From: Limnohabitans sp. 2KL-17
GTDB lineage: Bacteria; Pseudomonadota; Gammaproteobacteria; Burkholderiales; Burkholderiaceae_C
Direction: 5' to 3'
NCBI RefSeq assembly: GCF_003063415.1
Contig: NZ_NESK01000013.1
Coordinates: 1-64,000 of the forward strand
DNA length: 64,000 bases
Shown: one piece after another, positions 1-64,000 of the stretch
Position numbering within the stretch: the stretch's first letter is position 1
How the letters are laid out: each line of letters opens with the position of its first letter
Program-made: the position numbers and the translations under genes
The notes under the pieces: generated by a model
Databases searched by the model: none
The model's input: only the letters and a program-made list of their open reading frames with translations
What the model was told of the DNA's origin: nothing

Positions 1-110
1 CCATACTCCTGGGCGATTTGATTGATGGTCTTCATCCCGCCGAGCGCCTCCAGCCCCACCTTGGCCTTGAACTCCGGCGGATGAACTCTGCGTTTTTTTG
101 ATTCAGTCAT
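1..110 (-). CDS. IS3-family transposase OrfA, N-terminal part (cut by window edge)
   Basis: Reading leftwards from an ATG at 108-110, the product begins MTESKKRRVHPPEFKAKVGL and continues to the window edge with a helix-turn-helix-like stretch ending IAQEYG. This is the usual opening of the small DNA-binding OrfA of IS3-family elements; only about 36 residues are present. The IS end should lie between 121 and about 175, next to the stop codon of the reverse transcriptase gene. The family is assigned from the N-terminal pattern only; the subgroup cannot be fixed from this fragment. Confidence 0.8.
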   Translation of the reverse strand, partial: MTESKKRRVHPPEFKAKVGLEALGGMKTINQIAQEY

Positions 111-120
111 TGGTAACCCG

Positions 121-173
121 TTTTTTTTGGATAGTGTCCCACTTAAACACCTGTCCCAAATTCGGGGTCCACT
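121..173. repeat. Probable terminal region of the IS3-family element
   Basis: This non-coding strip separates the transposase start from the reverse transcriptase stop. Read on the minus strand it begins near TGGACCCCGAATTTGGGACA and then GTGGGACAC, which resembles IS3/IS150-type ends rich in a GGACCCC...GGGACA pattern. The partner end is outside the window, so the exact terminus and any target duplication cannot be confirmed. Confidence 0.5.
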
Positions 174-1412
174 TCAAACTGCCGGAACGGTCAGCGAATC
201 GTAGTTAGGAATGTATCTGTGACTAGTCTTGTCAGTTCGCTTTGCTTCAAAGTATGCTTTCAGCGCTCGCTTAGGGTTAGGTGGCATAGGGATCTTGAAT
301 CTGTCGAACAACTGCCGGACTGTGTTGTCGATCCGGTAGAGCACAGCAGGATCGTTGATTTGCGAATAGTAGAAGACCCATCCAAAACGCGGTCCCTTGT
401 AGATGCATCCCGTTAGCTTCAGATTTAGATTCCACCTAAAGCGGGCACGAGCAGCATTGCGCTCAGACGTAGTCACAGCGTTTCTGAACCGGTGCCGATA
501 TTCAACGAACGTCTCGACTAACGAGCTTTCGAACGAAATCACGTTGGTCGACTTAACCGAGATGCGATCAGGCAGTACAGAGTACCCCAGATATTTAAAT
601 CCATCAGCGGTCAATCCAGTATGGCTTTTTGACCCCGGCTCATTGATGGGATGTGGCTGAAGCTTGGACGCGCGCAAAATCCCCAATACTTCTTTGCATA
701 GCGGACTTGGGTCAACGTCAGTGAGGATGATGATGTCATCCACATACCTGATGTAAAAAGGTGCGAGCGACCGGATCCGCGCGTCAACATCCAGCATGAA
801 GATCTCAGCCAGTACGTTTGATATTGACAGGCCCTGGGGCACTCCCTTTGTTCTGGGCTGGGCGCTGCTCGCTGCGTTTTCGGCAACAGTTGGATTCCTG
901 AGCGCGCAGGTAATGAGCTTACGAAACGCTGGCAATCGCGCTCGCCGCCCAGTGCGAGACATCACAATGGAATGGTTAAGGGACGGATAGAAGTCGCGAA
1001 GATCGATCCGTATGAAGTGCGGGTATATGCCCGAGTCAACTGCGGCTTTAAGCGCATCAATCTTCACCTGCGGAAGGTCAGGCCTCGCTTCTGGATAGAC
1101 CTCAAACAGGTAATCGCAAAGAGCACGAAGCGTCACACGGTCGCGAATGGTAGGAATGGCGAGTTGCCTTGGAGCTTTGTCCGCGCCCCTCAAAACTAGT
1201 TTCTCTTTGTACTTTGTGTACTTGTAAGTCCCTGCCAGCGCTTTCTTCGAAATCAGGGCGATCTCAGAGGAAAGACGCGAGACAAAGTTTCGCGCATCAA
1301 CACGGTCCAAGCCGACCGCCCGGCTGTCGGATAGTCGCTTCGAGTATGTGTTTGCTAACCCGGTAGGGGAAAACTTGTCTCGAAACGCTCTGGCCGCACT
1401 TATCTTTGCCAT
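174..1412 (-). CDS. Reverse transcriptase, probable defence-associated (DRT/UG-type) paired with a SLATT protein
   Basis: A 412-residue RNA-directed DNA polymerase. Visible motifs in order: a GLDRV N-terminal motif (34-38), an IPTIRDRV block (86-93), motif A with Asp137 in IRIDLRDFYPSLNH (133-146), motif B GVPQGLSISNVLAEIF (190-205), the catalytic YVDD (223-226) and FKYLGYS (272-278). There is no group II intron maturase X/thumb plus endonuclease layout and no retron-style msr/msd seen beside it. The ATG lies inside the 3' end of the SLATT-like gene (13 bp overlap), so the two are translationally coupled. This fits reverse transcriptases of anti-phage systems that act with a membrane effector. 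The C-terminus (SHRYIPNYDS, then a few residues) looks complete, although the stop codon touches the IS end. Molecular class (DRT number) is not certain. Confidence 0.85.
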   Translation of the reverse strand: MAKISAARAFRDKFSPTGLANTYSKRLSDSRAVGLDRVDARNFVSRLSSEIALISKKALAGTYKYTKYKEKLVLRGADKAPRQLAIPTIRDRVTLRALCDYLFEVYPEARPDLPQVKIDALKAAVDSGIYPHFIRIDLRDFYPSLNHSIVMSRTGRRARLPAFRKLITCALRNPTVAENAASSAQPRTKGVPQGLSISNVLAEIFMLDVDARIRSLAPFYIRYVDDIIILTDVDPSPLCKEVLGILRASKLQPHPINEPGSKSHTGLTADGFKYLGYSVLPDRISVKSTNVISFESSLVETFVEYRHRFRNAVTTSERNAARARFRWNLNLKLTGCIYKGPRFGWVFYYSQINDPAVLYRIDNTVRQLFDRFKIPMPPNPKRALKAYFEAKRTDKTSHRYIPNYDSLTVPAV

Positions 1413-1945
1413 CCGAATGCGAGGCCGAGAGGAAGGAGGTACACAACACCAATGCCCGCAACACGAAGCGACAAATGCAGTCCGAAAAGGAAGTAGTCCG
1501 CCACTGACGGCTTTCTCGACGTAAGCCCAGTGCTGTTGAGAACGCGAAAATGGCGATAGTCATAGGAAGTGTGGTTTTCACATTCTTGGAGCAGCTTCGC
1601 GTATCGTGGCGGCTTTTCAGTTGCGGGGACGGTGCCAGCCTTCAGCTCATCGAACAGGGTCTTTAACGCGAGATGATTGGCGCGCATCATAAGCGCCCGA
1701 CCTTTGAAATCGCGGCTCGCAACTAGCATCGATATTGCAAGTAGGCCGACGGATAGGACGGCCATCGAGATGTCCGTATCTGGACCGAGGAACTTCTCAT
1801 GCCTGACCGCAACAATAGAGCCGGCTGTGCTCAGGACCGCATACCAGATAAGCAACACCTGCGTGTGCAGGTCGTTGTTGCGCAGACGCACTTCCGCGGC
1901 GATACGGGCTTTGTAGGTAAACCAGATGTCGTCAAATTGGGGCAT
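1400..1945 (-). CDS. SLATT-like multi-pass membrane protein, predicted effector of the RT system
   Basis: A 181-residue protein with an amphipathic N-terminal helix followed by two closely spaced hydrophobic segments (about 30-48 and 58-76), a charged cytoplasmic helix region with KLLQECENHTSYDY near 119-132, and a hydrophobic C-terminal segment (about 150-177). This layout matches the SLATT superfamily (two-TM pore-forming effectors described with SMODS/SLOG systems), of which one family is known to neighbour reverse transcriptases. It is the first gene of the RT operon and overlaps it by 13 bp. No clear Shine-Dalgarno sequence precedes its ATG. The expected role is a pore or membrane-disrupting toxin triggered by the RT product; that role is inferred from family and context. 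Confidence 0.7.
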   Translation of the reverse strand: MPQFDDIWFTYKARIAAEVRLRNNDLHTQVLLIWYAVLSTAGSIVAVRHEKFLGPDTDISMAVLSVGLLAISMLVASRDFKGRALMMRANHLALKTLFDELKAGTVPATEKPPRYAKLLQECENHTSYDYRHFRVLNSTGLTSRKPSVADYFLFGLHLSLRVAGIGVVYLLPLGLAFGWQR

Positions 1946-1964
1946 GGCAAAGGTGGAGGGATGA

Positions 1965-2100
1965 GTATTGAGAAGTAAGTAATTCGCCCTTGTTCAGGAC
2001 CAGGGACATCGTCCCAACAGGTTGCCCCGTTAGTCATTAGATTCGCCGTTTGCACAGCCTCGTGCCCGCCACTCCAGGGTGAATACTAACTTATTCTAAA
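1965..2100 (-). ncRNA. Candidate structured non-coding RNA of the RT-SLATT system
   Basis: AAGTAAGTAATTC (1973-1985) is nearly the reverse complement of GAATACTAACTT (2081-2092): 11 pairs with one mismatch and one bulge, forming a closing stem around a 95-base interior. The interior has two perfect hairpins, GGGACATCGTCCC (2003-2015) and GCACAGCCTCGTGC (2052-2065). As RNA on the minus strand the 3' arm reads with a tandem UUAC-UUAC pattern. It lies 28 bases before the SLATT ATG, on the same strand as the operon. Many defence reverse transcriptases copy an adjacent structured RNA, so this is the obvious candidate. The folding is read by eye; transcription and conservation are unknown, and it could also be a structured leader. 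Confidence 0.4.
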
Positions 2101-2429
2101 TGCGATCACCAAACACGAAAGCGTATGCAGATTTACACTTGAACTTACCCCGACCTCGCCGGCCCCCGAGAGCGTCCAAATAGAAATCCGCCGGCGAACT
2201 GCGGGCGTTGTTTCATAGCACGTCGGAGACGTTTCTCAAGCTCACGAACTAGGATGTCCTCCCGGCCCCTTCGCGTCGTTCGCCTTTCTGCAGGTCTTGG
2301 TGGCTCAATGACCGCATTGGAGCCGAGACCGTGAACTGCGCTTCCAGCGGCGAGCGACCGCTCCCGCTGCAAACCAGTCCATTTGACTGTCGCCTTGGGC
2401 GCGCAGAAAGACCAAAGCGGGATTTTTAG

Positions 2430-2569
2430 AAAAGTGGCAACTTCAGTGCCGCAAAATCGGAAAAGTAGCAACTTCAGAGACGCATTGATAGCAAGTGCTG
2501 TGACGTAAATTTCAGATCGCCTATAAAAATCAATAACTTAGAAAACTATGGGTAGCAACTTCAATGACG
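2430..2569. repeat. Three direct copies of a GTAGCAACTTCA-type repeat (IS-end-like)
   Basis: AAAAGTGGCAACTTCAG (2430-2446) and AAAAGTAGCAACTTCAG (2461-2477) are exactly 31 bases apart and differ at one position. A third copy, GTAGCAACTTCAATGACG, lies at 2552-2569. Multiple short terminal repeats of this kind occur at the ends of IS21-family elements, which would suit a decayed element. No istA/istB coding sequence is visible nearby, so the assignment is tentative. Confidence 0.5.
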
Positions 2570-2790
2570 TTCCGCAAACGTGCAGAACTTCTGCTGAACG
2601 TCACTGAAGATGCTATTTTCAGCAACCATGTATTTGGTCTGCTTTAGGCTGGAAGCAGAGCTTGAAGAAATTCCGCCACTGGCAGCAACCGACCCATTGC
2701 GGACTTACGCCAACTGGAAAAGCAAACGCTCAACGTTGAAACTGAGCCTCGAGCAGAGAGTAGCCGACGCAAGTCAGCTAGAGCGACTGG

Positions 2791-3408
2791 TTAGCCACGT
2801 TTAAGGTGCGGCTTGAGCTCGACTTCTACGGCCTGAACTGCCGCCTGAAATTTTTTCGATAGCTCGTTGTCTTGGGCCTGCGGAGACGCAAACACTTCTG
2901 ATTTAATCTTCACCCCGAACTCTCTGTCTGACTTGAAGTGCTCCCCGCCTGAATGTTCATTGTCAATATATGCCTCAGTTGCGGCCCAGAGCACTCGCAA
3001 AAGTCTTCTCAGCTCATCGGTCTTCGTACGAACTGATGTTCCCCAAAGCGCTTCGACCTCTAGTGTTTGGGTGTCGAACTCCTGCAAAGCGGCGTAGACC
3101 GGCTCCCAGCGCGCGGAGAAAACGTGACCGTACGCGTTTGCACGTGTTCTTGTGCGGTCCGTCGATCCGTCGTCACTCTGACCGTCTGGAAATTCACTGG
3201 GACGAATCAAAGGGCTGCGATAGATCTGAATCTCATCCCTCAGCTTGTACGTCGCCTTGGCAAGTTTCCTGGCGACCTCGAAGTCAGCAGTCCCGCGCAA
3301 CTGTCGACTCCAAGTCTTCAGACCAAGCACAGCTACAACCGCAGTAACTATGCCTGCAGTAGCAAGGACAACGTCCTTGATAGCAGTAACGATTTCAAGA
3401 GTTGACAT
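2791..3408 (-). CDS. Hypothetical protein with one N-terminal membrane segment
   Basis: A 205-residue protein. Residues about 8-29 form one hydrophobic segment (ATAGIVTAVVAVLGL); the rest is predicted soluble, helical and charged, with a patch of Asp/Thr/Arg near 75-90 and Trp-rich helices around 95-145. Such one-TM plus helical-domain proteins are common in accessory and defence islands, but I do not recognise a named family. The neighbours on the same strand are the HEPN-like gene upstream and the RT system downstream, both separated by several hundred bases, so it is probably its own transcription unit. Function unknown. Confidence 0.65.
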   Translation of the reverse strand: MSTLEIVTAIKDVVLATAGIVTAVVAVLGLKTWSRQLRGTADFEVARKLAKATYKLRDEIQIYRSPLIRPSEFPDGQSDDGSTDRTRTRANAYGHVFSARWEPVYAALQEFDTQTLEVEALWGTSVRTKTDELRRLLRVLWAATEAYIDNEHSGGEHFKSDREFGVKIKSEVFASPQAQDNELSKKFQAAVQAVEVELKPHLKRG

Positions 3409-3820
3409 TTTTATTGGTAGTGGCCTAAGTAGCTATTTGGCTGATTCTAGGGGGGGGCGGTGAACCAAACGCATCCATCCCCCGAAAGTGGAATCAACCG
3501 TCATCTTTCAGGAGGGATGACGAGTACCCACTTATGGCCGAATCCAGTCATCGGATCGGCGGTTGGTCTGCCTGGCTGATCTGGCCCCTTTAGGAAACTG
3601 ACACCAACTTCGAAAAGCCATTGACACCGGTTCCGGCCTTTTGACAGGAACTTCTGAACCCTATGTAGGGTTCCACAATTAGCGTCAGTGAACCTTCAGC
3701 GAAATCCAGAGGTTTGACACTAACTCTTGCGCAGGAGTCGAAGCGCACTCCGAATTAAGTGACAGATTCCTACTTTTCCCGCACAAATATTGTCAGTCAG
3801 CATCAGATCCAGAGCAGACA
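3409..3820. other. Non-coding stretch of the accessory island
   Basis: No coding sequence is supported. The only clear structure is an inverted repeat with 7-base arms, CGTCATC (3499-3505) and GATGACG (3516-3522), close to a run of eight G at about 3451-3458. The region looks like leftover inter-element DNA. Confidence 0.4.
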
Positions 3821-4552
3821 TCAGCTCAGAGAGGTCTCAACGAAGGAAATCTCGTCAGTTATCAAGGCCAGGATTTCCGCGTCATACATCTGAAGCGGCT
3901 TACCCACCATACTTGAATCCAAAGTTCGGTGCCGCCAGGTAACCGACGATATTCCTTTCTTCTCAAGTTCGGGCGGCCAATTGATCAGCTCCCCGCGTTT
4001 ATGTGACACAGTGTTCCTTAGAATCCGAGCAAACTGATACCAAGTTAAGCCGTGAAGTTTGTCCGTCTGGGCAGATTCACGGCAGTACAGGCCGAGCACC
4101 TCAAAGCTCTCAGCAACAACTGATCGTCGCAGCATCTTTTGGAATTCATCGACCATGGTTGGCTGATCTTTACGCAGCGATGTTGTACTGCCAAAAACAG
4201 GTCCAAGGTCCGCCGTGAACGCCACATTCGGCGACCGTACTTCATGAATCATGGTGCCGACAAGTTTCCAATCAATGGAATCTGAAAAACCAAGAAGAAT
4301 GTTTCCCAGAAGCAGATTGCCGTAGAGGTGGTGTAGAGCGTTTAGAAGCTCGTTTTTGGTCATTGGCGTAAATGCAGGCGATAGGTCATTGAAAGTTATG
4401 GTAGCTGCTGTTTGCGCCCTTGAAATAAGTAAGTCACCGCGAAGGGCGGGTAATGGCCGATCGCTGTAATTCAGCTTACGACGAGCAATGACTGTAACCG
4501 CTGCAAAGGAGTCAATTGAACTGCCGTGTTCAATGCTCAGCATGACTGGCAT
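3821..4552 (-). CDS. Hypothetical protein with HEPN-like RN-x3-H motif
   Basis: A 243-residue protein of no recognised named family. The segment WYQFARILRNTVSHKRG contains R179-N180-x3-H184, the arrangement used by HEPN-domain ribonucleases, within a helical C-terminal half. The surrounding residues (about 130-240) are mostly helical, and the N-terminal 60 residues look different. HEPN proteins are frequent toxins or effectors in defence islands, and this gene sits upstream of the RT-SLATT unit on the same strand. The same RN-x3-H pattern also occurs in non-nuclease helical proteins, so catalytic activity is only a possibility. Two ATGs (4552 and 4543) could serve as start. Confidence 0.65.
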   Translation of the reverse strand: MPVMLSIEHGSSIDSFAAVTVIARRKLNYSDRPLPALRGDLLISRAQTAATITFNDLSPAFTPMTKNELLNALHHLYGNLLLGNILLGFSDSIDWKLVGTMIHEVRSPNVAFTADLGPVFGSTTSLRKDQPTMVDEFQKMLRRSVVAESFEVLGLYCRESAQTDKLHGLTWYQFARILRNTVSHKRGELINWPPELEKKGISSVTWRHRTLDSSMVGKPLQMYDAEILALITDEISFVETSLS

Positions 4553-4722
4553 TCACCCAACTCAGTAGACAAATAATGATGTCAAAACTGAAATGGAGCC
4601 ATACAAATGCAAAGTTTGGGGTCGGTTGTTGCGGGCAGCTTCGGGTGACCGGAAGCATGTTTTTCTCTGGACATTCGCTAGATGCCATGGTTGAATCGTC
4701 CGCAATTTTCAAAGGAGTTGAA

Positions 4723-5127
4723 ATGAACGGTGGTTGCCTTTGTGGGGCTGTTCGGTACAAGAGCGATGCAGAACCTGTGTATCAACTTTATTGTCATTGC
4801 CGCGATTGCCAAAGGGTGAGCGGTAGCGCCTCCGCGCCAATCATCTTCTTTCCTTCCCAAGGTCTTTCGATTGAAGGCGAAGTGACGTATTACGAGTCAA
4901 AGGGTTCGAGCGGCAAGAGCATCTATCGGGGGTTTTGCGCGAAGTGCGGCTCCCACCTGTTTGGGCGCCTGGAACGACTTCCCGATTTGCTCTCCATTCG
5001 CGCTGGAACGCTCGATGATCCAGCGGCCTTCCAACCTCAACTGCACATACATGCGAGCCAAGCGGCCCCATGGGAGTACATCGATCCGTCACTTCGATCC
5101 TTCCCGCACGATGTTCCTCAAAGGTGA
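4723..5127 (+). CDS. GFA-family (CENP-V/glutathione-dependent formaldehyde-activating fold) protein
   Basis: A 134-residue zinc protein beginning MNGGCLCGAVRY. Cysteine clusters for two zinc sites are visible: C5/C7, C24-H-C26-x2-C29 and C72-x2-C75 (FCAKCGSHLF). The family includes glutathione-dependent formaldehyde-activating enzyme and many uncharacterised small proteins; no substrate can be named. The start at 4723 was chosen because AAAGGAG (4711-4717) precedes it at good spacing and the zinc fold begins there. The reading frame stays open for 49 codons upstream, but that stretch has no family resemblance. It marks the right edge of the low-GC island. Confidence 0.88.
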   Translation: MNGGCLCGAVRYKSDAEPVYQLYCHCRDCQRVSGSASAPIIFFPSQGLSIEGEVTYYESKGSSGKSIYRGFCAKCGSHLFGRLERLPDLLSIRAGTLDDPAAFQPQLHIHASQAAPWEYIDPSLRSFPHDVPQR

Positions 5128-5287
5128 CAACGCCCAAAGTTATGTCGAACTAGCTTGTCGAGTGCAATGAACGGCAGTAGGCGCTAAGGCCGAGGACTCC
5201 CATCGCGGTTGCAAACAGCACCACTTCAACAGATGCATGCATTTCTGCAAGCCTATGCTGCACATGGGCTTCAACGCCCCTTAAAAG

Positions 5288-6328
5288 TCAATGCCCGTGC
5301 CTGTGGTGAATGTCAGGGTAATGGGGATGGCTGTGCTGGATGGGCAGGTGTGTATGCCGATGAGTGTGTTTGCTGGCGTCACTTGCATCCACCCCATGGG
5401 CGTGCTGGTGGTGCGCATCGTGCTCATGTTCGTGCTCGTGTTCCAGCCATTCGTGCAGGTGCTCATGGGCATGGTTTTCAGTGAGATGCAGCCACACGCC
5501 CAAGCCCATCAGCACGGTAGCAACCCAAAACGCCACAGACGTCGTTTCTGAAAAAACAAACAAGGCCACTGCGGCCCCCATGAAGGGGGCGGTTGAAAAG
5601 TAAGCCCCCGTTCTTGCCGCGCCCAAGCCCCGCAATGCCAAAACAAACAACAGAAGACTGATGCCGTAGCCCAGCAAGCCGACGGCCATCGTTGCAGACA
5701 AGAGGGCGAAGTTGGGCCAAGCAGCCCCCATGCTGACAGCCATCGCCGTGTTCACAGTCCCGGCAATCAGCCCCTTGTTGCTTGCAATAAAAAGCGCATC
5801 TGATGCCGACACTTTGCGGGTGAGGTTGTTGTCAATGGCCCAGCACAAGCAGGCGACGCTGACCAGTACAGGCCCCATGGCGCCGAACTTGAATGATGCT
5901 TCTGTCTGCCAACCCAGTGCGACACCCCCTGCCACGATGGCCAGCATGCCCCACACGATGCGCCGTCCGGAATTTTCCTTGAACACCAGCCAGGCGATCA
6001 ACGCTGTCAGCACGGCTTCCAGGTTCAACACCAACGAAGCCGTAGCGCCGCTGGTGGCGGTCAAGCCAAACATCAGGGCCACAGGCCCCATCACGCCGCC
6101 AAAGAAAACAGCACCCAAAAGCCATGGCCATTCATGACGTGAAAGCCCCGAGGGTTTGAGCCCGCCGTCACGGACAAGCCGTGCCAGTGTCAATCCGATG
6201 CCACTGCCTAAATAGAGAAGCCCAGCCAGCAACACAGGCGGCATATCGCCGGCCAAGAGCTTCGCAAATGGGGTGCTCGCTCCAAACAGCGCAGCCGCAC
6301 CCAACGCGTAAAGGACACTTTTGTTCAT
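5288..6328 (-). CDS. DMT/EamA-family transporter with histidine-rich C-terminal tail
   Basis: A 346-residue inner-membrane protein with two EamA repeats and about ten membrane segments, starting MNKSVLYALGAAALFGAST. The last 66 residues hold about two dozen histidines in HxH and HEHEH arrangements, a cytoplasmic metal-binding tail typical of metal exporters or metal-sensing tails. Most EamA proteins export metabolites or drugs, so the tail suggests metal transport or metal gating here. It is divergent from the ArsP-like permease across about 215 bases. The ATG at 6328 was chosen over an in-frame start 16 codons upstream because the first membrane helix follows directly. Confidence 0.85.
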   Translation of the reverse strand: MNKSVLYALGAAALFGASTPFAKLLAGDMPPVLLAGLLYLGSGIGLTLARLVRDGGLKPSGLSRHEWPWLLGAVFFGGVMGPVALMFGLTATSGATASLVLNLEAVLTALIAWLVFKENSGRRIVWGMLAIVAGGVALGWQTEASFKFGAMGPVLVSVACLCWAIDNNLTRKVSASDALFIASNKGLIAGTVNTAMAVSMGAAWPNFALLSATMAVGLLGYGISLLLFVLALRGLGAARTGAYFSTAPFMGAAVALFVFSETTSVAFWVATVLMGLGVWLHLTENHAHEHLHEWLEHEHEHEHDAHHQHAHGVDASDASKHTHRHTHLPIQHSHPHYPDIHHRHGH

Positions 6329-6544
6329 GCCAGGATTGTCTGCCTGAAATGTCCATACCCATGCGGATTTCGGCATTGGCGATCAGCACCCGCTGCGCAA
6401 CCTGCATGTCACCGCCACCTTTGATATGAATCAATGGAAATAGTCCGACCGTGCCTCAGACTGGGCAGCAGTCATGGCGTGATGTTGAGAGGGCTTGTCC
6501 CATCAGTCAGATGCATGACTTCTGAGTCAAGACACGTACAGACC

Positions 6545-7657
6545 ATGAACCCCGCAGCCTCTTTTTTTCACAACGCCATTTTCAAGTGGGTTGCCTCGGC
6601 CTTGGTCGTCGCTGCTGTGGTGGTGGGGTTCAACCAGTTGGGCATTTCAGCTTTGGGTTGGGCCAATGCCCAATTGCTGCGAATGGAATGGCTCTCGTCA
6701 GGGGTCGGGTGGTTTGTGCAAGGCATTTTGGGATTGAGCCTGAGCACGCCGGTGGGGGCGAGTGTCCATTTCTTTGTCTACGATGTCATCAAGATCTTCA
6801 TCCTCCTGTCGGTGTTGATCTTTTCGATCTCGTACATCCAAAGCTACTTTCCGCCAGAACGGACACGCGCCATTCTTGGCAAGTTCTCGGGGTTCAAGGG
6901 CAGTCTGCTGGCTGCCTTGCTGGGGACGATCACGCCCTTTTGCTCTTGTTCCTCGATACCACTCTTCATTGGGTTTACGGGCGCCGGACTGCCTTTGGGT
7001 GTGACTTTTTCGTTCCTGATTTCTTCTCCTCTGGTGGACCTGGCTTCGGTGATTTTGCTGGCCAGCATCTTTGATTGGACCGTTGCGATCGTCTATGTGA
7101 GCTTGGGTGTGGCTTTGGCGGTCTTGGGGGGCATGGCCATTGGCCGCGCCAGGATGGAGCGCCACATTGAGGCCTTCGTTTTTGCCACACCCGTTCTGGA
7201 GGCCGAACAAGTCAGTATGAGCCGACTCGAAAGGGCTGTTTACGCCAAGGAACAGGTAGCTGACATCGTGCGGCGCGTCTGGCTGTATGTGTTGCTGGGT
7301 GTGGGCATTGGCGCAGGCATCCACAACTGGATTCCTCAGGAATGGGTTGAGGCCACTTTGGGGCAGAGCCATTGGTGGTCGGTTCCCTTGGCGGTCCTAG
7401 TGGGGGTCCCCATGTACGCCGACATCTTTGGTACTTTGCCCATTGCTGAAGCGATGGTGGCTCGCGGTGTTGGCTTGGGGACTGCGCTGGCTTTCATGAT
7501 GTCTGTGACAGCACTGTCGCTGCCTTCGCTCATTTTGCTCAAGCAAGTCGTTCGCCCGCCACTGCTGGCCCTGTTTTTTGGGATTGTGACGCTTGGCATT
7601 GTGGTCATCGGCTATTTCTTCCAATTCATCGGCCCTTACATCCTCTCAACCCGTTAA
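6545..7657 (+). CDS. ArsP-like permease (PF03773 type)
   Basis: A 370-residue permease with about eight to ten membrane helices. The family hallmark TPFCSCSS lies at residues 130-137 (C133, C135), followed by a glycine-rich helix, and a second related motif VGVPMYADIFG sits in the C-terminal half. Characterised relatives (ArsP) export trivalent organoarsenicals; others are of unknown specificity. The start at 6545 was chosen because the hydrophobic core begins just after it; a longer open frame upstream lacks support. The thioredoxin-like gene starts 21 bases after its stop, so the two form an operon. Confidence 0.85.
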   Translation: MNPAASFFHNAIFKWVASALVVAAVVVGFNQLGISALGWANAQLLRMEWLSSGVGWFVQGILGLSLSTPVGASVHFFVYDVIKIFILLSVLIFSISYIQSYFPPERTRAILGKFSGFKGSLLAALLGTITPFCSCSSIPLFIGFTGAGLPLGVTFSFLISSPLVDLASVILLASIFDWTVAIVYVSLGVALAVLGGMAIGRARMERHIEAFVFATPVLEAEQVSMSRLERAVYAKEQVADIVRRVWLYVLLGVGIGAGIHNWIPQEWVEATLGQSHWWSVPLAVLVGVPMYADIFGTLPIAEAMVARGVGLGTALAFMMSVTALSLPSLILLKQVVRPPLLALFFGIVTLGIVVIGYFFQFIGPYILSTR

Positions 7658-7678
7658 ACCTCAAATCAAGGATCTGTC

Positions 7679-7912
7679 ATGGACATCAAAGTGCTTGGAA
7701 CAGGCTGTGCCAAATGCAAAACCACGGTTGCGCTCATTGAAGAAATTGCCAAAGAAAAAGGGGTCAGCATCAGCTTGAGCAAAGTGGAGGAGTTGCGCCA
7801 GATTGCCGCTTTCGGCGTCATGAGCACCCCTGGGGTGGTTTTGGATGGCAAAGTGGTTCACGCAGGGGGCGTTCCGTCCCGCAGCAAAGTTGAACAATGG
7901 CTAACGGCTTGA
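7679..7912 (+). CDS. Small thioredoxin-like protein (redox-active disulfide family)
   Basis: A 77-residue protein with the active-site C10-A-K-C13 in GTGCAKCK and a cis-proline loop STPG with Pro51. This is the minimal thioredoxin fold of the redox-active disulfide protein 2 family, found next to PF03773 permeases in many bacteria. It probably passes electrons or a metal/metalloid to the permease just upstream; that role is inferred from the conserved pairing. Confidence 0.88.
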   Translation: MDIKVLGTGCAKCKTTVALIEEIAKEKGVSISLSKVEELRQIAAFGVMSTPGVVLDGKVVHAGGVPSRSKVEQWLTA

Positions 7913-8099
7913 GTGGAAGGACCTGCCCTAAAAACAGACCCTTTCCCCTTGGCGCACGCAGCACACACCCGTTTTGCCGAACACCCTGAATGTGGTTTTC
8001 GAAGAGTCAAAGTGCAGTTGCTTTAGGTGACTGGCGCGTCAATGGTGGGTGCTAGTATCTTTTGGATAACCCGTTCCATAAGCTCTTGAAGCCAACACC

Positions 8100-8792
8100 A
8101 TGCAATTCAGCCAATTGATCAAAGCCCGAAAAAGCATCCGCGGCTTTTTGCCCAAAGCGGTGCCACGCAAGGTCATCGATGACATCATTGAAGTCGCCAA
8201 GTGGGCGCCATCTTCCATGAACACACAGCCCTGGCATGTGCATGTCGTGACCGGTGAACCGCTGGATCGGATTCGCAAAGGCAACTCAGACAACATGGTG
8301 GCGGGCGTGCCCCCCAAGCGTGATTTTCCGATGAGCGAGGCCTATGAAGGCTTGCACCGCAAGCGCCAAATTGACGTGGCCGTGCAACTCTTTGAAGCCA
8401 TGGGCATTGCCCGAGACGACAAAGCGCGTCGAACGGATTGGGTGATGCGGGGCTTTCGACAATTTGATGCGCCGGTCTCGCTGGTGCTGACCTATGACAA
8501 ATACCTGGAGCCGGCGGCCATCAGCCAGTTTGACTTGGGCGCTTTTTCTCATGCCATTGTGCTGGCAGCGTGGGAGCAAGGCCTGGGTTGTGTGATCAAC
8601 GGGCAAGGCATCATGCAATCGCATGTGGTGCGTGAGCATGCCGGCATTCCGGATGAGCAAAACATCATGATCTGCATTGCCATGGGCTACCCGGACGAAG
8701 CCTTTGTGGCCAACAGCGTCAAATCTGTGCGTGAAGACAATGCCAGTTTTGTGCGCTATGTGGGGTTCAGCGAATCCGAGCCATCCGCATAA
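8100..8792 (+). CDS. Nitroreductase-family flavoprotein
   Basis: A 230-residue FMN-dependent oxidoreductase. FMN-contact elements are visible: KARKSIRGFL at the N-terminus, WAPSSMNTQPW around residues 35-46, and the C-terminal GYPDE segment. Members reduce nitroaromatics, quinones or enones with NAD(P)H; the real substrate is not evident. The ATG at 8100 directly precedes the conserved fold. Its spacing to the following ATP-grasp-like gene (about 37 bases) allows co-transcription. Confidence 0.88.
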   Translation: MQFSQLIKARKSIRGFLPKAVPRKVIDDIIEVAKWAPSSMNTQPWHVHVVTGEPLDRIRKGNSDNMVAGVPPKRDFPMSEAYEGLHRKRQIDVAVQLFEAMGIARDDKARRTDWVMRGFRQFDAPVSLVLTYDKYLEPAAISQFDLGAFSHAIVLAAWEQGLGCVINGQGIMQSHVVREHAGIPDEQNIMICIAMGYPDEAFVANSVKSVREDNASFVRYVGFSESEPSA

Positions 8793-8829
8793 AAACACCA
8801 GACACGCAGCACATCGCCGCCTTTTCCAA

Positions 8830-10113
8830 TTGACTCCCCAGCACATCAACACCGACAACTTCAACCGCGAATGCTTTTGCATCAGCCTGGATGACCAGGC
8901 GCTGGCGCAAACCATGGCGGACGACATCGGCAATCCGGCGCTTTTTGAACTGGTGCGTGACCGGCTGCCATCGCTTTTCTCGGCACGCCCGGTGGTGTTG
9001 TCACAAGCGCAAGTTCAACGCATGGCCCGTTTGATATCGGCGCTGGAATCGGTGGTCGCCTTGCCGGCTTATCGCGAAGAAGTGCTGTCCCGATCGGACC
9101 CGATTGCACGGCACCCGAGCCGCGCCAAAAGCGTGTTCATGGGTTATGACTTTCATGTCCACGGCAACGAACATGATCAAGGCTTTGGTCTGATCGAGGT
9201 GAACACCAATGCGGGCGGGGCACTGCTCAATGCTTTGCTGGCGCGGGCGCAGCGTGCATGCTGCCCGGAGATTGAAGCCATGGTGCCTACCGGCGCGCAA
9301 GTCGACGCTCTGGAATCCGCATTTGTGGCGATGTTTCAAAACGAGTGGCAACTGAGCCATCCGGGGCGATCCCTGCAAACGGTGGCCATTGTGGACGCTT
9401 CCCCTGAGCAGCAATACCTGTACCCTGAGTTTTTGCTGTTTCAGGGTTTGTTCAGGCGCCACGGCATCCAGGCATGGATTGCCGATCCTTCGCAGCTTGT
9501 CTGGCGCGACAACAAGCTTTGGTTTGACAACACTGCGATCGATCTGGTTTACAACCGTTTGACCGACTTTGCGCTCACTGAGCCCGCACACGCCGATCTG
9601 CGTGAAGCCTATTTGCAGGATGCCGTGGTGCTGACGCCTCACCCGCAAGCCCATGCCTTGATGGCAGACAAGCGCAACCTGGCCTTGCTGTGCAAGGCCG
9701 ACACCTTGACGGCCATGGGCGTGCCGCTGGCCACGCAAGCCATTTTGCTGGAGGGTATTCCCAAGACCGAGGTGGTGACCCCGTCCAACGCGGAGCGCTT
9801 TTGGGCGCAGCGCAAACATTATTTCTTCAAGCCATTTGCCGGCTACGGCGGCAAGGCTGCTTACCGGGGCGACAAGTTGACTCACCGGGTCTGGGGCGAA
9901 ATTCTGGCCGGTGGCTACATCGCCCAAGCTTTGGTGGCCCCGGGCGAGCGCACCATATCCGGCGGCGAATCGGCGCAGGTGCTCAAGTTCGATGTGCGCA
10001 ATTACGCATACAACGGACAAGTGCAATCGCTGGCAGCGCGCTTGTACCAAGGACAAACCACCAACTTCAGAACGCCTGGCGGTGGCTTCGCACCGGTTTA
10101 TATCGGTGCCTGA
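8830..10113 (+). CDS. ATP-grasp-like conserved protein, function unknown
   Basis: About 427 residues. The N-terminal half has the segment GLIEVNTNAGGALLNALLAR, and the C-terminal third has the ATP-grasp-like nucleotide elements FFKPFAGYGGKAAYRG and VLKFDVRNYAY followed by NFRTPGGGFAPV. Such proteins usually join an acid to an amine using ATP, but I cannot name a product. No suitable ATG exists at the right place: the TTG at 8830 is the best start by position, with an internal ATG at 8914 as an alternative. The open frame reaches further upstream into the nitroreductase gene, which is unlikely to be coding. Confidence 0.7.
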   Translation: MTPQHINTDNFNRECFCISLDDQALAQTMADDIGNPALFELVRDRLPSLFSARPVVLSQAQVQRMARLISALESVVALPAYREEVLSRSDPIARHPSRAKSVFMGYDFHVHGNEHDQGFGLIEVNTNAGGALLNALLARAQRACCPEIEAMVPTGAQVDALESAFVAMFQNEWQLSHPGRSLQTVAIVDASPEQQYLYPEFLLFQGLFRRHGIQAWIADPSQLVWRDNKLWFDNTAIDLVYNRLTDFALTEPAHADLREAYLQDAVVLTPHPQAHALMADKRNLALLCKADTLTAMGVPLATQAILLEGIPKTEVVTPSNAERFWAQRKHYFFKPFAGYGGKAAYRGDKLTHRVWGEILAGGYIAQALVAPGERTISGGESAQVLKFDVRNYAYNGQVQSLAARLYQGQTTNFRTPGGGFAPVYIGA

Positions 10114-10261
10114 CCGAAAGAAGACGGGGTCCTCCAAGGCTGCAGCTTGATGGCAGCCTCCGTGGAAACCCGCTAAAGACTTGTCTTAGAAAGAGCTAAA
10201 AAGGAAGGTTATTTACCTTTTGGTGATGACAAAAAGACATACAAGTCGACGAAAGGCAGAG

Positions 10262-11851
10262 ATGAGCAACTTGGAATTTGACTACATCGTGGTCGGCGCA
10301 GGCTCTGCTGGTTGTGTGTTGGCGGCCCGTCTGAGTGAAGACCCTTCGGTGCAAGTGGCCCTGCTGGAGGCCGGGCCACCGGACACCAGCCCGCTCATCC
10401 ATTGCCCGGCAGGCATTGCGGCCATGCCCTTGCTCAACAGTGTTTTGCAGTCGCTTGAAACCGTGCCGCAAGTTGGCCTGTTGGGGCGCAAAGGCTATCA
10501 GCCCCGAGGGCGCACCCTGGGCGGCTCCAGTTCGACCAACGCCATGATCTACGTGCGGGGTCAGCCAGCAGACTACGACCAATGGGCCGCCATGGGCAAC
10601 CCGGGCTGGGCCTGGTCGGATGTATTGCCCTACTTTCGCAAGGCCGAGCACAACGAAAGCTTGTGTGATGACTGGCATGGCCAGAACGGCCCGCTCAATG
10701 TGGCCGATTTGCAAAGTCCTAATGTGTTTTCAAAACGTTTTGTGGAAGCCGGTGTGCAAGCGGGTTTTGCACACAACCCCGACTTCAACGGTGCCGGGCA
10801 AGAGGGCGTGGGGCTTTACCAGGTCACGCACAAAAACGGTGAGCGCTTCAGCGCCGCCAAGGCTTACCTCACGCCCAACATCAAGCGGCCCAATCTGCAG
10901 GTGATGACCGATGTGACTGCGCAACGCGTCCTGCTGCAAAGCGGCGTGGCCCGGCAGGTGCAAGTGCAACAAGCCGGAAAGACACTGAGCTTGACGGCAC
11001 GGCGCGAGATCATTCTGAGCGCTGGGGCATTCCAGTCTCCCGCCTTGCTGATGCGATCGGGCATTGGCCCGGGCGCTCACCTGCAAGCCATGGGCATTGC
11101 CACGCAATGCGATTTGCCCGGCGTGGGTGAAAACCTGCACGACCACCCCGATGTGGTGCTGGTGGCCGATGTGCCCAGCACCGAGTTGTTTGGTGTGTCC
11201 GCCCTGGGCGGCTTGAAATTTTTGCAGGGCATGTGGCAGTGGCGGCAGCATCGCAAGGGCTTGCTGACCACCAACTTTGCGGAGGCTGGGGGTTTTTTGA
11301 AGAGCGTGCCCGACCTGACTCAAGCCGACATTCAGTTGCATTTTGTGGTGGCCAAACTGGTCAACCATGGGCGCACACCGTTCTGGGGCCATGGATATTC
11401 CCTGCATGTGTGCTTGCTCCAGCCGAAAAGCCGGGGCACGGTGCGCCTGGCCAGCACCGATGCCAACGCGTCGCCGTTGATTGACCCGAAGTTTTTAACC
11501 CATGCCAATGACATGGTGAACATGCTGGCGGGCGTTCGCCATGCCAGGCGCATCATGGCGTCGCCTGCCCTCAGTGCACACGGCCACGAAGTGGCCAGCT
11601 CTGCCGGAGCGCAGACCGATGCCCAGCTGACGCAATGGATTCGCCGGAACGCTGACACCATTTACCACCCGGTGGGCACCTGCCGCATGGGGCAAGACGC
11701 CATGGCGGTGGTGGATGCGCAGTTGCGCGTGCGCGGTGTGCAGGGCCTGCGCGTGGTGGATGCCTCGGTTATGCCTTGCATCGTCAGTGGCAACACCAAC
11801 GCACCGACCATCATGCTGGCCGAAAAAGCGGCCGACTTGATCCGGGCATAA
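10262..11851 (+). CDS. GMC-family flavin oxidoreductase (choline/alcohol dehydrogenase-like)
   Basis: A 529-residue FAD enzyme. The dinucleotide-binding motif GAGSAGCVLAARL is near the N-terminus, followed by RGRTLGGSSSTNAM, the first GMC signature. The C-terminal catalytic region has HPVGTCRMG and SGNTNAPTIMLAEKAADLI. The family oxidises alcohols, choline or polyethylene-glycol-type substrates, and the sequence alone does not choose. The ATG at 10262 was preferred because the FAD motif starts eight residues later; a start 14 codons upstream is possible. It is followed by the hut regulatory region and appears monocistronic. Confidence 0.92.
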   Translation: MSNLEFDYIVVGAGSAGCVLAARLSEDPSVQVALLEAGPPDTSPLIHCPAGIAAMPLLNSVLQSLETVPQVGLLGRKGYQPRGRTLGGSSSTNAMIYVRGQPADYDQWAAMGNPGWAWSDVLPYFRKAEHNESLCDDWHGQNGPLNVADLQSPNVFSKRFVEAGVQAGFAHNPDFNGAGQEGVGLYQVTHKNGERFSAAKAYLTPNIKRPNLQVMTDVTAQRVLLQSGVARQVQVQQAGKTLSLTARREIILSAGAFQSPALLMRSGIGPGAHLQAMGIATQCDLPGVGENLHDHPDVVLVADVPSTELFGVSALGGLKFLQGMWQWRQHRKGLLTTNFAEAGGFLKSVPDLTQADIQLHFVVAKLVNHGRTPFWGHGYSLHVCLLQPKSRGTVRLASTDANASPLIDPKFLTHANDMVNMLAGVRHARRIMASPALSAHGHEVASSAGAQTDAQLTQWIRRNADTIYHPVGTCRMGQDAMAVVDAQLRVRGVQGLRVVDASVMPCIVSGNTNAPTIMLAEKAADLIRA

Positions 11852-12010
11852 GTCTCGGACTGTTGACACAGAGCCTGGTTTGCAGAGCCTCGTGCGCGCG
11901 CATCGCTTTATTCGCACAAGGCTCGGCGGCTGGGTGCACTGCTCACCCATGGCTTGCAGCCAGGGCGGCGATCCACCTTGATCCGTGTTTTTTAATTCCA
12001 TAACAGTAAT

Positions 12011-12025
12011 TTGTATAGACAGCAA
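12011..12025. promoter_or_regulatory. Candidate HutC operator, distal copy
   Basis: TTGTATAGACAGCAA contains the near-palindrome TGTATAGACA, close to the TGTATA/TATACA half-sites used by HutC regulators of the GntR family. An identical 15-base copy lies 132 bases downstream, and hutC is encoded in this operon. Confidence 0.6.
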
Positions 12026-12142
12026 GATGGTGTAATTCCCCGTGCTTTTCGGGTTGCAAACGCTATCATCTCCAGGGTTTTTAAGGATTATGGGAGAGAT
12101 GTTGTCTCTTGGGCTTGGCAGCTGTTTTCTCATTGTCCAATT

Positions 12143-12157
12143 TTGTATAGACAGCAA
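12143..12157. promoter_or_regulatory. Candidate HutC operator, proximal copy
   Basis: This is the second identical TTGTATAGACAGCAA, about 93 bases before the ATG of the first hut transport gene. Two copies at one promoter suggest cooperative repression relieved by urocanate, as known for HutC; this is inference from the motif and gene context. Confidence 0.65.
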
Positions 12158-12249
12158 AACAGAATTTCGGCGATGCTTTTGCACCCGCCTTTGAGCGCCA
12201 GCTCTGGCTGCAGAAGGTGTGGGCTTGTTCAACACACAGGAGTTCATTC

Positions 12250-13215
12250 ATGCGCAAGTCAAACGTCAAACTGGCATCGCTGATGCTGGCCGGTGCCCTC
12301 ACGGCCACCGTTGCATTCCAGGCACAAGCCCAAGAGGTCAAGCTGGCCCTGGGCATGTCGGGCTGGACCGGTTTTGCCCCCCTGACCCTGGCCGACAAGG
12401 CCGGGCTGTTCAAGAAGCACGGGTTGCAGGTTGATCTGAAGATGATTCCCCAGAAAGACCGTCACCTGGCGCTGGCCTCCAATGCGATCCAGTGCGCAGC
12501 CACTACCGTAGAAACCCATGTCGCCTGGAACACCAATGGCGTGCCGATTGTGCAAATCTTCCAACTGGACAAATCCTTTGGTGCAGACGGCATCGCTGTG
12601 CGCGGAAACATCAACAACTTTGCCGATCTCAAGGGCAAGACCATTGGCGTCGACGCACCGGGCACCGCACCCTTCTTTGGCCTGGCCTGGATGCTGAGCA
12701 AAAACGGCATGAGCATGAAAGACGTCAAGCTCACCACGCTGTCACCGCAAGCTGCAGCCCAGTCGTTTGTGGCGGGTCAAATTGATGCGGCCATGACCTA
12801 CGAGCCGTATTTGTCCACCGTGCGCAGCAACCCGCAAGCCGGCAAGATTTTGGCCACCACGCTCGACTACCCCATGGTCATGGACACTGTGGGCTGCTCG
12901 CCCGAATGGCTCAAGGCCAACCCCAAGGCCGCACAAGGTCTGGCCAATGCGTATTTCGATGCGCTGGAGTTGCTCAAGACCGATGCTGCCAAGTCCAACG
13001 AAATCATGGGTGCAGCGGTCAAGCAAACTGGTGAGGCTTTTGCCAAGTCGTCGGCTTTTTTGCGTTGGCAAGACAAAGCGGCCAACCAGAAGTTTTTTGC
13101 TGGTGAACTGCAAGCCTTCATGAAGGACGCTTCGGTCATCTTGCTGGAAGCCGGCGTGATCCGCAAAGCACCCACCGATTTCGTGGTGATGCTTGACACC
13201 AGCTTCATCAAGTAA
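12250..13215 (+). CDS. ABC transporter periplasmic substrate-binding protein, NitT/TauT type, in the hut operon
   Basis: A 321-residue secreted protein with a signal peptide (MRKSNVK, hydrophobic core, cleavage near AQAQE). The mature part has the NMT1/SsuA-like opening GMSGWTGFAPLTLADKAGLF and the hinge motif KTIGVDAPGTAPFF. The ligand is probably histidine, urocanate or another imidazole compound, because the gene heads a hut operon behind two HutC-like sites; the protein family itself also binds sulfonates, pyrimidines and thiamine precursors. The start is set by CAGGAG nine bases before the ATG. Confidence 0.88.
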   Translation: MRKSNVKLASLMLAGALTATVAFQAQAQEVKLALGMSGWTGFAPLTLADKAGLFKKHGLQVDLKMIPQKDRHLALASNAIQCAATTVETHVAWNTNGVPIVQIFQLDKSFGADGIAVRGNINNFADLKGKTIGVDAPGTAPFFGLAWMLSKNGMSMKDVKLTTLSPQAAAQSFVAGQIDAAMTYEPYLSTVRSNPQAGKILATTLDYPMVMDTVGCSPEWLKANPKAAQGLANAYFDALELLKTDAAKSNEIMGAAVKQTGEAFAKSSAFLRWQDKAANQKFFAGELQAFMKDASVILLEAGVIRKAPTDFVVMLDTSFIK

Positions 13216-13219
13216 GCCC

Positions 13220-14053
13220 ATGACAAGCGCGCATCCGACTTCAGGCCCTGGCAAGGCCTTGCGGCCACGTCGTCGGGCACTGGCTCCACTGGAGCCGGTG
13301 CGCGCGCAGTCTCGGTGGCTGTTGGGCATCGGTTTTTTCATTTTGTTTTTTGGCGCCTGGGCGTTCTTCACGCTAGGGGGGTATGTCTCGCCCACCTTTT
13401 TGGCCAGCCCGGTGACCATGGTGCAAGAGGCACTGCTCTTGTTCACCGAGTTCAACTTCACCCACGACATCGCGATGACCATCTGGCGTGTGCTCGCGGG
13501 CTTCATTTTGGCAACCCTCGTCGCGGTGCCCCTGGGTATCGCCATGGGGGCGCACAAAGGGGTCGAAGCTTTTCTCGAACCCTTCGTGTCTTTTTGCCGC
13601 TATTTGCCTGCTTCGGCTTTTATTCCTCTGCTGATTCTGTGGGCCGGCATTGGCGAGTTGCAAAAGGTGCTGGTGATCTTCATCGGTTCGGTTTTCCAAA
13701 TCCTGTTGATGGTGGCAGTCTGCGTGGGCGCAGCCCGACGTGATCTGGTCGAAGCGGCTTACACACTGGGCGCTAACCCTGCGGGCATCGTCAAGCGCGT
13801 GCTGATTCCAGGTGCGGCCCCGGAGATTGCCGAAATCTTGCGGCTGGTGTTGGGCTGGGCCTGGACCTATGTGATCGTGGCCGAGTTGATCGGCTCGTCG
13901 TCGGGCATTGGCCACATGATCACCGACAGCCAGGCCTTGTTGAACACCGGCCAGATCATCTTCGGCATCATCGTGATCGGCTTGATTGGCTTGGTCTCTG
14001 ACCTGGCCTTCAAGGCCCTCAACCGCCGCCTGTTTGCCTGGAGTTCTCTGTGA
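13220..14053 (+). CDS. ABC transporter permease, NitT/TauT type
   Basis: A 277-residue inner-membrane permease with a basic N-terminal tail and about six membrane segments. The ABC-coupling EAA loop is visible in the third quarter: EAAYTLGANPAGIVKRVLIP. It begins five bases after the binding-protein stop and its stop overlaps the GTG start of the ATPase by four bases, so the three genes make one transporter. It should pass the hut-linked substrate across the inner membrane. Confidence 0.9.
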   Translation: MTSAHPTSGPGKALRPRRRALAPLEPVRAQSRWLLGIGFFILFFGAWAFFTLGGYVSPTFLASPVTMVQEALLLFTEFNFTHDIAMTIWRVLAGFILATLVAVPLGIAMGAHKGVEAFLEPFVSFCRYLPASAFIPLLILWAGIGELQKVLVIFIGSVFQILLMVAVCVGAARRDLVEAAYTLGANPAGIVKRVLIPGAAPEIAEILRLVLGWAWTYVIVAELIGSSSGIGHMITDSQALLNTGQIIFGIIVIGLIGLVSDLAFKALNRRLFAWSSL

Positions 14054-14832
14054 GCAGCCAACTGTCCATTCAAGACGTTTCACGCGTCTTCACTTCACCC
14101 AAAGGGCAAGCAACACAAGCCCTGACGCCGGTGAATTTTGAAGTGCATGAAAACGATTTCGTCACCATTCTGGGCCCGTCGGGTTGCGGCAAGTCCACCT
14201 TGCTGCGCATCGTGGCGGGGCTGGACCAGCCCACCACTGGGCAGGTCTTGCTGGACGGCGCCAAAGTGCAGGGCCCGGGTGCCGATCGGGGCATGGTGTT
14301 TCAGAGTTACACCTTGTTTCCCTGGCTCACGATTGAGCAGAACATCCGCTTTGGTTTGCGCGAGCGTGGCCTGCCCGAGCAGGCGCAAAAAGAGCGCGCC
14401 GATTATTTCATTTCCAAAGTCGGGCTGCGCGGTTTTGAGCAGCACTTTCCCAAGCAGCTGTCTGGCGGCATGCAGCAACGCACGGCGATTGCCCGGGCGC
14501 TTGCCAACGATCCCAAAATCCTGTTGCTCGACGAACCCTTTGGAGCGCTCGACAACCAGACCCGGGTGTTGATGCAAGAGTTGCTTTTGGGTATCTGGGA
14601 GTCGGCGCAAAAAACAGTGTTGTTCGTCACGCACGACATCGATGAAGCCATCTTCATGGCGAACCGCGTGGCTGTTTTCAGCGCGCGCCCGGGTCGCATC
14701 AAAACCGAGCTGGCAGTGGACTTTCCACACCCCAGGCACTACACGATCAAGACCTCGCCCGAGTTCATGGCCCTGAAGGCGCAATTGACCGAAGAAATCC
14801 GCGCCGAAGCCATGGCGTCGGATCGCCATTGA
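14050..14832 (+). CDS. ABC transporter ATP-binding protein, NitT/TauT type
   Basis: A 260-residue ATPase with Walker A GPSGCGKST (near 42-50), Q-loop region MVFQSYTLFPWLT, ABC signature LSGGMQQR and Walker B ILLLDEPFGALD. The pattern is that of SsuB/TauB-like proteins. It starts at a GTG that overlaps the permease stop. The stop overlaps the possible upstream start of hutC, so the regulator is translated from the same message and would autoregulate the operon. Confidence 0.93.
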   Translation: MSSQLSIQDVSRVFTSPKGQATQALTPVNFEVHENDFVTILGPSGCGKSTLLRIVAGLDQPTTGQVLLDGAKVQGPGADRGMVFQSYTLFPWLTIEQNIRFGLRERGLPEQAQKERADYFISKVGLRGFEQHFPKQLSGGMQQRTAIARALANDPKILLLDEPFGALDNQTRVLMQELLLGIWESAQKTVLFVTHDIDEAIFMANRVAVFSARPGRIKTELAVDFPHPRHYTIKTSPEFMALKAQLTEEIRAEAMASDRH

Positions 14833-14837
14833 TTGTG

Positions 14838-15629
14838 ATGACACGTTCTGCCTCGCCGGTCGCTGCCCTTAAAACCCGAGCTGACAAAGTGATGCGTGTG
14901 GCGGGGGGTGATGTGGCCTTGTTCCAGCAGGTCAAGGACCACATCGCCAGCAAGATCCAGGATGGATTTTGGCGGGCTGGCGAGCGCTTGCCCACTGAGC
15001 ACGAACTGGTGGCCCAATTTGGCATCTCGCGCATGACGGTCAACCGGGCCTTGCGTGAACTGGTGGCGCAAGGGCGCATCGTGCGTGTGGCGGGCGTCGG
15101 CAGTTTTGTGGCCGAACAAAAACCACAGTCCACCTTGCTTCAGATCGTCAACTTGGCGGTTGAGATTCGCCAACGTGGCCACGATTACGCTTGCACCATG
15201 CTGGTGGTTGAGCGTGTTTCTGCCTCCCTTGAGGTGGCGGCCGCTCTGGCGGTGCGCACGGGCGAGTCGGTGTTCCATTCGGTTTGCGTGCACCTTGAAG
15301 ACGGTTTGCCCATTCAACTCGAAGACCGCTATGTGAACCCGAATGTGGTGCCTGATTTTGCGCAGCAAGACTTCAGTCAACAGCAGCCCTCCGAGTTTTT
15401 GGTGCGCACCGTGCCTTTTGATGAAATTGAACACGTGGTCGATGCTGTCTTGCCCACGGCCGAGCAGGCCTTGCGCCTGCAGATGGACCCGGCCGAACCC
15501 TGCTTGCTGCTGACCCGCCGTACCTGGACAAAAGGTGTCCCGGTCACGCTGGTGCGTTGCTTGCACCCGGCCAGCCGCTACCGCCTGGGCAGCCGCTACA
15601 GCGCCAGTGGCAACCCGGTGGCCACTTGA
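14838..15629 (+). CDS. hutC: HutC, GntR-family repressor of histidine utilisation
   Basis: About 263 residues. A winged helix-turn-helix (residues about 25-90, including [22 protein letters not shown]) is followed by a UTRA ligand-binding domain to the C-terminus ([19 protein letters not shown]). HutC represses hut genes and is released by urocanate. It sits between the transporter and hutH, and the operator-like repeats lie at the head of the operon. Alternative starts at 14829 (TTG) and 14835 (GTG) overlap the ATPase stop; the ATG was chosen. Confidence 0.9.
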
Positions 15630-15678
15630 AACCACAGCATTTTTCGCCCAGCCCTTTTTTGAACTGCAGACCCTTGAT

Positions 15679-17217
15679 ATGCCCAATTTGATTTTGAAAC
15701 TTATTCCTGGTCAGGTGAGCCTGGCCGACTGGTGCGCCATTTACCGGGGGGCGACACCCAAGCTGGACTCGGCTTGCGCGGGTGCCGTGCAAGCTAGTGC
15801 CGATGCAGTGGCCCGCATTGTGGCCAAGGGCGAGCCTGTGTACGGCATCAACACCGGCTTTGGCAAATTGGCCAGTGTGCGCATTCCGGTACAAGACTTG
15901 GAAACCCTCCAGCGGAACATCGTGCTGTCTCATGCCGCAGGCGTGGGCGAGGCCACGCCAGTGCCCATTACACGCCTGATGATGGCCCTGAAAATCGCCA
16001 GCCTGGCACAAGGCGCATCAGGTATTCGCCCGGCCACCTTGGCCTTGCTTGAGGCGATGCTGGCGCGAAACATTATCCCGGTGGTGCCGGGCCAGGGCTC
16101 TGTGGGGGCTTCGGGTGACCTGGCACCGTTGGCCCACATGACGGCAGTGATGATTGGCGTGGGCGATGCCGACACCCCCCAGGGCCGATTGCCTGCCCTG
16201 CAGGCGCTGGCCAGCGCGGGTCTGGCGCCTGTGACCCTGGGCCCGAAAGAAGGCTTGGCCTTGCTCAATGGCACGCAGTTTTCCACCGCCAATGCCTTGG
16301 CCGGTTTGTTTGAAGCCGAGCGCCTGTTCCAGTCGGCGCTGCTCACCGGTGCTTTGGCCACCGATGCCGCCAAGGGGTCGGATGCGCCCTTTGACGCCCG
16401 CATCCACCGCTTGCGCAAGCACCGTGGCCAGATCGTCACCGCAGAGGCTTTGCGCCAGCTGCTGAGCGGCAGCGCCATTCGCGCCTCGCACCTGCAAGGC
16501 GATGAGCGGGTACAAGACCCCTATTGCCTGCGTTGCCAGCCACAAGTCATGGGCGCCTGCTTCGATGTGTTGCACAACGCGGCCCAGTTGCTGGAGACCG
16601 AGGCCAACGGTGTGTCGGACAACCCGTTGATTTTCAGTGACACCGACGAGGCCTTGTCGGGGGGTAACTTCCACGCCGAGCCTGTGGCCTTTGCTGCCGA
16701 CATGATTGCCATGGCCATTTGCGAAATCGGCTCTTTGGCCGAACGCCGCATCGCCATGCTGGTTGACCCTGCACTGTCGGGTTTGCCCGCCTTTCTCACG
16801 CCCAAGCCGGGCCTGAATTCGGGCTTCATGATTCCGCAGGTCACGGCCGCTGCGCTGGTGTCTGAGAACAAGCAGCGCGCTTACCCCGCCAGTGTCGACT
16901 CGATTCCCACATCGGCCAACCAGGAAGACCATGTGTCGATGGCCGCGCACGGCGCTCGTCGCTTGCTGCCCATGGCTGACAACGCCATGGCCGTGATCGC
17001 CATCGAGTGGATGGCCGCGGCCCAGGGCTGCGACTTTCATGCGCCATTGCAGACCAGTTCGCCCCTGGCTGCAGCCGTGGCTTTGTTGCGAGCGCAGGTT
17101 GCCCACCTGGAAGACGACCGGCACATTCAGCCCGACATGCAAGCGGCCATTGGCATGGTGCAGAGCGGCGCTCTGCTGCAAACCTGCACCAGCATCGGCT
17201 TGCCGAGCCTACGCTGA
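15679..17217 (+). CDS. hutH: Histidine ammonia-lyase
   Basis: A 512-residue enzyme that converts histidine to urocanate and ammonia, the first step of the pathway. The Ala144-Ser145-Gly146 triad in [14 protein letters not shown] forms the MIO cofactor, and the N-terminal [12 protein letters not shown] is the other family signature. The frame is open 48 codons upstream, but the conserved protein starts at the ATG at 15679. It lies 49 bases behind hutC and 48 bases before hutU, all in the same direction. Confidence 0.96.
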
Positions 17218-17265
17218 ATCTGCCTGACCCCACCCCATTTCATGTTCATTCCCAAGGACACCACC

Positions 17266-18963
17266 ATGAGCACTCTCAACGACCCCCGCCTGGACCCGAC
17301 CCGTGTGGTGCGCGCACCGCGCGGCACCCAACTCACCTGCAAGAACTGGGTCACCGAAGCGGCCTACCGCATGGTGCAAAACAACCTCGACCCCGAGGTC
17401 GCCGAGAACCCGACACATCTGGTGGTGTACGGCGGCATAGGCCGTGCAGCGCGTGATTGGGCGTGCTTTGACCAAATTCTGGCGTCGCTGAAAGATCTGA
17501 ACGAAGACGAGTCTTTGTTGATCCAGTCGGGCAAGCCGGTGGGGGTTTTCAAAACGCATGCCAATGCACCGCGCGTGCTGATTGCCAACTCCAACCTGGT
17601 ACCCAAATGGGCCAACTGGGAACACTTCAATGAACTCGACCGCAAGGGCTTGTTCATGTATGGGCAGATGACTGCTGGCTCTTGGATCTACATCGGTAGC
17701 CAGGGCATCGTGCAGGGCACATTCGAGACCTTTGTGGAGGCCGGCCGTCAGCACTACAACAACGACTGGGCAGGCCGCTGGATTTTGACGTCGGGCCTCG
17801 GTGGCATGGGCGGCGCACAACCCCTGGCCGCCACGCTGGCGGGCGCCTGCTCGCTCAACATCGAATGCCAGCAAAGCAGCATTGATTTCCGTTTGCGCAC
17901 CCGCTACGTTGACAAGCAGGCCAAAGACATCGACGAAGCACTGGCCATGATCGCGCACCACACCGCAGCCAAAGAAGCGGTGTCGATTGCCTTGCTGGGC
18001 AACGCCGCTGATATCCTGCCTGAGCTGGTGCGGCGCGTCAAAGCCGGTAGCATTCGCCCTGACTTGGTGACCGATCAGACCTCGGCGCACGACCTGATCA
18101 ATGGTTACCTGCCGTCCGGCTGGACGGTGGCGCAATGGAAAAACGCGCAACGCGACCCGGCGCAGCACGCGGCCCTGACCGCAGCCGCAGCACAGGGTTG
18201 CGCCACTCAGGTGCAGGCCATGCTGGACTTTCAGGCCATGGGCATCCCCACGGTCGACTATGGCAACAACATCCGGCAGGTGGCCTTCGACCATGGCGTG
18301 AAGAACGCGTTTGATTTTCCGGGTTTTGTACCCGCCTACATTCGCCCCATGTTCTGCGAAGGCAAGGGGCCGTTCCGCTGGGTGGCTTTGTCGGGTGATC
18401 CCGAGGACATTTACAAAACCGATGCCAAGATCAAGGAACTGTTTCCGGACAACAAGCACACCCATCGCTGGCTGGACATGGCGCGCGAGCGCATCAGCTT
18501 CCAGGGTTTGCCGGCGCGCATTTGCTGGCTGGGTCTGGGTGAGCGGCATCTGGCCGGTCTGGCTTTCAATGAAATGGTGCGCACGGGCGAATTGAAAGCG
18601 CCGATCGTCATCGGGCGTGACCACCTGGACACCGGTTCAGTGGCCAGTCCCAACCGCGAAACCGAGGCCATGAAAGACGGCACCGATGCGGTCAGCGATT
18701 GGCCGCTGCTCAATGCCTTGCTCAACACGGCCGGCGGTGCGAGCTGGGTCAGTCTGCACCACGGTGGCGGTGTGGGCATGGGCTATTCGCAACATGCGGG
18801 CATGGTCATCGTGGCCGACGGCAGCGATGACGCCGCCGAGCGCCTGGCGCGCGTGCTGGTCAACGACAGCGGCTCGGGCGTGATGCGCCACGCCGATGCC
18901 GGGTATGAGCTGGCCGTGGCCACCGCCAAAAAGCAGGGCTTGAAGCTGCCCATGGTCAAGTGA
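17266..18963 (+). CDS. hutU: Urocanate hydratase
   Basis: A 565-residue NAD-dependent enzyme converting urocanate to imidazolonepropionate. It has the long conserved body with [32 protein letters not shown], the NAD-binding [15 protein letters not shown] and the C-terminal [16 protein letters not shown]. Its length matches the family. The start at 17266 is preceded by AAGGA (17254-17258). A terminator-like hairpin follows at 18974-18995 before hutD. Confidence 0.97.
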
Positions 18964-18973
18964 TGGCGTGGAT

Positions 18974-18995
18974 GCCCTGATAGGGGGGCTTTTTT
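18974..18995 (+). terminator. Terminator-like hairpin between hutU and hutD
   Basis: GCCCTGATAGGGGGGC followed by six T, directly after the hutU stop. The stem is short (CCCT/AGGG plus flanking pairs). It may partly terminate or stabilise the hutU end of the message; strong termination would cut off hutD, hutI and hutG. Confidence 0.4.
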
Positions 18996-19012
18996 GTGGA
19001 CCGTTTGAAACC

Positions 19013-19591
19013 ATGACACTGAACCGATTTTTTGTGCCGGACCTGCCAGCGACACCCTGGAAAAACGGGGGGGGTGTCACACGCGAGATCGCGTGTGTTC
19101 CGGTCGGCGCGGGCATGGCCGATTTCGACTGGCGCGTGAGTGTCGCGCAAATTGCCAGCGATGGTCCATTTTCAATTTTTCCTGGCGTCGACAGGGTCAT
19201 CACTTTGCTGCAGGGTGGCGGGGTTCATTTGCAGACCGAAGACGGTCACATCGAGCACCGCCTTGACACCCCGTTGGCACCCTTTGCCTTTGCTGGAGAA
19301 GCCCCTGTTCATGCCCGCTTGCTGTCCGGTGATTGTTTCGATTTCAACACCATGACCCGGCGTGCCGTGTGCCGCGCCAGCGTGCAGATTGTTCGGACGC
19401 CAACCGATTGGCCCGCCAGTACCCAAGGCTTGTTCTTGTCGGTGCAAGGGCGTTGGCTGCTCGAAGGCCAAAGCCCTGAAAATCTGGTGACGCAACAAGG
19501 GCTATGGTGGTGCGATGCAGCGCTGGCCTGGCGCTTGGTTCCCCAAGATCCTGGCGCAGTGCTTTTGGCCTTGACCTTTCACGACCATTGA
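19013..19591 (+). CDS. hutD: HutD family protein
   Basis: A 192-residue cupin-like protein with the family opening [17 protein letters not shown], the [13 protein letters not shown] segment and the C-terminal half typical of HutD. HutD is thought to limit overactivity of the histidine pathway by binding an intermediate; the molecular role is not settled. It lies three bases before hutI. The start was set at the ATG at 19013, 15 codons inside the open frame, where family similarity begins. Confidence 0.93.
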
Positions 19592-19593
19592 CC

Positions 19594-20868
19594 ATGACCC
19601 TTTCTTTTTCTGCCTCATCCTTGCCTGGTGCCGATGGCGTTTGGCGCCACTTGCATTTGGCCCCCGAAGCTTTGGGTGCAGGTGCTGACGCAGTCCCCCA
19701 TGCGGCCATCGTGGTGGACCAGGGCGTGGTTGTCTGGGTGGGCGCTCACGCCGAACTGCCAGCGGTGTATCGGCCGCGCAAGCAGCACGATGCAAAGGGT
19801 GCGGTGGTGACGCCAGGCCTGGTTGATTGCCACACGCACCTGGTTTATGGCGGCCTGCGTGCCAACGAATTCGCCATGCGCCTGGCGGGCGCAAGTTACG
19901 AAGAGGTGGCCCGCGCCGGTGGGGGCATCGTGTCGACTGTCAAGGCCACACGCCAAGCCAGCGAAGACGAACTGTTTGAAGCCGCAGTTCCTCGCATGAT
20001 GGCGCTGTTGTCTGAAGGTGTTTGCGCCATCGAGATCAAGTCCGGCTACGGACTGAGCTTGGCGCACGAACGCAAACAACTGCGCGTGGCCAGGCGACTG
20101 GGCGAGATTTTTGGGGTCACGGTGCGCACCAGTTTTTTGGGGGCACACGCCTTGCCACCCGATTACGCAGGGCGCAGCGGCGATTACATCGACTTGGTCT
20201 GCCACGAGATGATGCCCGCCCTGGCTGCCGAGGGCCTGGTGGATGCCGTGGATGTTTTTTGTGAAAGCATCGGTTTCACACTGGCTGAAACACAAAAAGT
20301 CTTTGAGGCCGCCAAAGCGCTGGGCTTGCCCGTGAAACTGCATGCCGAGCAGCTGTCCGACATGGGGGGTGCGGCCCTGGCCGCGCGTTATGGCGCCTTG
20401 TCGTGTGACCACATCGAGCATTTGAGTGCCCAGGGCATTGCCGCCATGCGGCAGTCCGGCACGGTTGCCGTGCTGTTGCCCGGTGCTTACTTCACCCTGC
20501 GCGACACCCATTTGCCACCGATTGCGGCGTTGCGTGAGGCCGGTGTGCCCATGGCGGTGTCCACCGACCACAACCCCGGCAGCTCGCCCGCCCTGAGCTT
20601 GTTGCTGATGATCAACATGGCCTGCACCTTGTTCCGCCTGACCGTGCCCGAGGCGCTGGCGGGCGTGACCCGCCATGCAGCGCAGGCGTTGGGTTTGCAG
20701 GCCACGCATGGGCAGATCCATGTGGGGGGGCCGGCCAACTTTGTGCTTTGGCCGGTGGGGGATGTGTCCGAACTGGCTTATTGGCTAGGCCAGCGCCCCG
20801 CATGCAGCGTGGTGCGCCAGGGGCGTTTGGCTGTTGACGGCATGGCGCTGTCGAGTCAGGTGGCGTGA
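19594..20868 (+). CDS. hutI: Imidazolonepropionase
   Basis: A 424-residue amidohydrolase that opens imidazolonepropionate to N-formiminoglutamate. Metal-binding elements are visible: [10 protein letters not shown] near residue 80, [16 protein letters not shown] and the catalytic [10 protein letters not shown]. The ATG at 19594 follows the hutD stop by two bases, showing tight coupling. The open frame continues upstream into hutD but is not conserved there. Confidence 0.96.
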
Positions 20869-20935
20869 ACATTCCCTTGACGATATTGATGTTCGCCCGC
20901 ACTTTTGCAAGTCATCCATCCTGGCAACACACACC

Positions 20936-21763
20936 ATGAACTTTCAAACGACCGAGCCCCCTTTTCGCTTTCGCCAGGGCACACGTCCCTTGCTGATTTC
21001 CATGCCGCATGTGGGCACGCATGTGCCGCCCGCGCTGGCGTCACGCCTGACCGACGAAGCTCGGCGCGTGCCCGACACCGACTGGCACCTGGAGCGTCTG
21101 TACGACTTTGCCGATGCCCTGGGTGCCTCGGTGCTGGTGGCCACGCATTCGCGTTTTGTGATCGACCTGAACCGGCCACCCGATGGCGCCAGCCTTTACC
21201 CCGGCCAAAGCGTGACCGGCCTGTGCCCGGTGGATTTGTTTGACGACCAACCGCTGTACCGTGAGCCGGCTGAACAACCGGATGAAGCAGAGATTGCCCA
21301 GCGCCGCGAAGCCATCTGGCAGCCCTACCATGCGCAGCTGGCGCGAGAGCTCACACGCATTCGGTCAGCGCACGGCGCAGCGGCCTTGTGGGATGCGCAT
21401 TCGATTCGCTCAGTAGTCCCCCGTTTTTTCGAGGGCACCCTGCCCGACCTGAATCTGGGCACGGCCAACGGGGCCAGTTGCAGCCCGGTTCTGGCCGAGC
21501 ACTTGCTGGCCATTGGCAAACAAGCAGCCCCCTACACCGCCGTGCTGAATGGCCGATTCAAAGGCGGGCACATCACCCGCCAATACGGCAGGCCCGAGCA
21601 GGGCATCCATGCGGTGCAACTGGAAATGACCCAATGCACCTACATGCAGGAACAATGGCCGTTTGATTACCTGCCCGAAGTCGCCGCAGGCGTGCAACCC
21701 CATGTGCGGCGCATGCTCGAGGCGGTGTTGGCGTTTGTGGAAGCTGCAGCGGTCAAGGCTTGA
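20936..21763 (+). CDS. hutG: N-formylglutamate deformylase (FGase type)
   Basis: A 275-residue enzyme of the N-formylglutamate amidohydrolase family (PF05013), not the arginase-type formimidoylglutamase also called HutG. Family elements: LLISMPHVGTHVPP, RLYDFADALGASVL, VIDLNRPPDG, ALWDAHSIRS, GGHITRQYG and HAVQLEMTQ. It releases formate and glutamate, ending the five-step pathway. That route needs HutF to make N-formylglutamate, and no hutF is present in the window. The start was chosen at 20936, where homology begins. Confidence 0.93.
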   Translation: MNFQTTEPPFRFRQGTRPLLISMPHVGTHVPPALASRLTDEARRVPDTDWHLERLYDFADALGASVLVATHSRFVIDLNRPPDGASLYPGQSVTGLCPVDLFDDQPLYREPAEQPDEAEIAQRREAIWQPYHAQLARELTRIRSAHGAAALWDAHSIRSVVPRFFEGTLPDLNLGTANGASCSPVLAEHLLAIGKQAAPYTAVLNGRFKGGHITRQYGRPEQGIHAVQLEMTQCTYMQEQWPFDYLPEVAAGVQPHVRRMLEAVLAFVEAAAVKA

Positions 21764-21841
21764 TGCGCGCAAGCGCAACCAAGGCCTGCTGTCACCAATC
21801 AAGAGGGCGTACCCGAAGCCGTTTTGTCCGTGGTCACCACG

Positions 21842-21921
21842 ACTCAGATGCCGGCGCCCCGTCGGGGCGATGTGGCAAAGCGAAGCGCCTCTGAGCCCTG
21901 GCGGGGCGCCGGCAGCTGAGT
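21842..21921. repeat. Long inverted repeat between convergent hutG and gapA
   Basis: Two 20-base arms (21842-21861 and 21902-21921) are reverse complements at 19 of 20 positions, with a GCCGGCGCCCCG core and a 40-base loop. The left arm can also pair with the loop as CGCCCC-GTC-GGGGCG. It lies between convergent genes, so it may act as a two-way terminator, but it has no T-run and also resembles a small palindromic mobile repeat. Confidence 0.65.
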
Positions 21922-21956
21922 CTGCCGCTGGCACCCGCTGCCCGTTCAGACGCAGG

Positions 21957-22964
21957 TCACTTCTTTTTAGAAACAACCCGCACCATCTCCAGGCACTGCT
22001 TGGCGTAACCCCATTCGTTGTCGTACCAGGCGACGATCTTGACGAAGGTTTTGTCCAGCGCAATGCCGGCGGTGGCATCGAACACGCTCGCGCAGGATTC
22101 GCCACGGAAATCGGTGGAGACGACTTTCTCGTCGGTGTAGCCCAGCACACCTTTCAAGGCACCTTCGCTTTGCGCCTTCATTTCGGCGCAGATCTCGGCG
22201 TAGCTGGCTTCGTTGTTCAGCTCCACGGTCAGGTCAATCACGGACACGTCCGAGGTGGGCACCCGAAAGGCCATGCCGGTGATCTTGCCCTTGATCTCGG
22301 GGATCACCACGCCCACAGCCTTGGCCGCGCCGGTGCTGCTGGGGATGATGTTTTCCAAAATCCCTCGGCCACCGCGCCAGTCTTTGCGGGACGACCCGTC
22401 CACGGTCATCTGACTGGCGGTGGCGGCGTGCACGGTGGTCATCAGGCCGCGCTTGATGCCCCATTTGTCGTTCAGCACCTTCACCACGGGGGCCAGGCAG
22501 TTGGTGGTGCAGCTGGCGTTCGACACGATGCTCTCGCCCGCGTATTTCTTGTGGTTCACGCCGTACACAAACATGGGGATGCTGTCTTTGGAAGGCGCCG
22601 AGATCACCACCTTTTTGGCGCCTGCAACGATGTGCATCTGGCTGGTGGGCTCGGTCAGGTAGTGGCCGGTGCACTCGAGCACGATGTCCACGCCCATCGG
22701 GCCCCACTGCAAGTTGTGTGCATCGCGTTCGTGCGAAAGCTTGATCTTTTTGCCGTTGACAATCAGGCTGTCTTCCGTGAAGTCCACTGTGCCGTCAAAT
22801 CGGCCGTGCACGCTGTCGTACTTGAGCATGTAGGCCAGGTAATCAGCGGGCTTCGGGTCGTTGATGCCCATGATCTGGATGTCGGTGAAGCCGTGTTTCA
22901 GGGCTGCGCGCAGGGCCAGGCGGCCGATGCGACCGAATCCGTTGATGCCAAGCTTGATGGTCAT
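21957..22964 (-). CDS. gapA: Glyceraldehyde-3-phosphate dehydrogenase, type I
   Basis: A 335-residue enzyme forming 1,3-bisphosphoglycerate in glycolysis and, in reverse, in gluconeogenesis. The NAD motif [14 protein letters not shown] is at the start, the catalytic Cys152 is in SNASCTTNC, and the C-terminal [10 protein letters not shown] is standard. It is downstream of tkt on the same strand with a 135-base gap that contains a hairpin and a perfect palindrome near the start codon, so it may be transcribed with tkt and also separately regulated. Confidence 0.97.
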
Positions 22965-22995
22965 GGTGAATGCCTTGGGGGAAAAGTTACAAAAC

Positions 22996-23007
22996 GGTTA
23001 CGTAACC
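22996..23007. promoter_or_regulatory. Perfect 12-base palindrome upstream of gapA
   Basis: GGTTACGTAACC, 32 bases before the gapA start codon, in an AT-rich setting. Its position fits an operator for a glycolysis/gluconeogenesis regulator. No regulator gene adjoins it, so the binding protein is unknown. Confidence 0.4.
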
Positions 23008-23051
23008 GGTTTTTAAATCAAAACCCTTGCGTGAGCCTGATCCCTGAGCGT

Positions 23052-23079
23052 GGTTTCGGCACCCGCGGGCGCCGAAACC
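23052..23079. terminator. Intercistronic hairpin between tkt and gapA
   Basis: GGTTTCGGC (23052-23060) pairs perfectly with GCCGAAACC (23071-23079) around a loop that itself contains CCCGCGGG. It lies 21 bases after the tkt stop. There is no long T-run on the minus strand, so it could be a weak terminator or an RNA-stabilising element. Confidence 0.5.
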
Positions 23080-23099
23080 TTTCAGCCGGTTGTGCCTTG

Positions 23100-25130
23100 T
23101 CAGGCTTTCAGCAGTGCAGCGTGGACCGTGTCGGCCACGTTTTCGGCAGTGAAGCCGAAGTGCTTGAACAAAACAGGGGCGGGGGCCGACTCGCCGTAGG
23201 TGTCGATGCCGACCACGGCGGCGCAGCCGTATTTCCACCAGCCGTCGGTAGAACCCATTTCGACCGCCACGCGGGCAACGCCTGCGGGCAGCACACTTTG
23301 CTTGTACTCGGTGTCCTGACGGTCAAACACGTTGGTGCTGGGCATGGAGACCACGCGCACACCGATTTTGCGTTCGGCCAGCAGCTTTTGCGCGGCCAGG
23401 GCCAGTTGCACTTCAGAGCCGGTGGCGATGATCACGCCGTGGGTCTTCTTGATGCCGACGTGTGCTGGCTCGGACAGCACATAGGCGCCACGGCTGATGT
23501 CGCCGAGATCGCTCTTGGGCGAGTAGGCCAGGTTCTGGCGGCTGAGCAGCAAGGCCGAGGGGCGGTGCGCGTTTTGCAGGGCCACGGCCCATGCCACGGT
23601 GGTTTCGGCGGTGTCGGCGGGGCGCCAAACGTCCAGGCCGGGGATCAGGCGCAGGCTGGCGGCGTGCTCGATCGACTGGTGGGTCGGACCGTCTTCGCCC
23701 AGACCGATGGAGTCGTGGGTGAACACATGGATGATGCGTTGCTTCATCAGCGCGGCCATGCGGATGGCGTTGCGCGAATAGTCGCTGAAGGTCAGGAAGG
23801 TGCCGCCGTAAGGGATGTAGCCGCCGTGCAGGGCCAGGCCGTTCATGATCGCGGCCATGCCGAATTCGCGCACGCCGTAGTTGATGTGGCGGCCGATTTT
23901 TCCGCTTTCGGTTTTGACCACGTCACCGGCCAGGTCCACGCGGAAAGCCGGGGTGCTCTTGGTGTTGGTCAGGTTCGAGCCCGTCAGGTCGGCAGAGCCG
24001 CCCAGCATTTCGGGCAGGGCGGCCGTAAAGGCTTCCAGCGCCAGCTGGCTGGCCTTGCGGCTGGCCACGGTTTCGCCCTGGGTGTGGGCCGCAACGACAG
24101 CGTCAAACGCCACCTGGTTGAAGTTCTTGGGCAGATCGCCCTTCATGCGCCGCACGAACTCTTTGGCTTGTGCCGGGAAGGCGGCTTTGTAAGCGGCAAA
24201 AGTGGTGTTCCACTTGGCCTCGCGGGCCACGCCTGCAGCCTTGGCGTCCCAATCGGCATAAACCGCTTTGGGGATCTTGAAGGGCTCGGCTGTCCAGCCC
24301 AGGGCTTCGCGTGTCAACTTGATTTCTTCAGCGCCCAGAGGCTCGCCGTGGGCCTTGGAAGTGCCCGCGCGGTTGGGCGAGCCCTTGCCGATGGCGGTCT
24401 TACAGACGATCAGGGTGGGCTTGTCCGCGCTGTGTTTGGCAGCGGCTATCGCCTTGGACACGGCGCTGGCGTCGTGGCCGTCCACGGCATCGATCACGTT
24501 CCAGCCGTAAGCGGCAAAGCGCTGGGGCGTGTTGTCAATGAACCAGGGGGCCACCTGGCCGTCGATCGAGATGCAGTTGTCGTCGTACAGGGCGATCAGC
24601 TTGTTCAGCTTCCAGGCGCCGGCCAGCGCGCAGGCTTCGTGGCTGATGCCCTCCATCAGGCAGCCGTCACCCAGGAACACATAAGTGTGGTGGTTGACGA
24701 TGGTGTGGCCTGCCTGGTTGAACTCGGCGGCCAGCATTTTTTCGGCCAGCGCCATGCCCACGGCATTGGTGACGCCTTGACCCAGCGGGCCGGTGGTGGT
24801 TTCCACGCCAGGCGTCACGCCCACTTCGGGGTGACCGGCGGTTTTGCTGTGCAGGGTGCGGAAGTTCTTGAGTTCTTCGATCGGCAGCTTGTAGCCCGTC
24901 AGGTGCAGCACCGAATAAATCAGCATCGAGCCGTGGCCGTTCGACAGCACAAAGCGGTCACGGTTGGCCCAGTGCGGGTTTTTCGGGTTGTGCTGCAGGT
25001 GGTCGCCCCACAAGGCAACCGCCATGTCGGCCATGCCCATGGGGGCGCCCGGGTGACCCGAGTTGGCTTGTTGAACAGCGTCCATTGCAAGGGCGCGGAT
25101 GGCGTTTGCCATTTGTTGTTGATTGGCCAT
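23100..25130 (-). CDS. tkt: Transketolase
   Basis: A 676-residue thiamine-diphosphate enzyme of the pentose phosphate pathway. Signatures: [16 protein letters not shown] near the N-terminus, the ThDP motif [20 protein letters not shown] in the second domain and the C-terminal domain ending with HFGFTAENV. Length is normal. The ATG at 25130 was chosen because family proteins begin MANQQQ-like here; the open frame upstream is not conserved. A TAAAAT -10-like box on the minus strand lies at 25169-25174. It precedes gapA. Confidence 0.97.
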
Positions 25131-25338
25131 GGGGTCAGCTTTCGGGAAGGTATTCTGGAAAACCCGTGATTTTAGCGGTTGTCTGCCAGGCGGTAGCGAC
25201 TGGCAGCCTGCCATGCAAGGCCTGCACAGGGAGAGTTAGAAGGCCCACCTCAAGGTGTTGGCGGCTTGTGTCCAGGGGAGCGTCTGCCCAAGCGGTGGGC
25301 GCATGGGGCGGGCCAGTCTTGGGCTTGAATGGGGCTTC

Positions 25339-26433
25339 TCAGGCCTTGGCTTCCTTTTGTTGCCGGGCCAGCACATGGCGACGCATGGCCACCGCAGGGG
25401 CGTCGGCAGCCACTGAAAACTCGTACAAATCTTCGGCAGGGGTGCTGGCGAGGGCTTGCTCTTGCAGGGCCAGGCCGTCCACATCTTCTTGAAAAGCCAC
25501 GAACAACTGCTGGTGCATGAAGCGCGTGGTTTCCGCGTCAGCCTGCGCAAAATCGCGCCCATGCACGATGAAGTAGTGCGTGCGGGTGGCCGTCTCGGGG
25601 GTGGGCATGTGCGCGGTGCGGATGCGAAAGAGGGCCCGCTCGTTTTCGGGCAAATGACAATCGTAAAACGTCACCGACACCTCGTGCAGCCCCAAACTTC
25701 GAAATTCGGAGCGCACGATGCGGGCAGCTTGGCCTTGCCCCGTCAGCCCGGTGGGAATGCCCCACACGGGGGGCAAGGTGGTGGGCACCACGTTGCGCAG
25801 CAAGGCGAATTGACCGTCGCCGATTTCGCTTTCAAAAACGGCTTTGGCGTAATCCGGCGTGCCAAAGCTTTTGGCGTGCGAAAAACTCAAATGCGTCAGG
25901 TCCAGCAGGTTCTCGTGCAGGCGCACGTAATTGGCTTGCAAGCCCAGATAGCCTTGCGAGCGTTCCCACTCGGCGTCTTCCATCCAGTCTTGCGGTGGCA
26001 GTTTGCTCAGGTCGGCCTGCTCGGCATCGCCCATCCAAATCCAGACCACGGCACCGCGCTCATGGGTTCGGTAGGCTTTGATGCCCATGTTTTTGGGACA
26101 AGTGGCTTGCGAAGGCACTTCGATGCAGTCGCCCTCGGTGTTGAACCGCAGGCCGTGGTAAGCGCACACGATGGTGTCCTGGTCCAGCGAACCGGCCGAA
26201 AGAGGCATGGACCGGTGCGGGCAACGGTCTTCCAGGGCCACAACACGACCATCGGCCGAACGGAAAAAAACCAGGCGCCGGCCCAGCAGGGTGCGGGCCA
26301 GCAATTGTTGTTGGACCTCTTCGCCAAAAGCCGCCACATACCAATCGTTCATGACGAAGGGGGTGTGCCGGTCGGCCAGCCGAAGTGCAGCGTTTTGAGC
26401 GGCAACGATGACCGTTTGATCAGGGCGTGTCAT
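25339..26433 (-). CDS. Rieske-type ring-hydroxylating/demethylating oxygenase, alpha subunit
   Basis: A 364-residue oxygenase. The Rieske 2Fe-2S ligands are in CPHRSMPL and CAYHGLRF within the first 120 residues. The mononuclear iron site has D-x2-H-x4-H in DLTHLSFSH near the middle. Size and layout match vanillate O-demethylase (VanA)-like and related one-component oxygenases that act with a separate reductase. No reductase gene lies beside it, so the substrate remains open. The start was placed at 26433 (MTRPDQTVIV), 35 codons inside the open frame, because upstream sequence is basic and non-conserved. Confidence 0.88.
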   Translation of the reverse strand: MTRPDQTVIVAAQNAALRLADRHTPFVMNDWYVAAFGEEVQQQLLARTLLGRRLVFFRSADGRVVALEDRCPHRSMPLSAGSLDQDTIVCAYHGLRFNTEGDCIEVPSQATCPKNMGIKAYRTHERGAVVWIWMGDAEQADLSKLPPQDWMEDAEWERSQGYLGLQANYVRLHENLLDLTHLSFSHAKSFGTPDYAKAVFESEIGDGQFALLRNVVPTTLPPVWGIPTGLTGQGQAARIVRSEFRSLGLHEVSVTFYDCHLPENERALFRIRTAHMPTPETATRTHYFIVHGRDFAQADAETTRFMHQQLFVAFQEDVDGLALQEQALASTPAEDLYEFSVAADAPAVAMRRHVLARQQKEAKA

Positions 26434-26557
26434 GGGCGTGTCTCTTTTTTGAGCAGGTGTGACGGTTTCCGTGTGCGGGAGCGGCCAATGGAGTTTATGA
26501 CCTCGTCTTGGGCTTTTTGTGTCTCGGGAGCGCCTCAAGGCGTGGCAACATCAGAGG

Positions 26558-27334
26558 ATGACCGATCGTTTCCATCCCCCAGCCACGGCCCATGCCTTGA
26601 GTGCAGCCCCTCTGGCCCAGGCCATGGTGCTGGCCGCTGGCCGTGGCGAGCGCATGCGCCCCTTGACCGACGCCCTGCCCAAGCCCTTGCTGGCAGTGCG
26701 CGGTCAGCCCTTGATGCAGTGGCCCATGCAGGCGCTGGCCCGAGGGGGCTTCACCCGTCAGTTGATCAACACCGCCTGGCTGGGTGAAAAAATTTTGGCT
26801 CACTTCGGCGTGCAAGCCAACTGGCCAGGTTTGCCGGTGGTGGACCTGGCTTATTCGCACGAAGGCCAGGACTTTGGCCGAGCGCTGGAGACCGCTGGCG
26901 GCATTGTTCGCGCCTTGCCGCAATTGGCCGAAGTCTTCTGGGTGGTGGCGGGCGATGTGTTCGCACCCGACTTTGTCTTCGCACCCGAAGCCCTGCAGCG
27001 CTTTGCCGCCAGCCAGCACACCGCTCACTTGTGGCTGGTGCCCAACCCGGCGCACAACTTGGGTGGTGACTTCGGACTCTCGGCAACAGGCCAGGTGCTC
27101 AACCTGCCCAAAGGCTCGGTGGGCCGAAACCTGACCTTCAGCACCATTGCGTTGTATAAAAAAACCTTTTTTGCCAACGGCGGCCTTTCTGCCGGCAATC
27201 CCGAGGGCGTGGCGCTGGCGCTGGCTCCCCCGCTGCGGGCAGCGATGGACCAGGGCCAGGTTTCGGGCGAGGTGTACGCGGGCGAATGGACCGATGTGGG
27301 CACGCCCGAGCGGCTGGCGCAGTTGAACGGTTGA
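26558..27334 (+). CDS. murU: N-acetylmuramate 1-phosphate uridylyltransferase (MurU-like)
   Basis: A 258-residue nucleotidyltransferase with LAAGRGERMRPLTDALPKPL at residues about 23-42, the sugar-nucleotide transferase signature, GDVFAPDF as the metal-binding aspartate segment, and EWTDVGTPERLAQLN at the C-terminus. MurU makes UDP-MurNAc in the AmgK/MurU cell-wall recycling route that bypasses fosfomycin-sensitive synthesis. The partner kinase gene amgK is also in this window, at 37815, rather than adjacent as in Pseudomonas. Other glucose-1-phosphate nucleotidyltransferase activities cannot be excluded. Confidence 0.82.
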   Translation: MTDRFHPPATAHALSAAPLAQAMVLAAGRGERMRPLTDALPKPLLAVRGQPLMQWPMQALARGGFTRQLINTAWLGEKILAHFGVQANWPGLPVVDLAYSHEGQDFGRALETAGGIVRALPQLAEVFWVVAGDVFAPDFVFAPEALQRFAASQHTAHLWLVPNPAHNLGGDFGLSATGQVLNLPKGSVGRNLTFSTIALYKKTFFANGGLSAGNPEGVALALAPPLRAAMDQGQVSGEVYAGEWTDVGTPERLAQLNG

Positions 27335-27376
27335 CGGCCGCAGTACAGGTTATTGGCCCCCTTCTACAATGTTCAA

Positions 27377-28765
27377 ATGACCTCTCCTACGATCTACGCA
27401 CAACGCCGTGCCAGCGTCGCTGCCCAGCTGGGCACAGGCGGCATCGCCATCATTCCGACTGCACCTGAGCAGCAGCGCAACCGGGACAGCCATTACCTGT
27501 ACCGGCACGACAGTTACTTTTATTACCTCACCGGCTTCACCGAGCCGCATGCCACGCTGGTGATCACGGCTGAGGGCGAAGTCACATTGTTTTGCCAGCC
27601 AAAGAATCTGGAGCGAGAAATCTGGGACGGCATTCGGCTGGGGCCGGATGCCGCACCCGCCACTTTGGGCCTGAGCCGGGCCTTCCCGATCGGCGAGATG
27701 GCCGCGCAAATGCCCAAGTTGCTGGAAAACCGCAGCACGGTCTGGTACCCGTTTGCCATCCATGCAGGTCTTGAAGGCCGTGTGGACGGCTGGCTGCAGT
27801 CGGTCCGTTCGCGCGTTCGCTATGGCGCTTTGTGCCCCGATCAGCAGCGTGATCTGTGCAGCATCCTTGACGAGATGCGCCTGGTGAAAGATGCGAACGA
27901 GCAGGGCACCATGCGCCGTGCCTCGGCCATCAGCGCCCGCGCCCACATCCGTGCCATGCAGCGCAGCGCCGCCATGCTGCGCGCCGGGCAAGAAGTGCGC
28001 GAGTTCCACCTGGATGCCGAGCTGTTGCACGAGTTTCGTCAACACGGCTCGCAGTACCCGGCCTATGGCTCCATCGTGGCCGGCGGGGCCAATGCCTGCG
28101 TGCTGCATTACCGTGCAGACACGGCCTTGATCAAAGATGGCGATCTGGTGTTGATTGACGCGGGTTGCGAGCTCGATGGCTATGCCAGCGACATCACCCG
28201 CACTTTCCCGGCCAATGGCTTGTTTTCTGGTCCGCAACGCGCCTTGTATGACCTGGTGCTTGCTTCACAAGATGCTGCTGTGGCCGTGACCAAGGCGGGT
28301 GCCCGGTTTGTCGATCCACACGAGGCCACGGTGGCGGTGCTGGCGCAGGGCCTGCTCGATGTGGGCTTGCTCGACAAGAACAAGGTGGGCAATGCGCAAG
28401 ACGTGATTGCCAACCGCAGCTATTTCCAGTTTTACATGCACCGCACAGGCCACTGGTTGGGCATGGATGTGCACGATTGCGGGAGTTACGTGGAACCTTC
28501 ACAGGTTGGCCAGATCAGTGAGCGCAAAGACCCTTTGAGCGGCGAGACCATCAAAGACCGCCCGAGCCGCATTCTTCAGCCAGGCATGGTGTTGACGATC
28601 GAACCAGGTCTGTATATTCGTCCTGCTGTGGGCGTGCCTGAAAAGTTCCACAACATCGGCATTCGCATCGAAGACGACGCCATCGTGACCGAGACCGGTT
28701 GCGAGCTGATCACGCGCGGGGTGCCGGTCAAGGCCGACGAGATCGAAGCCCTGATGAAAGCCTGA
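27377..28765 (+). CDS. pepP: Xaa-Pro aminopeptidase (PepP)
   Basis: A 462-residue M24 metallopeptidase that removes N-terminal residues before proline. The N-terminal domain has SHYLYRHDSYFYYLTGF; the metal-binding residues are in LIDAGCELDGYASDITRTFP, HRTGHWLGMDVHD and LTIEPGLYI. Length is typical. It begins 42 bases after murU in the same direction and is followed closely by the MOSC gene. Confidence 0.95.
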   Translation: MTSPTIYAQRRASVAAQLGTGGIAIIPTAPEQQRNRDSHYLYRHDSYFYYLTGFTEPHATLVITAEGEVTLFCQPKNLEREIWDGIRLGPDAAPATLGLSRAFPIGEMAAQMPKLLENRSTVWYPFAIHAGLEGRVDGWLQSVRSRVRYGALCPDQQRDLCSILDEMRLVKDANEQGTMRRASAISARAHIRAMQRSAAMLRAGQEVREFHLDAELLHEFRQHGSQYPAYGSIVAGGANACVLHYRADTALIKDGDLVLIDAGCELDGYASDITRTFPANGLFSGPQRALYDLVLASQDAAVAVTKAGARFVDPHEATVAVLAQGLLDVGLLDKNKVGNAQDVIANRSYFQFYMHRTGHWLGMDVHDCGSYVEPSQVGQISERKDPLSGETIKDRPSRILQPGMVLTIEPGLYIRPAVGVPEKFHNIGIRIEDDAIVTETGCELITRGVPVKADEIEALMKA

Positions 28766-28772
28766 TCGGGGC

Positions 28773-29387
28773 ATGACCCAAGCCGATCCGCGAATGCCAA
28801 AAGCCGACCGCGGCACCCTCCTCTCGATCCAGACCGGCCGGGTTCGCCCTTTGATGGTCAGTGGGCGCAAGATGGCTTCGGCCATAGGCAAAACCCCTGT
28901 GAGTGGCCCAGTCGAAGTCGGGGTCATGGGCTTGCTTGGCGATGAGCAAGCCGACCCCACTGTGCACGGCGGCTTGAGCAAGGCGGTTTATGCCATGCCT
29001 TCAGAGCACTTGCCTTGGTGGCGGGCACAGCGCCAGACCCGGGGCGTGACCCTGTTCGAAGAAGACCTGGCCCCTGGGCTGCTGGGCGAAAATCTCAGCC
29101 TGCATGGTGTCCTCGAACAAGACCTGTTCATCGGTGACACCTTGCAGTTTGGCGAGGTGGCCTTGCGCGTGACACAGCCCCGTGAGCCTTGCGGCAAATT
29201 CAATGCCGTCATGGCTTATCCGCAGGCGGCCAAGGACATGGTGCTCAGCGGACGATGCGGGTTTTACTTGGCGGTCGACAGGCCGGGCTTCCTGCAAGTC
29301 GGCGCCACTTTTGAAGTCATTCCGGGGCCGCGCGCCATAAGCGTGCTGCAAGTCTTGCAGCACAAGGCCTGGAAGCATTTGCGCTGA
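28773..29387 (+). CDS. MOSC-domain protein (YiiM-like)
   Basis: A 204-residue protein carrying the MOSC fold: VHGGLSKAVYAM near the middle, then a Cys-containing VTQPREPCGKF and the C-terminal domain. MOSC proteins handle sulfur for molybdenum-cofactor enzymes or reduce N-hydroxylated bases (YiiM). The conserved cysteine of the family is present. It starts seven bases after the pepP stop, so it is co-transcribed. Confidence 0.88.
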   Translation: MTQADPRMPKADRGTLLSIQTGRVRPLMVSGRKMASAIGKTPVSGPVEVGVMGLLGDEQADPTVHGGLSKAVYAMPSEHLPWWRAQRQTRGVTLFEEDLAPGLLGENLSLHGVLEQDLFIGDTLQFGEVALRVTQPREPCGKFNAVMAYPQAAKDMVLSGRCGFYLAVDRPGFLQVGATFEVIPGPRAISVLQVLQHKAWKHLR

Positions 29388-29576
29388 TTCGTGTGCAAAA
29401 GTCAAAAGCCAACTCACTTGCCTGGCGTATTGGTATCCTCAAAACCATTTAATCCGGGGTCTACAATGAATTATGACCCGGTTGTCACCCCGTACATCGA
29501 CACCCTACATTCCATTCAGATTGGCTGCTGATCACTGGCACCCTTGACAGCACACCCCCCAAACGGAGCAAGAACA

Positions 29577-31880
29577 ATGACCAACAAGGTCCAAGCCGAA
29601 GAAAAACGCGCACAGCTGCGCAAAGCCGCACTCGAATACCACGAGTTCCCCACCCCCGGCAAGATAGCCATCGCGCCGACCAAGCAGCTGGTCAACCAGC
29701 ACGACCTGGCTTTGGCCTACTCCCCTGGCGTCGCGGCGCCGTGCGAAGAAATCGTCAAAGACCCGGCTGCGGCCTTCAAATACACCAGCCGGGGCAACTT
29801 GGTAGGTGTTGTCACCAACGGCACCGCCGTGTTGGGCCTGGGCGACATCGGGCCACTGGCCAGCAAGCCGGTCATGGAAGGCAAGGGCGTGCTGTTCAAG
29901 AAGTTCTCGGGCATCGATGTGTTCGACATCGAGATCAACGAAAAAGACCCGGACAAACTGGTTGAAATCATTGCCGCGCTGGAGCCCACCTTTGGCGGTA
30001 TCAACCTTGAAGACATCAAAGCCCCCGATTGTTTTTACGTTGAGCGCAAGTTGCGTGAGCGCATGAAGATTCCGGTCTTCCACGACGACCAGCATGGCAC
30101 GGCCATTGTGGTGGGCGCGGCCATCTTGAACGGCCTGAAAATCGTCAACAAAGACCCTAAAAAGATCAAGCTGGTCACCTCGGGTGCAGGCGCTGCGGCC
30201 CTGGCTTGCTTGGGTTTGCTGGTCAAGCTGGGCATCCCGCGTGAAAACATCTGGGTCACCGACCTGGCCGGCGTGGTTTACGAAGGCCGCACCGAGTTGA
30301 TGGACGAAGACAAAATCCAGTTCGTGCAAAAAACCGACCAGCGCACGCTGGCGCAGGTGATTGAGGGCGCCGATGTGTTTCTGGGCTTGTCTGCCGGCGG
30401 TGTGCTCAAGCAAGACATGGTCAGGAGCATGGCCTCCAAGCCGCTGATTTTTGCGTTGGCCAACCCCAACCCCGAAATCGACCCCGAAGACGTCAAGGCC
30501 GTGCGCGACGACGCCATCATGGCCACCGGCCGCACCGACTACCCCAACCAGGTCAACAACGTCCTGTGCTTTCCCTACATTTTTCGGGGTGCTCTGGATT
30601 GCGGCGCAACCACCATCACTTTGGAGATGGAAATCGCTGCCGTGCACGCCATTGCCGAACTGGCCCAGGCCGAGCAAAGTGAAGTTGTGGCGGCCGCCTA
30701 TGTGGGCGAACCTTTGGCGTTTGGCCCCGAGTACCTCATTCCCAAGCCGTTTGATCCGCGCTTGATGATGAAAATTGCACCTGCCGTGGCGCAAGCCGCC
30801 GCCGAAAGCGGTGTGGCCTCACGCCCCATTCAGGACATGGATGCATACCGCGAAAAGTTGCAAGGCTTTGTCTACGCCTCCGGCACCATGATGAAGCCCA
30901 TTTTCACGGCTGCCAAGCGGGCCCTTAAAAAGCGCATCGCCTACAGCGAAGGCGAGGAAGAACGCGTCTTGCGTGCCTCCCAGATCGTGGTGGACGAAGG
31001 CCTTGCCCGCCCGACCCTGATTGGCCGCCCTGCCGTGATTGCAGAACGCATTGAAAAATTCGGCCTGCGCCTGAAAGAAGAACTCGATTACGACGTGGTC
31101 AACGTGGAGATGGACCACCGCTATCGTGATTTCTGGCAGACCTACCACCGCATGACCGAGCGCAAGGGCGTGACCGAGCAGATCGCCAAGATCGAAATGC
31201 GACGCCGTTTGTCGCTGATTGGCGCCATGTTGCTGCACAAAGGCGATGTGGACGGCATGATTTGCGGCACCTGGGGGACCAACCCCATGCACCTGAATTA
31301 CATCGACCAGGTCATTGGCAAGCGGGCTGGCGTCCATACCTTTGCCTGCATGAACGGCTTGATGCTGCCGGGCCGTCAGGTCTTCATGGTCGACACCCAT
31401 GTGAATTACGACCCCACAGCCGAGCAATTGGCCGAGTTCACCGTCATGGCGGCTGAGGAAATGCGACGTTTTGGTATTCAGCCCAAGGCGGCCTTGTTGT
31501 CCCATTCGAACTTCGGCTCCTCCAACCAGCCCAGCGCCATCAAAATGCGCGACGTCCTGGACTTGCTTCGCAAAAAAGCGCCTTGGCTCGAAGTGGATGG
31601 CGAAATGCACGGCGACGTGGCACTCGACACGGCCGCACGCCAAGCCATCATGCCCAACAGCAGCTTGCTGGGAGATGCGAATTTATTGGTTTTGCCGAAC
31701 ATTGATGCCGCCAATATTGCCTACAACCTGCTCAAGACCGCGGCGGGTGGCAACATCGCTGTGGGCCCTGTTTTGCTGGGTGCTGCCAAGCCGGTTCACA
31801 TCCTGACGCCCAGCACCACGGTGCGACGGATTGTGAACATGACGGCCCTGACGGTGGCCGATGCCAACGCTGCGAGATAA
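29577..31880 (+). CDS. maeB: NADP-dependent malic enzyme fused to phosphotransacetylase-like domain
   Basis: A 767-residue protein. The N-terminal 430 residues are malic enzyme ([21 protein letters not shown], the NAD(P)-binding [22 protein letters not shown]). The C-terminal 330 residues resemble phosphate acetyltransferase ([24 protein letters not shown]) but serve in regulation rather than catalysis in known MaeB. It decarboxylates malate to pyruvate. The ATG at 29577 has GGAG about ten bases before it. It is transcribed on its own after a 189-base gap. Confidence 0.95.
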
Positions 31881-32034
31881 GCCATAAAACATAAGCTCGT
31901 GCTCACTTAAAGAGCGAATGCCCGGACAAGCTTTGCCTATTTATTGGGCATCCTATTGCTTTTTTATGTCGCTTGCCTCACACTAGCGCCTTCGAGTGTT
32001 CGGGTTAACCCGGGGACTTCTGAAAGGTGTTTTC

Positions 32035-32448
32035 ATGAAGGTGGCGCGACAAATCGCCTCTCTGCAGCGCTGGTTACCAGTGCTTTTGGGGTTGGCATTA
32101 TCAATTTGCACTTTAACGGTGCAAGCCCGTCCAGCCACCGATGCCCAAGCTTCACCCGCTTTGCAGGTGACAGATTTGCCGCGAGAAGGCCAAGAAACGT
32201 ACCAACTCATCCGCAAGGGCGGTCCTTTTCCTTATGAAAAGGACGGTACGGTTTTTGGCAACCGCGAGCGTCTTCTGCCTCGTCAAACGCGGGGGTTTTA
32301 CCTTGAATACACCGTCAGAACACCTGGCCTAAAGCATCGCGGAGCGCGGCGCATCGTTTGCGGTGGCCCAGTGCCCCGCAATCCACAGACCTGTTACTAC
32401 ACACAAGACCATTACGCGAGTTTTCGCGTGATTGTCGACAAGCCTTGA
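32035..32448 (+). CDS. Secreted guanyl-specific ribonuclease, barnase-like
   Basis: A 137-residue protein with a signal peptide (hydrophobic core about 13-28, cleavage near VQARP). The mature part shows the barnase-type catalytic triad in context: Glu in YLEYTVRTPG, Arg in RGARRIVCGG and His in TQDHYASF. Two extra cysteines (CGGP...QTC) could form a disulfide. It should cut RNA in the periplasm or outside. The start was chosen at the ATG behind GAAAGGT; an upstream GTG is unlikely. The barstar-type inhibitor follows 29 bases later. Confidence 0.9.
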   Translation: MKVARQIASLQRWLPVLLGLALSICTLTVQARPATDAQASPALQVTDLPREGQETYQLIRKGGPFPYEKDGTVFGNRERLLPRQTRGFYLEYTVRTPGLKHRGARRIVCGGPVPRNPQTCYYTQDHYASFRVIVDKP

Positions 32449-32477
32449 TTTTTTGACCTTAGAGAAAGACCACGGAG

Positions 32478-32903
32478 ATGGACACGCCGATTCGTCACGA
32501 CCTTGAAACGCCCCTGAAGGGTGTTCGGTCCAACATCGTGCAGTCGATCCGCGCTTACCGCGTGAGCGACTTGCAAGATGCCGCCCAAAACCTGGGCCAC
32601 CACTTTTTGTATGCCAATCTGGCCGAAGCCCAGAGCAAACAGGATGTGCTGGACCTGATTGGTGCGCAATTCACGCTGCCTTCGCACTTTGGCAAGAACT
32701 TCGATGCCTTGTACGACTGCATGACCGATCCATTGCACAAGTCCGGCCCTCAGCCTGGCTTTATTGTGGTGCTGGAGCAAATACCCGCACACGCCAAGTT
32801 CGACAAGGAAGCCCGCGAGCAATTGCTGGACATCTTCCGGGATACGGCAGATTACTGGGGGGACAGGAAGATACCCTTCCGATGCTTCTATTCTTTTCTG
32901 TAG
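32478..32903 (+). CDS. Barstar-family ribonuclease inhibitor
   Basis: A 141-residue cytoplasmic protein. The barstar signature is FGKNFDALYDCMTDPL around residues 72-87, corresponding to the barnase-binding region of barstar, followed by the usual beta-strand VVLEQ. An N-terminal extension of about 30 residues precedes the fold. It presumably protects the cytoplasm from the RNase encoded just upstream before that protein is exported. Confidence 0.92.
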   Translation: MDTPIRHDLETPLKGVRSNIVQSIRAYRVSDLQDAAQNLGHHFLYANLAEAQSKQDVLDLIGAQFTLPSHFGKNFDALYDCMTDPLHKSGPQPGFIVVLEQIPAHAKFDKEAREQLLDIFRDTADYWGDRKIPFRCFYSFL

Positions 32904-33207
32904 CCCGTTCTGCGCAAAATAGCCAAGCAGGACGGGCGAATGAGGCACAAACCGAGGACGCTGTGATGGGCGAATCGGTCGAAGAGGGCGAAAAAATGCC
33001 CACCGACAAATTGGTGGACGTGTCGCCCTTGGCGCTGCGCATGAGCAGCCCATTCAACGCAGGTTACTGGCTCGCAGCCGCCTGAAGTTCTTGAAGGCCC
33101 CTTGCTGCTGAGGCAGGGCCTGAATGTAAAAAAGCCCGTCCATGTGACGGGCTTTTTCATGGGCCAGTGGCTTTTTGAAATGGCTTAGCAGGTCTTGTGT
33201 GTCTGGC
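32904..33207. other. Intergenic stretch between barstar and rsmA
   Basis: It contains one strong two-way terminator (33129-33157). A 39-codon plus-strand frame from an ATG at 32966 to a stop at 33085 (acidic, ending NAGYWLAAA) could be a small protein, but nothing supports it beyond an open frame. Confidence 0.4.
33129..33157. terminator. Bidirectional Rho-independent terminator
   Basis: AAAAAGCCCGTC pairs with GACGGGCTTTTT around CATGT. It has A/T runs on both sides, so it can stop the barstar message (plus) and the lptD-surA-rsmA message (minus). Confidence 0.92.
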
Positions 33208-33993
33208 TCAGACCGCTTGTGCCAGCGCGACGAACTCGGCCACGGGTACTTCTTCAGCCCGGCGCTGCACGTCAAAGTTGCCGGCAAAGCCCTTTTCTTC
33301 GAGCCACCTGCCTAAAGTGTTGCGCAATATCTTGCGGCGCTGGCTGAAGGCCACCTGCACCAGGGTTTCAAGTGTTTTGACATTCAGTTGGGGCGGTGTG
33401 GCCAGTGGCACCATGCGCACCACGGCGCTGTCCACTCGCGGGGGCGGGTCAAAGCTTGCAGGCGGCACAAACAAAACATTGGCCATGTCGTAGCGCCACT
33501 GCAGCATGACCGAGAGTCGGCTGTAATCGGACGTACAGGGCTTTGCCACCATGCGGTCAATCACTTCTTTTTGCAGCATGAAGTGCTGGTCTTCGATCAC
33601 ATCGACCTGGGCCAGCAAATGGAACAGGATGGGGGTCGAGATGTTGTAGGGCAGGTTGCCGACAACCCGAATTTTTTCCTTTGAAGCCACAGCGCCTGCT
33701 GTGTTGGCCAGCATCTGTGCCGCAAGGGCTCTGAAGTCCACCTTCAGCACGTCCGACTCCACCACCGACAGGTGTGGGTGCTCGCGCAAGCGCACAGCCA
33801 GGTCGCGGTCCAGTTCGATCACCGTCAGGTGGCCCAGACGCTCCACCAGGGGCTGGGTCAAAGCGGCCAGACCAGGACCGATCTCGACCATGGCTTGACC
33901 CGCTTCCGGTTTGATGGCGTCCACAATAGCGCCAATGATGCCGCCATCGGTCAGGAAGTGCTGGCCAAATCGTTTGCGTGCAATGTGCTTCAT
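33208..33993 (-). CDS. rsmA: 16S rRNA dimethyladenosine transferase (RsmA/KsgA)
   Basis: A 261-residue methyltransferase that dimethylates two adjacent adenines near the 3' end of 16S rRNA. Family signatures: [11 protein letters not shown] at the start, the SAM motif [11 protein letters not shown], and [12 protein letters not shown]. It overlaps the surA stop by four bases and ends the lptD-surA-rsmA operon before the terminator at 33129-33157. Confidence 0.96.
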
Positions 33994-35327
33994 TGCGGTG
34001 GCTCGCGCATCTCGACATAGGCGCGGCTTCGAATGTCTTCAACCCAAGTGGCATAAGCTTCATCCAGCTTCTTTTCGCGCAAGGCGCTGCGAGCCATGGC
34101 GCGTTGTTCCTGATCGCTCATGGGTGCGCTGCGTCGGTCGGTGACTTCGATCAGGTGGACGCCAAAGCGGGATACCAGCGGAGCTGCCACTTGGCCTGGG
34201 CGCAAGCCGTTCATGACTTGTTCGAACTCGGGCACAAACATGCCCGGGTTGGCCCAACCCAGGTCGCCGCCTTGTTGTGCGCTGCCGTCCTGTGACATCT
34301 CGCGGGCCATGGCGGCGAAATCCGCCTTGCCTGACAGCACAGCTTGGCGAACCTCGGTCAGGCGGTCTACGGCTTGGGCTTGCGACATTTGCGCTGAAGG
34401 GCGCAGCAAAATGTGGCGGGCCCGGGTTTGCGTCACGAGCAGGGTGTTGGCCTGGCGCCGCTCAATGACTTTGAGAATGTGAAAACCTGCAGCCGAGCGA
34501 ACGGGCGCAGCGACTTCACCCGCATTCAGACTGCTTGTGGCTTCAATGAACAAATCGGGGTAGCGGTCGGCAGGGCGCAAGCCCATGTCACCGCCATTGG
34601 CACCCCGGTCGGCGGTTTGAGAAAAAGTTTTTGCCAGTTCGGCGAAGTTTTCGCCGCCGCGGGCGCGGCGTGCAATGTCGGTGGCGCGCGCGCTCAAGGC
34701 CTGGATGGCTTGTTCTGTGCTGTTTTCAGGCACGGCGATCAAGATCATGCCCAAGTTCAATTGGGCAGGCACCTGTGCCGCTTGTGCCTTCAGCTGTTCA
34801 CGCAAAAATTGCTCGACTTCCAGGTCGCTGACACGCACACGGCCTTCAACCTCACGCTCACGCAAGCGGCTGAGCGTTAACTGGGTGCGCAGTTGCGCAC
34901 GAAACGTACTCAGTGAGATGCCGTCTTGTGCCAGACGTTTGTACATTTCTTCACGCGTCAACTGGTTGCTGGCAGCCACGTTGAGTTCGGCTTGATCGAT
35001 GGCCTCGTTTTCAATTTTGATACCGGCGTCCCTTGCTTGCTGCAACTGCGCTTTCTCGTTGATGAGTTGCTCTATGGCCAAGCGGGTGAGCTCATCCGGT
35101 TCGGATTTGTTGCCTCGGCTGGCCGATTCCTTGGCCAGGCGTTGGCGCAATGCCTGCACTTCCTGGTTGGTGATGGGCTCGGAGTTCACCACCGCCACAA
35201 TGAAATCAGCCTGTCGAATGGCCGCAGTCGGGGTTTGTGCCAAGGCCCCTGAGGCGCCAAGCCAAGCGATGGTGCCCAGGACGGAGGCCAGCAAAGCTGA
35301 GCGGGCAGGAGAGATCAGGTTATTCAT
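33990..35327 (-). CDS. surA: Periplasmic chaperone and peptidyl-prolyl isomerase SurA
   Basis: A 445-residue secreted protein: signal peptide ending near GALAQ, an N-terminal SurA domain, then two parvulin-type PPIC domains (recognisable in [15 protein letters not shown] and [18 protein letters not shown]). It chaperones outer-membrane proteins such as the LptD encoded just upstream. The start at 35327 overlaps the lptD stop by eight bases; the longer open frame upstream lies in lptD and lacks a signal peptide. Confidence 0.95.
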
Positions 35328-37737
35328 AGTGCTGGAACCGACTGGGTTGAACCGTGCTGTCGCGCAGGTATTGGTAGCGGGGAATGTTGTCACTCAGGCT
35401 CTTCAAGGGGCTGATGCCTACGCGTGCCAAACCGATGAACTCGAGTTGAAAAAGGATGCGGCTGGTGGCGTTCGAGGCGCTGGCGCTGGTGATGTTGGTT
35501 TGAAGGCGCTGGAAGGCGATTCGGCCAAGCCAGCAACCCGCATCGTATTCGAGACCCAGCAACGTGTCCACGAGACTGCGCTCTTTCAGGCTGTAATTGA
35601 GCCGGCCGACCGTGTACCAGCGATCCGGGCCAAGGCCCTGACCGGGCGCGCGCGACCAGGCGGTATCCGCTTGCTGGTCGGTGTTCCCCACCATGTCGCT
35701 CAAAGGCCACTGCCACCCCAGATCCAAAAACGCAGAGTTGGGGGTGACCTGGTTGTTGGATCGATAAGCCGCATTGATGACACGGTAGGGGCTTGGGCTG
35801 TAGCGTCCTTGCAGCGTGGTTCGGTTGATCTCGTGTGTCTGGTTTTTGGCCTGGATGGTGCCTTCTAATGCCCAGCGGTCATCCCACCGGATACCGGCGC
35901 CGAACAAAATGTCACTCAAGCCTGCAGAGACGATCGGTTGATTTTTTTCGAGCCCGACAAGCTGGTCTGTATATCGGATGCGTTGTGCCACACCCACCCT
36001 GAGCATTTCAGCGCCGTTGCCTGCATCAAAAAAGCGGCTGCTCACGCCCAGCGTCAGCGCATTATTGTCCACCAGTCTGTCATGACCAACGTAAGTGTTC
36101 TCGCTGAAAATCGTGGACAAGTTGAAGTCGGTGGCGCCAGTGTCATAAATAGGCAGCATGTCCTGATTTTTGAAAGGCGTGCGAGCGTAAAAGGCACGTG
36201 GTTCGAGTGTCTGCAACACATCACGGCCAAACCACCGGGTTTCGCGTTCAAACACCAAGCCGGAATCCAAACTGAAGGTGGGCAGGACACGGTTCACCGA
36301 GAGTGCGCCATTGTCCAAAGTGTTGTCCATTTGGTAGCGCGTAGCATGCAGCTGCAATTTGGGTGTCAAGAATCCCCAGGGGCGTATCCAGGGGCGGCTG
36401 ACCTGGGCTTGCACAAAGCTGCGCTCGCCATTGCGCGGTTTGGCATTGACAAGACTGGGCACACGAGAAAAGTCGGCCTCAAAGCGCGTGGTGTCACCCA
36501 CCACTGACCAATCGAGGCCTTCTGCGTTCGATTGGCTATAGCGCATGGTGATTTGGGGTGCCCTGTCATAGGGCGGTGCAAGGTCTTGCAGGTTTTGCCA
36601 GCGTTGCATTTGCGCGGTCATGCTGAAGTCGCCGCGCCCCCAGGACAAAACCCCCGTGGACGGCAGGACACGCTGCGTGAGCAGCAGGCCCGAGCGCGGA
36701 AAGTCCCGCCAATAATTTTTGTCACTGACCCGGTTCAAACGCAGGTCCAGACCCACGCTGCCCAGCCCGGTGTCAATGCTGCCATTGTGTTGAGTGGACA
36801 AGCCCCACCGGCGCTCATCTCGCAATTTGTCGAAGGGCATCAAGTTCAAACGCACTTGGCCCCTGTAGCCTTGTTCCAAATAACGCAATTCGGTGTCGGC
36901 AGCGATGCCGCGCTGGCTCATCACGTGGGTGACCATAGTGGCATCGCGGTTAGGAGCGATGTCAAAGTAATAAGGTTGTGCCACTTCCACGCCGTTGACC
37001 GTGTCGATGCTCAAGAGCGGCGGCAGGAAGCCTGATTTGCGCTCGTTGGTCAAAGGCAAGCTGATCGATGAAGCCGTCAAAACAGGGATGTCGTGAAAAC
37101 GGAACTCCACCCCTTCAACGATGACGGTGGACTCTTCCTCGTCGATGCGCATCTGCGTGGCTTTCAGCAGCCACTCGGGCAACCATTCCGGGCCCGGTTT
37201 GCGGCGGCATGTTGTGTAGCTGGCCTGGCGAATGATGGCGCGCTTGTTGTCTACAAACTCGACTTCTGCCGCTTGTCCGTAACCCCCGCTGCTGTAAAGC
37301 TCAAAATCAGGTTTCTCAAAAATGCCCTGGAAGCTGTCCACCTTGAGCCTCAAGCGCGGACCGACGAAAACACTGCTTTCACGGCTGACGCGCACGTGCC
37401 CTGAGGCGTCCACCACATCCTGTGTCTGGTCGTAGTCCACCCGGTCCGCACGCACAGCCAGGCCGGGTCGCCGGATGCTGGCCTGCCCCTCCACCACCAG
37501 GTCCATGTCCGGACGGACGGTGATCTGTTGGCCGTTCACAAAAACAGCGCCTTCGGCTTGCTGACGGGTGGAGATATTTTCTTCAAGCAAAGGGCTGCTG
37601 CGCAGGGGCAAGCCAAGGGGCTGGGAGTGGGCCCAGCCCATGCCGACGGTCAGCACCGCCACCACGGCCAGCGCACGCGGGGCAAAGCCTGCAAGGGAAG
37701 GCGACAGCAAGGACGGCGAAGCGAAATGGGTGACCAC
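35320..37737 (-). CDS. lptD: LPS-assembly protein LptD
   Basis: An 805-residue outer-membrane protein: signal peptide, an OstA/LptA-like N-terminal domain (EGQASIRRPGLAVRADRVDY), then a large beta-barrel. It inserts lipopolysaccharide into the outer leaflet together with LptE. I see only two cysteines, one in YTTCRRKPGP near residue 174 and one in DAGCWLG near the C-terminus, enough for one long-range disulfide instead of the two described in E. coli. It heads the lptD-surA-rsmA operon and is divergent from amgK over 77 bases. Confidence 0.95.
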   Translation of the reverse strand: MVTHFASPSLLSPSLAGFAPRALAVVAVLTVGMGWAHSQPLGLPLRSSPLLEENISTRQQAEGAVFVNGQQITVRPDMDLVVEGQASIRRPGLAVRADRVDYDQTQDVVDASGHVRVSRESSVFVGPRLRLKVDSFQGIFEKPDFELYSSGGYGQAAEVEFVDNKRAIIRQASYTTCRRKPGPEWLPEWLLKATQMRIDEEESTVIVEGVEFRFHDIPVLTASSISLPLTNERKSGFLPPLLSIDTVNGVEVAQPYYFDIAPNRDATMVTHVMSQRGIAADTELRYLEQGYRGQVRLNLMPFDKLRDERRWGLSTQHNGSIDTGLGSVGLDLRLNRVSDKNYWRDFPRSGLLLTQRVLPSTGVLSWGRGDFSMTAQMQRWQNLQDLAPPYDRAPQITMRYSQSNAEGLDWSVVGDTTRFEADFSRVPSLVNAKPRNGERSFVQAQVSRPWIRPWGFLTPKLQLHATRYQMDNTLDNGALSVNRVLPTFSLDSGLVFERETRWFGRDVLQTLEPRAFYARTPFKNQDMLPIYDTGATDFNLSTIFSENTYVGHDRLVDNNALTLGVSSRFFDAGNGAEMLRVGVAQRIRYTDQLVGLEKNQPIVSAGLSDILFGAGIRWDDRWALEGTIQAKNQTHEINRTTLQGRYSPSPYRVINAAYRSNNQVTPNSAFLDLGWQWPLSDMVGNTDQQADTAWSRAPGQGLGPDRWYTVGRLNYSLKERSLVDTLLGLEYDAGCWLGRIAFQRLQTNITSASASNATSRILFQLEFIGLARVGISPLKSLSDNIPRYQYLRDSTVQPSRFQHYE

Positions 37738-37814
37738 AGGGGAAATGTAATAAAAGAGTCAGCCTGTCGTTGCCCGAAGAAGGCGGCATCAGGCTTTGTA
37801 AAATGGGATTATCC

Positions 37815-38933
37815 ATGAGCCACCTTCCCCTATCCTCCCCCCTCCCTCCGGCGCCGGGTTCTGACGTCAGCTGGGCTGACCCCGCCCGTCAGGTTTTGTT
37901 CCATCAATGGCTGTCAGACAACTGTGAGGCGCAGGGGCTTTTGCCAGATACCTTGCGCATTGCATCGGCCGATGCCAGCTTCAGGCGGTACTTGCGCGTG
38001 GACACCAGGCAAGGTGAAAGCCGCATCGTCATGGACGCGCCCCCAGACAAGGAAAATTCGGAGCCCTTCGTCCGGATTGCGGCCCTGATGCACGCCGCAG
38101 GCCTGCATGCGCCCGAGGTGCTGGACTGGCAAGAAGCCTGCGGCTTCATGCTGCTGAGCGACTTGGGCGATGCCACCATGATGTCTGCCATCGACCCCGA
38201 GCGCCCCCAGGCCAACCATGGGCTGTACATGCAGGCTGTTGACACGCTGATTCAGTGGCAACTGGCCTCGCGCACGGGTGTTTTGCCGCCCTACGACGCA
38301 GCTTTGTTGAACCGCGAACTCGGCTTGTTCCCGGACTGGTATCTGGCCCGGCACAGGGGCGTCGTGCTGGAAGGCAAGAACCGGGAGGTTTTTGACAAGG
38401 CTTTTGCCCTGATCGTGCAGCGCAACCTGGCCGCCCCCAGCGTGTTTGTGCACCGTGACTTCATGCCGCGCAACCTGATGATGCCCCACGGAACGGGTCC
38501 TCGCAGCGGGCAGTTGGGGGTGCTGGATTTTCAGGACGCGGTCTATGGCCCGATCACTTACGACGTGGCCAGCCTGATGCGCGACGCCTTCCTGACCTGG
38601 GACGAAGACTTTGTGCTGGACATCACCATCCGGTATTGGGAAAAAGCCCGCAAGGCCGGTTTGATGGACTTTGAAGACTGGCACAGCGACTTCGGGGCTT
38701 TTTACCGGGCGGTCGAGTGGATGGGCTTGCAGCGCCACCTCAAAGTGGCGGGTATTTTTGCCCGCCTGACCTTGCGCGACGGCAAGCCCAAATACCTGGC
38801 CGATGCACCACGCTTTTTGCACTACATCCGCACCACCGCTGACCGCTACCGCGAGCTGGGTCCTTTGCTCAAGCTGATCGACGAGATCGAAGGCACGACC
38901 CCTCAGGTCGGCTTGGCTTACGGGCGCATGTGA
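37815..38933 (+). CDS. amgK: Sugar kinase of the cell-wall recycling pathway (AmgK-like aminoglycoside phosphotransferase family)
   Basis: A 372-residue kinase. The Brenner motif FVHRDFMPRNLMM (catalytic Asp and Asn) and the downstream metal-binding LDFQDAVYGP place it in the APH family. Position next to lptD and co-occurrence with murU in the window match AmgK, which phosphorylates N-acetylmuramic acid and N-acetylglucosamine at C1. A TAAAAT box (37799-37804) sits ten bases before the ATG, so any leader would be very short if it is the -10. The stop overlaps the alternative GTG of rsmE. Confidence 0.88.
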   Translation: MSHLPLSSPLPPAPGSDVSWADPARQVLFHQWLSDNCEAQGLLPDTLRIASADASFRRYLRVDTRQGESRIVMDAPPDKENSEPFVRIAALMHAAGLHAPEVLDWQEACGFMLLSDLGDATMMSAIDPERPQANHGLYMQAVDTLIQWQLASRTGVLPPYDAALLNRELGLFPDWYLARHRGVVLEGKNREVFDKAFALIVQRNLAAPSVFVHRDFMPRNLMMPHGTGPRSGQLGVLDFQDAVYGPITYDVASLMRDAFLTWDEDFVLDITIRYWEKARKAGLMDFEDWHSDFGAFYRAVEWMGLQRHLKVAGIFARLTLRDGKPKYLADAPRFLHYIRTTADRYRELGPLLKLIDEIEGTTPQVGLAYGRM

Positions 38934-38935
38934 GC

Positions 38936-39646
38936 ATGCCGCGTTTTTACTGCCCCGAGCCATTGCGCACCGGTCTGGCCCTGAGCCTGCCGCCTGGCGC
39001 GGCCCGCCATGTGCAGGTGCTGCGCACACAGCCGGGCGATGTCATCACGCTGTTCAATGGCGAAGGCGGGGAGTTTGACGCCACCGTCACCCGCATGGGC
39101 CGCAGCGATGTCGATGTTGAAGTCGGCATGCACCACCCGGTGGAACGAGAGGCACAACGGCCAGTGCACCTGCTGGCGGGCATCACCGCCAATGAGCGCA
39201 TGGACTGGCTGGTCGAAAAAGCCACCGAGTTGGGCGTGGCCAGCATCACCCCGATGGTGGCCGAGCGCAGCGTGCTCAAGCTCAAGGGAGAGCGTGCGGA
39301 CAAAAAACTCGCCCATTGGCAAGGTGTGGCCGTGGCCGCAGCCGAGCAATGCGGGCGCAACCGGGTTCCCGTGGTGCATGCCGGGGTGACCCTGAACGAG
39401 TGGGTGAAGCAGGCTGCTGGCGGCGAGCGCTGGGTGCTGTCTTTGGCACAAGGCACACAGCCCCTCTCGCAGATGGCGGGCCAGGCCCCTGTGACCGTGC
39501 TCAGCGGGCCTGAGGGTGGGCTGAGCCCGGCCGAAGAAGCCGCCGCTTTGTCGGCAGGGTTCAAGCCCGTGACGCTGGGCCCGCGTGTTTTGCGTGCCGA
39601 AACGGCGCCCCTGGCCGTGCTGGCCGCGCTGTCGCTGGGCGCTTGA
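38936..39646 (+). CDS. rsmE: 16S rRNA uridine-1498 N3-methyltransferase RsmE
   Basis: A 236-residue SPOUT-fold methyltransferase starting MPRFYCPEPL. Signatures: PPGAARHVQVLRTQPGD (PUA-like N-terminal domain), VEKATELGVASITPMVAERS, AAAEQCGRN, and the knot VLSGPEGGLSPAEE with LGPRVLRAETAPLA. It methylates U1498 in 16S rRNA. A GTG six bases upstream overlaps the amgK stop and could also start translation. Confidence 0.95.
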   Translation: MPRFYCPEPLRTGLALSLPPGAARHVQVLRTQPGDVITLFNGEGGEFDATVTRMGRSDVDVEVGMHHPVEREAQRPVHLLAGITANERMDWLVEKATELGVASITPMVAERSVLKLKGERADKKLAHWQGVAVAAAEQCGRNRVPVVHAGVTLNEWVKQAAGGERWVLSLAQGTQPLSQMAGQAPVTVLSGPEGGLSPAEEAAALSAGFKPVTLGPRVLRAETAPLAVLAALSLGA

Positions 39647-39739
39647 GCGGTTCACTGTCCAAGCCGGGCTATTTGCAGGCCCATGGCCAAGAGCCGGGGC
39701 GACACCGCTTCATAAGTATCAGGCGATACACTGGCCCGC

Positions 39740-40918
39740 ATGAACGCCAACCTCATCCTCCTCACGCTCTGCCAGGGCCTTTTCTTCACCAACAACGTCA
39801 CGTTCATTGCCATCAACGGCCTGGTGGGCTTGAGCATGGCGCCGTTGGGTTGGATGGCCACCTTGCCCGTCATGGGCTATGTGGTGGGTGGTGCGCTGTC
39901 GACCGGCCTGGTGGCCAAAAGCCAGTCGCGCTGGGGGCGCAAAGTGTCGTTTCAGCTGGGGCTGGTGGTCGCGATGTTTTCGGCATTGCTGGCCGCTTAT
40001 GCCGCCTGGAGCCAGAACTTCTGGCTGCTGGTCGCGGCCACGGTGATTGCGGGGTATTACAGTGCCAACGGCCAGTTGTACCGATTTGCCGCGGCCGAGT
40101 TGGCCGCTGACGGTTTTCGCGAAAAAGCCGTCTCGCTGGTGCTGGCGGGGGGCTTGATCGGTGCCATCGTGGGGCCCAATTTGGCATCGCGGACCCGCAC
40201 TGTGTACGAAACCCCTTTTTTGGGCGCCTACATGGCGCTGGGCATCGTTGCGGTGCTGGCCATGGTGTGCATGGCTTTCATCCGTTTCCCGGCCGTGCCC
40301 GCCAAAAAGCCTGGCGACAGCGCAGGGCGCCCTTTGTCCGAAATCATGCGCCAGCCGGTGTTCATCGTGGCCGCAGCGGCAGCTGCGCTCAGTTACGGCG
40401 TGATGAACCTGCTGATGGCCGCCACCCCACTGGCCATGCAGGTGTGTGGCTTCAGTTTTGACGATGCCGCGTTGGTGCTCGAATGGCATGTGATCGGCAT
40501 GTTTGCGCCCGGTTTTTTCACGGGCCATCTGATTAAAAAATTCGGCACGCTGCCCATCATGGGTGTGGGCGTGGTCATCAACCTGGCCTGCATTGCCATT
40601 GCCCTGACGGGTGTCGAGTTGCACCAGTTCCTGATCGCCTTGTTCTTGCTGGGCCTGGGCTGGAACTTCCTGTTCACCGGCAGCACCACCTTGGCCATGA
40701 AAGCCTGGACCCCGGCCGAAAAAGACCGCGGTCAGGCCGCCATCAACTTCTTTGTGTTCAGCACCATGGCCGTGACCTCGTTTGCTTCGGGTGCACTCGT
40801 CACCACGCAAGGCTGGACTTGGCTGAACATCGGTTCACTCTTGCCCGTGGCCCTGACGGGCGTGGCGCTGGTGTGGATGGCGATCAAGCAGAAAAGCGTG
40901 CAAGCAGCCAGCGCTTGA
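39740..40918 (+). CDS. MFS transporter
   Basis: A 392-residue transporter with about twelve membrane helices and the central loop KSQSRWGRKVSFQLG after helix 2, typical of the major facilitator superfamily. A long cytoplasmic loop with KKPGDSAGRP separates the halves. The substrate is unknown. Its 3' end overlaps the convergent hydrolase gene by 35 bases. Confidence 0.92.
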   Translation: MNANLILLTLCQGLFFTNNVTFIAINGLVGLSMAPLGWMATLPVMGYVVGGALSTGLVAKSQSRWGRKVSFQLGLVVAMFSALLAAYAAWSQNFWLLVAATVIAGYYSANGQLYRFAAAELAADGFREKAVSLVLAGGLIGAIVGPNLASRTRTVYETPFLGAYMALGIVAVLAMVCMAFIRFPAVPAKKPGDSAGRPLSEIMRQPVFIVAAAAAALSYGVMNLLMAATPLAMQVCGFSFDDAALVLEWHVIGMFAPGFFTGHLIKKFGTLPIMGVGVVINLACIAIALTGVELHQFLIALFLLGLGWNFLFTGSTTLAMKAWTPAEKDRGQAAINFFVFSTMAVTSFASGALVTTQGWTWLNIGSLLPVALTGVALVWMAIKQKSVQAASA

Positions 40919-41747
40919 GCGCGGTGAACACCTGGACGCGGTAGAGGTCATTGAAGATCTCGTGGTACATGGCGTCAAAGCACTCGGCTTGCACCACGCC
41001 AGCCGGTGCGGCTTCGGCAAATGCAGCGCTGGCCTGGGCGTTGACCAGCCGGTCCTGACCGGCATACAGCAGCAATGTGGGCACAGACCACTGCGGCGCA
41101 TCGGCCAACGCCCGGGCGCCGTTGTCCAGAATCCAGGCGGCCAAACCCGTTGAAATGCGCCGGTGCACCAATGGGTCGGCCTCGTAGGCTTTGACAGCCT
41201 CGAGATCACGCGCCACAAACTCGGTCTTCAGCCCGTTGTCCACCCGCAGATGCGGCACCCAGCGGGGCAAGGTGGCCAGCAGCATTTTCTGCAGCAAATT
41301 GGGAAACGCCCCAAACGCCGGAGAAGACAGCACTGCCGCATCTGCCGAGTGCCTTTGTTCGGCCAGCGTTCGCGCCACCACCAGCCCCCCCATGCTGTGG
41401 CCCAGCAAAATGAGTGGCGCATCGGCCAAGGCCGGGCGGCTCCGTGTATCGTCCATCACACGGCACAAATCAGCTTGCAAACTGCCGGGCCGCAGCAGGT
41501 CGCCGCGTGCGCCTTCAGACAGGCCATGGCCTTGCTGGTCGTAAGCCCGAATGGCAAAACCCCAATCGTGCAAATGTGCGGCCAATTCGCCGTAGCGCCC
41601 GGCATGTTCGCCCAGGCCGTGCACCAAGAGCACCGTGCCCAAGGGGCGTGCAGCTGGCAAAGCCCAATCAAAAACCGCCAACTGGCCCGCTTCGCCTGGC
41701 AAGGCTGAAACCGTGGGCCGTGAAATCGACAGCCGCTGCATCGCCAT
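40884..41747 (-). CDS. Alpha/beta hydrolase, lysophospholipase (monoacylglycerol lipase-like)
   Basis: A 287-residue hydrolase with LLVHGLGEHAGRYGELA (oxyanion region), the nucleophile elbow LLGHSMGGLVV, a late Asp in LLLYAGQDRLV and a His in MYHEIFND. The family covers lysophospholipases and monoacylglycerol lipases. The ATG overlaps the stop of the upstream M20 peptidase (ATGA), so the pair is translationally coupled. Confidence 0.92.
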   Translation of the reverse strand: MAMQRLSISRPTVSALPGEAGQLAVFDWALPAARPLGTVLLVHGLGEHAGRYGELAAHLHDWGFAIRAYDQQGHGLSEGARGDLLRPGSLQADLCRVMDDTRSRPALADAPLILLGHSMGGLVVARTLAEQRHSADAAVLSSPAFGAFPNLLQKMLLATLPRWVPHLRVDNGLKTEFVARDLEAVKAYEADPLVHRRISTGLAAWILDNGARALADAPQWSVPTLLLYAGQDRLVNAQASAAFAEAAPAGVVQAECFDAMYHEIFNDLYRVQVFTALKRWLLARFSA

Positions 41748-43228
41748 CAAGGCATGCGGGCCATGACTTCGGCCACGGCGGCGGTGAGTTTCTTGGCGTA
41801 GGGGACATGCAAAAACTCGTTCGGTCCGTGCGCGTTGCTCTTGGGGCCAAGCACGCCGCACACCATCATCTGGGCCTTCGGGAACCCGGCACTCAGCATG
41901 TTCATGAGCGGGATCGTGCCGCCTTGGCCGATGTAACCCACGGGGGCGCCATAGTGCGCCTGGCTGGCGCTGTTCAGGGCTTGTTCGAACCAGGGCTGCG
42001 TGCCTGGGGCGTTCCAGCCGGTGGCACCGCCACCGCTTTCAAAGGTGACCTTGGCCTGGTAAGGCGCGTTGTCTTCCAGCAGGGCCTTCATCTCGGCCAC
42101 GGCTTGTGTGGCATCCACCAGCGGGGGCAGGCGCAGGCTGAGCTTGAAGGCGGTGTAGGGCCGCAGCACGTTGCCGGCGTCTTTCAGGGCCGGAAAACCT
42201 TCTGCGCCGGTCACGCTCAAGGTGGGCGTCCAGGTGCGGTTGAGCAGGGCTTGTGTGGGGTCGGTGGTGGTGGGCAAGGCAAAGCTGGTCGAGCCGCCGC
42301 AATCGTAGTGCGCCCAGGGGAAGCGCTTGTAGACCTCATCGCCCAATATGGCGGCCGTGGCGCGCGCTTGTGCCAGGCGTTCGGCAGGCACCTCGCAATG
42401 GAAGCTGGCGGGCAACAAACGCCCGGTGGCACTGTCTTCCAGGCGATCGAGCACCTGGCGCATGATCCGAAAACTCGAGGGCACCAGCCCCGAAGCATCG
42501 CCGGAGTGGATGCCCTCGGTCAGCACCTCGACCTTGAGCGTGCCACTGGCCATGCCGCGCAGGCTGGTGGTCAGCCACAGCTGCTCGTAGTTGCCCGCGC
42601 CACTGTCCAGGCAAATCACCAGACCCACATCGCCCAAGCGGGTGCGCAGGGTGTCCACATAAGGCATCAGGTCGTACGAGCCTGATTCTTCGCAAGTCTC
42701 GATCAGGCCCACGATGCGCGGGTGCGGGGTCTTCTGGCTTTTGAGGGCCTGCAAAGCCGCAATGCTGGCGTACACCGCATAGCCATCGTCAGCGCCGCCA
42801 CGGCCATACAGCTTGCCGTCTTCGTACACTGGGGTCCAGGGGCCCAGGTCGTTGCGCCAACCGTTGAACTCGGGCTGTTTGTCCATGTGGCCGTACATCA
42901 GGATGGTTTGGCCAGAGCCTTCGGTGGCAGCGCGGGTGGCGTCCACCTCAAAGAACATCACGGGTGTGCGGCCCGGCAGGCGAATGATTTCCAGCTTCAG
43001 GCCCTCGACCTTTTGCGCTTCGACCCATTGCGCGGCGTGGCGCAGCACCGTCTCGATGTGGCCATGGGCGGCCCACTCGGCATCAAATGCGGGCGACTTG
43101 GCCGGGATTTCGATGTACTTTTTCAGCTCGGGCAGGATGCTGCTGTCCCAAGCTTGGGAGACCTCATTCAAGGCTTGGGCGGTGTCCAGATGACCAGCGG
43201 GCATTTCACGGTGTAAAGGTGCATTCAT
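41747..43228 (-). CDS. M20-family metallopeptidase
   Basis: A 493-residue zinc peptidase. Metal-binding and catalytic segments: LMYGHMDKQPEFNGW, GRGGADDGYAVYAS, LIETCEESGSYD, VICLDSGAG, and near the end GPKSNAHGPNEFLHVPY. Size and motifs match the di-/tripeptidase subgroup of M20 (CNDP-like). It should cleave short peptides in the cytoplasm. The start at 43228 was chosen because a long N-terminal extension in the open frame is Cys-rich and not conserved. Confidence 0.92.
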   Translation of the reverse strand: MNAPLHREMPAGHLDTAQALNEVSQAWDSSILPELKKYIEIPAKSPAFDAEWAAHGHIETVLRHAAQWVEAQKVEGLKLEIIRLPGRTPVMFFEVDATRAATEGSGQTILMYGHMDKQPEFNGWRNDLGPWTPVYEDGKLYGRGGADDGYAVYASIAALQALKSQKTPHPRIVGLIETCEESGSYDLMPYVDTLRTRLGDVGLVICLDSGAGNYEQLWLTTSLRGMASGTLKVEVLTEGIHSGDASGLVPSSFRIMRQVLDRLEDSATGRLLPASFHCEVPAERLAQARATAAILGDEVYKRFPWAHYDCGGSTSFALPTTTDPTQALLNRTWTPTLSVTGAEGFPALKDAGNVLRPYTAFKLSLRLPPLVDATQAVAEMKALLEDNAPYQAKVTFESGGGATGWNAPGTQPWFEQALNSASQAHYGAPVGYIGQGGTIPLMNMLSAGFPKAQMMVCGVLGPKSNAHGPNEFLHVPYAKKLTAAVAEVMARMP

Positions 43229-43436
43229 GGGACAGGGCTCCTGAGGGCGACACAAAAGAAAATACTTTAGCGGTTTTGTGCAAAGGTCGCCATGGCCGGC
43301 ATTCGCAGTGGGGACAGCGGAGCCCATTTTTTGAGCCCCATGGCAGCGGGCGGCGGCACAATGGCAGACAGACATTCGGCTTTGCCGGATGGGATGATCG
43401 CAGGTGTGCACAAGCCAAGGCCGATGGAGAAGTCAA

Positions 43437-44138
43437 TTGAGTGTGTTTGAAACGGGAGGGCCAACGCCCAGCCGAGTGCCCGCAAAACGTGTGGGCGGCA
43501 TCGTGCTGGCCGCAGGTGCCGGCGCCCGAATGGGCCATCGCCCCAAATGCTTGTTGCAACTGGACGGCATCAGCCTGCTGGCGCGTCAACTGCAAGCCTT
43601 GTCGAATGCGGGCATCGCTGAGGTGGTGTTGGTCTTGGGTCACCACGCCGAACGCATTCAGCAAGAGGCCTGCTTGGCCCAATTTGGGGCGCGCACAGTG
43701 ATCAACCCCCAGACTGAATCAGGCCATGTGAGCTCCTTGCGCGTGGGCTTGCAGGCTTTGTCATCGGGCTTGGATGCGGTGATCGTGGCCCTGGCAGACC
43801 AGCCGCTCATCAACACGCAGGACGTGGCCGATCTGATGGGCGCCTTTGCCGATCGCCCTGAAGGCACACAAATGTTGCAACCTGCCGTGCAGGGCTTGCC
43901 CGGAAACCCCGTCATGTTCAGTTGGGCTGTTGGCCAGCAAATCTTGTCGGGTGATGCGCACATCGGTGTGCGGCAATGGCAAGCCGCACAGCCCGACAGT
44001 GTGTTCCGGTGGCCCACAGCCAACACCCACTACCGCACGGATGTGGACAGCGAAGAAGACCGCCTGGCCATTGAAACGCGCACAGGACAAAGCCTGCGCT
44101 GGCCTGCCGACGCCATTCCACCGACATCCACGCTGTAA
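43437..44138 (+). CDS. MobA/MocA-like nucleotidyltransferase
   Basis: About 233 residues. The nucleotide-binding opening GIVLAAGAGARMGHRPKCLL and the metal-binding VIVALADQPLI identify a MobA/CTP:molybdopterin cytidylyltransferase-like enzyme, with the C-terminal DVDSEEDRLAIE typical of the group. No molybdoenzyme gene is adjacent. There is no good ATG: a TTG at 43437 or GTG at 43443 behind a GGAG are the likely starts, and the open frame reaches 43404. Confidence 0.8.
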   Translation: MSVFETGGPTPSRVPAKRVGGIVLAAGAGARMGHRPKCLLQLDGISLLARQLQALSNAGIAEVVLVLGHHAERIQQEACLAQFGARTVINPQTESGHVSSLRVGLQALSSGLDAVIVALADQPLINTQDVADLMGAFADRPEGTQMLQPAVQGLPGNPVMFSWAVGQQILSGDAHIGVRQWQAAQPDSVFRWPTANTHYRTDVDSEEDRLAIETRTGQSLRWPADAIPPTSTL

Positions 44139-44176
44139 AAATGCCAAGACCCTGTGCGGTTTGATCTGAAGGGCTT

Positions 44177-44920
44177 TCAAGCCTGCAATGCGTCAGCGAT
44201 CAGCTTCAGGGAGATCGCCAGCAAGCCGATTTGCACCGCTTTAAAAAACCATTCATCGGCGATTTTGCGTGTCAGGTAGGCCCCCACAACGGTGCCTATC
44301 AGGGCAAACGGGATCAACACCACGGCGCCCATCATTTGCTCTGTGTCATAGGGCCGTAACTGATGGTAAGGCGCCAGTTTGACCAGGTTGATGGCTGTAA
44401 AAAACAGCGTCGATGTGCCCGCAAACACGATTTTTGGCAGCTTTTGGGGCAGCAAATAAACCTGAAAAGGGGGGCCTCCGGCATGCGAGATGAAGCTGGC
44501 AAAACCTGCGATCACGCCCCACAGTGAACCCCGCCCCCAATTGGCCGGGCTTGCGGCTTGTTCGTTTTTGCGTTTGATCCAGGCATTGAGTACAAAACCC
44601 ACACCCATCAGACCGACCATCAACTTGACAGCGGTGTCCGATACCAGCGATGCCGCCAGCCAGCCGACCAGCACACCTCCCAAACCGGCAGGGATGAGAA
44701 TTTTCAAATTGATGGCGCTGAAGTTTTTTCGGTAAAGCCACAAACCCACCATGTCGGAGATGATGTAAATGGGCAGCAGCATCACCACCGCATTGATCGG
44801 CGACATGAACAGGGAAAGAATCGGCACCGACAGCATGCCGATGGTGGGCAAGCCCCCTTTGGACAAGCCGACCATGCCGGCAGCCAGCGCTGCCCACATC
44901 AGGTAGTGCGGGTCATTCAC
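44177..44920 (-). CDS. TSUP-family (TauE/SafE) membrane permease
   Basis: A 247-residue protein with about eight membrane helices. GLSKGGLPTIGML in helix 1 and the second-repeat FISHAGGPPFQVYLLPQK are TauE/SafE hallmarks. Members export sulfite, sulfoacetate or other small organic anions. It lies 75 bases downstream of otnI on the same strand, so it may be the last gene of the threonate operon. Confidence 0.92.
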   Translation of the reverse strand: MNDPHYLMWAALAAGMVGLSKGGLPTIGMLSVPILSLFMSPINAVVMLLPIYIISDMVGLWLYRKNFSAINLKILIPAGLGGVLVGWLAASLVSDTAVKLMVGLMGVGFVLNAWIKRKNEQAASPANWGRGSLWGVIAGFASFISHAGGPPFQVYLLPQKLPKIVFAGTSTLFFTAINLVKLAPYHQLRPYDTEQMMGAVVLIPFALIGTVVGAYLTRKIADEWFFKAVQIGLLAISLKLIADALQA

Positions 44921-44995
44921 TGCAGATCCGTCGCAAGGCCGTCATTTGAAAATGACAGGGGATCGATGCGAATGGGGCGCAGCGCAAGCTGAGCC

Positions 44996-45838
44996 TCACA
45001 AATAGCCTTGTACCCAGCCCAAGCCACGCGACGTGCCACCGGCCGAAGCATCGGCCGGGTTGTATTCGCAGCCGATCCAGCCTTCCCAGCCGCATTCGGC
45101 GCTCACTTTGTCAATGGTCTGGAAGATGTGCGTCCAGTTCACCTCGCCCGTGCCGGGTTCGTGGCGGTTGGGCACCTCGGCGATCTGGAAGTGCCCGACC
45201 TGGCCTGTGGGCAGGTACTGCGCGATCTTGGCCGTCAGGTCGCCTTCGACGATCTGGCAGTGAAACAAATCCATCTGCACTTTCACATTGGTGGCCCCCA
45301 CCGCCTGCACAATGCGGTGCGCGTGGTCTTGTCGGTTGAGTTGAAAGCCCGGCACGCTGCGGGTGTTGATGGGCTCGATCAGTACATCGCGCCCGGCTTT
45401 GGCAGCTTGAGCAGCGGCCCATTGCAGGTTGCCGATGAGTGTGACGTCTGCGGCAGCGGCTGCATCCGGGCTTGCGCCATTGGCGCGCAAACCCACCATG
45501 GCATGGATGCGCGGACAGTTCAAGGCCTCGGCATAAATCAGGGCTTGTTCAAAACCAGTGCGAAATTCGGTCTCGCGTCCTGGCGCGCAGGCGGTGCCTC
45601 GGCTGCCTGTTTCCCAAGCCTGGGTGAAGCTGGCGCTGTCCATGCCGCCAGAGGGCGTGTTGAACAACACCTGCTGCAAGCCGTTGCCACGCAATCGGGC
45701 GGACAACTCCTCGGCGGCAAATGCATATGGGAACAGGTATTCCACCGCTTTGAAACCGTCCTTTGCGGCCGCTTCAAAGCGCTCCAGAAACGGCAGGTCG
45801 GGGTACATCATGGACAGGTTGGCAGCAAAGCGGGGCAT
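44996..45838 (-). CDS. otnI: 2-oxo-tetronate isomerase (hydroxypyruvate isomerase family)
   Basis: A 280-residue TIM-barrel enzyme starting MPRFAANLSMMYPD, with VLIEPINTRSVPGFQL and the metal ligands around QMDLFHCQ, HFQIAEVPNRHEPGTGEVNW and GCEYNPA. The hydroxypyruvate isomerase fold, next to otnC and otnK, points to OtnI. In the described threonate/erythronate pathways OtnI converts 2-oxo-tetronate to 3-oxo-tetronate, so it may not be needed for L-threonate alone. The gene follows otnC by 16 bases. Confidence 0.88.
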   Translation of the reverse strand: MPRFAANLSMMYPDLPFLERFEAAAKDGFKAVEYLFPYAFAAEELSARLRGNGLQQVLFNTPSGGMDSASFTQAWETGSRGTACAPGRETEFRTGFEQALIYAEALNCPRIHAMVGLRANGASPDAAAAADVTLIGNLQWAAAQAAKAGRDVLIEPINTRSVPGFQLNRQDHAHRIVQAVGATNVKVQMDLFHCQIVEGDLTAKIAQYLPTGQVGHFQIAEVPNRHEPGTGEVNWTHIFQTIDKVSAECGWEGWIGCEYNPADASAGGTSRGLGWVQGYL

Positions 45839-45854
45839 GGGTGTCTTTCAGGTC

Positions 45855-46520
45855 TTACCAGCGGGCGCCAAAGGTCTGGCGCAAATCGTCCAGGTCGTTG
45901 GCCAGAAGGGGTGGGGTGTCGGGTTGCAACAGCATGAGCCGTGCGGTTTCTTCCAGTTCCTCGAGCGTGGCCATGGCCGCTGCAGGCGAGTCGTGCCACA
46001 CATTGGGCCCCAGGCGCGGCAACATCACGGCGCGGATCGGGGTGCCCTTTGCAGCATGCTGGCGGATCAGCGCGGCGACTTCTCTGGCGGCATCGGGACT
46101 GCCCGGGCGGTGGTAGCGCGCCAGGGGCACATGGCCCACTTTCATCACGAAATAAGGCGTGATGGGCGGCAGCAATTCGGGGCCGTGGGCGTTCAGGCTG
46201 AGGGCCACGCAATGCGTGCTGTGGGTGTGAATCACACAGCTTGTGTGGGGACTGTGTTCGCAAGCGGCATCGTAAATCTGACGGTGCAAGGCGATGGTCT
46301 TGCTGCCCTTGTCGCCGCTGACTTGCTGGCCTTGCAGGTCCAGCTTGGCCAGCCGCGCCGGGTCCAGAAAACCCAGACAGGCATCGGTGGGCGTGATCAA
46401 AAAGCCATCGTCCAAGCGCACGCTGACGTTGCCCGCCGTGGCGTGCACAAGGCCGCGCTCAAACAGGCTGCGGCCCACACGGCAAATTTCTTCGCGGGCC
46501 TGGTTCTCGAGGAGGTTCAT
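45855..46520 (-). CDS. otnC: 3-oxo-tetronate 4-phosphate decarboxylase (class II aldolase family)
   Basis: A 221-residue zinc enzyme. The aldolase class II elements are GNVSVRLDDGFLITPTDA and the metal-binding His pair in CVIHTHSTHCVAL, followed by LPRLGPNVW near the C-terminus. With otnK it converts 3-oxo-tetronate 4-phosphate to dihydroxyacetone phosphate and carbon dioxide. It overlaps otnK by four bases. Confidence 0.92.
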   Translation of the reverse strand: MNLLENQAREEICRVGRSLFERGLVHATAGNVSVRLDDGFLITPTDACLGFLDPARLAKLDLQGQQVSGDKGSKTIALHRQIYDAACEHSPHTSCVIHTHSTHCVALSLNAHGPELLPPITPYFVMKVGHVPLARYHRPGSPDAAREVAALIRQHAAKGTPIRAVMLPRLGPNVWHDSPAAAMATLEELEETARLMLLQPDTPPLLANDLDDLRQTFGARW

Positions 46521-47809
46521 GCCAACACTTTAAAGGCTTTGGTGAAGAAGTCCTCGGTGCCAAAGTTGCCCGACTTGAGCGTGATGTGCACACTGCCCGC
46601 GGCGGAAGGTGCATGGCACCATGGCACGCCTGGGTCGATTTGCGGGCCGATCTGCAGTTGTGCAATGCCCAGCGCCTGCACGCAGGCGCCCGAGGTTTCG
46701 CCGCCCGCGACCACCAGTTGTTTTACGCCCAAGTCCACCAGACCCCGTGCCACGGCGGCCAGCGCGTCTTCTACCAAGGCACCGGCTTCGGCCACGCCCA
46801 GTTGCGCTTGCACTTGCTTAACGGCTTCGGGCGTGGCGGTCGAATAAACCAGCACCGGGCCATCTTTCAGGTGAGGCGCAGCCCAGGCCAGAACCTGCTG
46901 TACCAGTGCATCACTTTGCCCGTTCATCAAACTTGCGGGGTTGATCGCCAACGCGGGTCGCCCTGTGGCTTTGAAGTGAGCGACTTGCGCGTTGGTCGCC
47001 AAAGAGCAGCTGCCCGACACCACCGCCTGCAAGCCTGTTGCAGCGGGCAATTGGCTGGCTTGCACCGATGGCTTTAAGCCAAAGTTGGCGGGCAGGCCGA
47101 CGGCCACGCCTGAGCCGGCGGTGACCAAAGCCATGTCTTTCAAAGCTGGACCCAACAAGAGCAAGTCGGCGTTGCTGGTGGCGTCGACCACGGCCACGCC
47201 AACGCCTTCTGCACGCAAGGCCGCGATGCGTTCGCGGATGGCTGCTTCGCCCTGGGCCACGGTTTTGTAATCGATCAGGCCCACGGGACGCTTGGTTTGC
47301 GCCTGCATCACCCGCACCAAATTCGCGTCCTGCATGGGCGTCAGCGGGTGGTTTTGCATGCCGCTTTCGTTCAGCAACACGTTGCCAGCAAACAAGTAGC
47401 CCTTGAAGACGGTGCGTCCGTTGTCCGGAAAAGCCGGCGTGGCGATGGTGAAGTCGCAGCCCAGCGCGTCCATCAGCGCTTCGGTCACGGGGCCGATGTT
47501 GCCGTCTGGCGTGCTGTCGAAGGTCGAGCAGTATTTGAAATAGATTTGCTGTGCGCCTTGCGCCTGCAACCACTGCAAGGCCTCCAGCGATTGAGCGATG
47601 GCCTCCACTGCAGGGATGGTGCGCGATTTGAGCGCCACCACCACCGCATCCACATCGGCCGCCAGCGGCGCATCGGGCACACCAATGGTCTGCACCACCC
47701 GCATGCCTGCGCGCACCAGGTTGTTGGCCAGGTCGGTGGCACCGGTGAAGTCGTCGGCAATGCAGCCCAGTATCAAACCCTTGTTCATGGCATTCATAAA
47801 CTGGCTCAC
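46517..47809 (-). CDS. otnK: 3-oxo-tetronate kinase (DUF1537/four-carbon acid sugar kinase family)
   Basis: A 430-residue kinase. The N-terminal domain has GCIADDFTGATDLANNLVRAGM and YFKYCSTFDSTPDGNIGP, and the C-terminal nucleotide domain has VVAGGETSGACVQALG. It phosphorylates 3-oxo-tetronate at C4. The frame begins with a GTG overlapping the ltnD stop; ATGs at 47797 and 47788 are alternatives. Confidence 0.95.
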   Translation of the reverse strand: MSQFMNAMNKGLILGCIADDFTGATDLANNLVRAGMRVVQTIGVPDAPLAADVDAVVVALKSRTIPAVEAIAQSLEALQWLQAQGAQQIYFKYCSTFDSTPDGNIGPVTEALMDALGCDFTIATPAFPDNGRTVFKGYLFAGNVLLNESGMQNHPLTPMQDANLVRVMQAQTKRPVGLIDYKTVAQGEAAIRERIAALRAEGVGVAVVDATSNADLLLLGPALKDMALVTAGSGVAVGLPANFGLKPSVQASQLPAATGLQAVVSGSCSLATNAQVAHFKATGRPALAINPASLMNGQSDALVQQVLAWAAPHLKDGPVLVYSTATPEAVKQVQAQLGVAEAGALVEDALAAVARGLVDLGVKQLVVAGGETSGACVQALGIAQLQIGPQIDPGVPWCHAPSAAGSVHITLKSGNFGTEDFFTKAFKVLA

Positions 47810-48705
47810 TGCGCGGGCTTGGGCAGCTCAATGCCCGGGAAAATCTTGATCACTGCGCTGTCGTCTTCTTTGGCAAAACCTGCTGTGCTGGCCTGCATGA
47901 ACATCTGGTGCGCGGTGCTCGACAACGGCAGTGGGAACTTGCTGGCCCTGGCCATGTCCAGCACCAGCCCCAAATCTTTCACAAAAATGTCCACAGCGGA
48001 GAGCGGCGTGTAGTCGGCTGCCAGCACATGCGCCATGCGGTTTTCAAACATCCAGCTGTTGCCAGCGCTGTGGGTGATCACCTCGTACAAGGCGGCGGCA
48101 TCCACCCCCTCGCGCAGGCCCAGTGCCATGGCCTCGGCGGCAGCGGCAATGTGCACGCCCGCCAGCAACTGGTTGATGATCTTGACCTTGCTGCCCGCGC
48201 CCGCGCTGTCGCCCAGCTTGTAAACCTTGGCCGCCATGGCGTTCAAAAACGGTTCGGCCACGGCATAGGCCGCAGGTTTGGCCGCGGTCATCATGGTCAT
48301 CTGGCCTGAGGCGGCCTTGGCAGCGCCACCCGAAATCGGTGCATCGACATACTGCAAGCCCATGGCTTCGAGCCGAGCTTCCAGCGCCACTGACCAATTC
48401 GGTTCGACGGTGGAGCACATCACGAACACGCTGCCGCGCTTCATGCTGGCGGCGCAACCTGGCGTGCTGCCATCGCCAAACAACACCGCTTCGGTTTGCG
48501 CGGCATTCACCACCACCGAAACCACCACATCACAGGCTGCGCCCAGCGAGGCCAACGAGTCGTGCGCTGTACCTCCGGCGTGGGTAAAAGCCTCGGCCAC
48601 TTCAAGGCGCACATCAAACACCTGCACGCTGTGCCCGGCCCGCCTCAGCGATGCGGCCATGCCGGAGCCCATGGCGCCCAAACCAATCAGTCCAATCGTG
48701 GTCAT
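47806..48705 (-). CDS. ltnD: L-threonate dehydrogenase (3-hydroxyisobutyrate dehydrogenase family)
   Basis: A 299-residue NAD-dependent dehydrogenase. The Rossmann motif GLIGLGAMGSGMAASL, the substrate-binding YVDAPISGGAAKAASGQMT and the catalytic Lys in GSKVKIINQLLAG are clear. Followed by otnK-otnC-otnI, the best assignment is LtnD, which oxidises L-threonate to 2-oxo-tetronate; a D-threonate or erythronate dehydrogenase remains possible. Confidence 0.9.
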   Translation of the reverse strand: MTTIGLIGLGAMGSGMAASLRRAGHSVQVFDVRLEVAEAFTHAGGTAHDSLASLGAACDVVVSVVVNAAQTEAVLFGDGSTPGCAASMKRGSVFVMCSTVEPNWSVALEARLEAMGLQYVDAPISGGAAKAASGQMTMMTAAKPAAYAVAEPFLNAMAAKVYKLGDSAGAGSKVKIINQLLAGVHIAAAAEAMALGLREGVDAAALYEVITHSAGNSWMFENRMAHVLAADYTPLSAVDIFVKDLGLVLDMARASKFPLPLSSTAHQMFMQASTAGFAKEDDSAVIKIFPGIELPKPAQ

Positions 48706-48717
48706 GTCTGTTCTTTC

Positions 48718-49692
48718 TCAATCCAGGGTGATCTTGGCGAACGCCGCCACTTTTTTCCATTGCGCCATGTCGGCCTGCATGAAGCTGGCCAGGCCTTGGG
48801 CGTTGGCCCAGGCAGGCTCGGCGCCGGTTTTCAGCATGGCGGCTTTCACCTCGGGCTGGTTGGCCACACGCTCCAGCGCTTGCTCCAGTTTTTGCTGTAC
48901 CGGGGCAGGCAAGCCTGCAGGCGCGGCCACGCCAAACCAGGCAAACACCTGGTAACCCTTCATGCCCGCCTCTTCCATGGTGGGCACGTTGGGCAAGGCG
49001 CTGCTGCGCTGGGGGGTGGTGACCGCTAGGGCCTTGAGCTTGCCGCCATTGATCAGGCCCAGGGCCGAGGGCAGGTTGTCAAACATCATGTTCACCTCGC
49101 CCGCCATCAGACCTGTCAGGCCCGCTGCTGCGCCCCTGTAAGGGATGTGCGTGACGAACGCACCCGACTGGCTTTTGTACAGTTCGGCGCTCAGGTGCAG
49201 CGAGGTGCCCTGCCCGTTGGACGCATAGTTGAGCTGGCCCGGCTTGGATTGGGCCAGCGCGGTGAGTTCGGCCACCGTGTTGATGCCCGAAGCCGGGTTG
49301 ACCATCAGCACATTGGGCACACGGCCCAGCAGGGCCACCGGGGCAATTTGCTCGGGTTTGTAGGGCAGCTTGCTGTAAAGCGCGGGGCTGATGGTCAAAG
49401 GGGGCGACGCCATCAGCAGGGTGTAGCCATCGGCTGCAGCACGGGCCGCCTCGGCCGCGCCCAGGTTGCCACCGGCGCCGGGCTTGTTGTCGATCACGAT
49501 GGGTTGCCCCAACTCCAGCGCCAGTTTGGGCGCGACCAAACGGGCCATGTTGTCAATCAGGCCACCGGGCGGAAACGGCACCACCAGCTTGATGGGGCGG
49601 GAGGGCCAGGCTTGGGCCAGAGCCGGCGAAGCCATAAAAGGTGTGGAGATGGCCAAGGCTGTAGCGGCCATGAGCCAATTTCTGCGTTGCAT
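48718..49692 (-). CDS. Bug/TctC-family periplasmic solute receptor of the threonate operon
   Basis: A 324-residue secreted protein with signal peptide (MQRRNWLMAATALAI, cleavage near ALAQA) and the TctC pattern IKLVVPFPPGGLIDN, GQPIVIDNKPGAGGNLG, LNYASNGQGTSLHL. Located 12 bases before ltnD on the same strand, it probably binds threonate or a related sugar acid. The membrane partners TctA and TctB are not in the window, which is common for Bug receptors. Confidence 0.92.
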   Translation of the reverse strand: MQRRNWLMAATALAISTPFMASPALAQAWPSRPIKLVVPFPPGGLIDNMARLVAPKLALELGQPIVIDNKPGAGGNLGAAEAARAAADGYTLLMASPPLTISPALYSKLPYKPEQIAPVALLGRVPNVLMVNPASGINTVAELTALAQSKPGQLNYASNGQGTSLHLSAELYKSQSGAFVTHIPYRGAAAGLTGLMAGEVNMMFDNLPSALGLINGGKLKALAVTTPQRSSALPNVPTMEEAGMKGYQVFAWFGVAAPAGLPAPVQQKLEQALERVANQPEVKAAMLKTGAEPAWANAQGLASFMQADMAQWKKVAAFAKITLD

Positions 49693-50036
49693 GGGGGTTC
49701 CCTGGTTTGAGTTGATCAGGTCATCATACAAATTTTGAGTGGGCTTGGCATCAGGGTGATCATGGGGGAGGTGGCATGTCCAGTCCTCAGTCAATCAACG
49801 TCTGCCTGCATGACTTGTTGCCCTAAAGTAATTACCTTCGAGAGAATTCGTGCGAAGGTGTCCGCGTAGGTCCTATCCGGTCACCTACTTACCTGCGCGA
49901 AAAGCCGCACCCACCAACCCCTGGAACACCTCCCCCAGCCATCCAGCCACGCCCAGTCACCCCAATGCTTGCCTGGTCCTGAAATCCGGTTACCCTCCAA
50001 AACTTATCAACATCCTTGCCCTGTCCGGTCCATTCC
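49693..50036. other. Intergenic region upstream of the threonate operon
   Basis: There is no gene in this 344-base stretch between the Bug receptor and the divergent broken methyltransferase. It holds an inverted repeat at 49834-49859 and AT-rich segments near 49725-49735 and 49820-49830 that could be promoters. Nothing else was recognised. Confidence 0.45.
49834..49859. promoter_or_regulatory. Inverted repeat upstream of the threonate operon
   Basis: ACCTTCG (49834-49840) and CGAAGGT (49853-49859) are perfect 7-base inverted arms separated by 12 bases, about 140 bases before the Bug-receptor start. The spacing allows an operator for a regulator encoded elsewhere, or a hairpin. Confidence 0.3.
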
Positions 50037-50887
50037 ATGCCCAAGCTCACCCGCCTTTGGCCCCTTGTGGCCTTGTTGCTGTTGCAAGCCTGCAGCAGCC
50101 TGCCGCCCGAAAATTACGCCCCCAAGCTGGGGCAAATGGGCAAGGACGTGATGTGGTTGCCCACGCGCGACGAGTTGGTGACCCAACTGCTCACGGCGGC
50201 GCAGGTCTCACCCGAAGACGAGGTGGTGGACCTGGGTGCGGGCGACGGCAAGATTCCGATCGCGGCGGCGCGGCAGTTCGGGGCACGGGCCTGGGGCATT
50301 GAATACAACAAGGACCTGGCCGCGCTGGCCCAGCGCAACGGGCGGGAGTGGCAGACCGTGTGCGCATCGTGCATGGCGACATCTTCAAGGAAGACTTTTC
50401 TAAAGCCAGTGTGGTCACCCTGTACCTGCTGGAAGAGCTGAACGCGCAGCTGCGCCCCATAATTTTGAGAATGCGCCCCGGCACGCGGGTGGTGTCCAAT
50501 TCATTTTCGATGGGCGACTGGGAGCCCGACCAAGTGATCCGCGTGGGCAGCCACACCGGCTATTTGTGGACCGTGCCCGCCGTGGCGGCTGGCCAGTGGG
50601 CGCTGCAAGGCCTGGATCGCCGAGGCCCCGCGCTGCTGCAGCTGACGCAGCGTCACCAACGCTTGGGCGGTAGCCTGGCCTGGGGCTCGCAAGTGCAGCC
50701 CTTGCTGGGTACTCGCATCGACGGCGCCCAGCTGCATTTCAGTTTCATCAATGCCGACGGCCAACTGCAGGCCGCCAAGCTGCAGGTGCAAGGCCAGAAC
50801 CTGACCGGCGAGCTGGTCGGGCCTTACGGCATGGTCGAGATTCAGCCCGAGGTCGTGAAGGTCTCCGGGCAAAAAGTTGCGGATTGA
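50037..50887 (+). pseudogene. Frameshifted SAM-dependent methyltransferase with lipoprotein signal
   Basis: The first part (50037 to about 50340) encodes a lipoprotein-type signal with the lipobox LLLLQAC, then the SAM motif EVVDLGAGDGKIPIAAARQFG and GIEYNKDLAALAQRN. The reading frame then shifts: the rest continues from about 50342 in another frame as AGVADRVRIVHGDIFKEDF, VTLYLLEELNAQLRP and onward to 50887. Both halves together look like one complete secreted class I methyltransferase of about 280 residues. Either a real inactivating indel or a sequencing error lies near 50337-50345. The likely start is the ATG at 50037. Confidence 0.82.
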
Positions 50888-50939
50888 AAGAATCTGACGA
50901 AGTGCAGCACCGAGACTTTTTATTCGGGTAAAAGCAGCG

Positions 50940-50964
50940 GCAGCACAACATCATTTTGTGCTGC
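50940..50964. terminator. Perfect 9-bp hairpin between the methyltransferase remnant and the SDR gene
   Basis: GCAGCACAA and TTGTGCTGC flank a 7-base loop (CATCATT). There is no T-run after it, so it may be a weak terminator or an operator for the SDR gene starting at 51025. Confidence 0.45.
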
Positions 50965-51024
50965 TCACGCGCCAAGCATGCTGGGGGGGTGATCGCCCTC
51001 GATCTTTAAAAAGGAAAGCATTTC

Positions 51025-51744
51025 ATGGACATGGTCAAGCAAGTTTTCATCACCGGCGGCACCAGCGGCATTGGTGCCGCGATTGCCCGGGCATTTGCCG
51101 CTACGGGGGCCCGTGTCACGGCCACCGGCGCTACGCCAGCCGAGGTCGAGGCGACGCAAGCTTGGCCTGCCAATCACCCGATCGCATTTCGTGTGCTGGA
51201 TGTGCGCCAAGGGGTGGACGTGCGCGCAATGGTCGGTGAGTTTCCGGCGCTGGATGTGCTGGTCAATTGTGCCGGGGTGATCCGGCGCGAGGCTGAGCTC
51301 GACCCCGAGGTGTTCGCGCAGACGGTGGACATCAACTTGAACGGCACCATGCGCGTGTGCGCTGCTGCGCGCGAGGGGCTCAAGGCCCGCAAGGGGTGCA
51401 TCATCAACACCGCCTCAATGCTCAGCTTTTTTGGCGGTGGTCTGGTGCCAGGCTACAGCGCCAGCAAGGGCGGCGTCGCGCAACTGACCAAGTCACTGGC
51501 CATTGCTTATGCGGCAGACGGTATTCGTGTGAACGCGGTGGCACCGGGCTGGATCGCAACACCCTTGACCCAGGCCTTGCAGGACGATGCAGCACGCACG
51601 GCCCAGATTTTGAGCCGCACGCCTTTGGGCCGCTGGGGCCAGCCTGAAGATGTGGCCGACCCGGTGCTGTTTTTGGCCAGCCCAGCGGCGCGTTTCATCA
51701 CGGGCGTGATTTTGCCCATCGATGGCGGCTACCTGATCCAGTGA
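51025..51744 (+). CDS. Short-chain dehydrogenase/reductase
   Basis: A 239-residue SDR with the cofactor motif TGGTSGIGAA, NCAG in VNCAGVIRRE and the catalytic YSASK in GYSASKGGVAQ, plus NAVAPGWIATPL and the C-terminal LPIDGGYLI. Length is standard. It oxidises or reduces an alcohol/ketone, possibly a sugar acid given the neighbouring threonate genes, but the substrate is unknown. Confidence 0.92.
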   Translation: MDMVKQVFITGGTSGIGAAIARAFAATGARVTATGATPAEVEATQAWPANHPIAFRVLDVRQGVDVRAMVGEFPALDVLVNCAGVIRREAELDPEVFAQTVDINLNGTMRVCAAAREGLKARKGCIINTASMLSFFGGGLVPGYSASKGGVAQLTKSLAIAYAADGIRVNAVAPGWIATPLTQALQDDAARTAQILSRTPLGRWGQPEDVADPVLFLASPAARFITGVILPIDGGYLIQ

Positions 51745-51777
51745 GCCGCCAAAACCAACGTTCTGGCTGGCGCAGCT

Positions 51778-52095
51778 TCAGGGTTGCGGTCCCCAGGGGG
51801 CGGACAGCATGAGCTTGTTGTTTTGCTCGCGCATGAGCGGGCGTATTTTGGCCGCAAACGCCATGAAGGCCGGGTCGGAAAAAACGCCTGCCCAAAAGGC
51901 CCGGCGATCGGCGTCGTCGTCAAATTTCCACACATGGATCAATTCGTTCAGCGCGCCCACATCGCCCGTGAAATAACCCACCAATTTTTGCGGGTGCTTG
52001 GCCAGCGCAGGCCAGCCTTCCTGGCCGTAAAGCGCGATGACTTCAGACATTTTTCCGACGATCACACTGTAAGTGCGCAGTTCATAAATGGCCAT
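51778..52095 (-). CDS. NIPSNAP-family protein
   Basis: A 105-residue small protein beginning MAIYELRTYSVIVGKMSEV, with IHVWKFDDDADRRAFWAGV and a C-terminal IRPLMREQNNKLM. This is the ferredoxin-like NIPSNAP fold found in many bacterial operons; its role is unknown. The ATG at 52095 was chosen because the conserved fold begins there. Confidence 0.88.
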   Translation of the reverse strand: MAIYELRTYSVIVGKMSEVIALYGQEGWPALAKHPQKLVGYFTGDVGALNELIHVWKFDDDADRRAFWAGVFSDPAFMAFAAKIRPLMREQNNKLMLSAPWGPQP

Positions 52096-52254
52096 GAAAA
52101 CTCCAGGTAATGAGGTGGACGACCCGCCCACTTTAGGGGGACATGCCCCGTGGGCATGTCGGCAAGGTGACGCCGTGCGCAGGCTTGCTCGGTGAGGCCC
52201 TGTAAGATCAAATACGGCTTCACCCGCTCGAGGCCATTTTTGACGGAGTTTCTT

Positions 52255-53475
52255 ATGAACGCCCCTCTCTCAAGCGCTGCCTTGGCCAATGTGCAGGCAG
52301 CCGATCTGGCCGCCCTGCCCCTGATCGAAAAATGGATTGCTTTTGCCACTGTCTCGCGTGACAGCAACCTGGCTTTGCTGGACTGGACCGAGGCCTACCT
52401 GAACGGTCTGGGCATCAGCTGCAGCCGAACCTACGACGACAGCGGCCAAAAAGCCAACTTGTGGGCCACATTGCCCGCGCACGACGGTGAAACCAAAATC
52501 GGTGGACTGGTCTTGTCGGGCCACACCGATGTGGTGCCGGTGGATGGCCAGCCCTGGGACACCGACCCGTTCAAGGTCGAGATCGTGGGCGACAAGATGT
52601 TCGGCCGAGGCGTCACCGACATGAAGGGTTTTGGCGCCACCTGCCTGATGATGGTGCCCGAGTTGCTCAAACGCCAGCTCAAGCGGCCGATTCATTTGGC
52701 CTTCAGCTACGACGAAGAGGTGGGCTGCATCGGCGTGCGCCGCATGATTGCCGACATGCAGGCCCAAGGCTTCAAACCGGCCGGCTGCATCGTGGGCGAG
52801 CCCACCGGCATGCAGGTGGTGATCGCGCACAAAGGCAAGCACTCTTATAAAACCACTGTGCACGGTTTTGAGGCGCATTCCTCGCTCACGCCCCTGGGCG
52901 TGAACGCGGTCGAGATCGCTTGCGAGTTTGTGGCGAACCTCAAAGCCATGCACCGCGAATTGGTGCAAAACGGACCCTTTGACCCGATTTACGATGTGCC
53001 GCACACCACCATCCACACCGGCGTCATCGCGGGGGGCACTGCGCTCAACATCATCCCGCGCCAGTGCGAAGTGACCTGGGAAATCCGCCATCACCACATG
53101 AATTCGCCCGAGGCCTTGTTTGCCCAAGCCCAGGCGTTTGGCCAGAGCCTGGTGCCCGCCATGCAATCGGTGGCACCCGACACGGGCATCACGCACGAAC
53201 TCAAATCGGTGCTGCCCGGCTTTGCCACCGAAGCCGACAGCGAGATTGCCCAGCTGTGTTTTGACTGTGCTGAGGTCGACCCGGCCCACGGCGCGGGCAA
53301 GGTCTCGTTTGGCACGGAAGCTGCATTGTTTCATCAGGCTGGCGTGCCCACCATCGTGTGCGGCCCAGGCCATATTGCGCAGGCGCACCAGCCCAACGAG
53401 TGGGTCACGCTTGAACAACTGGCCTGGTGTGAGCGCTTCATGCGTCGCCTGGCCGACCGGGTGTGCGTGGCCTGA
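52255..53475 (+). CDS. argE: Acetylornithine deacetylase (ArgE-like M20 family)
   Basis: A 406-residue zinc hydrolase. Metal-binding segments are LVLSGHTDVVPVDGQPWD, GRGVTDMKGFGA, YDEEVGCIG, and KVSFGTEAALFHQAG near the end. The pattern is that of ArgE, which removes acetate from N-acetylornithine. Location before a Bug receptor could also mean a catabolic role on another N-acyl amino acid. It is not in an arginine operon here. Confidence 0.85.
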   Translation: MNAPLSSAALANVQAADLAALPLIEKWIAFATVSRDSNLALLDWTEAYLNGLGISCSRTYDDSGQKANLWATLPAHDGETKIGGLVLSGHTDVVPVDGQPWDTDPFKVEIVGDKMFGRGVTDMKGFGATCLMMVPELLKRQLKRPIHLAFSYDEEVGCIGVRRMIADMQAQGFKPAGCIVGEPTGMQVVIAHKGKHSYKTTVHGFEAHSSLTPLGVNAVEIACEFVANLKAMHRELVQNGPFDPIYDVPHTTIHTGVIAGGTALNIIPRQCEVTWEIRHHHMNSPEALFAQAQAFGQSLVPAMQSVAPDTGITHELKSVLPGFATEADSEIAQLCFDCAEVDPAHGAGKVSFGTEAALFHQAGVPTIVCGPGHIAQAHQPNEWVTLEQLAWCERFMRRLADRVCVA

Positions 53476-53512
53476 CGTTTAAATTTTTCGGTCGATTTTC
53501 AAGGAAATTCAA

Positions 53513-54481
53513 ATGATTCAACGGCGTGAACTTTTGGCGTCCAGTTTGGGCGCCGCTTTGCTGACAGCGGTGGGCATGGCCCAGGCCCAATCCACCAAAC
53601 CGGTGCGCATCGTGGTGCCTTTTGCGGCTGGGGGCGTGCAAGACACGCTGGCCCGCGCCATTTCACAAGAGATGAGCGCAGCCTTGGGCCAAACGGTCAT
53701 TGTGGAAAACCGCGCAGGCGCGGGCGGCACCATTGGCACCGGGTATGTGGCACGTGCAGAAGCCGATGGCAGTGTGATGGTGGCGGCTGCGGCCAGCCAC
53801 AACATTGCAGGCTCGCTTTACACCAAGCTGGCCTATGACCCGCAAAAAGACTTTGCACCCCTGGCGCACATCGGCAGCGCAAGCTACGTGCTGATGGTGC
53901 ACCCCGATGTGCCGGCCAAAACAGCGGCCGAATTCATCCGTTACGCCAAGGCCAACCCCGGCAAGATGAACTATGCCAGCGCCGGCGTAGGCAGTGCCAC
54001 CCACTTGGCCATGGCCTATTTCACGGGTCTGTCAGGCACGGACGTGGTGCATGTGCCCCTCAAGGCCACGGGCGAAGCCATCAATGAAGTGCTGTCGGGC
54101 CGTGCCCAGGCGGTGATCGCCGCCAGCATCGGCGCGCTGTCATTTGCCAAAGACAGCCGCATCCGCTTGCTGGGCGTGACCTCGCCTCAGCGCAGCAAAT
54201 ACCTGCCCGAATTGCCCACCATCGCCGAGAGCGGCTTGCCGGGTTATCAGTTTGATTCCTGGTTCGGCTTCCTTGGCCCTGCTGCCATTCCGGCCGCAGA
54301 GGCCACCCGCATCAATGCGGCGGTGAGCAAGTTGCTCAAAGACCCGGCCGTGTTGGCCCGCCTGGACAAGCAAGGCATTGAGCCCCGCGACATGAGCAAC
54401 GCCGACTTCAGCAAGCTGTTGGCGGCGGACTACGTGCGCATGGCCCAGGTGGTCAAGGCCTCGGGCGCCAAAATCGATTGA
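53513..54481 (+). CDS. Bug/TctC-family periplasmic solute receptor
   Basis: A 322-residue secreted receptor with signal peptide ending near AQAQS and the TctC features VRIVVPFAAGGVQDTLA, GQTVIVENRAGAGGTIG and MNYASAGVGSATHLAM. It starts 37 bases after argE and probably serves uptake of the substrate handled by that enzyme. No TctAB partner is adjacent. The gene is convergent with the universal stress protein gene. Confidence 0.93.
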   Translation: MIQRRELLASSLGAALLTAVGMAQAQSTKPVRIVVPFAAGGVQDTLARAISQEMSAALGQTVIVENRAGAGGTIGTGYVARAEADGSVMVAAAASHNIAGSLYTKLAYDPQKDFAPLAHIGSASYVLMVHPDVPAKTAAEFIRYAKANPGKMNYASAGVGSATHLAMAYFTGLSGTDVVHVPLKATGEAINEVLSGRAQAVIAASIGALSFAKDSRIRLLGVTSPQRSKYLPELPTIAESGLPGYQFDSWFGFLGPAAIPAAEATRINAAVSKLLKDPAVLARLDKQGIEPRDMSNADFSKLLAADYVRMAQVVKASGAKID

Positions 54482-54499
54482 TCGGCAGCTCCAGGCCGC

Positions 54500-54943
54500 T
54501 CAGTCAGAACCCCGGACCATCAGTACGGGCACGGGGGCCATGCGCATGACTTGTTCTGCGCCACTGCCCAGCAAGACGCGGCCAATGCCGCGTCGGCCAT
54601 GTGTTCCGAGCACGATCAAATCGGCACCCCAGTCGCCTGCGGCATTGGCCACTGATTCACCCAGGCGTTGTCCGGCCCGGTCTATCAGGTTTGTGTCGGC
54701 TTTGACGTTGGCCGCCTTGGCGAGCGCCATGCCGTCTTGCAAAATTTTGTGACCAGTGTCCCGAGCCAGCTGGATGATTTCGCCGGAATACTCAGGGTTG
54801 ACCATCAGTGACAACTCGTCAATGCAATAGACGAAGCGAACTTCGGCTTTGTCGGCCTGTGCAATTTTGAGCGCATAGTCCAGCGCTTTGTTGGATGTGC
54901 TGCTGCCATCGATTGGCACCAGAATTTTCTTGAACAAGGACAT
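54500..54943 (-). CDS. Universal stress protein
   Basis: A 147-residue UspA-fold protein with ILVPIDGSSTSNKALDYA at the start and the ATP-binding signature GTHGRRGIGRVLLGS-AEQV at the end, so it is probably an ATP-binding member. It is induced by stress in many bacteria. A longer open frame upstream is not conserved. A perfect palindrome lies about 157 bases upstream of its start. Confidence 0.93.
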   Translation of the reverse strand: MSLFKKILVPIDGSSTSNKALDYALKIAQADKAEVRFVYCIDELSLMVNPEYSGEIIQLARDTGHKILQDGMALAKAANVKADTNLIDRAGQRLGESVANAAGDWGADLIVLGTHGRRGIGRVLLGSGAEQVMRMAPVPVLMVRGSD

Positions 54944-55099
54944 CGTGGTCTCCACAATTGTTTGCGACCACATTCCCATAAAGGGGCGTGTTTCTGGGCG
55001 CATGGGTTGATACCGGCTTCTTGATGAAAGGAGCCCCCATGCTAAAAAAAAAATGGCAATTTGCCAGCTACCCAACGGTTAATTAACCTCTGTCTGAAG

Positions 55100-55121
55100 G
55101 CCTACACCTTGAGGTGTAGGC
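55100..55121. repeat. Perfect 22-base palindrome
   Basis: GCCTACACCT-TG-AGGTGTAGGC: two perfect 10-base arms around two bases. It lies between the universal stress gene (54943) and the YceI terminator (55135-55172) and could be an operator for the former or a hairpin; no T-run follows. Confidence 0.55.
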
Positions 55122-55134
55122 TGCCCACACCCAT

Positions 55135-55172
55135 GAAAAAAGGCCACCCCGTTGTAGACGCGGGGTGGCCTT
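55135..55172 (-). terminator. Rho-independent terminator of the yceI operon
   Basis: On the minus strand AAGGCCACCCCG pairs perfectly with CGGGGTGGCCTT over 12 bp around a 9-base loop, followed by a T-run, 24 bases after the yceI stop. Confidence 0.93.
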
Positions 55173-55195
55173 GCACCAAACAGCTGCAGCAGGGC

Positions 55196-55774
55196 TTAAG
55201 GCGCGATGGCTTCGATGGTGATGTCGATGCGCACTTCGTCACCCACGTAAGGCGCGTATTTACCGGCGTTGAACTCTGTGCGCTTGACGGTCGTGAAAGC
55301 GTTGGCGCCCAAGGCCGGCTTTTTTGCCATGGGGTGTGCGGTTGCCACGAAATGGGTCACCGTGAGGGTGACCGGCTTGGTCACGCCTTTGAGGGTCAGG
55401 AGCCCTTCGATGGCCTTGGGCTTGTCGCCTTCAAACACCACCTGGGTCGACTTGAAGGTGGCGGTGGGGAATTTGGCGGTGTCCAGAAAGTCTTCCCCCT
55501 GGATGTGGCTGTTGAAGTCGGCAAAGCCGGTGTTCACCGACTTCATGTCGATCACGATCTCTACCGAGCCGGTTTTCGCAGCAGCGTCAAAGACGACGTT
55601 GCCCGTGGTGTTGCTGAAACTGCTGAGTTGGTTGGACAGGCCAAAGTGAGAATAGGAAAACCGTGGAAAGGTGTGCGAGCCATCTACCTTGTAGGTCACG
55701 GGGGCGGCCAGAGCCGAGCCTGCGGCCACCGATGCAAAGGCCAGGGCGGTGGCGAGTTTTTTCAGAGATGTCAT
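55196..55774 (-). CDS. YceI-family periplasmic lipid/isoprenoid-binding protein, second copy
   Basis: A 192-residue secreted protein: signal peptide ending near ALAAP, then the lipocalin-like YceI domain (YKVDGSHTFPRFSYSHFG, SVEIVIDMKSVNTGFADFN, LLTLKGVTKPVTL). YceI proteins bind polyisoprenoids such as ubiquinone precursors. It follows the other YceI gene in the cytochrome b561 operon and ends at a terminator. Confidence 0.93.
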   Translation of the reverse strand: MTSLKKLATALAFASVAAGSALAAPVTYKVDGSHTFPRFSYSHFGLSNQLSSFSNTTGNVVFDAAAKTGSVEIVIDMKSVNTGFADFNSHIQGEDFLDTAKFPTATFKSTQVVFEGDKPKAIEGLLTLKGVTKPVTLTVTHFVATAHPMAKKPALGANAFTTVKRTEFNAGKYAPYVGDEVRIDITIEAIAP

Positions 55775-55862
55775 GCGAAAGTTCCTGTGTAAAAAAGAAT
55801 GGTCGAGGGTGAAAAAGCGGCGGTGCAGAAATGGGTTTGGGCTTTGGCTTGAGCTTGGGGAC

Positions 55863-56429
55863 TTATTTGCCTGGCGTGGTGGCCAGTGAGAAATTGACCT
55901 GGATGTCGTTGGCCACCACATCGAACTTGGCCCACATGCCTTCGCCGATGGTGTAGTCAGCGCGCTTCATGGTGAAGCCGCCGGTCAGCAGGCCGTCCTT
56001 GCCTTGTGCGGTGTGCTTCATGGGGAACTTCAGCTCGCGGGTCAGGCCCTTGATGCTGAGCGTGCCTTGCACTTCGTACTGGTTGGGGGCGGTTTGTTTG
56101 ATTTGTTTGGCCACAAACTGGGCTTTGGGGAAGGCCGCAGCGTTGAACCACGATTTGGTCACCACCTCGTCGTCGGCCTCTCCCGAGCCAGTGTCCACGC
56201 TGGTCAGATCCACTTCAAAGCTGGCCTTGGCCTGCTCGGCTTTGGCCGGGTCAAAGCTCAGCTGCGCGGCAAACTTCTTGAAGCGGCCGTCCATGCCCAC
56301 ACCCATTTGCTTGTAGCTGAAGCTGACGCTGCTCTTGGCGGGCACGATGGATTGGTAAGGCACTGCCTGGGCTTGTAAAGCCAGTGCGCCGGCAGACAAG
56401 GCCAGCAGGGTTTTCAAAAGGGTGTTCAT
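55863..56429 (-). CDS. YceI-family periplasmic protein, first copy
   Basis: A 188-residue secreted protein with signal peptide ending near QAQAV and the YceI domain (SIVPAKSSVSFSYKQMGVGM, FEVDLTSVDTGSGEADDEV, TLSIKGLTRELKFPM). It overlaps the cytochrome b561 stop by four bases, so it is translated with it. The pairing of YceI with cytochrome b561 is common and points to electron or quinone handling in the inner membrane/periplasm. Confidence 0.93.
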   Translation of the reverse strand: MNTLLKTLLALSAGALALQAQAVPYQSIVPAKSSVSFSYKQMGVGMDGRFKKFAAQLSFDPAKAEQAKASFEVDLTSVDTGSGEADDEVVTKSWFNAAAFPKAQFVAKQIKQTAPNQYEVQGTLSIKGLTRELKFPMKHTAQGKDGLLTGGFTMKRADYTIGEGMWAKFDVVANDIQVNFSLATTPGK

Positions 56430-56995
56430 GAGGTTTCTTGTGGGTTGGAAGATGGACGGCCTGGCAGCATGCGGTGCAGCGTGTCGTCTTTGTGGAAAAA
56501 ATGGTGAAAAAACGCGGCCGCCGCATGGCCTGCGATCAGCAGCAGCAAGCCGATGTTCAAGGCTTCGTGCAACTCGGCCAGCGTGGGGCCCAGTTCCTTG
56601 TCCCTGGCCAGCAGGTCGGGGATGGGCAGTACGCCGAACCAGACGGTTGGCACGCCTTTGGCCGAACTCATCAGCCAGCCGCTCAAGGGGATGGCGATCA
56701 TCAGCACATACAACAGGGCGTGACCGGCGTGCGCGGCCCATTGCATGTGGCGGGGCATGCTGCCTGGCAGTGCCGGTGGACGGTGCGTGACGCGCCAAGC
56801 CAAGCGCAGCCAGACCAGTGCGAACACGCTCACGCCAGCCCATTTGTGCCATGCGTAGTACTGCAATTTATCGGGCGACAAGGGCAGGTCGCTCATGTAA
56901 AAGCCCAAAGCCAGCAGGCCGAAAATCATCAGGGCCATCAGCCAGTGCAGGCTTTTGGCGGTGCGGGTGTAATGCAGGGTGGTGGGGGTGCTCAT
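56426..56995 (-). CDS. Cytochrome b561
   Basis: A 189-residue membrane protein with four helices. Haem-binding histidines are seen in KSLHWLMALM, YYAWHKWAGVSV, HAGHALLYVLM and ELHEALNIGLL. It transfers electrons in the inner membrane. The start was chosen at the ATG at 56995; a start six codons upstream is possible. It follows the DODA dioxygenase gene by 21 bases. Confidence 0.93.
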   Translation of the reverse strand: MSTPTTLHYTRTAKSLHWLMALMIFGLLALGFYMSDLPLSPDKLQYYAWHKWAGVSVFALVWLRLAWRVTHRPPALPGSMPRHMQWAAHAGHALLYVLMIAIPLSGWLMSSAKGVPTVWFGVLPIPDLLARDKELGPTLAELHEALNIGLLLLIAGHAAAAFFHHFFHKDDTLHRMLPGRPSSNPQETS

Positions 56996-57016
56996 GCGGT
57001 GTTCCTGGTGCAAAGT

Positions 57017-57802
57017 TCAGTGGAAGGTGTAGCCGTCCATGGCGATCACATGGTCACTGATGCCCCGAAAAAACGCCTCTGGCTGCGCGCCACCGCCCGC
57101 AGCGCCCAAGGCGGTGAACAGGGGCAGCAGGTGTTCGTCGGTCGGGTGAGCGCGCTGGCCTTCAGCGGTCTGGCGGTAGGCCAGCAGGCCGGGCACATCG
57201 CGTGCTGTCATGTGGGTGTGGATCCAGTCGGCAAATGCCTGCACATAAGTCGGGGTGCTGCCCCCTTGTGAGCTCACAAGCATGAAGTCGCGCAGGTTGT
57301 GCGTCACGTTGCCCGAGGCCACGATCAGGATGTTTTGCGCCGCCAGAGCTGCCAATGCCTGACCAACGCGGTAAGCGTGCTCTGGTCCCAGATGGCTTTG
57401 CACCGACAAAGGCACCACCGGCACGTCCGCATCGGGGAACATCTGGCGCAGCGGAATCCAGGCGCCGTGGTCCAGCCCGTGCCCGGCGTCTTGCGCCACC
57501 GGCAAGCCCGCATTTTGCAAAGCGTTCATGACTTGGGCGGCGACTTCGGGACAACCGGTCGCGGGGTATTGCATGTCGTACAGGCGGGGGTCAAAGCCGC
57601 CGAAGTCGTGGAGGGTCTCGGGCCGGGTGGCAAAGCCGACGGTGGGCACTGCGGTTTCCCAGTGCGGGCTGACCACCACGATGGCGCGGGGCGTGCCCAG
57701 CTTTACCGCGAGCTGGCTCAGGGCCGCACCTGCCGCGCCGGGGCGCAGGGCAAACATGGGGGAGCCGTGGGGCACAAACAGGACGGGGCGATGGCTGGAC
57801 AT
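57017..57802 (-). CDS. Extradiol ring-cleavage dioxygenase (DODA/YgiD family)
   Basis: A 261-residue LigB-fold dioxygenase with metal-binding His residues in VLFVPHGSPMFAL, VVVSPHWETAVP and GLDHGAWIPLRQMFP, and VASGNVTHNLRDF near the middle. The family includes 4,5-DOPA dioxygenase YgiD. The ring substrate is not known. It heads a four-gene operon (DODA, cytochrome b561, two YceI) divergent from a LysR regulator 92 bases away, which probably controls it. Confidence 0.92.
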   Translation of the reverse strand: MSSHRPVLFVPHGSPMFALRPGAAGAALSQLAVKLGTPRAIVVVSPHWETAVPTVGFATRPETLHDFGGFDPRLYDMQYPATGCPEVAAQVMNALQNAGLPVAQDAGHGLDHGAWIPLRQMFPDADVPVVPLSVQSHLGPEHAYRVGQALAALAAQNILIVASGNVTHNLRDFMLVSSQGGSTPTYVQAFADWIHTHMTARDVPGLLAYRQTAEGQRAHPTDEHLLPLFTALGAAGGGAQPEAFFRGISDHVIAMDGYTFH

Positions 57803-57894
57803 GGTGTCTTCACTTTCAATGGGGGGACTTTAGGCGCCTGTGCTGTTCAGAAAAAGTAGCAAATGGACAAATGCTTGTTGCACAATTGGCAACA

Positions 57895-58782
57895 ATGGAC
57901 AAACTCGATGCAATGCAAATCTTTGTGCGTGTGGCCGAGGCGAGCACATTCACCACCGTGGCCGACCAGCTGCAGGTGGCCCGCTCGGTGGTCACGCGCC
58001 AGATCGCTGCACTTGAAAAGCACCTGCGCGTCAAGCTCATCACGCGCAGCACCCGCAGCCTGACCCTCACCCCGGCGGGCGCGGCTTATCTGGAAAAGTG
58101 CCGGGTGATTTTGAACCTGGTCGATGCCGCCGAGTCCAGCCTGGAGGAAGAAAAAGCCGTGCCGCGTGGGCGCATCCGACTGGGCTTGCCCTTGAGTTTT
58201 GGCTTGCAGCGCCTGATGCCCGCTTTGCTCGACTTTGCCAAGGCACAGCCGCACATTGAGCTGTTAATGGACTTTTCTGACCAACATGCCAACCTGATCG
58301 AGGAGGGCCTTGATCTGTCGATCCGCATCACGGCTGACTTGCAGCCTGGCGACATCGTGCGCATGCTGGGCCATTGCCGCCTTTTGACGCTGGCCTCGCC
58401 GGCTTACCTTTCTGAGCACGGCACACCCACCCACCCCGAGCAGTTGCGCAACCATGAGTGCCTGGTCTATTCGATGACTGCCAAGAGCGCAACCTGGCCC
58501 TTCCAGCTGGACGGACAGGTGCAGGCTTTTCCGGTGCGCGGTCGCATCCAGGCCAACAACGGGCTGGCGCTGGTGCAGGCCGCAGCCCAGGGCATGGGCA
58601 TCGCTTTACAGCCCGACTTCATTGCCGAGCCTTTTTTGCAGCGCCACGAAGTGGTGGAAATACTGCAGCCTTTCGAGGCGCCACCTTTGGGTATTTACGC
58701 GGTTTTGCCCAGCAACCGCTACATCCCGCACCGGGTGAATGTGCTGATGGACCACCTCGCAGACTTCTTGGGCAAAAGCTGA
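57895..58782 (+). CDS. LysR-family transcriptional regulator
   Basis: A 295-residue regulator: N-terminal helix-turn-helix ([20 protein letters not shown]... [14 protein letters not shown]), then the substrate-binding domain ([47 protein letters not shown]). It is divergent from the DODA operon. LysR regulators usually control the adjacent divergent operon and themselves, with an aromatic or other small effector. Confidence 0.94.
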
Positions 58783-58892
58783 TCGGGACTTTGGGTGTCC
58801 CGTTGTTGACCTTGCACGGGGCATGGCAAACTGCAATTCAAGCCACAATGGCCCACCCTTTTTACCCACTGTTCATCAGCCAGGACCCTGTC

Positions 58893-60329
58893 ATGACTTA
58901 TCCCCACACCCAACTTTTCATCAACGGCCAGTGGTGCGACGCCGAAGGTGGCCGCACCATGCCCGTGTTCAATCCGGCCAACGGCATCGAAATCGGCCGA
59001 CTCGCCCATGCGGGTGTGCCTGATCTTGAGCGTGCCGCACAAGCCGCGCAAAAAGGCTTTGAGTTGTGGCGCGATGTGCCTGCCAACGAGCGCAGCGCCA
59101 TCATGCGCAAGGCGGCGGCCCTGATGCGCGAACGCGCTCCGCTGATTGCAGAGTTGCTGACGCTAGAGCAGGGCAAGCCTTTGGCCGAAGCCAAGGTTGA
59201 GGTCATGTCGTCGGCCGACATCATCGAGTGGTTTGCCGAAGAGGGCCGACGCGTTTATGGCCGCATCGTGCCGCCGCGCAACATCAACGTGCAGCAAAAC
59301 GTGCTCAAGCAGCCCGTGGGCCCGGTCGCTGCGTTCACGCCCTGGAATTTCCCGATCAACCAGGCGGTGCGCAAGATGGCGGCGGCCCTGGCTACCGGCT
59401 GCTCGATCATCGTCAAGGCCCCTGAAGAAACCCCTGCATCGCCTGCCGAGTTGATCCGGGCCTTCCACGATGCGGGCGTGCCCGCAGGCGTGATTGGCTT
59501 GGTGTTTGGCACTCCCGCCGACATTTCCAGTTATTTGATCGCGCACCCGCTGATCCGCAAGATCACCTTCACCGGCTCCACGCCGGTGGGCAAAAAACTG
59601 GCCGCCATGGCCGGGCAGCACATGAAGCGCGTGACCATGGAGCTCGGTGGCCACGCCCCCGTGATCGTGGCCGAAGACGGCGACATTGCTTTGGCCGTCA
59701 AGACGGCAGGCGCCGCCAAGTTCCGCAATGCGGGCCAGGTCTGTATTTCGCCCACCCGCTTTTTGGTGCACCACAAGATTGCCGATGAATTTGCCAGCTT
59801 GTTGGCCGCGCACGCCGACTCGCTCAAAGTGGGCGATGGCCTGGTCGCAGGCACCAGCATGGGTCCGCTGGCCAACGAGCGTCGTTTGGTGGCCATGCAA
59901 GCCATCATGCAGGACGCCCGCGCCAAAGGCGCCAAGGTGTTGTCCGGTGGTGAACGCATCGGCACACAAGGTCACTTCTTTGCCCCCACGGTCTTGTCGC
60001 ATGTGCCGCTCGATGCCGATGTGGTCAACCACGAGCCTTTTGGCCCCATTGCGGCGATTCGCAGCTTCGAGAAGATCGAAGACGCCATCGCCGAGGCCAA
60101 CCGCCTGCCCTTTGGCCTGGCCGGCTACGCATTCACCCAATCGCTCAAGACCTCGCACCTGCTCAGCCAGCGCCTGGAAGTGGGCATGTTGTGGGTCAAC
60201 CAGCCTGCGGCACCTTGGCCCGAGCTGCCTTTTGGCGGCATGAAGGATTCCGGCTACGGCTCTGAAGGTGGCCCTGAGGCGCTGGATGCTTACCTGAACA
60301 CCAAGACGGTGTCGATCTTCAACGTCTGA
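58893..60329 (+). CDS. NAD(P)-dependent aldehyde dehydrogenase (succinate-semialdehyde type)
   Basis: A 478-residue dehydrogenase with the NAD-binding [20 protein letters not shown], the catalytic Glu in [12 protein letters not shown] and the catalytic Cys in [13 protein letters not shown], ending in [15 protein letters not shown]. It resembles GabD/SSADH-like enzymes; the aldehyde cannot be named. The ATG at 58893 is the natural start although the frame is open far upstream inside the LysR gene. Confidence 0.94.
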
Positions 60330-60342
60330 AGCTTTCAAGCCG

Positions 60343-60999
60343 ATGCGTATCCTGGTCACCGGGTTTGAGCCTTTTGACGGGCAAAGCCTCAACCCGTCGT
60401 GGGAGGTGGCGCGCGCACTGCACGGTGCGGTGATGGTCGGCGCGCAGGTCACGGCGGTGCAATTGCCCTGCGTTTTTGCGCTGGCGCTGCCCGCTTTACA
60501 ACAGGCCTTGGCATCGCAACGCCCCGACATCGTGCTGGCGCTGGGTCAGGCCGAAGGGCGCTGCGATTTTTCAGTCGAACGCGTGGCCATCAATGTGCAA
60601 GACGCCCGCATCCCCGACAACGCCGGTGCGCAGCCCATTGACGTGCCGGTGGTGGCTGGCGGCCCGGCGGCTTATTTCAGCAGCTTGCCCATCAAGGCGC
60701 TGGTGGCGGGTTTGCGGGACGCGGGGTTTCCGGCGTCGGTGTCGCAAACGGCTGGCACCTTTGTCTGCAACCAGGTTTTTTACGGCTTGCAGCATGCACT
60801 GGCAGGACGGGGTGTGAACAGTGGGTTCATGCATTTGCCTTTGCTGCCCGAGCAGGCAGCCCACTGGGCAGGCCCGAACTTGCCCAGCTTGCCTGCCAGT
60901 CTGTTGGTGGCAGGGGTGCAGCAGGCCCTGGCTTTGCTGGTGCTGCACCGGCAACAGGGGCTGGGTGATGTGGTGCTGGCGGGCGGCACGCTGAACTGA
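60343..60999 (+). CDS. pcp: Pyroglutamyl-peptidase I
   Basis: A 218-residue cysteine peptidase that removes N-terminal pyroglutamate. Catalytic residues are visible: Glu near the middle, Cys in SQTAGTFVCNQVFYG and His in SGFMHLPLLPEQ; the start VTGFEPFDGQSLNPSWEVA is the family signature. It begins 13 bases after the aldehyde dehydrogenase stop. Confidence 0.96.
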   Translation: MRILVTGFEPFDGQSLNPSWEVARALHGAVMVGAQVTAVQLPCVFALALPALQQALASQRPDIVLALGQAEGRCDFSVERVAINVQDARIPDNAGAQPIDVPVVAGGPAAYFSSLPIKALVAGLRDAGFPASVSQTAGTFVCNQVFYGLQHALAGRGVNSGFMHLPLLPEQAAHWAGPNLPSLPASLLVAGVQQALALLVLHRQQGLGDVVLAGGTLN

Positions 61000-61129
61000 A
61001 ATACCCCTTAACCGGTAGGCTGTGGTGCGTTATGCGGTAGTGTTTTTGCGTGGTTTGGGCGCGCAAACGCACAGACCCAAGCGGCTTGTTTTTCGATGAT
61101 ATGGCTCTTGCAAATCAACAGGAGACCTT

Positions 61130-61558
61130 ATGAAAAACAATCCCATCAGCCAGGCGGTTGTCGCCAGCATTCTCAGCATCACGGCCACCGCTTGGGCGCA
61201 AACTTCAGTGGGTCTGGGCCGTGTCGACTACAGGGACAACTGTGCCAGTTGCCACGGTGTGTCTGGCAAAGGCGATGGACCCGTGCATTCCTTTTTGGTC
61301 AAGCCTCCTTCTGACCTGACCACGATTGCCCGGCGCAATGGCGGCAAGTTCCCGCAGGAGTTGATGTGGGAGGTGATCGATGGCCGCTGGTCGGGTGATG
61401 CCGGGCCGCACGGGTCGCGCGAAATGCCGGTGTGGGGCAACGAATTCAAGGCCCGGGCCATGACCCAGCCCGGCGATTCGCCTCGCACCGCCGAGTGGTC
61501 GGCGCGCAACCGCATCGTGTCGTTGCTCATGTACTTGGAGACGGTTCAGCAGCCGTGA
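61130..61558 (+). CDS. Small periplasmic c-type cytochrome
   Basis: A 142-residue secreted protein with signal peptide (cleavage near AWAQT) and one haem-c site C-A-S-C-H in YRDNCASCHGVSGKGDGP near residues 38-42. The distal Met is probably in REMPVWGNEF. It starts behind AACAGGAGACCTT. The partner oxidase or dehydrogenase is unknown. Confidence 0.93.
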   Translation: MKNNPISQAVVASILSITATAWAQTSVGLGRVDYRDNCASCHGVSGKGDGPVHSFLVKPPSDLTTIARRNGGKFPQELMWEVIDGRWSGDAGPHGSREMPVWGNEFKARAMTQPGDSPRTAEWSARNRIVSLLMYLETVQQP

Positions 61559-61826
61559 CGCCTTGGACCGCGCGCATGCGCTGCCGTGCCCGTGCAGCCA
61601 CACCGGTGTCTGCGAAAGCCCAGGCCAGCGAGGCCCCCATGCCTTGCAGGGCGGTGCGCACAGCCGCTTGTTCCAGCGCGCAACTGCGAGGGCGTTCCAG
61701 CATGTGAAGCGCCCAGTCGTGCAGCATCTGAAAGGCGGCCCGCACAATCAGGCTGACCAGGGGGCGGTCCAACGGGTCGCAGGCCCAGTCGTTCAATGCG
61801 GATGAAATGGGGGGTGGGGTGAACAT
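61527..61826 (-). CDS. Hypothetical protein
   Basis: A 99-residue frame overlapping the 3' end of the cytochrome c gene by 32 bases on the opposite strand. The sequence is plausible as a small helical protein (ALNDWACDPLDRPLVSLIVR, RTALQGMGASLAWAFADTG) but no family is recognised. It occupies the otherwise empty stretch after the cytochrome gene. Confidence 0.45.
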   Translation of the reverse strand: MFTPPPISSALNDWACDPLDRPLVSLIVRAAFQMLHDWALHMLERPRSCALEQAAVRTALQGMGASLAWAFADTGVAARARQRMRAVQGVTAAEPSPST

Positions 61827-62064
61827 GGCCTGAAAAATTAAAAAGAAGCCGCAGTTTGGTTCAGTGGCCTGTCCAGTGCATGTGGCCTGGCAAATGCTGT
61901 GAAATGCCTCGGTCTTTTTGCGTTGCAGTCCGGCGGCTCAGCCACCCTCAAGGGTCTGACCGATTTCACCGTCAATAACCCGGCAAACAGTAGGCCCATT
62001 CTCCGCCAGAAGGGGTTAAGGCCGGCGCCATGCACGAACATCGAAAGATTATTTGGAGACACCT

Positions 62065-62682
62065 ATGGCTTGGCTGGACTTTTTGAAAAATGGCAATGAA
62101 CTGAGCGAACTCTTGATTGAGGGTGCCAATCCCTACGGTTCCAGCTTGCTCAAGCAAGCCGATGTGGACCAGATGCGTGACCACATCCAGCCCCCAGAGC
62201 GTGTGCTGGCCTATGTGCTGGGCCGTGTGGTGTTGGCCGGTCGCGGTCTGTGGTTGCTGACCGATCAGCAGTTGCTGATTTCAGAGCATGACAGTGGCAG
62301 CCTGGTGCACCACTTCGACTTGAGCGACATCACCGAGGCCGAGTGTGTCAAGGGCAAATACGGTTACACCTTGCGCGTGACCGCAGCGGGTCAGCTGCGA
62401 AGCGTGTATGGCGCATCGGCCCACATGGCGGCAGTGTTTTACCGGGCGCTGGGCCAAAAAGTGCGTTGCACACCGGTCTACAAACCCACCGCCTTGAATG
62501 CCGATGATGTGGCCGAGGTGGTGCACCACTTTTGTGACGCCGCCCTGCGCTTGCAGCCCGTGGCCATGGTCAATGCCGATGCCCGCGCCTTGATCGATCA
62601 ATTGGCGCAAGACGCCGCCAACCAGGGTTGGTTGATGGCCACTGAGGCCACTCAGGTGCGCCAGGCCGAAGCGGCACACTGA
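62065..62682 (+). CDS. PH-like domain protein
   Basis: A 205-residue cytoplasmic protein. LGRVVLAGRGLWLLTDQQLL and the following SEHDSGSLVHHFDLSDITEAE form a bacterial PH-like fold that often senses or modifies surfaces; the last 60 residues are helical. Function is unknown. The ATG at 62065 follows TGGAGA at suitable spacing. Confidence 0.75.
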   Translation: MAWLDFLKNGNELSELLIEGANPYGSSLLKQADVDQMRDHIQPPERVLAYVLGRVVLAGRGLWLLTDQQLLISEHDSGSLVHHFDLSDITEAECVKGKYGYTLRVTAAGQLRSVYGASAHMAAVFYRALGQKVRCTPVYKPTALNADDVAEVVHHFCDAALRLQPVAMVNADARALIDQLAQDAANQGWLMATEATQVRQAEAAH

Positions 62683-62700
62683 ACCTCGCAAAGCCTCGGT

Positions 62701-63255
62701 TCAGGGGCGGCTGGGCTCGATCCGTTTCAGGTCAAAGCCCCAGCCTTCAAGCTTGCCCAGCAGGGCTTGGTAAGTGGCGGCTGGCATTTGCGGTGTGCGC
62801 GATAAAACCCAAAGGTATTCGCGTTGTGGTTCGCTGACCACCACCCACTGGTAGTCCGCATCGAGCGCGATGATCCAGTAATCGCCCCACACCAGCGGAA
62901 TGAAAGACAGCCACTCGGGTGCAAAGCGCACCTTGAGCTGCGCTGAGGTCGGGCCACCGATCTGCCGGGCCGCGCCCAGCGCTTCGCTCCACTCGCCTTT
63001 GTCGGTTTTGCAACGGTTCAGCACTTGCACCCGGCCATCGGCTTGCAGGCTGTAAGTGGCCTGTGTGCTGCTGAAGCATTTCTTTTGAAACCAGTTGGGG
63101 TATTTGGCGATCTCATGCCAGGTGCCCATGTAACGCGGCACATCCACCGAGGGCACCGTGGCCAAGGGCGCCAGGCTGGTTTGGGCATGGCAGGTCGCAC
63201 CCCACGTGCCCAGACAGACCAGTGCGGCCAGTCCAAGTTTGCGCAGGGTGCTCAT
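62701..63255 (-). CDS. blc: Lipocalin, Blc-like
   Basis: A 184-residue secreted lipocalin. After a signal peptide the typical opening YMGTWHEIAKYPNWFQKKC (GxW motif) is present, then the barrel with ALDADYQWVVVSEPQREYLWVLSR. Blc binds lysophospholipids in the periplasm. The lipobox around Cys22 (TWGATC) is not canonical, so lipidation is uncertain. The start was placed at 63255. Confidence 0.9.
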   Translation of the reverse strand: MSTLRKLGLAALVCLGTWGATCHAQTSLAPLATVPSVDVPRYMGTWHEIAKYPNWFQKKCFSSTQATYSLQADGRVQVLNRCKTDKGEWSEALGAARQIGGPTSAQLKVRFAPEWLSFIPLVWGDYWIIALDADYQWVVVSEPQREYLWVLSRTPQMPAATYQALLGKLEGWGFDLKRIEPSRP

Positions 63256-63269
63256 GGGTGTAGCCCCAA

Positions 63270-64000
63270 TCAAAATACGATGGGGTTGAGTGCCCCGTCC
63301 ATGCTCATGCAAATGCCGGTGATGTAGCTGGCTTTGGACGAGGCCAAAAACAGCACGGCGTTGGCAATTTCTTCGGGCTCGGCCATGCGGCCCAAGGGGA
63401 TTTTGGCCACCGATTGCGCCATGACTTCATCAGGGCTGAGGCCTTTGACGCGGGCATCGGCCGCAAAGCCTTCGTGCAGCCGGTCGGTCAGGGTCAAGCC
63501 GGGGTTGACCGCATTGACCCGGATGCCTTGCGGGCCGTAGGCTGCGGCCAGGCCGGCACTCACCAGCATCAGGGCCGCGTTGGCCGCGCCACCGGGCAGG
63601 TGGATAGGGCTGGCCACTTTGCCACCATTGCCCACCACGTTGACCACAGTACCCTGTCCGCGCTCGGCCATGCGGTGGATGGTCGGTGTGATCATGTGGA
63701 TGTAGGTGAAGTACTTGGCCTGCATGGCGTCGGCAAATGCCGCTGGTGTCAACTCGGGGGCGGGTGTGCGTTTGGCGGCGCCGGCAGAGTTGACCAATAC
63801 GTCCACCGGGCCGAGCGCCGCTTCGGATGAATCCAGCGCAGCCAGGGCCGCATCGGCATCCCGCAAGTCGGCGGCCACGGTGTGGATGCGTGCACCCGGA
63901 CAGGCGGCCAGCAGTTGCTGCTGTGCACGCGCCAGGTTGGCGGTGTCGCGCGAGACCAGCGTCACGCGGGCGCCCTCGTCCAAAAAGCCCTGGGCGCACG
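63270..64000 (-). CDS. Short-chain dehydrogenase/reductase (cut by window edge)
   Basis: An SDR lacking its N-terminal start because the frame runs off the window. Visible parts are DEGARVTLVSRDTANLA, NSAGAAKRTPAPELT, VNVVGNGGKVASPI, AVNPGLTLTDRLHEGF and the C-terminal YITGICMSMDGALNPI. It is probably NAD(P)-dependent; the classic YxxxK is not evident at the expected place, where GGAANAALM occurs. The lipocalin gene starts 15 bases after it. Confidence 0.85.
   Translation of the reverse strand, partial: CAQGFLDEGARVTLVSRDTANLARAQQQLLAACPGARIHTVAADLRDADAALAALDSSEAALGPVDVLVNSAGAAKRTPAPELTPAAFADAMQAKYFTYIHMITPTIHRMAERGQGTVVNVVGNGGKVASPIHLPGGAANAALMLVSAGLAAAYGPQGIRVNAVNPGLTLTDRLHEGFAADARVKGLSPDEVMAQSVAKIPLGRMAEPEEIANAVLFLASSKASYITGICMSMDGALNPIVF

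What the first reader, a model, noticed from the sequence alone, without database searches (positions are those of the whole stretch)
1965..2100. Structured candidate ncRNA upstream of the SLATT-RT operon
AAGTAAGTAATTC (1973-1985) and GAATACTAACTT (2081-2092) form a closing stem (11 pairs, one mismatch, one bulge) around two perfect hairpins (2003-2015, 2052-2065). On the RNA strand the 3' arm reads UUACUUACUU, a short tandem repeat near a stem, which could be a template for repeat synthesis by the neighbouring RT. Position and strand match the operon.
Basis: partly seen in the sequence, partly recalled or inferred. Interest (0 to 1): 0.8.

Follow-up and report, generated by a model that had tools for sequence, protein, structure and literature searches.

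The report
DRT10 template RNA, polymerase gene interrupted
The sequence is the guide RNA of a known bacterial anti-virus system (DRT10) whose enzyme copies a short RNA template over and over, much as telomerase does; in this genome the enzyme gene appears to have been cut in two by a jumping element, so this copy is probably dead.

Summary
The neighbouring genes are a UG17 reverse transcriptase (RT, 174-1412, -) and a SLATT_5 protein (1400-1945, -), the pair of DRT10 (PMC12632851). The RNA core is 1955-2075 (-), 121 nt: closing stem, four hairpins, unpaired template loop. A model from six loci finds it in four further DRT10 loci; 20 of 32 pairs change on both sides among ten sequences. UUACUUACUU (1973-1982) lies unpaired 3 nt after the last hairpin, where DRT10 templates lie; relatives keep a repeat there with other letters (modest statistics). 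Predicted product: (GTAA)n DNA. New: an IS3-like element cuts off the last ~42 codons of the RT, ending in the serine expected to prime synthesis; they lie on contig C101 beside the other element end, with a 3-bp duplication. New member of a known kind, probably inactive here.

The parts
1955..2075 (-). DRT10 ncRNA core (121 nt): closing stem, four hairpins, template loop
   Evidence: covariance model R1, 120.8 bits (the window was one of the six sequences used to build R1); only match in the own genome; covariation
2065..2075 (-). closing stem P1, 5' arm GGAGUGGCGGG
   Evidence: 11 bp without mismatch in L004, L005, L069; one mismatch in L003, two in the window; L006 has 10 bp of different sequence
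1955..1965 (-). closing stem P1, 3' arm CUCAUCCCUCC
   Evidence: 7 of 11 pairs with changes on both sides among ten sequences
2045..2058 (-). hairpin 1 (GCUGU-GCAA-ACGGC)
2016..2031 (-). hairpin 2 (AACGGG-GCAA-CCUGUU)
   Evidence: 4 of 5 pairs change on both sides among ten sequences
1986..2000 (-). hairpin 4 (GUCCU-GAACA-AGGGC), in the position of SL5 of Eco3DRT10, just upstream of the template
   Evidence: position as described in PMC12632851
1973..1982 (-). predicted template UUACUUACUU (A-B-A' with no B, unit UUAC); predicted cDNA (GTAA)n
   Evidence: unpaired in the conserved fold; a repeat with other letters is kept in relatives
   Evidence: -10-like hexamer scores peak 6-7 nt upstream of P1 over ten loci; a strict promoter scan finds none
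1400..1945 (-). SLATT_5 protein, 181 aa, reading frame intact
174..1412 (-). UG17 (DRT10) RT, interrupted: reads to ...LTVPAV and then stops at the insertion sequence; YVDD present
   Evidence: PADLOC RT_UG17 433.9 bits but profile positions 2-385 of 429 only; alignments
1..173 (.). end of an IS3-like insertion sequence; contig C17 starts inside it
   Evidence: end sequence TGAAGTGGACCCC (RT strand), its mirror image on contig C101, 3-bp GTT duplication; eight matches in the own genome, this one included

Best explanation
The locus descends from a DRT10 (UG17) anti-phage system of ncRNA, SLATT protein and RT. The RNA starts near 2075 and ends near 1955. Its closing stem and four hairpins present an unpaired template loop to the RT. 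In an intact relative, the RT would start DNA synthesis on its own C-terminal serine, copy UUAC up to a boundary set by hairpin 4, release, re-anneal on the downstream repeat and copy again, giving long (GTAA)n single-stranded DNA that acts together with the SLATT membrane protein. In this genome an IS3-like element has cut off the last ~42 codons of the RT, including that serine, so the RNA and SLATT are still encoded but the polymerase is probably dead. Shown here by computation: family of the genes, RNA structure, position of the repeat, the two halves of the RT. Inferred from the published E. coli systems: priming, repeat synthesis, defence.
For: RT_UG17 433.9 bits (next family 108.1) and RTasSLATT/SLATT_5. 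Published DRT10: RT, SLATT and an ncRNA upstream of SLATT with a large stem-loop carrying four smaller ones, template in the loop just after the last one, A-B-A' repeat, priming at a C-terminal Ser or Tyr of the RT (PMC12632851). Same architecture here: folds; 96.3% of cells paired against 45-59% for slid controls; in ten sequences 20 of 32 pairs with changes on both sides, reached by 0 of 500 shuffles. Model R1 finds four loci not used to build it (L061 E 2.5e-11, L036 5.2e-8, L062 1.9e-5, L051 0.012), each just upstream of SLATT, and nothing at E <= 1 in eight loci of more weakly matching RTs. A repeat starts 2-3 nt after the last hairpin in 9 of 10 loops. Interruption. dN/dS against L003 is 0.08-0.15 for SLATT and RT body, and the cut-off piece gives dN 0.060, dS 0.768, so selection held until recently.
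Against: R1 finds nothing in 8 of 17 other UG17 loci (L037, L050, L052, L063, L064, L065, L066, L070/L080), so the RNA model covers only part of UG17. The repeat statistics are modest: summed over 7 distinct templates P = 0.007 if the repeat must start within 4 nt of the hairpin (a limit I set after seeing the loops), 0.04 without; for the window's loop alone P is 0.235 (repeats not overlapping) or 0.021 (overlap allowed); L051 shows no clear pattern. The window's own closing stem has two mismatched pairs and its fold is not exceptional. A strict sigma-70 scan found no promoter in any of the five loci scanned. Contigs C17 and C101 are not joined in the assembly; the interruption is inferred from both ends.
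Confidence: 0.9

Rival explanations
1. One reading: a closing stem AAGUUAGUAUUC/GAAUUACUUACUU with the repeat in its 3' arm.
For: The stem can form in the window, 11 of 11 pairs, and appears in the window's minimum-energy fold when the flank is included.
Against: L069, L005, L004, L006 keep 5, 3, 5, 4 of 11 pairs; chance level in shuffles, P 0.115; its 5' arm lies at a likely -10 box upstream of the RNA start; a different closing stem covaries.
Confidence: 0.04
2. A cis-acting leader that regulates SLATT translation rather than a template RNA.
For: The RNA core ends 9 nt before the SLATT start codon, and by eye no Shine-Dalgarno-like sequence stands there in the window, L003-L006 or L069.
Against: The E. 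coli DRT10 ncRNAs sit in the same place, bind the RT and template cDNA (PMC12632851); a repeat with changing letters is kept in the loop.
Confidence: 0.05
3. The interrupted system still works, for instance because the cut-off C-terminal piece is supplied separately or another residue primes.
For: The C-terminal reading frame on C101 is open to its Ser and stop; SLATT and template loop are intact.
Against: Changing Ser456 alone abolished defence and severely impaired cDNA synthesis in Eco3DRT10 (PMC12632851); two more of the 18 UG17 loci read here also have a broken RT (L036 by a TAG, L070/L080 by an insert), so loss is not rare.
Confidence: 0.05

Closest known systems
DRT10 (UG17) of E. coli, Eco3DRT10 (PMC12632851)
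   Same: UG17 RT plus SLATT; ncRNA directly upstream of SLATT; one large stem-loop with four smaller ones; template loop just after the last of them; A-B-A' repeat; RT of 454 aa ending in Ser in L003, L004, L005 and L061 (456 aa, Ser456 in Eco3).
   Different: Predicted unit 4 nt with no B segment (9 nt, A 4 and B 5, in Eco3); core 121 nt against a 137-nt transcript; RT interrupted in this genome.
DRT9 and DRT3a ncRNA-templated RTs
   Same: Class 2 UG RTs that copy a short loop template repeatedly into repetitive DNA (DRT9 as told in PMC12632851; DRT3a in passages of PMC13174585).
   Different: DRT9 copies a poly-U tract, DRT3a an ACACAC motif and works with a second RT, DRT3b. The window RT scores Drt3a 108.1 and Drt9 45.4 bits against 433.9 for UG17. 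I did not compare the RNAs directly.
Telomerase RNA and TERT
   Same: Short RNA template of templating plus alignment parts, boundary set by a structure, repeat addition by re-annealing (a comparison made by PMC12632851).
   Different: A likeness in working only: DRT10 primes on protein, makes free repeats and serves defence. The RT profile matches solved TERT chains weakly (E 6.4e-7); its best solved match is a group II intron RT (E 1.2e-28).

Membership tests
DRT10 (UG17), by descent | UG17 reverse transcriptase | tested here: met
   PADLOC RT_UG17 433.9 bits, E 1.5e-130; next family Drt3a 108.1
DRT10 (UG17), by descent | adjacent SLATT protein in the same operon | tested here: met
   RTasSLATT 157.7 bits, SLATT_5 82.3 bits, reading frame overlapping the RT start
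DRT10 (UG17), by descent | structured ncRNA directly upstream of SLATT: one large stem-loop with four smaller ones | tested here: met
   shape compared with the published description, not with its covariance model
DRT10 (UG17), by descent | template loop after the last stem-loop with an A-B-A' repeat | tested here: met
   UUACUUACUU 3 nt after hairpin 4; a repeat is kept in relatives, P 0.007 with a start limit, 0.04 without; window loop alone 0.235 or 0.021, so met but weakly in statistics
working DRT10 system | catalytic YVDD in the RT | tested here: met
   present in the window RT
working DRT10 system | C-terminal priming Ser or Tyr joined to the RT | tested here: not met
   cut off by the insertion sequence; the separated piece on C101 ends in Ser. 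I therefore do not claim a working system in this genome
working DRT10 system | RT binds the ncRNA, makes tandem-repeat cDNA, gives phage defence | not testable with these tools
   needs RIP-seq, miniprep-seq and plaque assays

The most novel reading that the evidence does not exclude
A DRT10 branch in the bacterial family of Polaromonas makes telomere-like DNA of very short unit, (GTAA)n, from a 10-nt template with no spacer between the two repeats, and this genome keeps SLATT and the template RNA after losing the polymerase, which would show that SLATT is tolerated without its cDNA. Whether a natural template of this kind is among the published ones I could not check (tables not held).
Probability: 0.35. 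Interest if true: 0.45.

Novelty: new member of a known kind. Interest (0 to 1): 0.33.

Why it matters
It places a template RNA spotted by eye inside a recently described system, corrects its structure, and predicts exact DNA products for natural variants: GTAA (L003, L005, L069), TGTTA (L004) and TAAGTA (L006) repeats. One RNA scaffold with templates of period 4, 5 and 6 is a natural series for testing how the repeat unit is set. The interrupted copy is a natural loss of the polymerase with SLATT retained, which bears on the published suggestion that the cDNA holds SLATT in check. The RNA had no Rfam match here.

Tried and rejected
Rfam: no match at gathering score over the window or up to E 1 over 1900-2200. 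Strict promoter scans of the window, L006, L005, L069 and L061: none found; the terminator-like hits in L005 and L069 are hairpin 4 itself. E. coli genomes with L051 DNA, distant mode: no match. Phage records with the window RT and the L051 RT: no match. Viral contigs: with the window RT eight loci of distant RTs, 21-30% identical; with the L051 RT none confirmed. Window's genus: 1 of 90 genomes has a UG17 RT at E 1e-60 or better, the window's own. Structure prediction was not obtained.

Rows dropped before counts: the A-B-A' sum uses 7 of 10 loops because L003, L069 and L005 share the window's template. Alignment A2 held a weak second L006 match (E 0.17); pairs were counted instead on A6, made with a limit of E 0.02. 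A6 is fitted to the model's structure and leans towards it. The loop ends were set by eye from the folds. The second Vibrio nigripulchritudo plasmid (H3) was not fetched.

Full report
What the neighbours are. The window is the first 64 kb of contig G000:C17, which is 102,047 bases long. On the minus strand, 174-1412 is a reverse transcriptase (RT) that matches PADLOC RT_UG17 with 433.9 bits, far above the next family (Drt3a, 108.1), and 1400-1945 is a SLATT_5/RTasSLATT protein. A 2025 preprint (PMC12632851; I read the held text in all eight parts, references and legends included; its supplements were not open to me) names UG17 systems DRT10 and shows for three E. coli systems that an ncRNA upstream of SLATT is bound by the RT and that its loop templates tandem-repeat DNA. 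For Eco3DRT10 it reports a 137-nt RNA with a large stem-loop carrying four smaller ones, an A-B-A' pattern in the template loop just after the last stem-loop, and priming by the C-terminal Ser456; Eco1DRT10 likely primes on a C-terminal Tyr. An earlier survey noted SLATT_5 beside 82% of UG17 RTs (PMC8934634, passages only). From 2025 on, one paper of the searched library holds both 'DRT10' and 'SLATT'.

What the RNA is. Each of the five relatives folds on its own into a closing stem around hairpins (z -3.95 for L003, -2.55 L069, -3.84 L005, -4.15 L004, -4.13 L006); the window does so weakly (z -1.36), its closing stem carrying two mismatched pairs. In the six-sequence alignment 96.3% of cells pair, against 45-59% when partners are slid by 1-3 columns, and five pairs change on both sides.

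Independent loci. A covariance model R1 from these six was run on 26 sources. It found all six and, in loci not used to build it, L061 (E 2.5e-11), L036 (5.2e-8), L062 (1.9e-5) and L051 (0.012), each just upstream of SLATT. It found nothing at E <= 1 in eight loci of RTs that match the UG17 profile weakly (1e-41 to 1e-48, not identified further). One more weak hit, in L006 (E 0.17), is probably chance. In the own genome the only match is 1955-2075. Of 17 other UG17 loci, nine match (five of them in the model) and eight do not: L037, L050, L052, L063, L064, L065, L066 and L070/L080. On the ten matched sequences, 20 of 32 pairs have changes on both sides, with 51 such cells against 11.5 in shuffles; none of 500 shuffles reaches it. 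That alignment is fitted to the structure, so one search is the more cautious figure.

AAGUUAGUAUUC with GAAUUACUUACUU pairs 11 of 11 in the window and 10 of 11 in L003, but 5, 3, 5 and 4 of 11 in L069, L005, L004 and L006, and is at chance level in shuffles (P 0.115). Its 5' arm contains TAGTAT, 7 nt upstream of the closing stem. Over ten loci a -10-like hexamer, by a weighting of my own, stands out 6-7 nt upstream of the stem among 60 positions (z 2.94 and 2.77 by exact gap, 3.19 with one base of play), so this arm is more likely promoter than RNA. Strict promoter scans of five loci found nothing.

The template. UUACUUACUU (1973-1982) is unpaired in the conserved fold, 3 nt after hairpin 4. 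In relatives the letters differ but a repeat stays near the hairpin: UUACUUACUU again in L003, L005 and L069; UAACAUAAC in L004; UACUUAUACUU in L006; UUACCUUAC in L036; UCA...UCA in L061; UUAA...UUAA in L062; nothing clear in L051. Over seven distinct templates the summed repeat length exceeds shuffled loops with P 0.007 if the repeat must start within 4 nt of the hairpin, a limit set after I had seen the loops, and 0.04 without it. For the window's loop alone P is 0.235, or 0.021 if the repeats may overlap. The window and L003 RNAs differ at 5 of 121 positions, none in the template loop, while synonymous divergence of their genes is 0.56-0.85. The predicted product is (GTAA)n.

The interruption. 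The window RT matches only positions 2-385 of the 429-position profile and ends ...LTVPAV, where L003 goes on for 42 residues. Of 16 relatives whose C-terminus I read, 13 end in Ser and three in GY or YG. In the window the frame stops in a sequence that begins TGAAGTGGACCCC. The missing C-terminus (84% identical to L003 over 45 matched residues, open, ending in Ser) lies at G000:C101:135-269, directly after GGGGTCCACTTCA. The bases GTT stand on both sides of the element and once in the uninterrupted L003 site. The element end has eight matches in the genome, this one included, six of them at contig starts, which explains the assembly break; a related stretch in plasmids (74% over 111 bases) is annotated as an IS3-like transposase. 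dN/dS against L003 is 0.08-0.10 for SLATT and 0.10-0.15 for the RT body, and the cut-off piece gives dN 0.060 and dS 0.768, which suggests a recent event. Of 18 UG17 loci read, three have a broken RT: the window, L036 (one TAG) and L070/L080 (an insert after about residue 52).

Mechanism and confidence. The best-supported account is a DRT10 locus with a telomerase-like template of unit UUAC, probably inactive here because the priming end is lost. Family, structure and interruption rest on computation; repeat synthesis and defence rest on the published E. coli systems. The preprint suggests that the cDNA may hold SLATT in check. A cell that keeps SLATT but not a whole RT speaks, weakly, against SLATT being toxic on its own, if SLATT is expressed there at all, which was not tested.

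Verdict.

Noticed in passing
window 2113-2220; L067 281-391; L003 1732-1805, 5042-5085, 7194-7240: Both outer flanks of the window's DRT10 locus carry a repeat (74% over 111 bp, opposite orientation relative to the operon), part of which also matches the tRNA-Gly region beside L003's DRT10; L003 has an intact tRNA-Gly and two further partial matches. Suggests a tRNA-Gly-associated mobile island.
   Followed up: partly
window 2434-2569: Three copies of an 18-nt direct repeat (reference GTAGCAACTTCAGAGACG) upstream of the ncRNA, with related stretches on contig C101 downstream of the RT remnant.
   Followed up: partly
L080 3056-5486 (G1652): A second DRT10 RT split by an insert, after about residue 52, in a genome of another family of the same class.
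   Followed up: partly
L036 1501-2868: DRT10 RT with one in-frame TAG at about residue 121, otherwise complete to a terminal Ser.
   Followed up: partly
L037/L081, L050/L082, L052/L083: UG17-profile RTs without a SLATT match nearby at E 1e-3 (three SLATT proteins as queries) and with no R1 match; L037 lies directly after a gene that by eye looks like a restriction-system specificity subunit. Possibly a distinct UG17 branch.
   Followed up: partly
window 2791-3408 and 3821-4552, minus strand: Two further open reading frames upstream of the ncRNA, with no PADLOC or Pfam match at E 1e-3.
   Followed up: no
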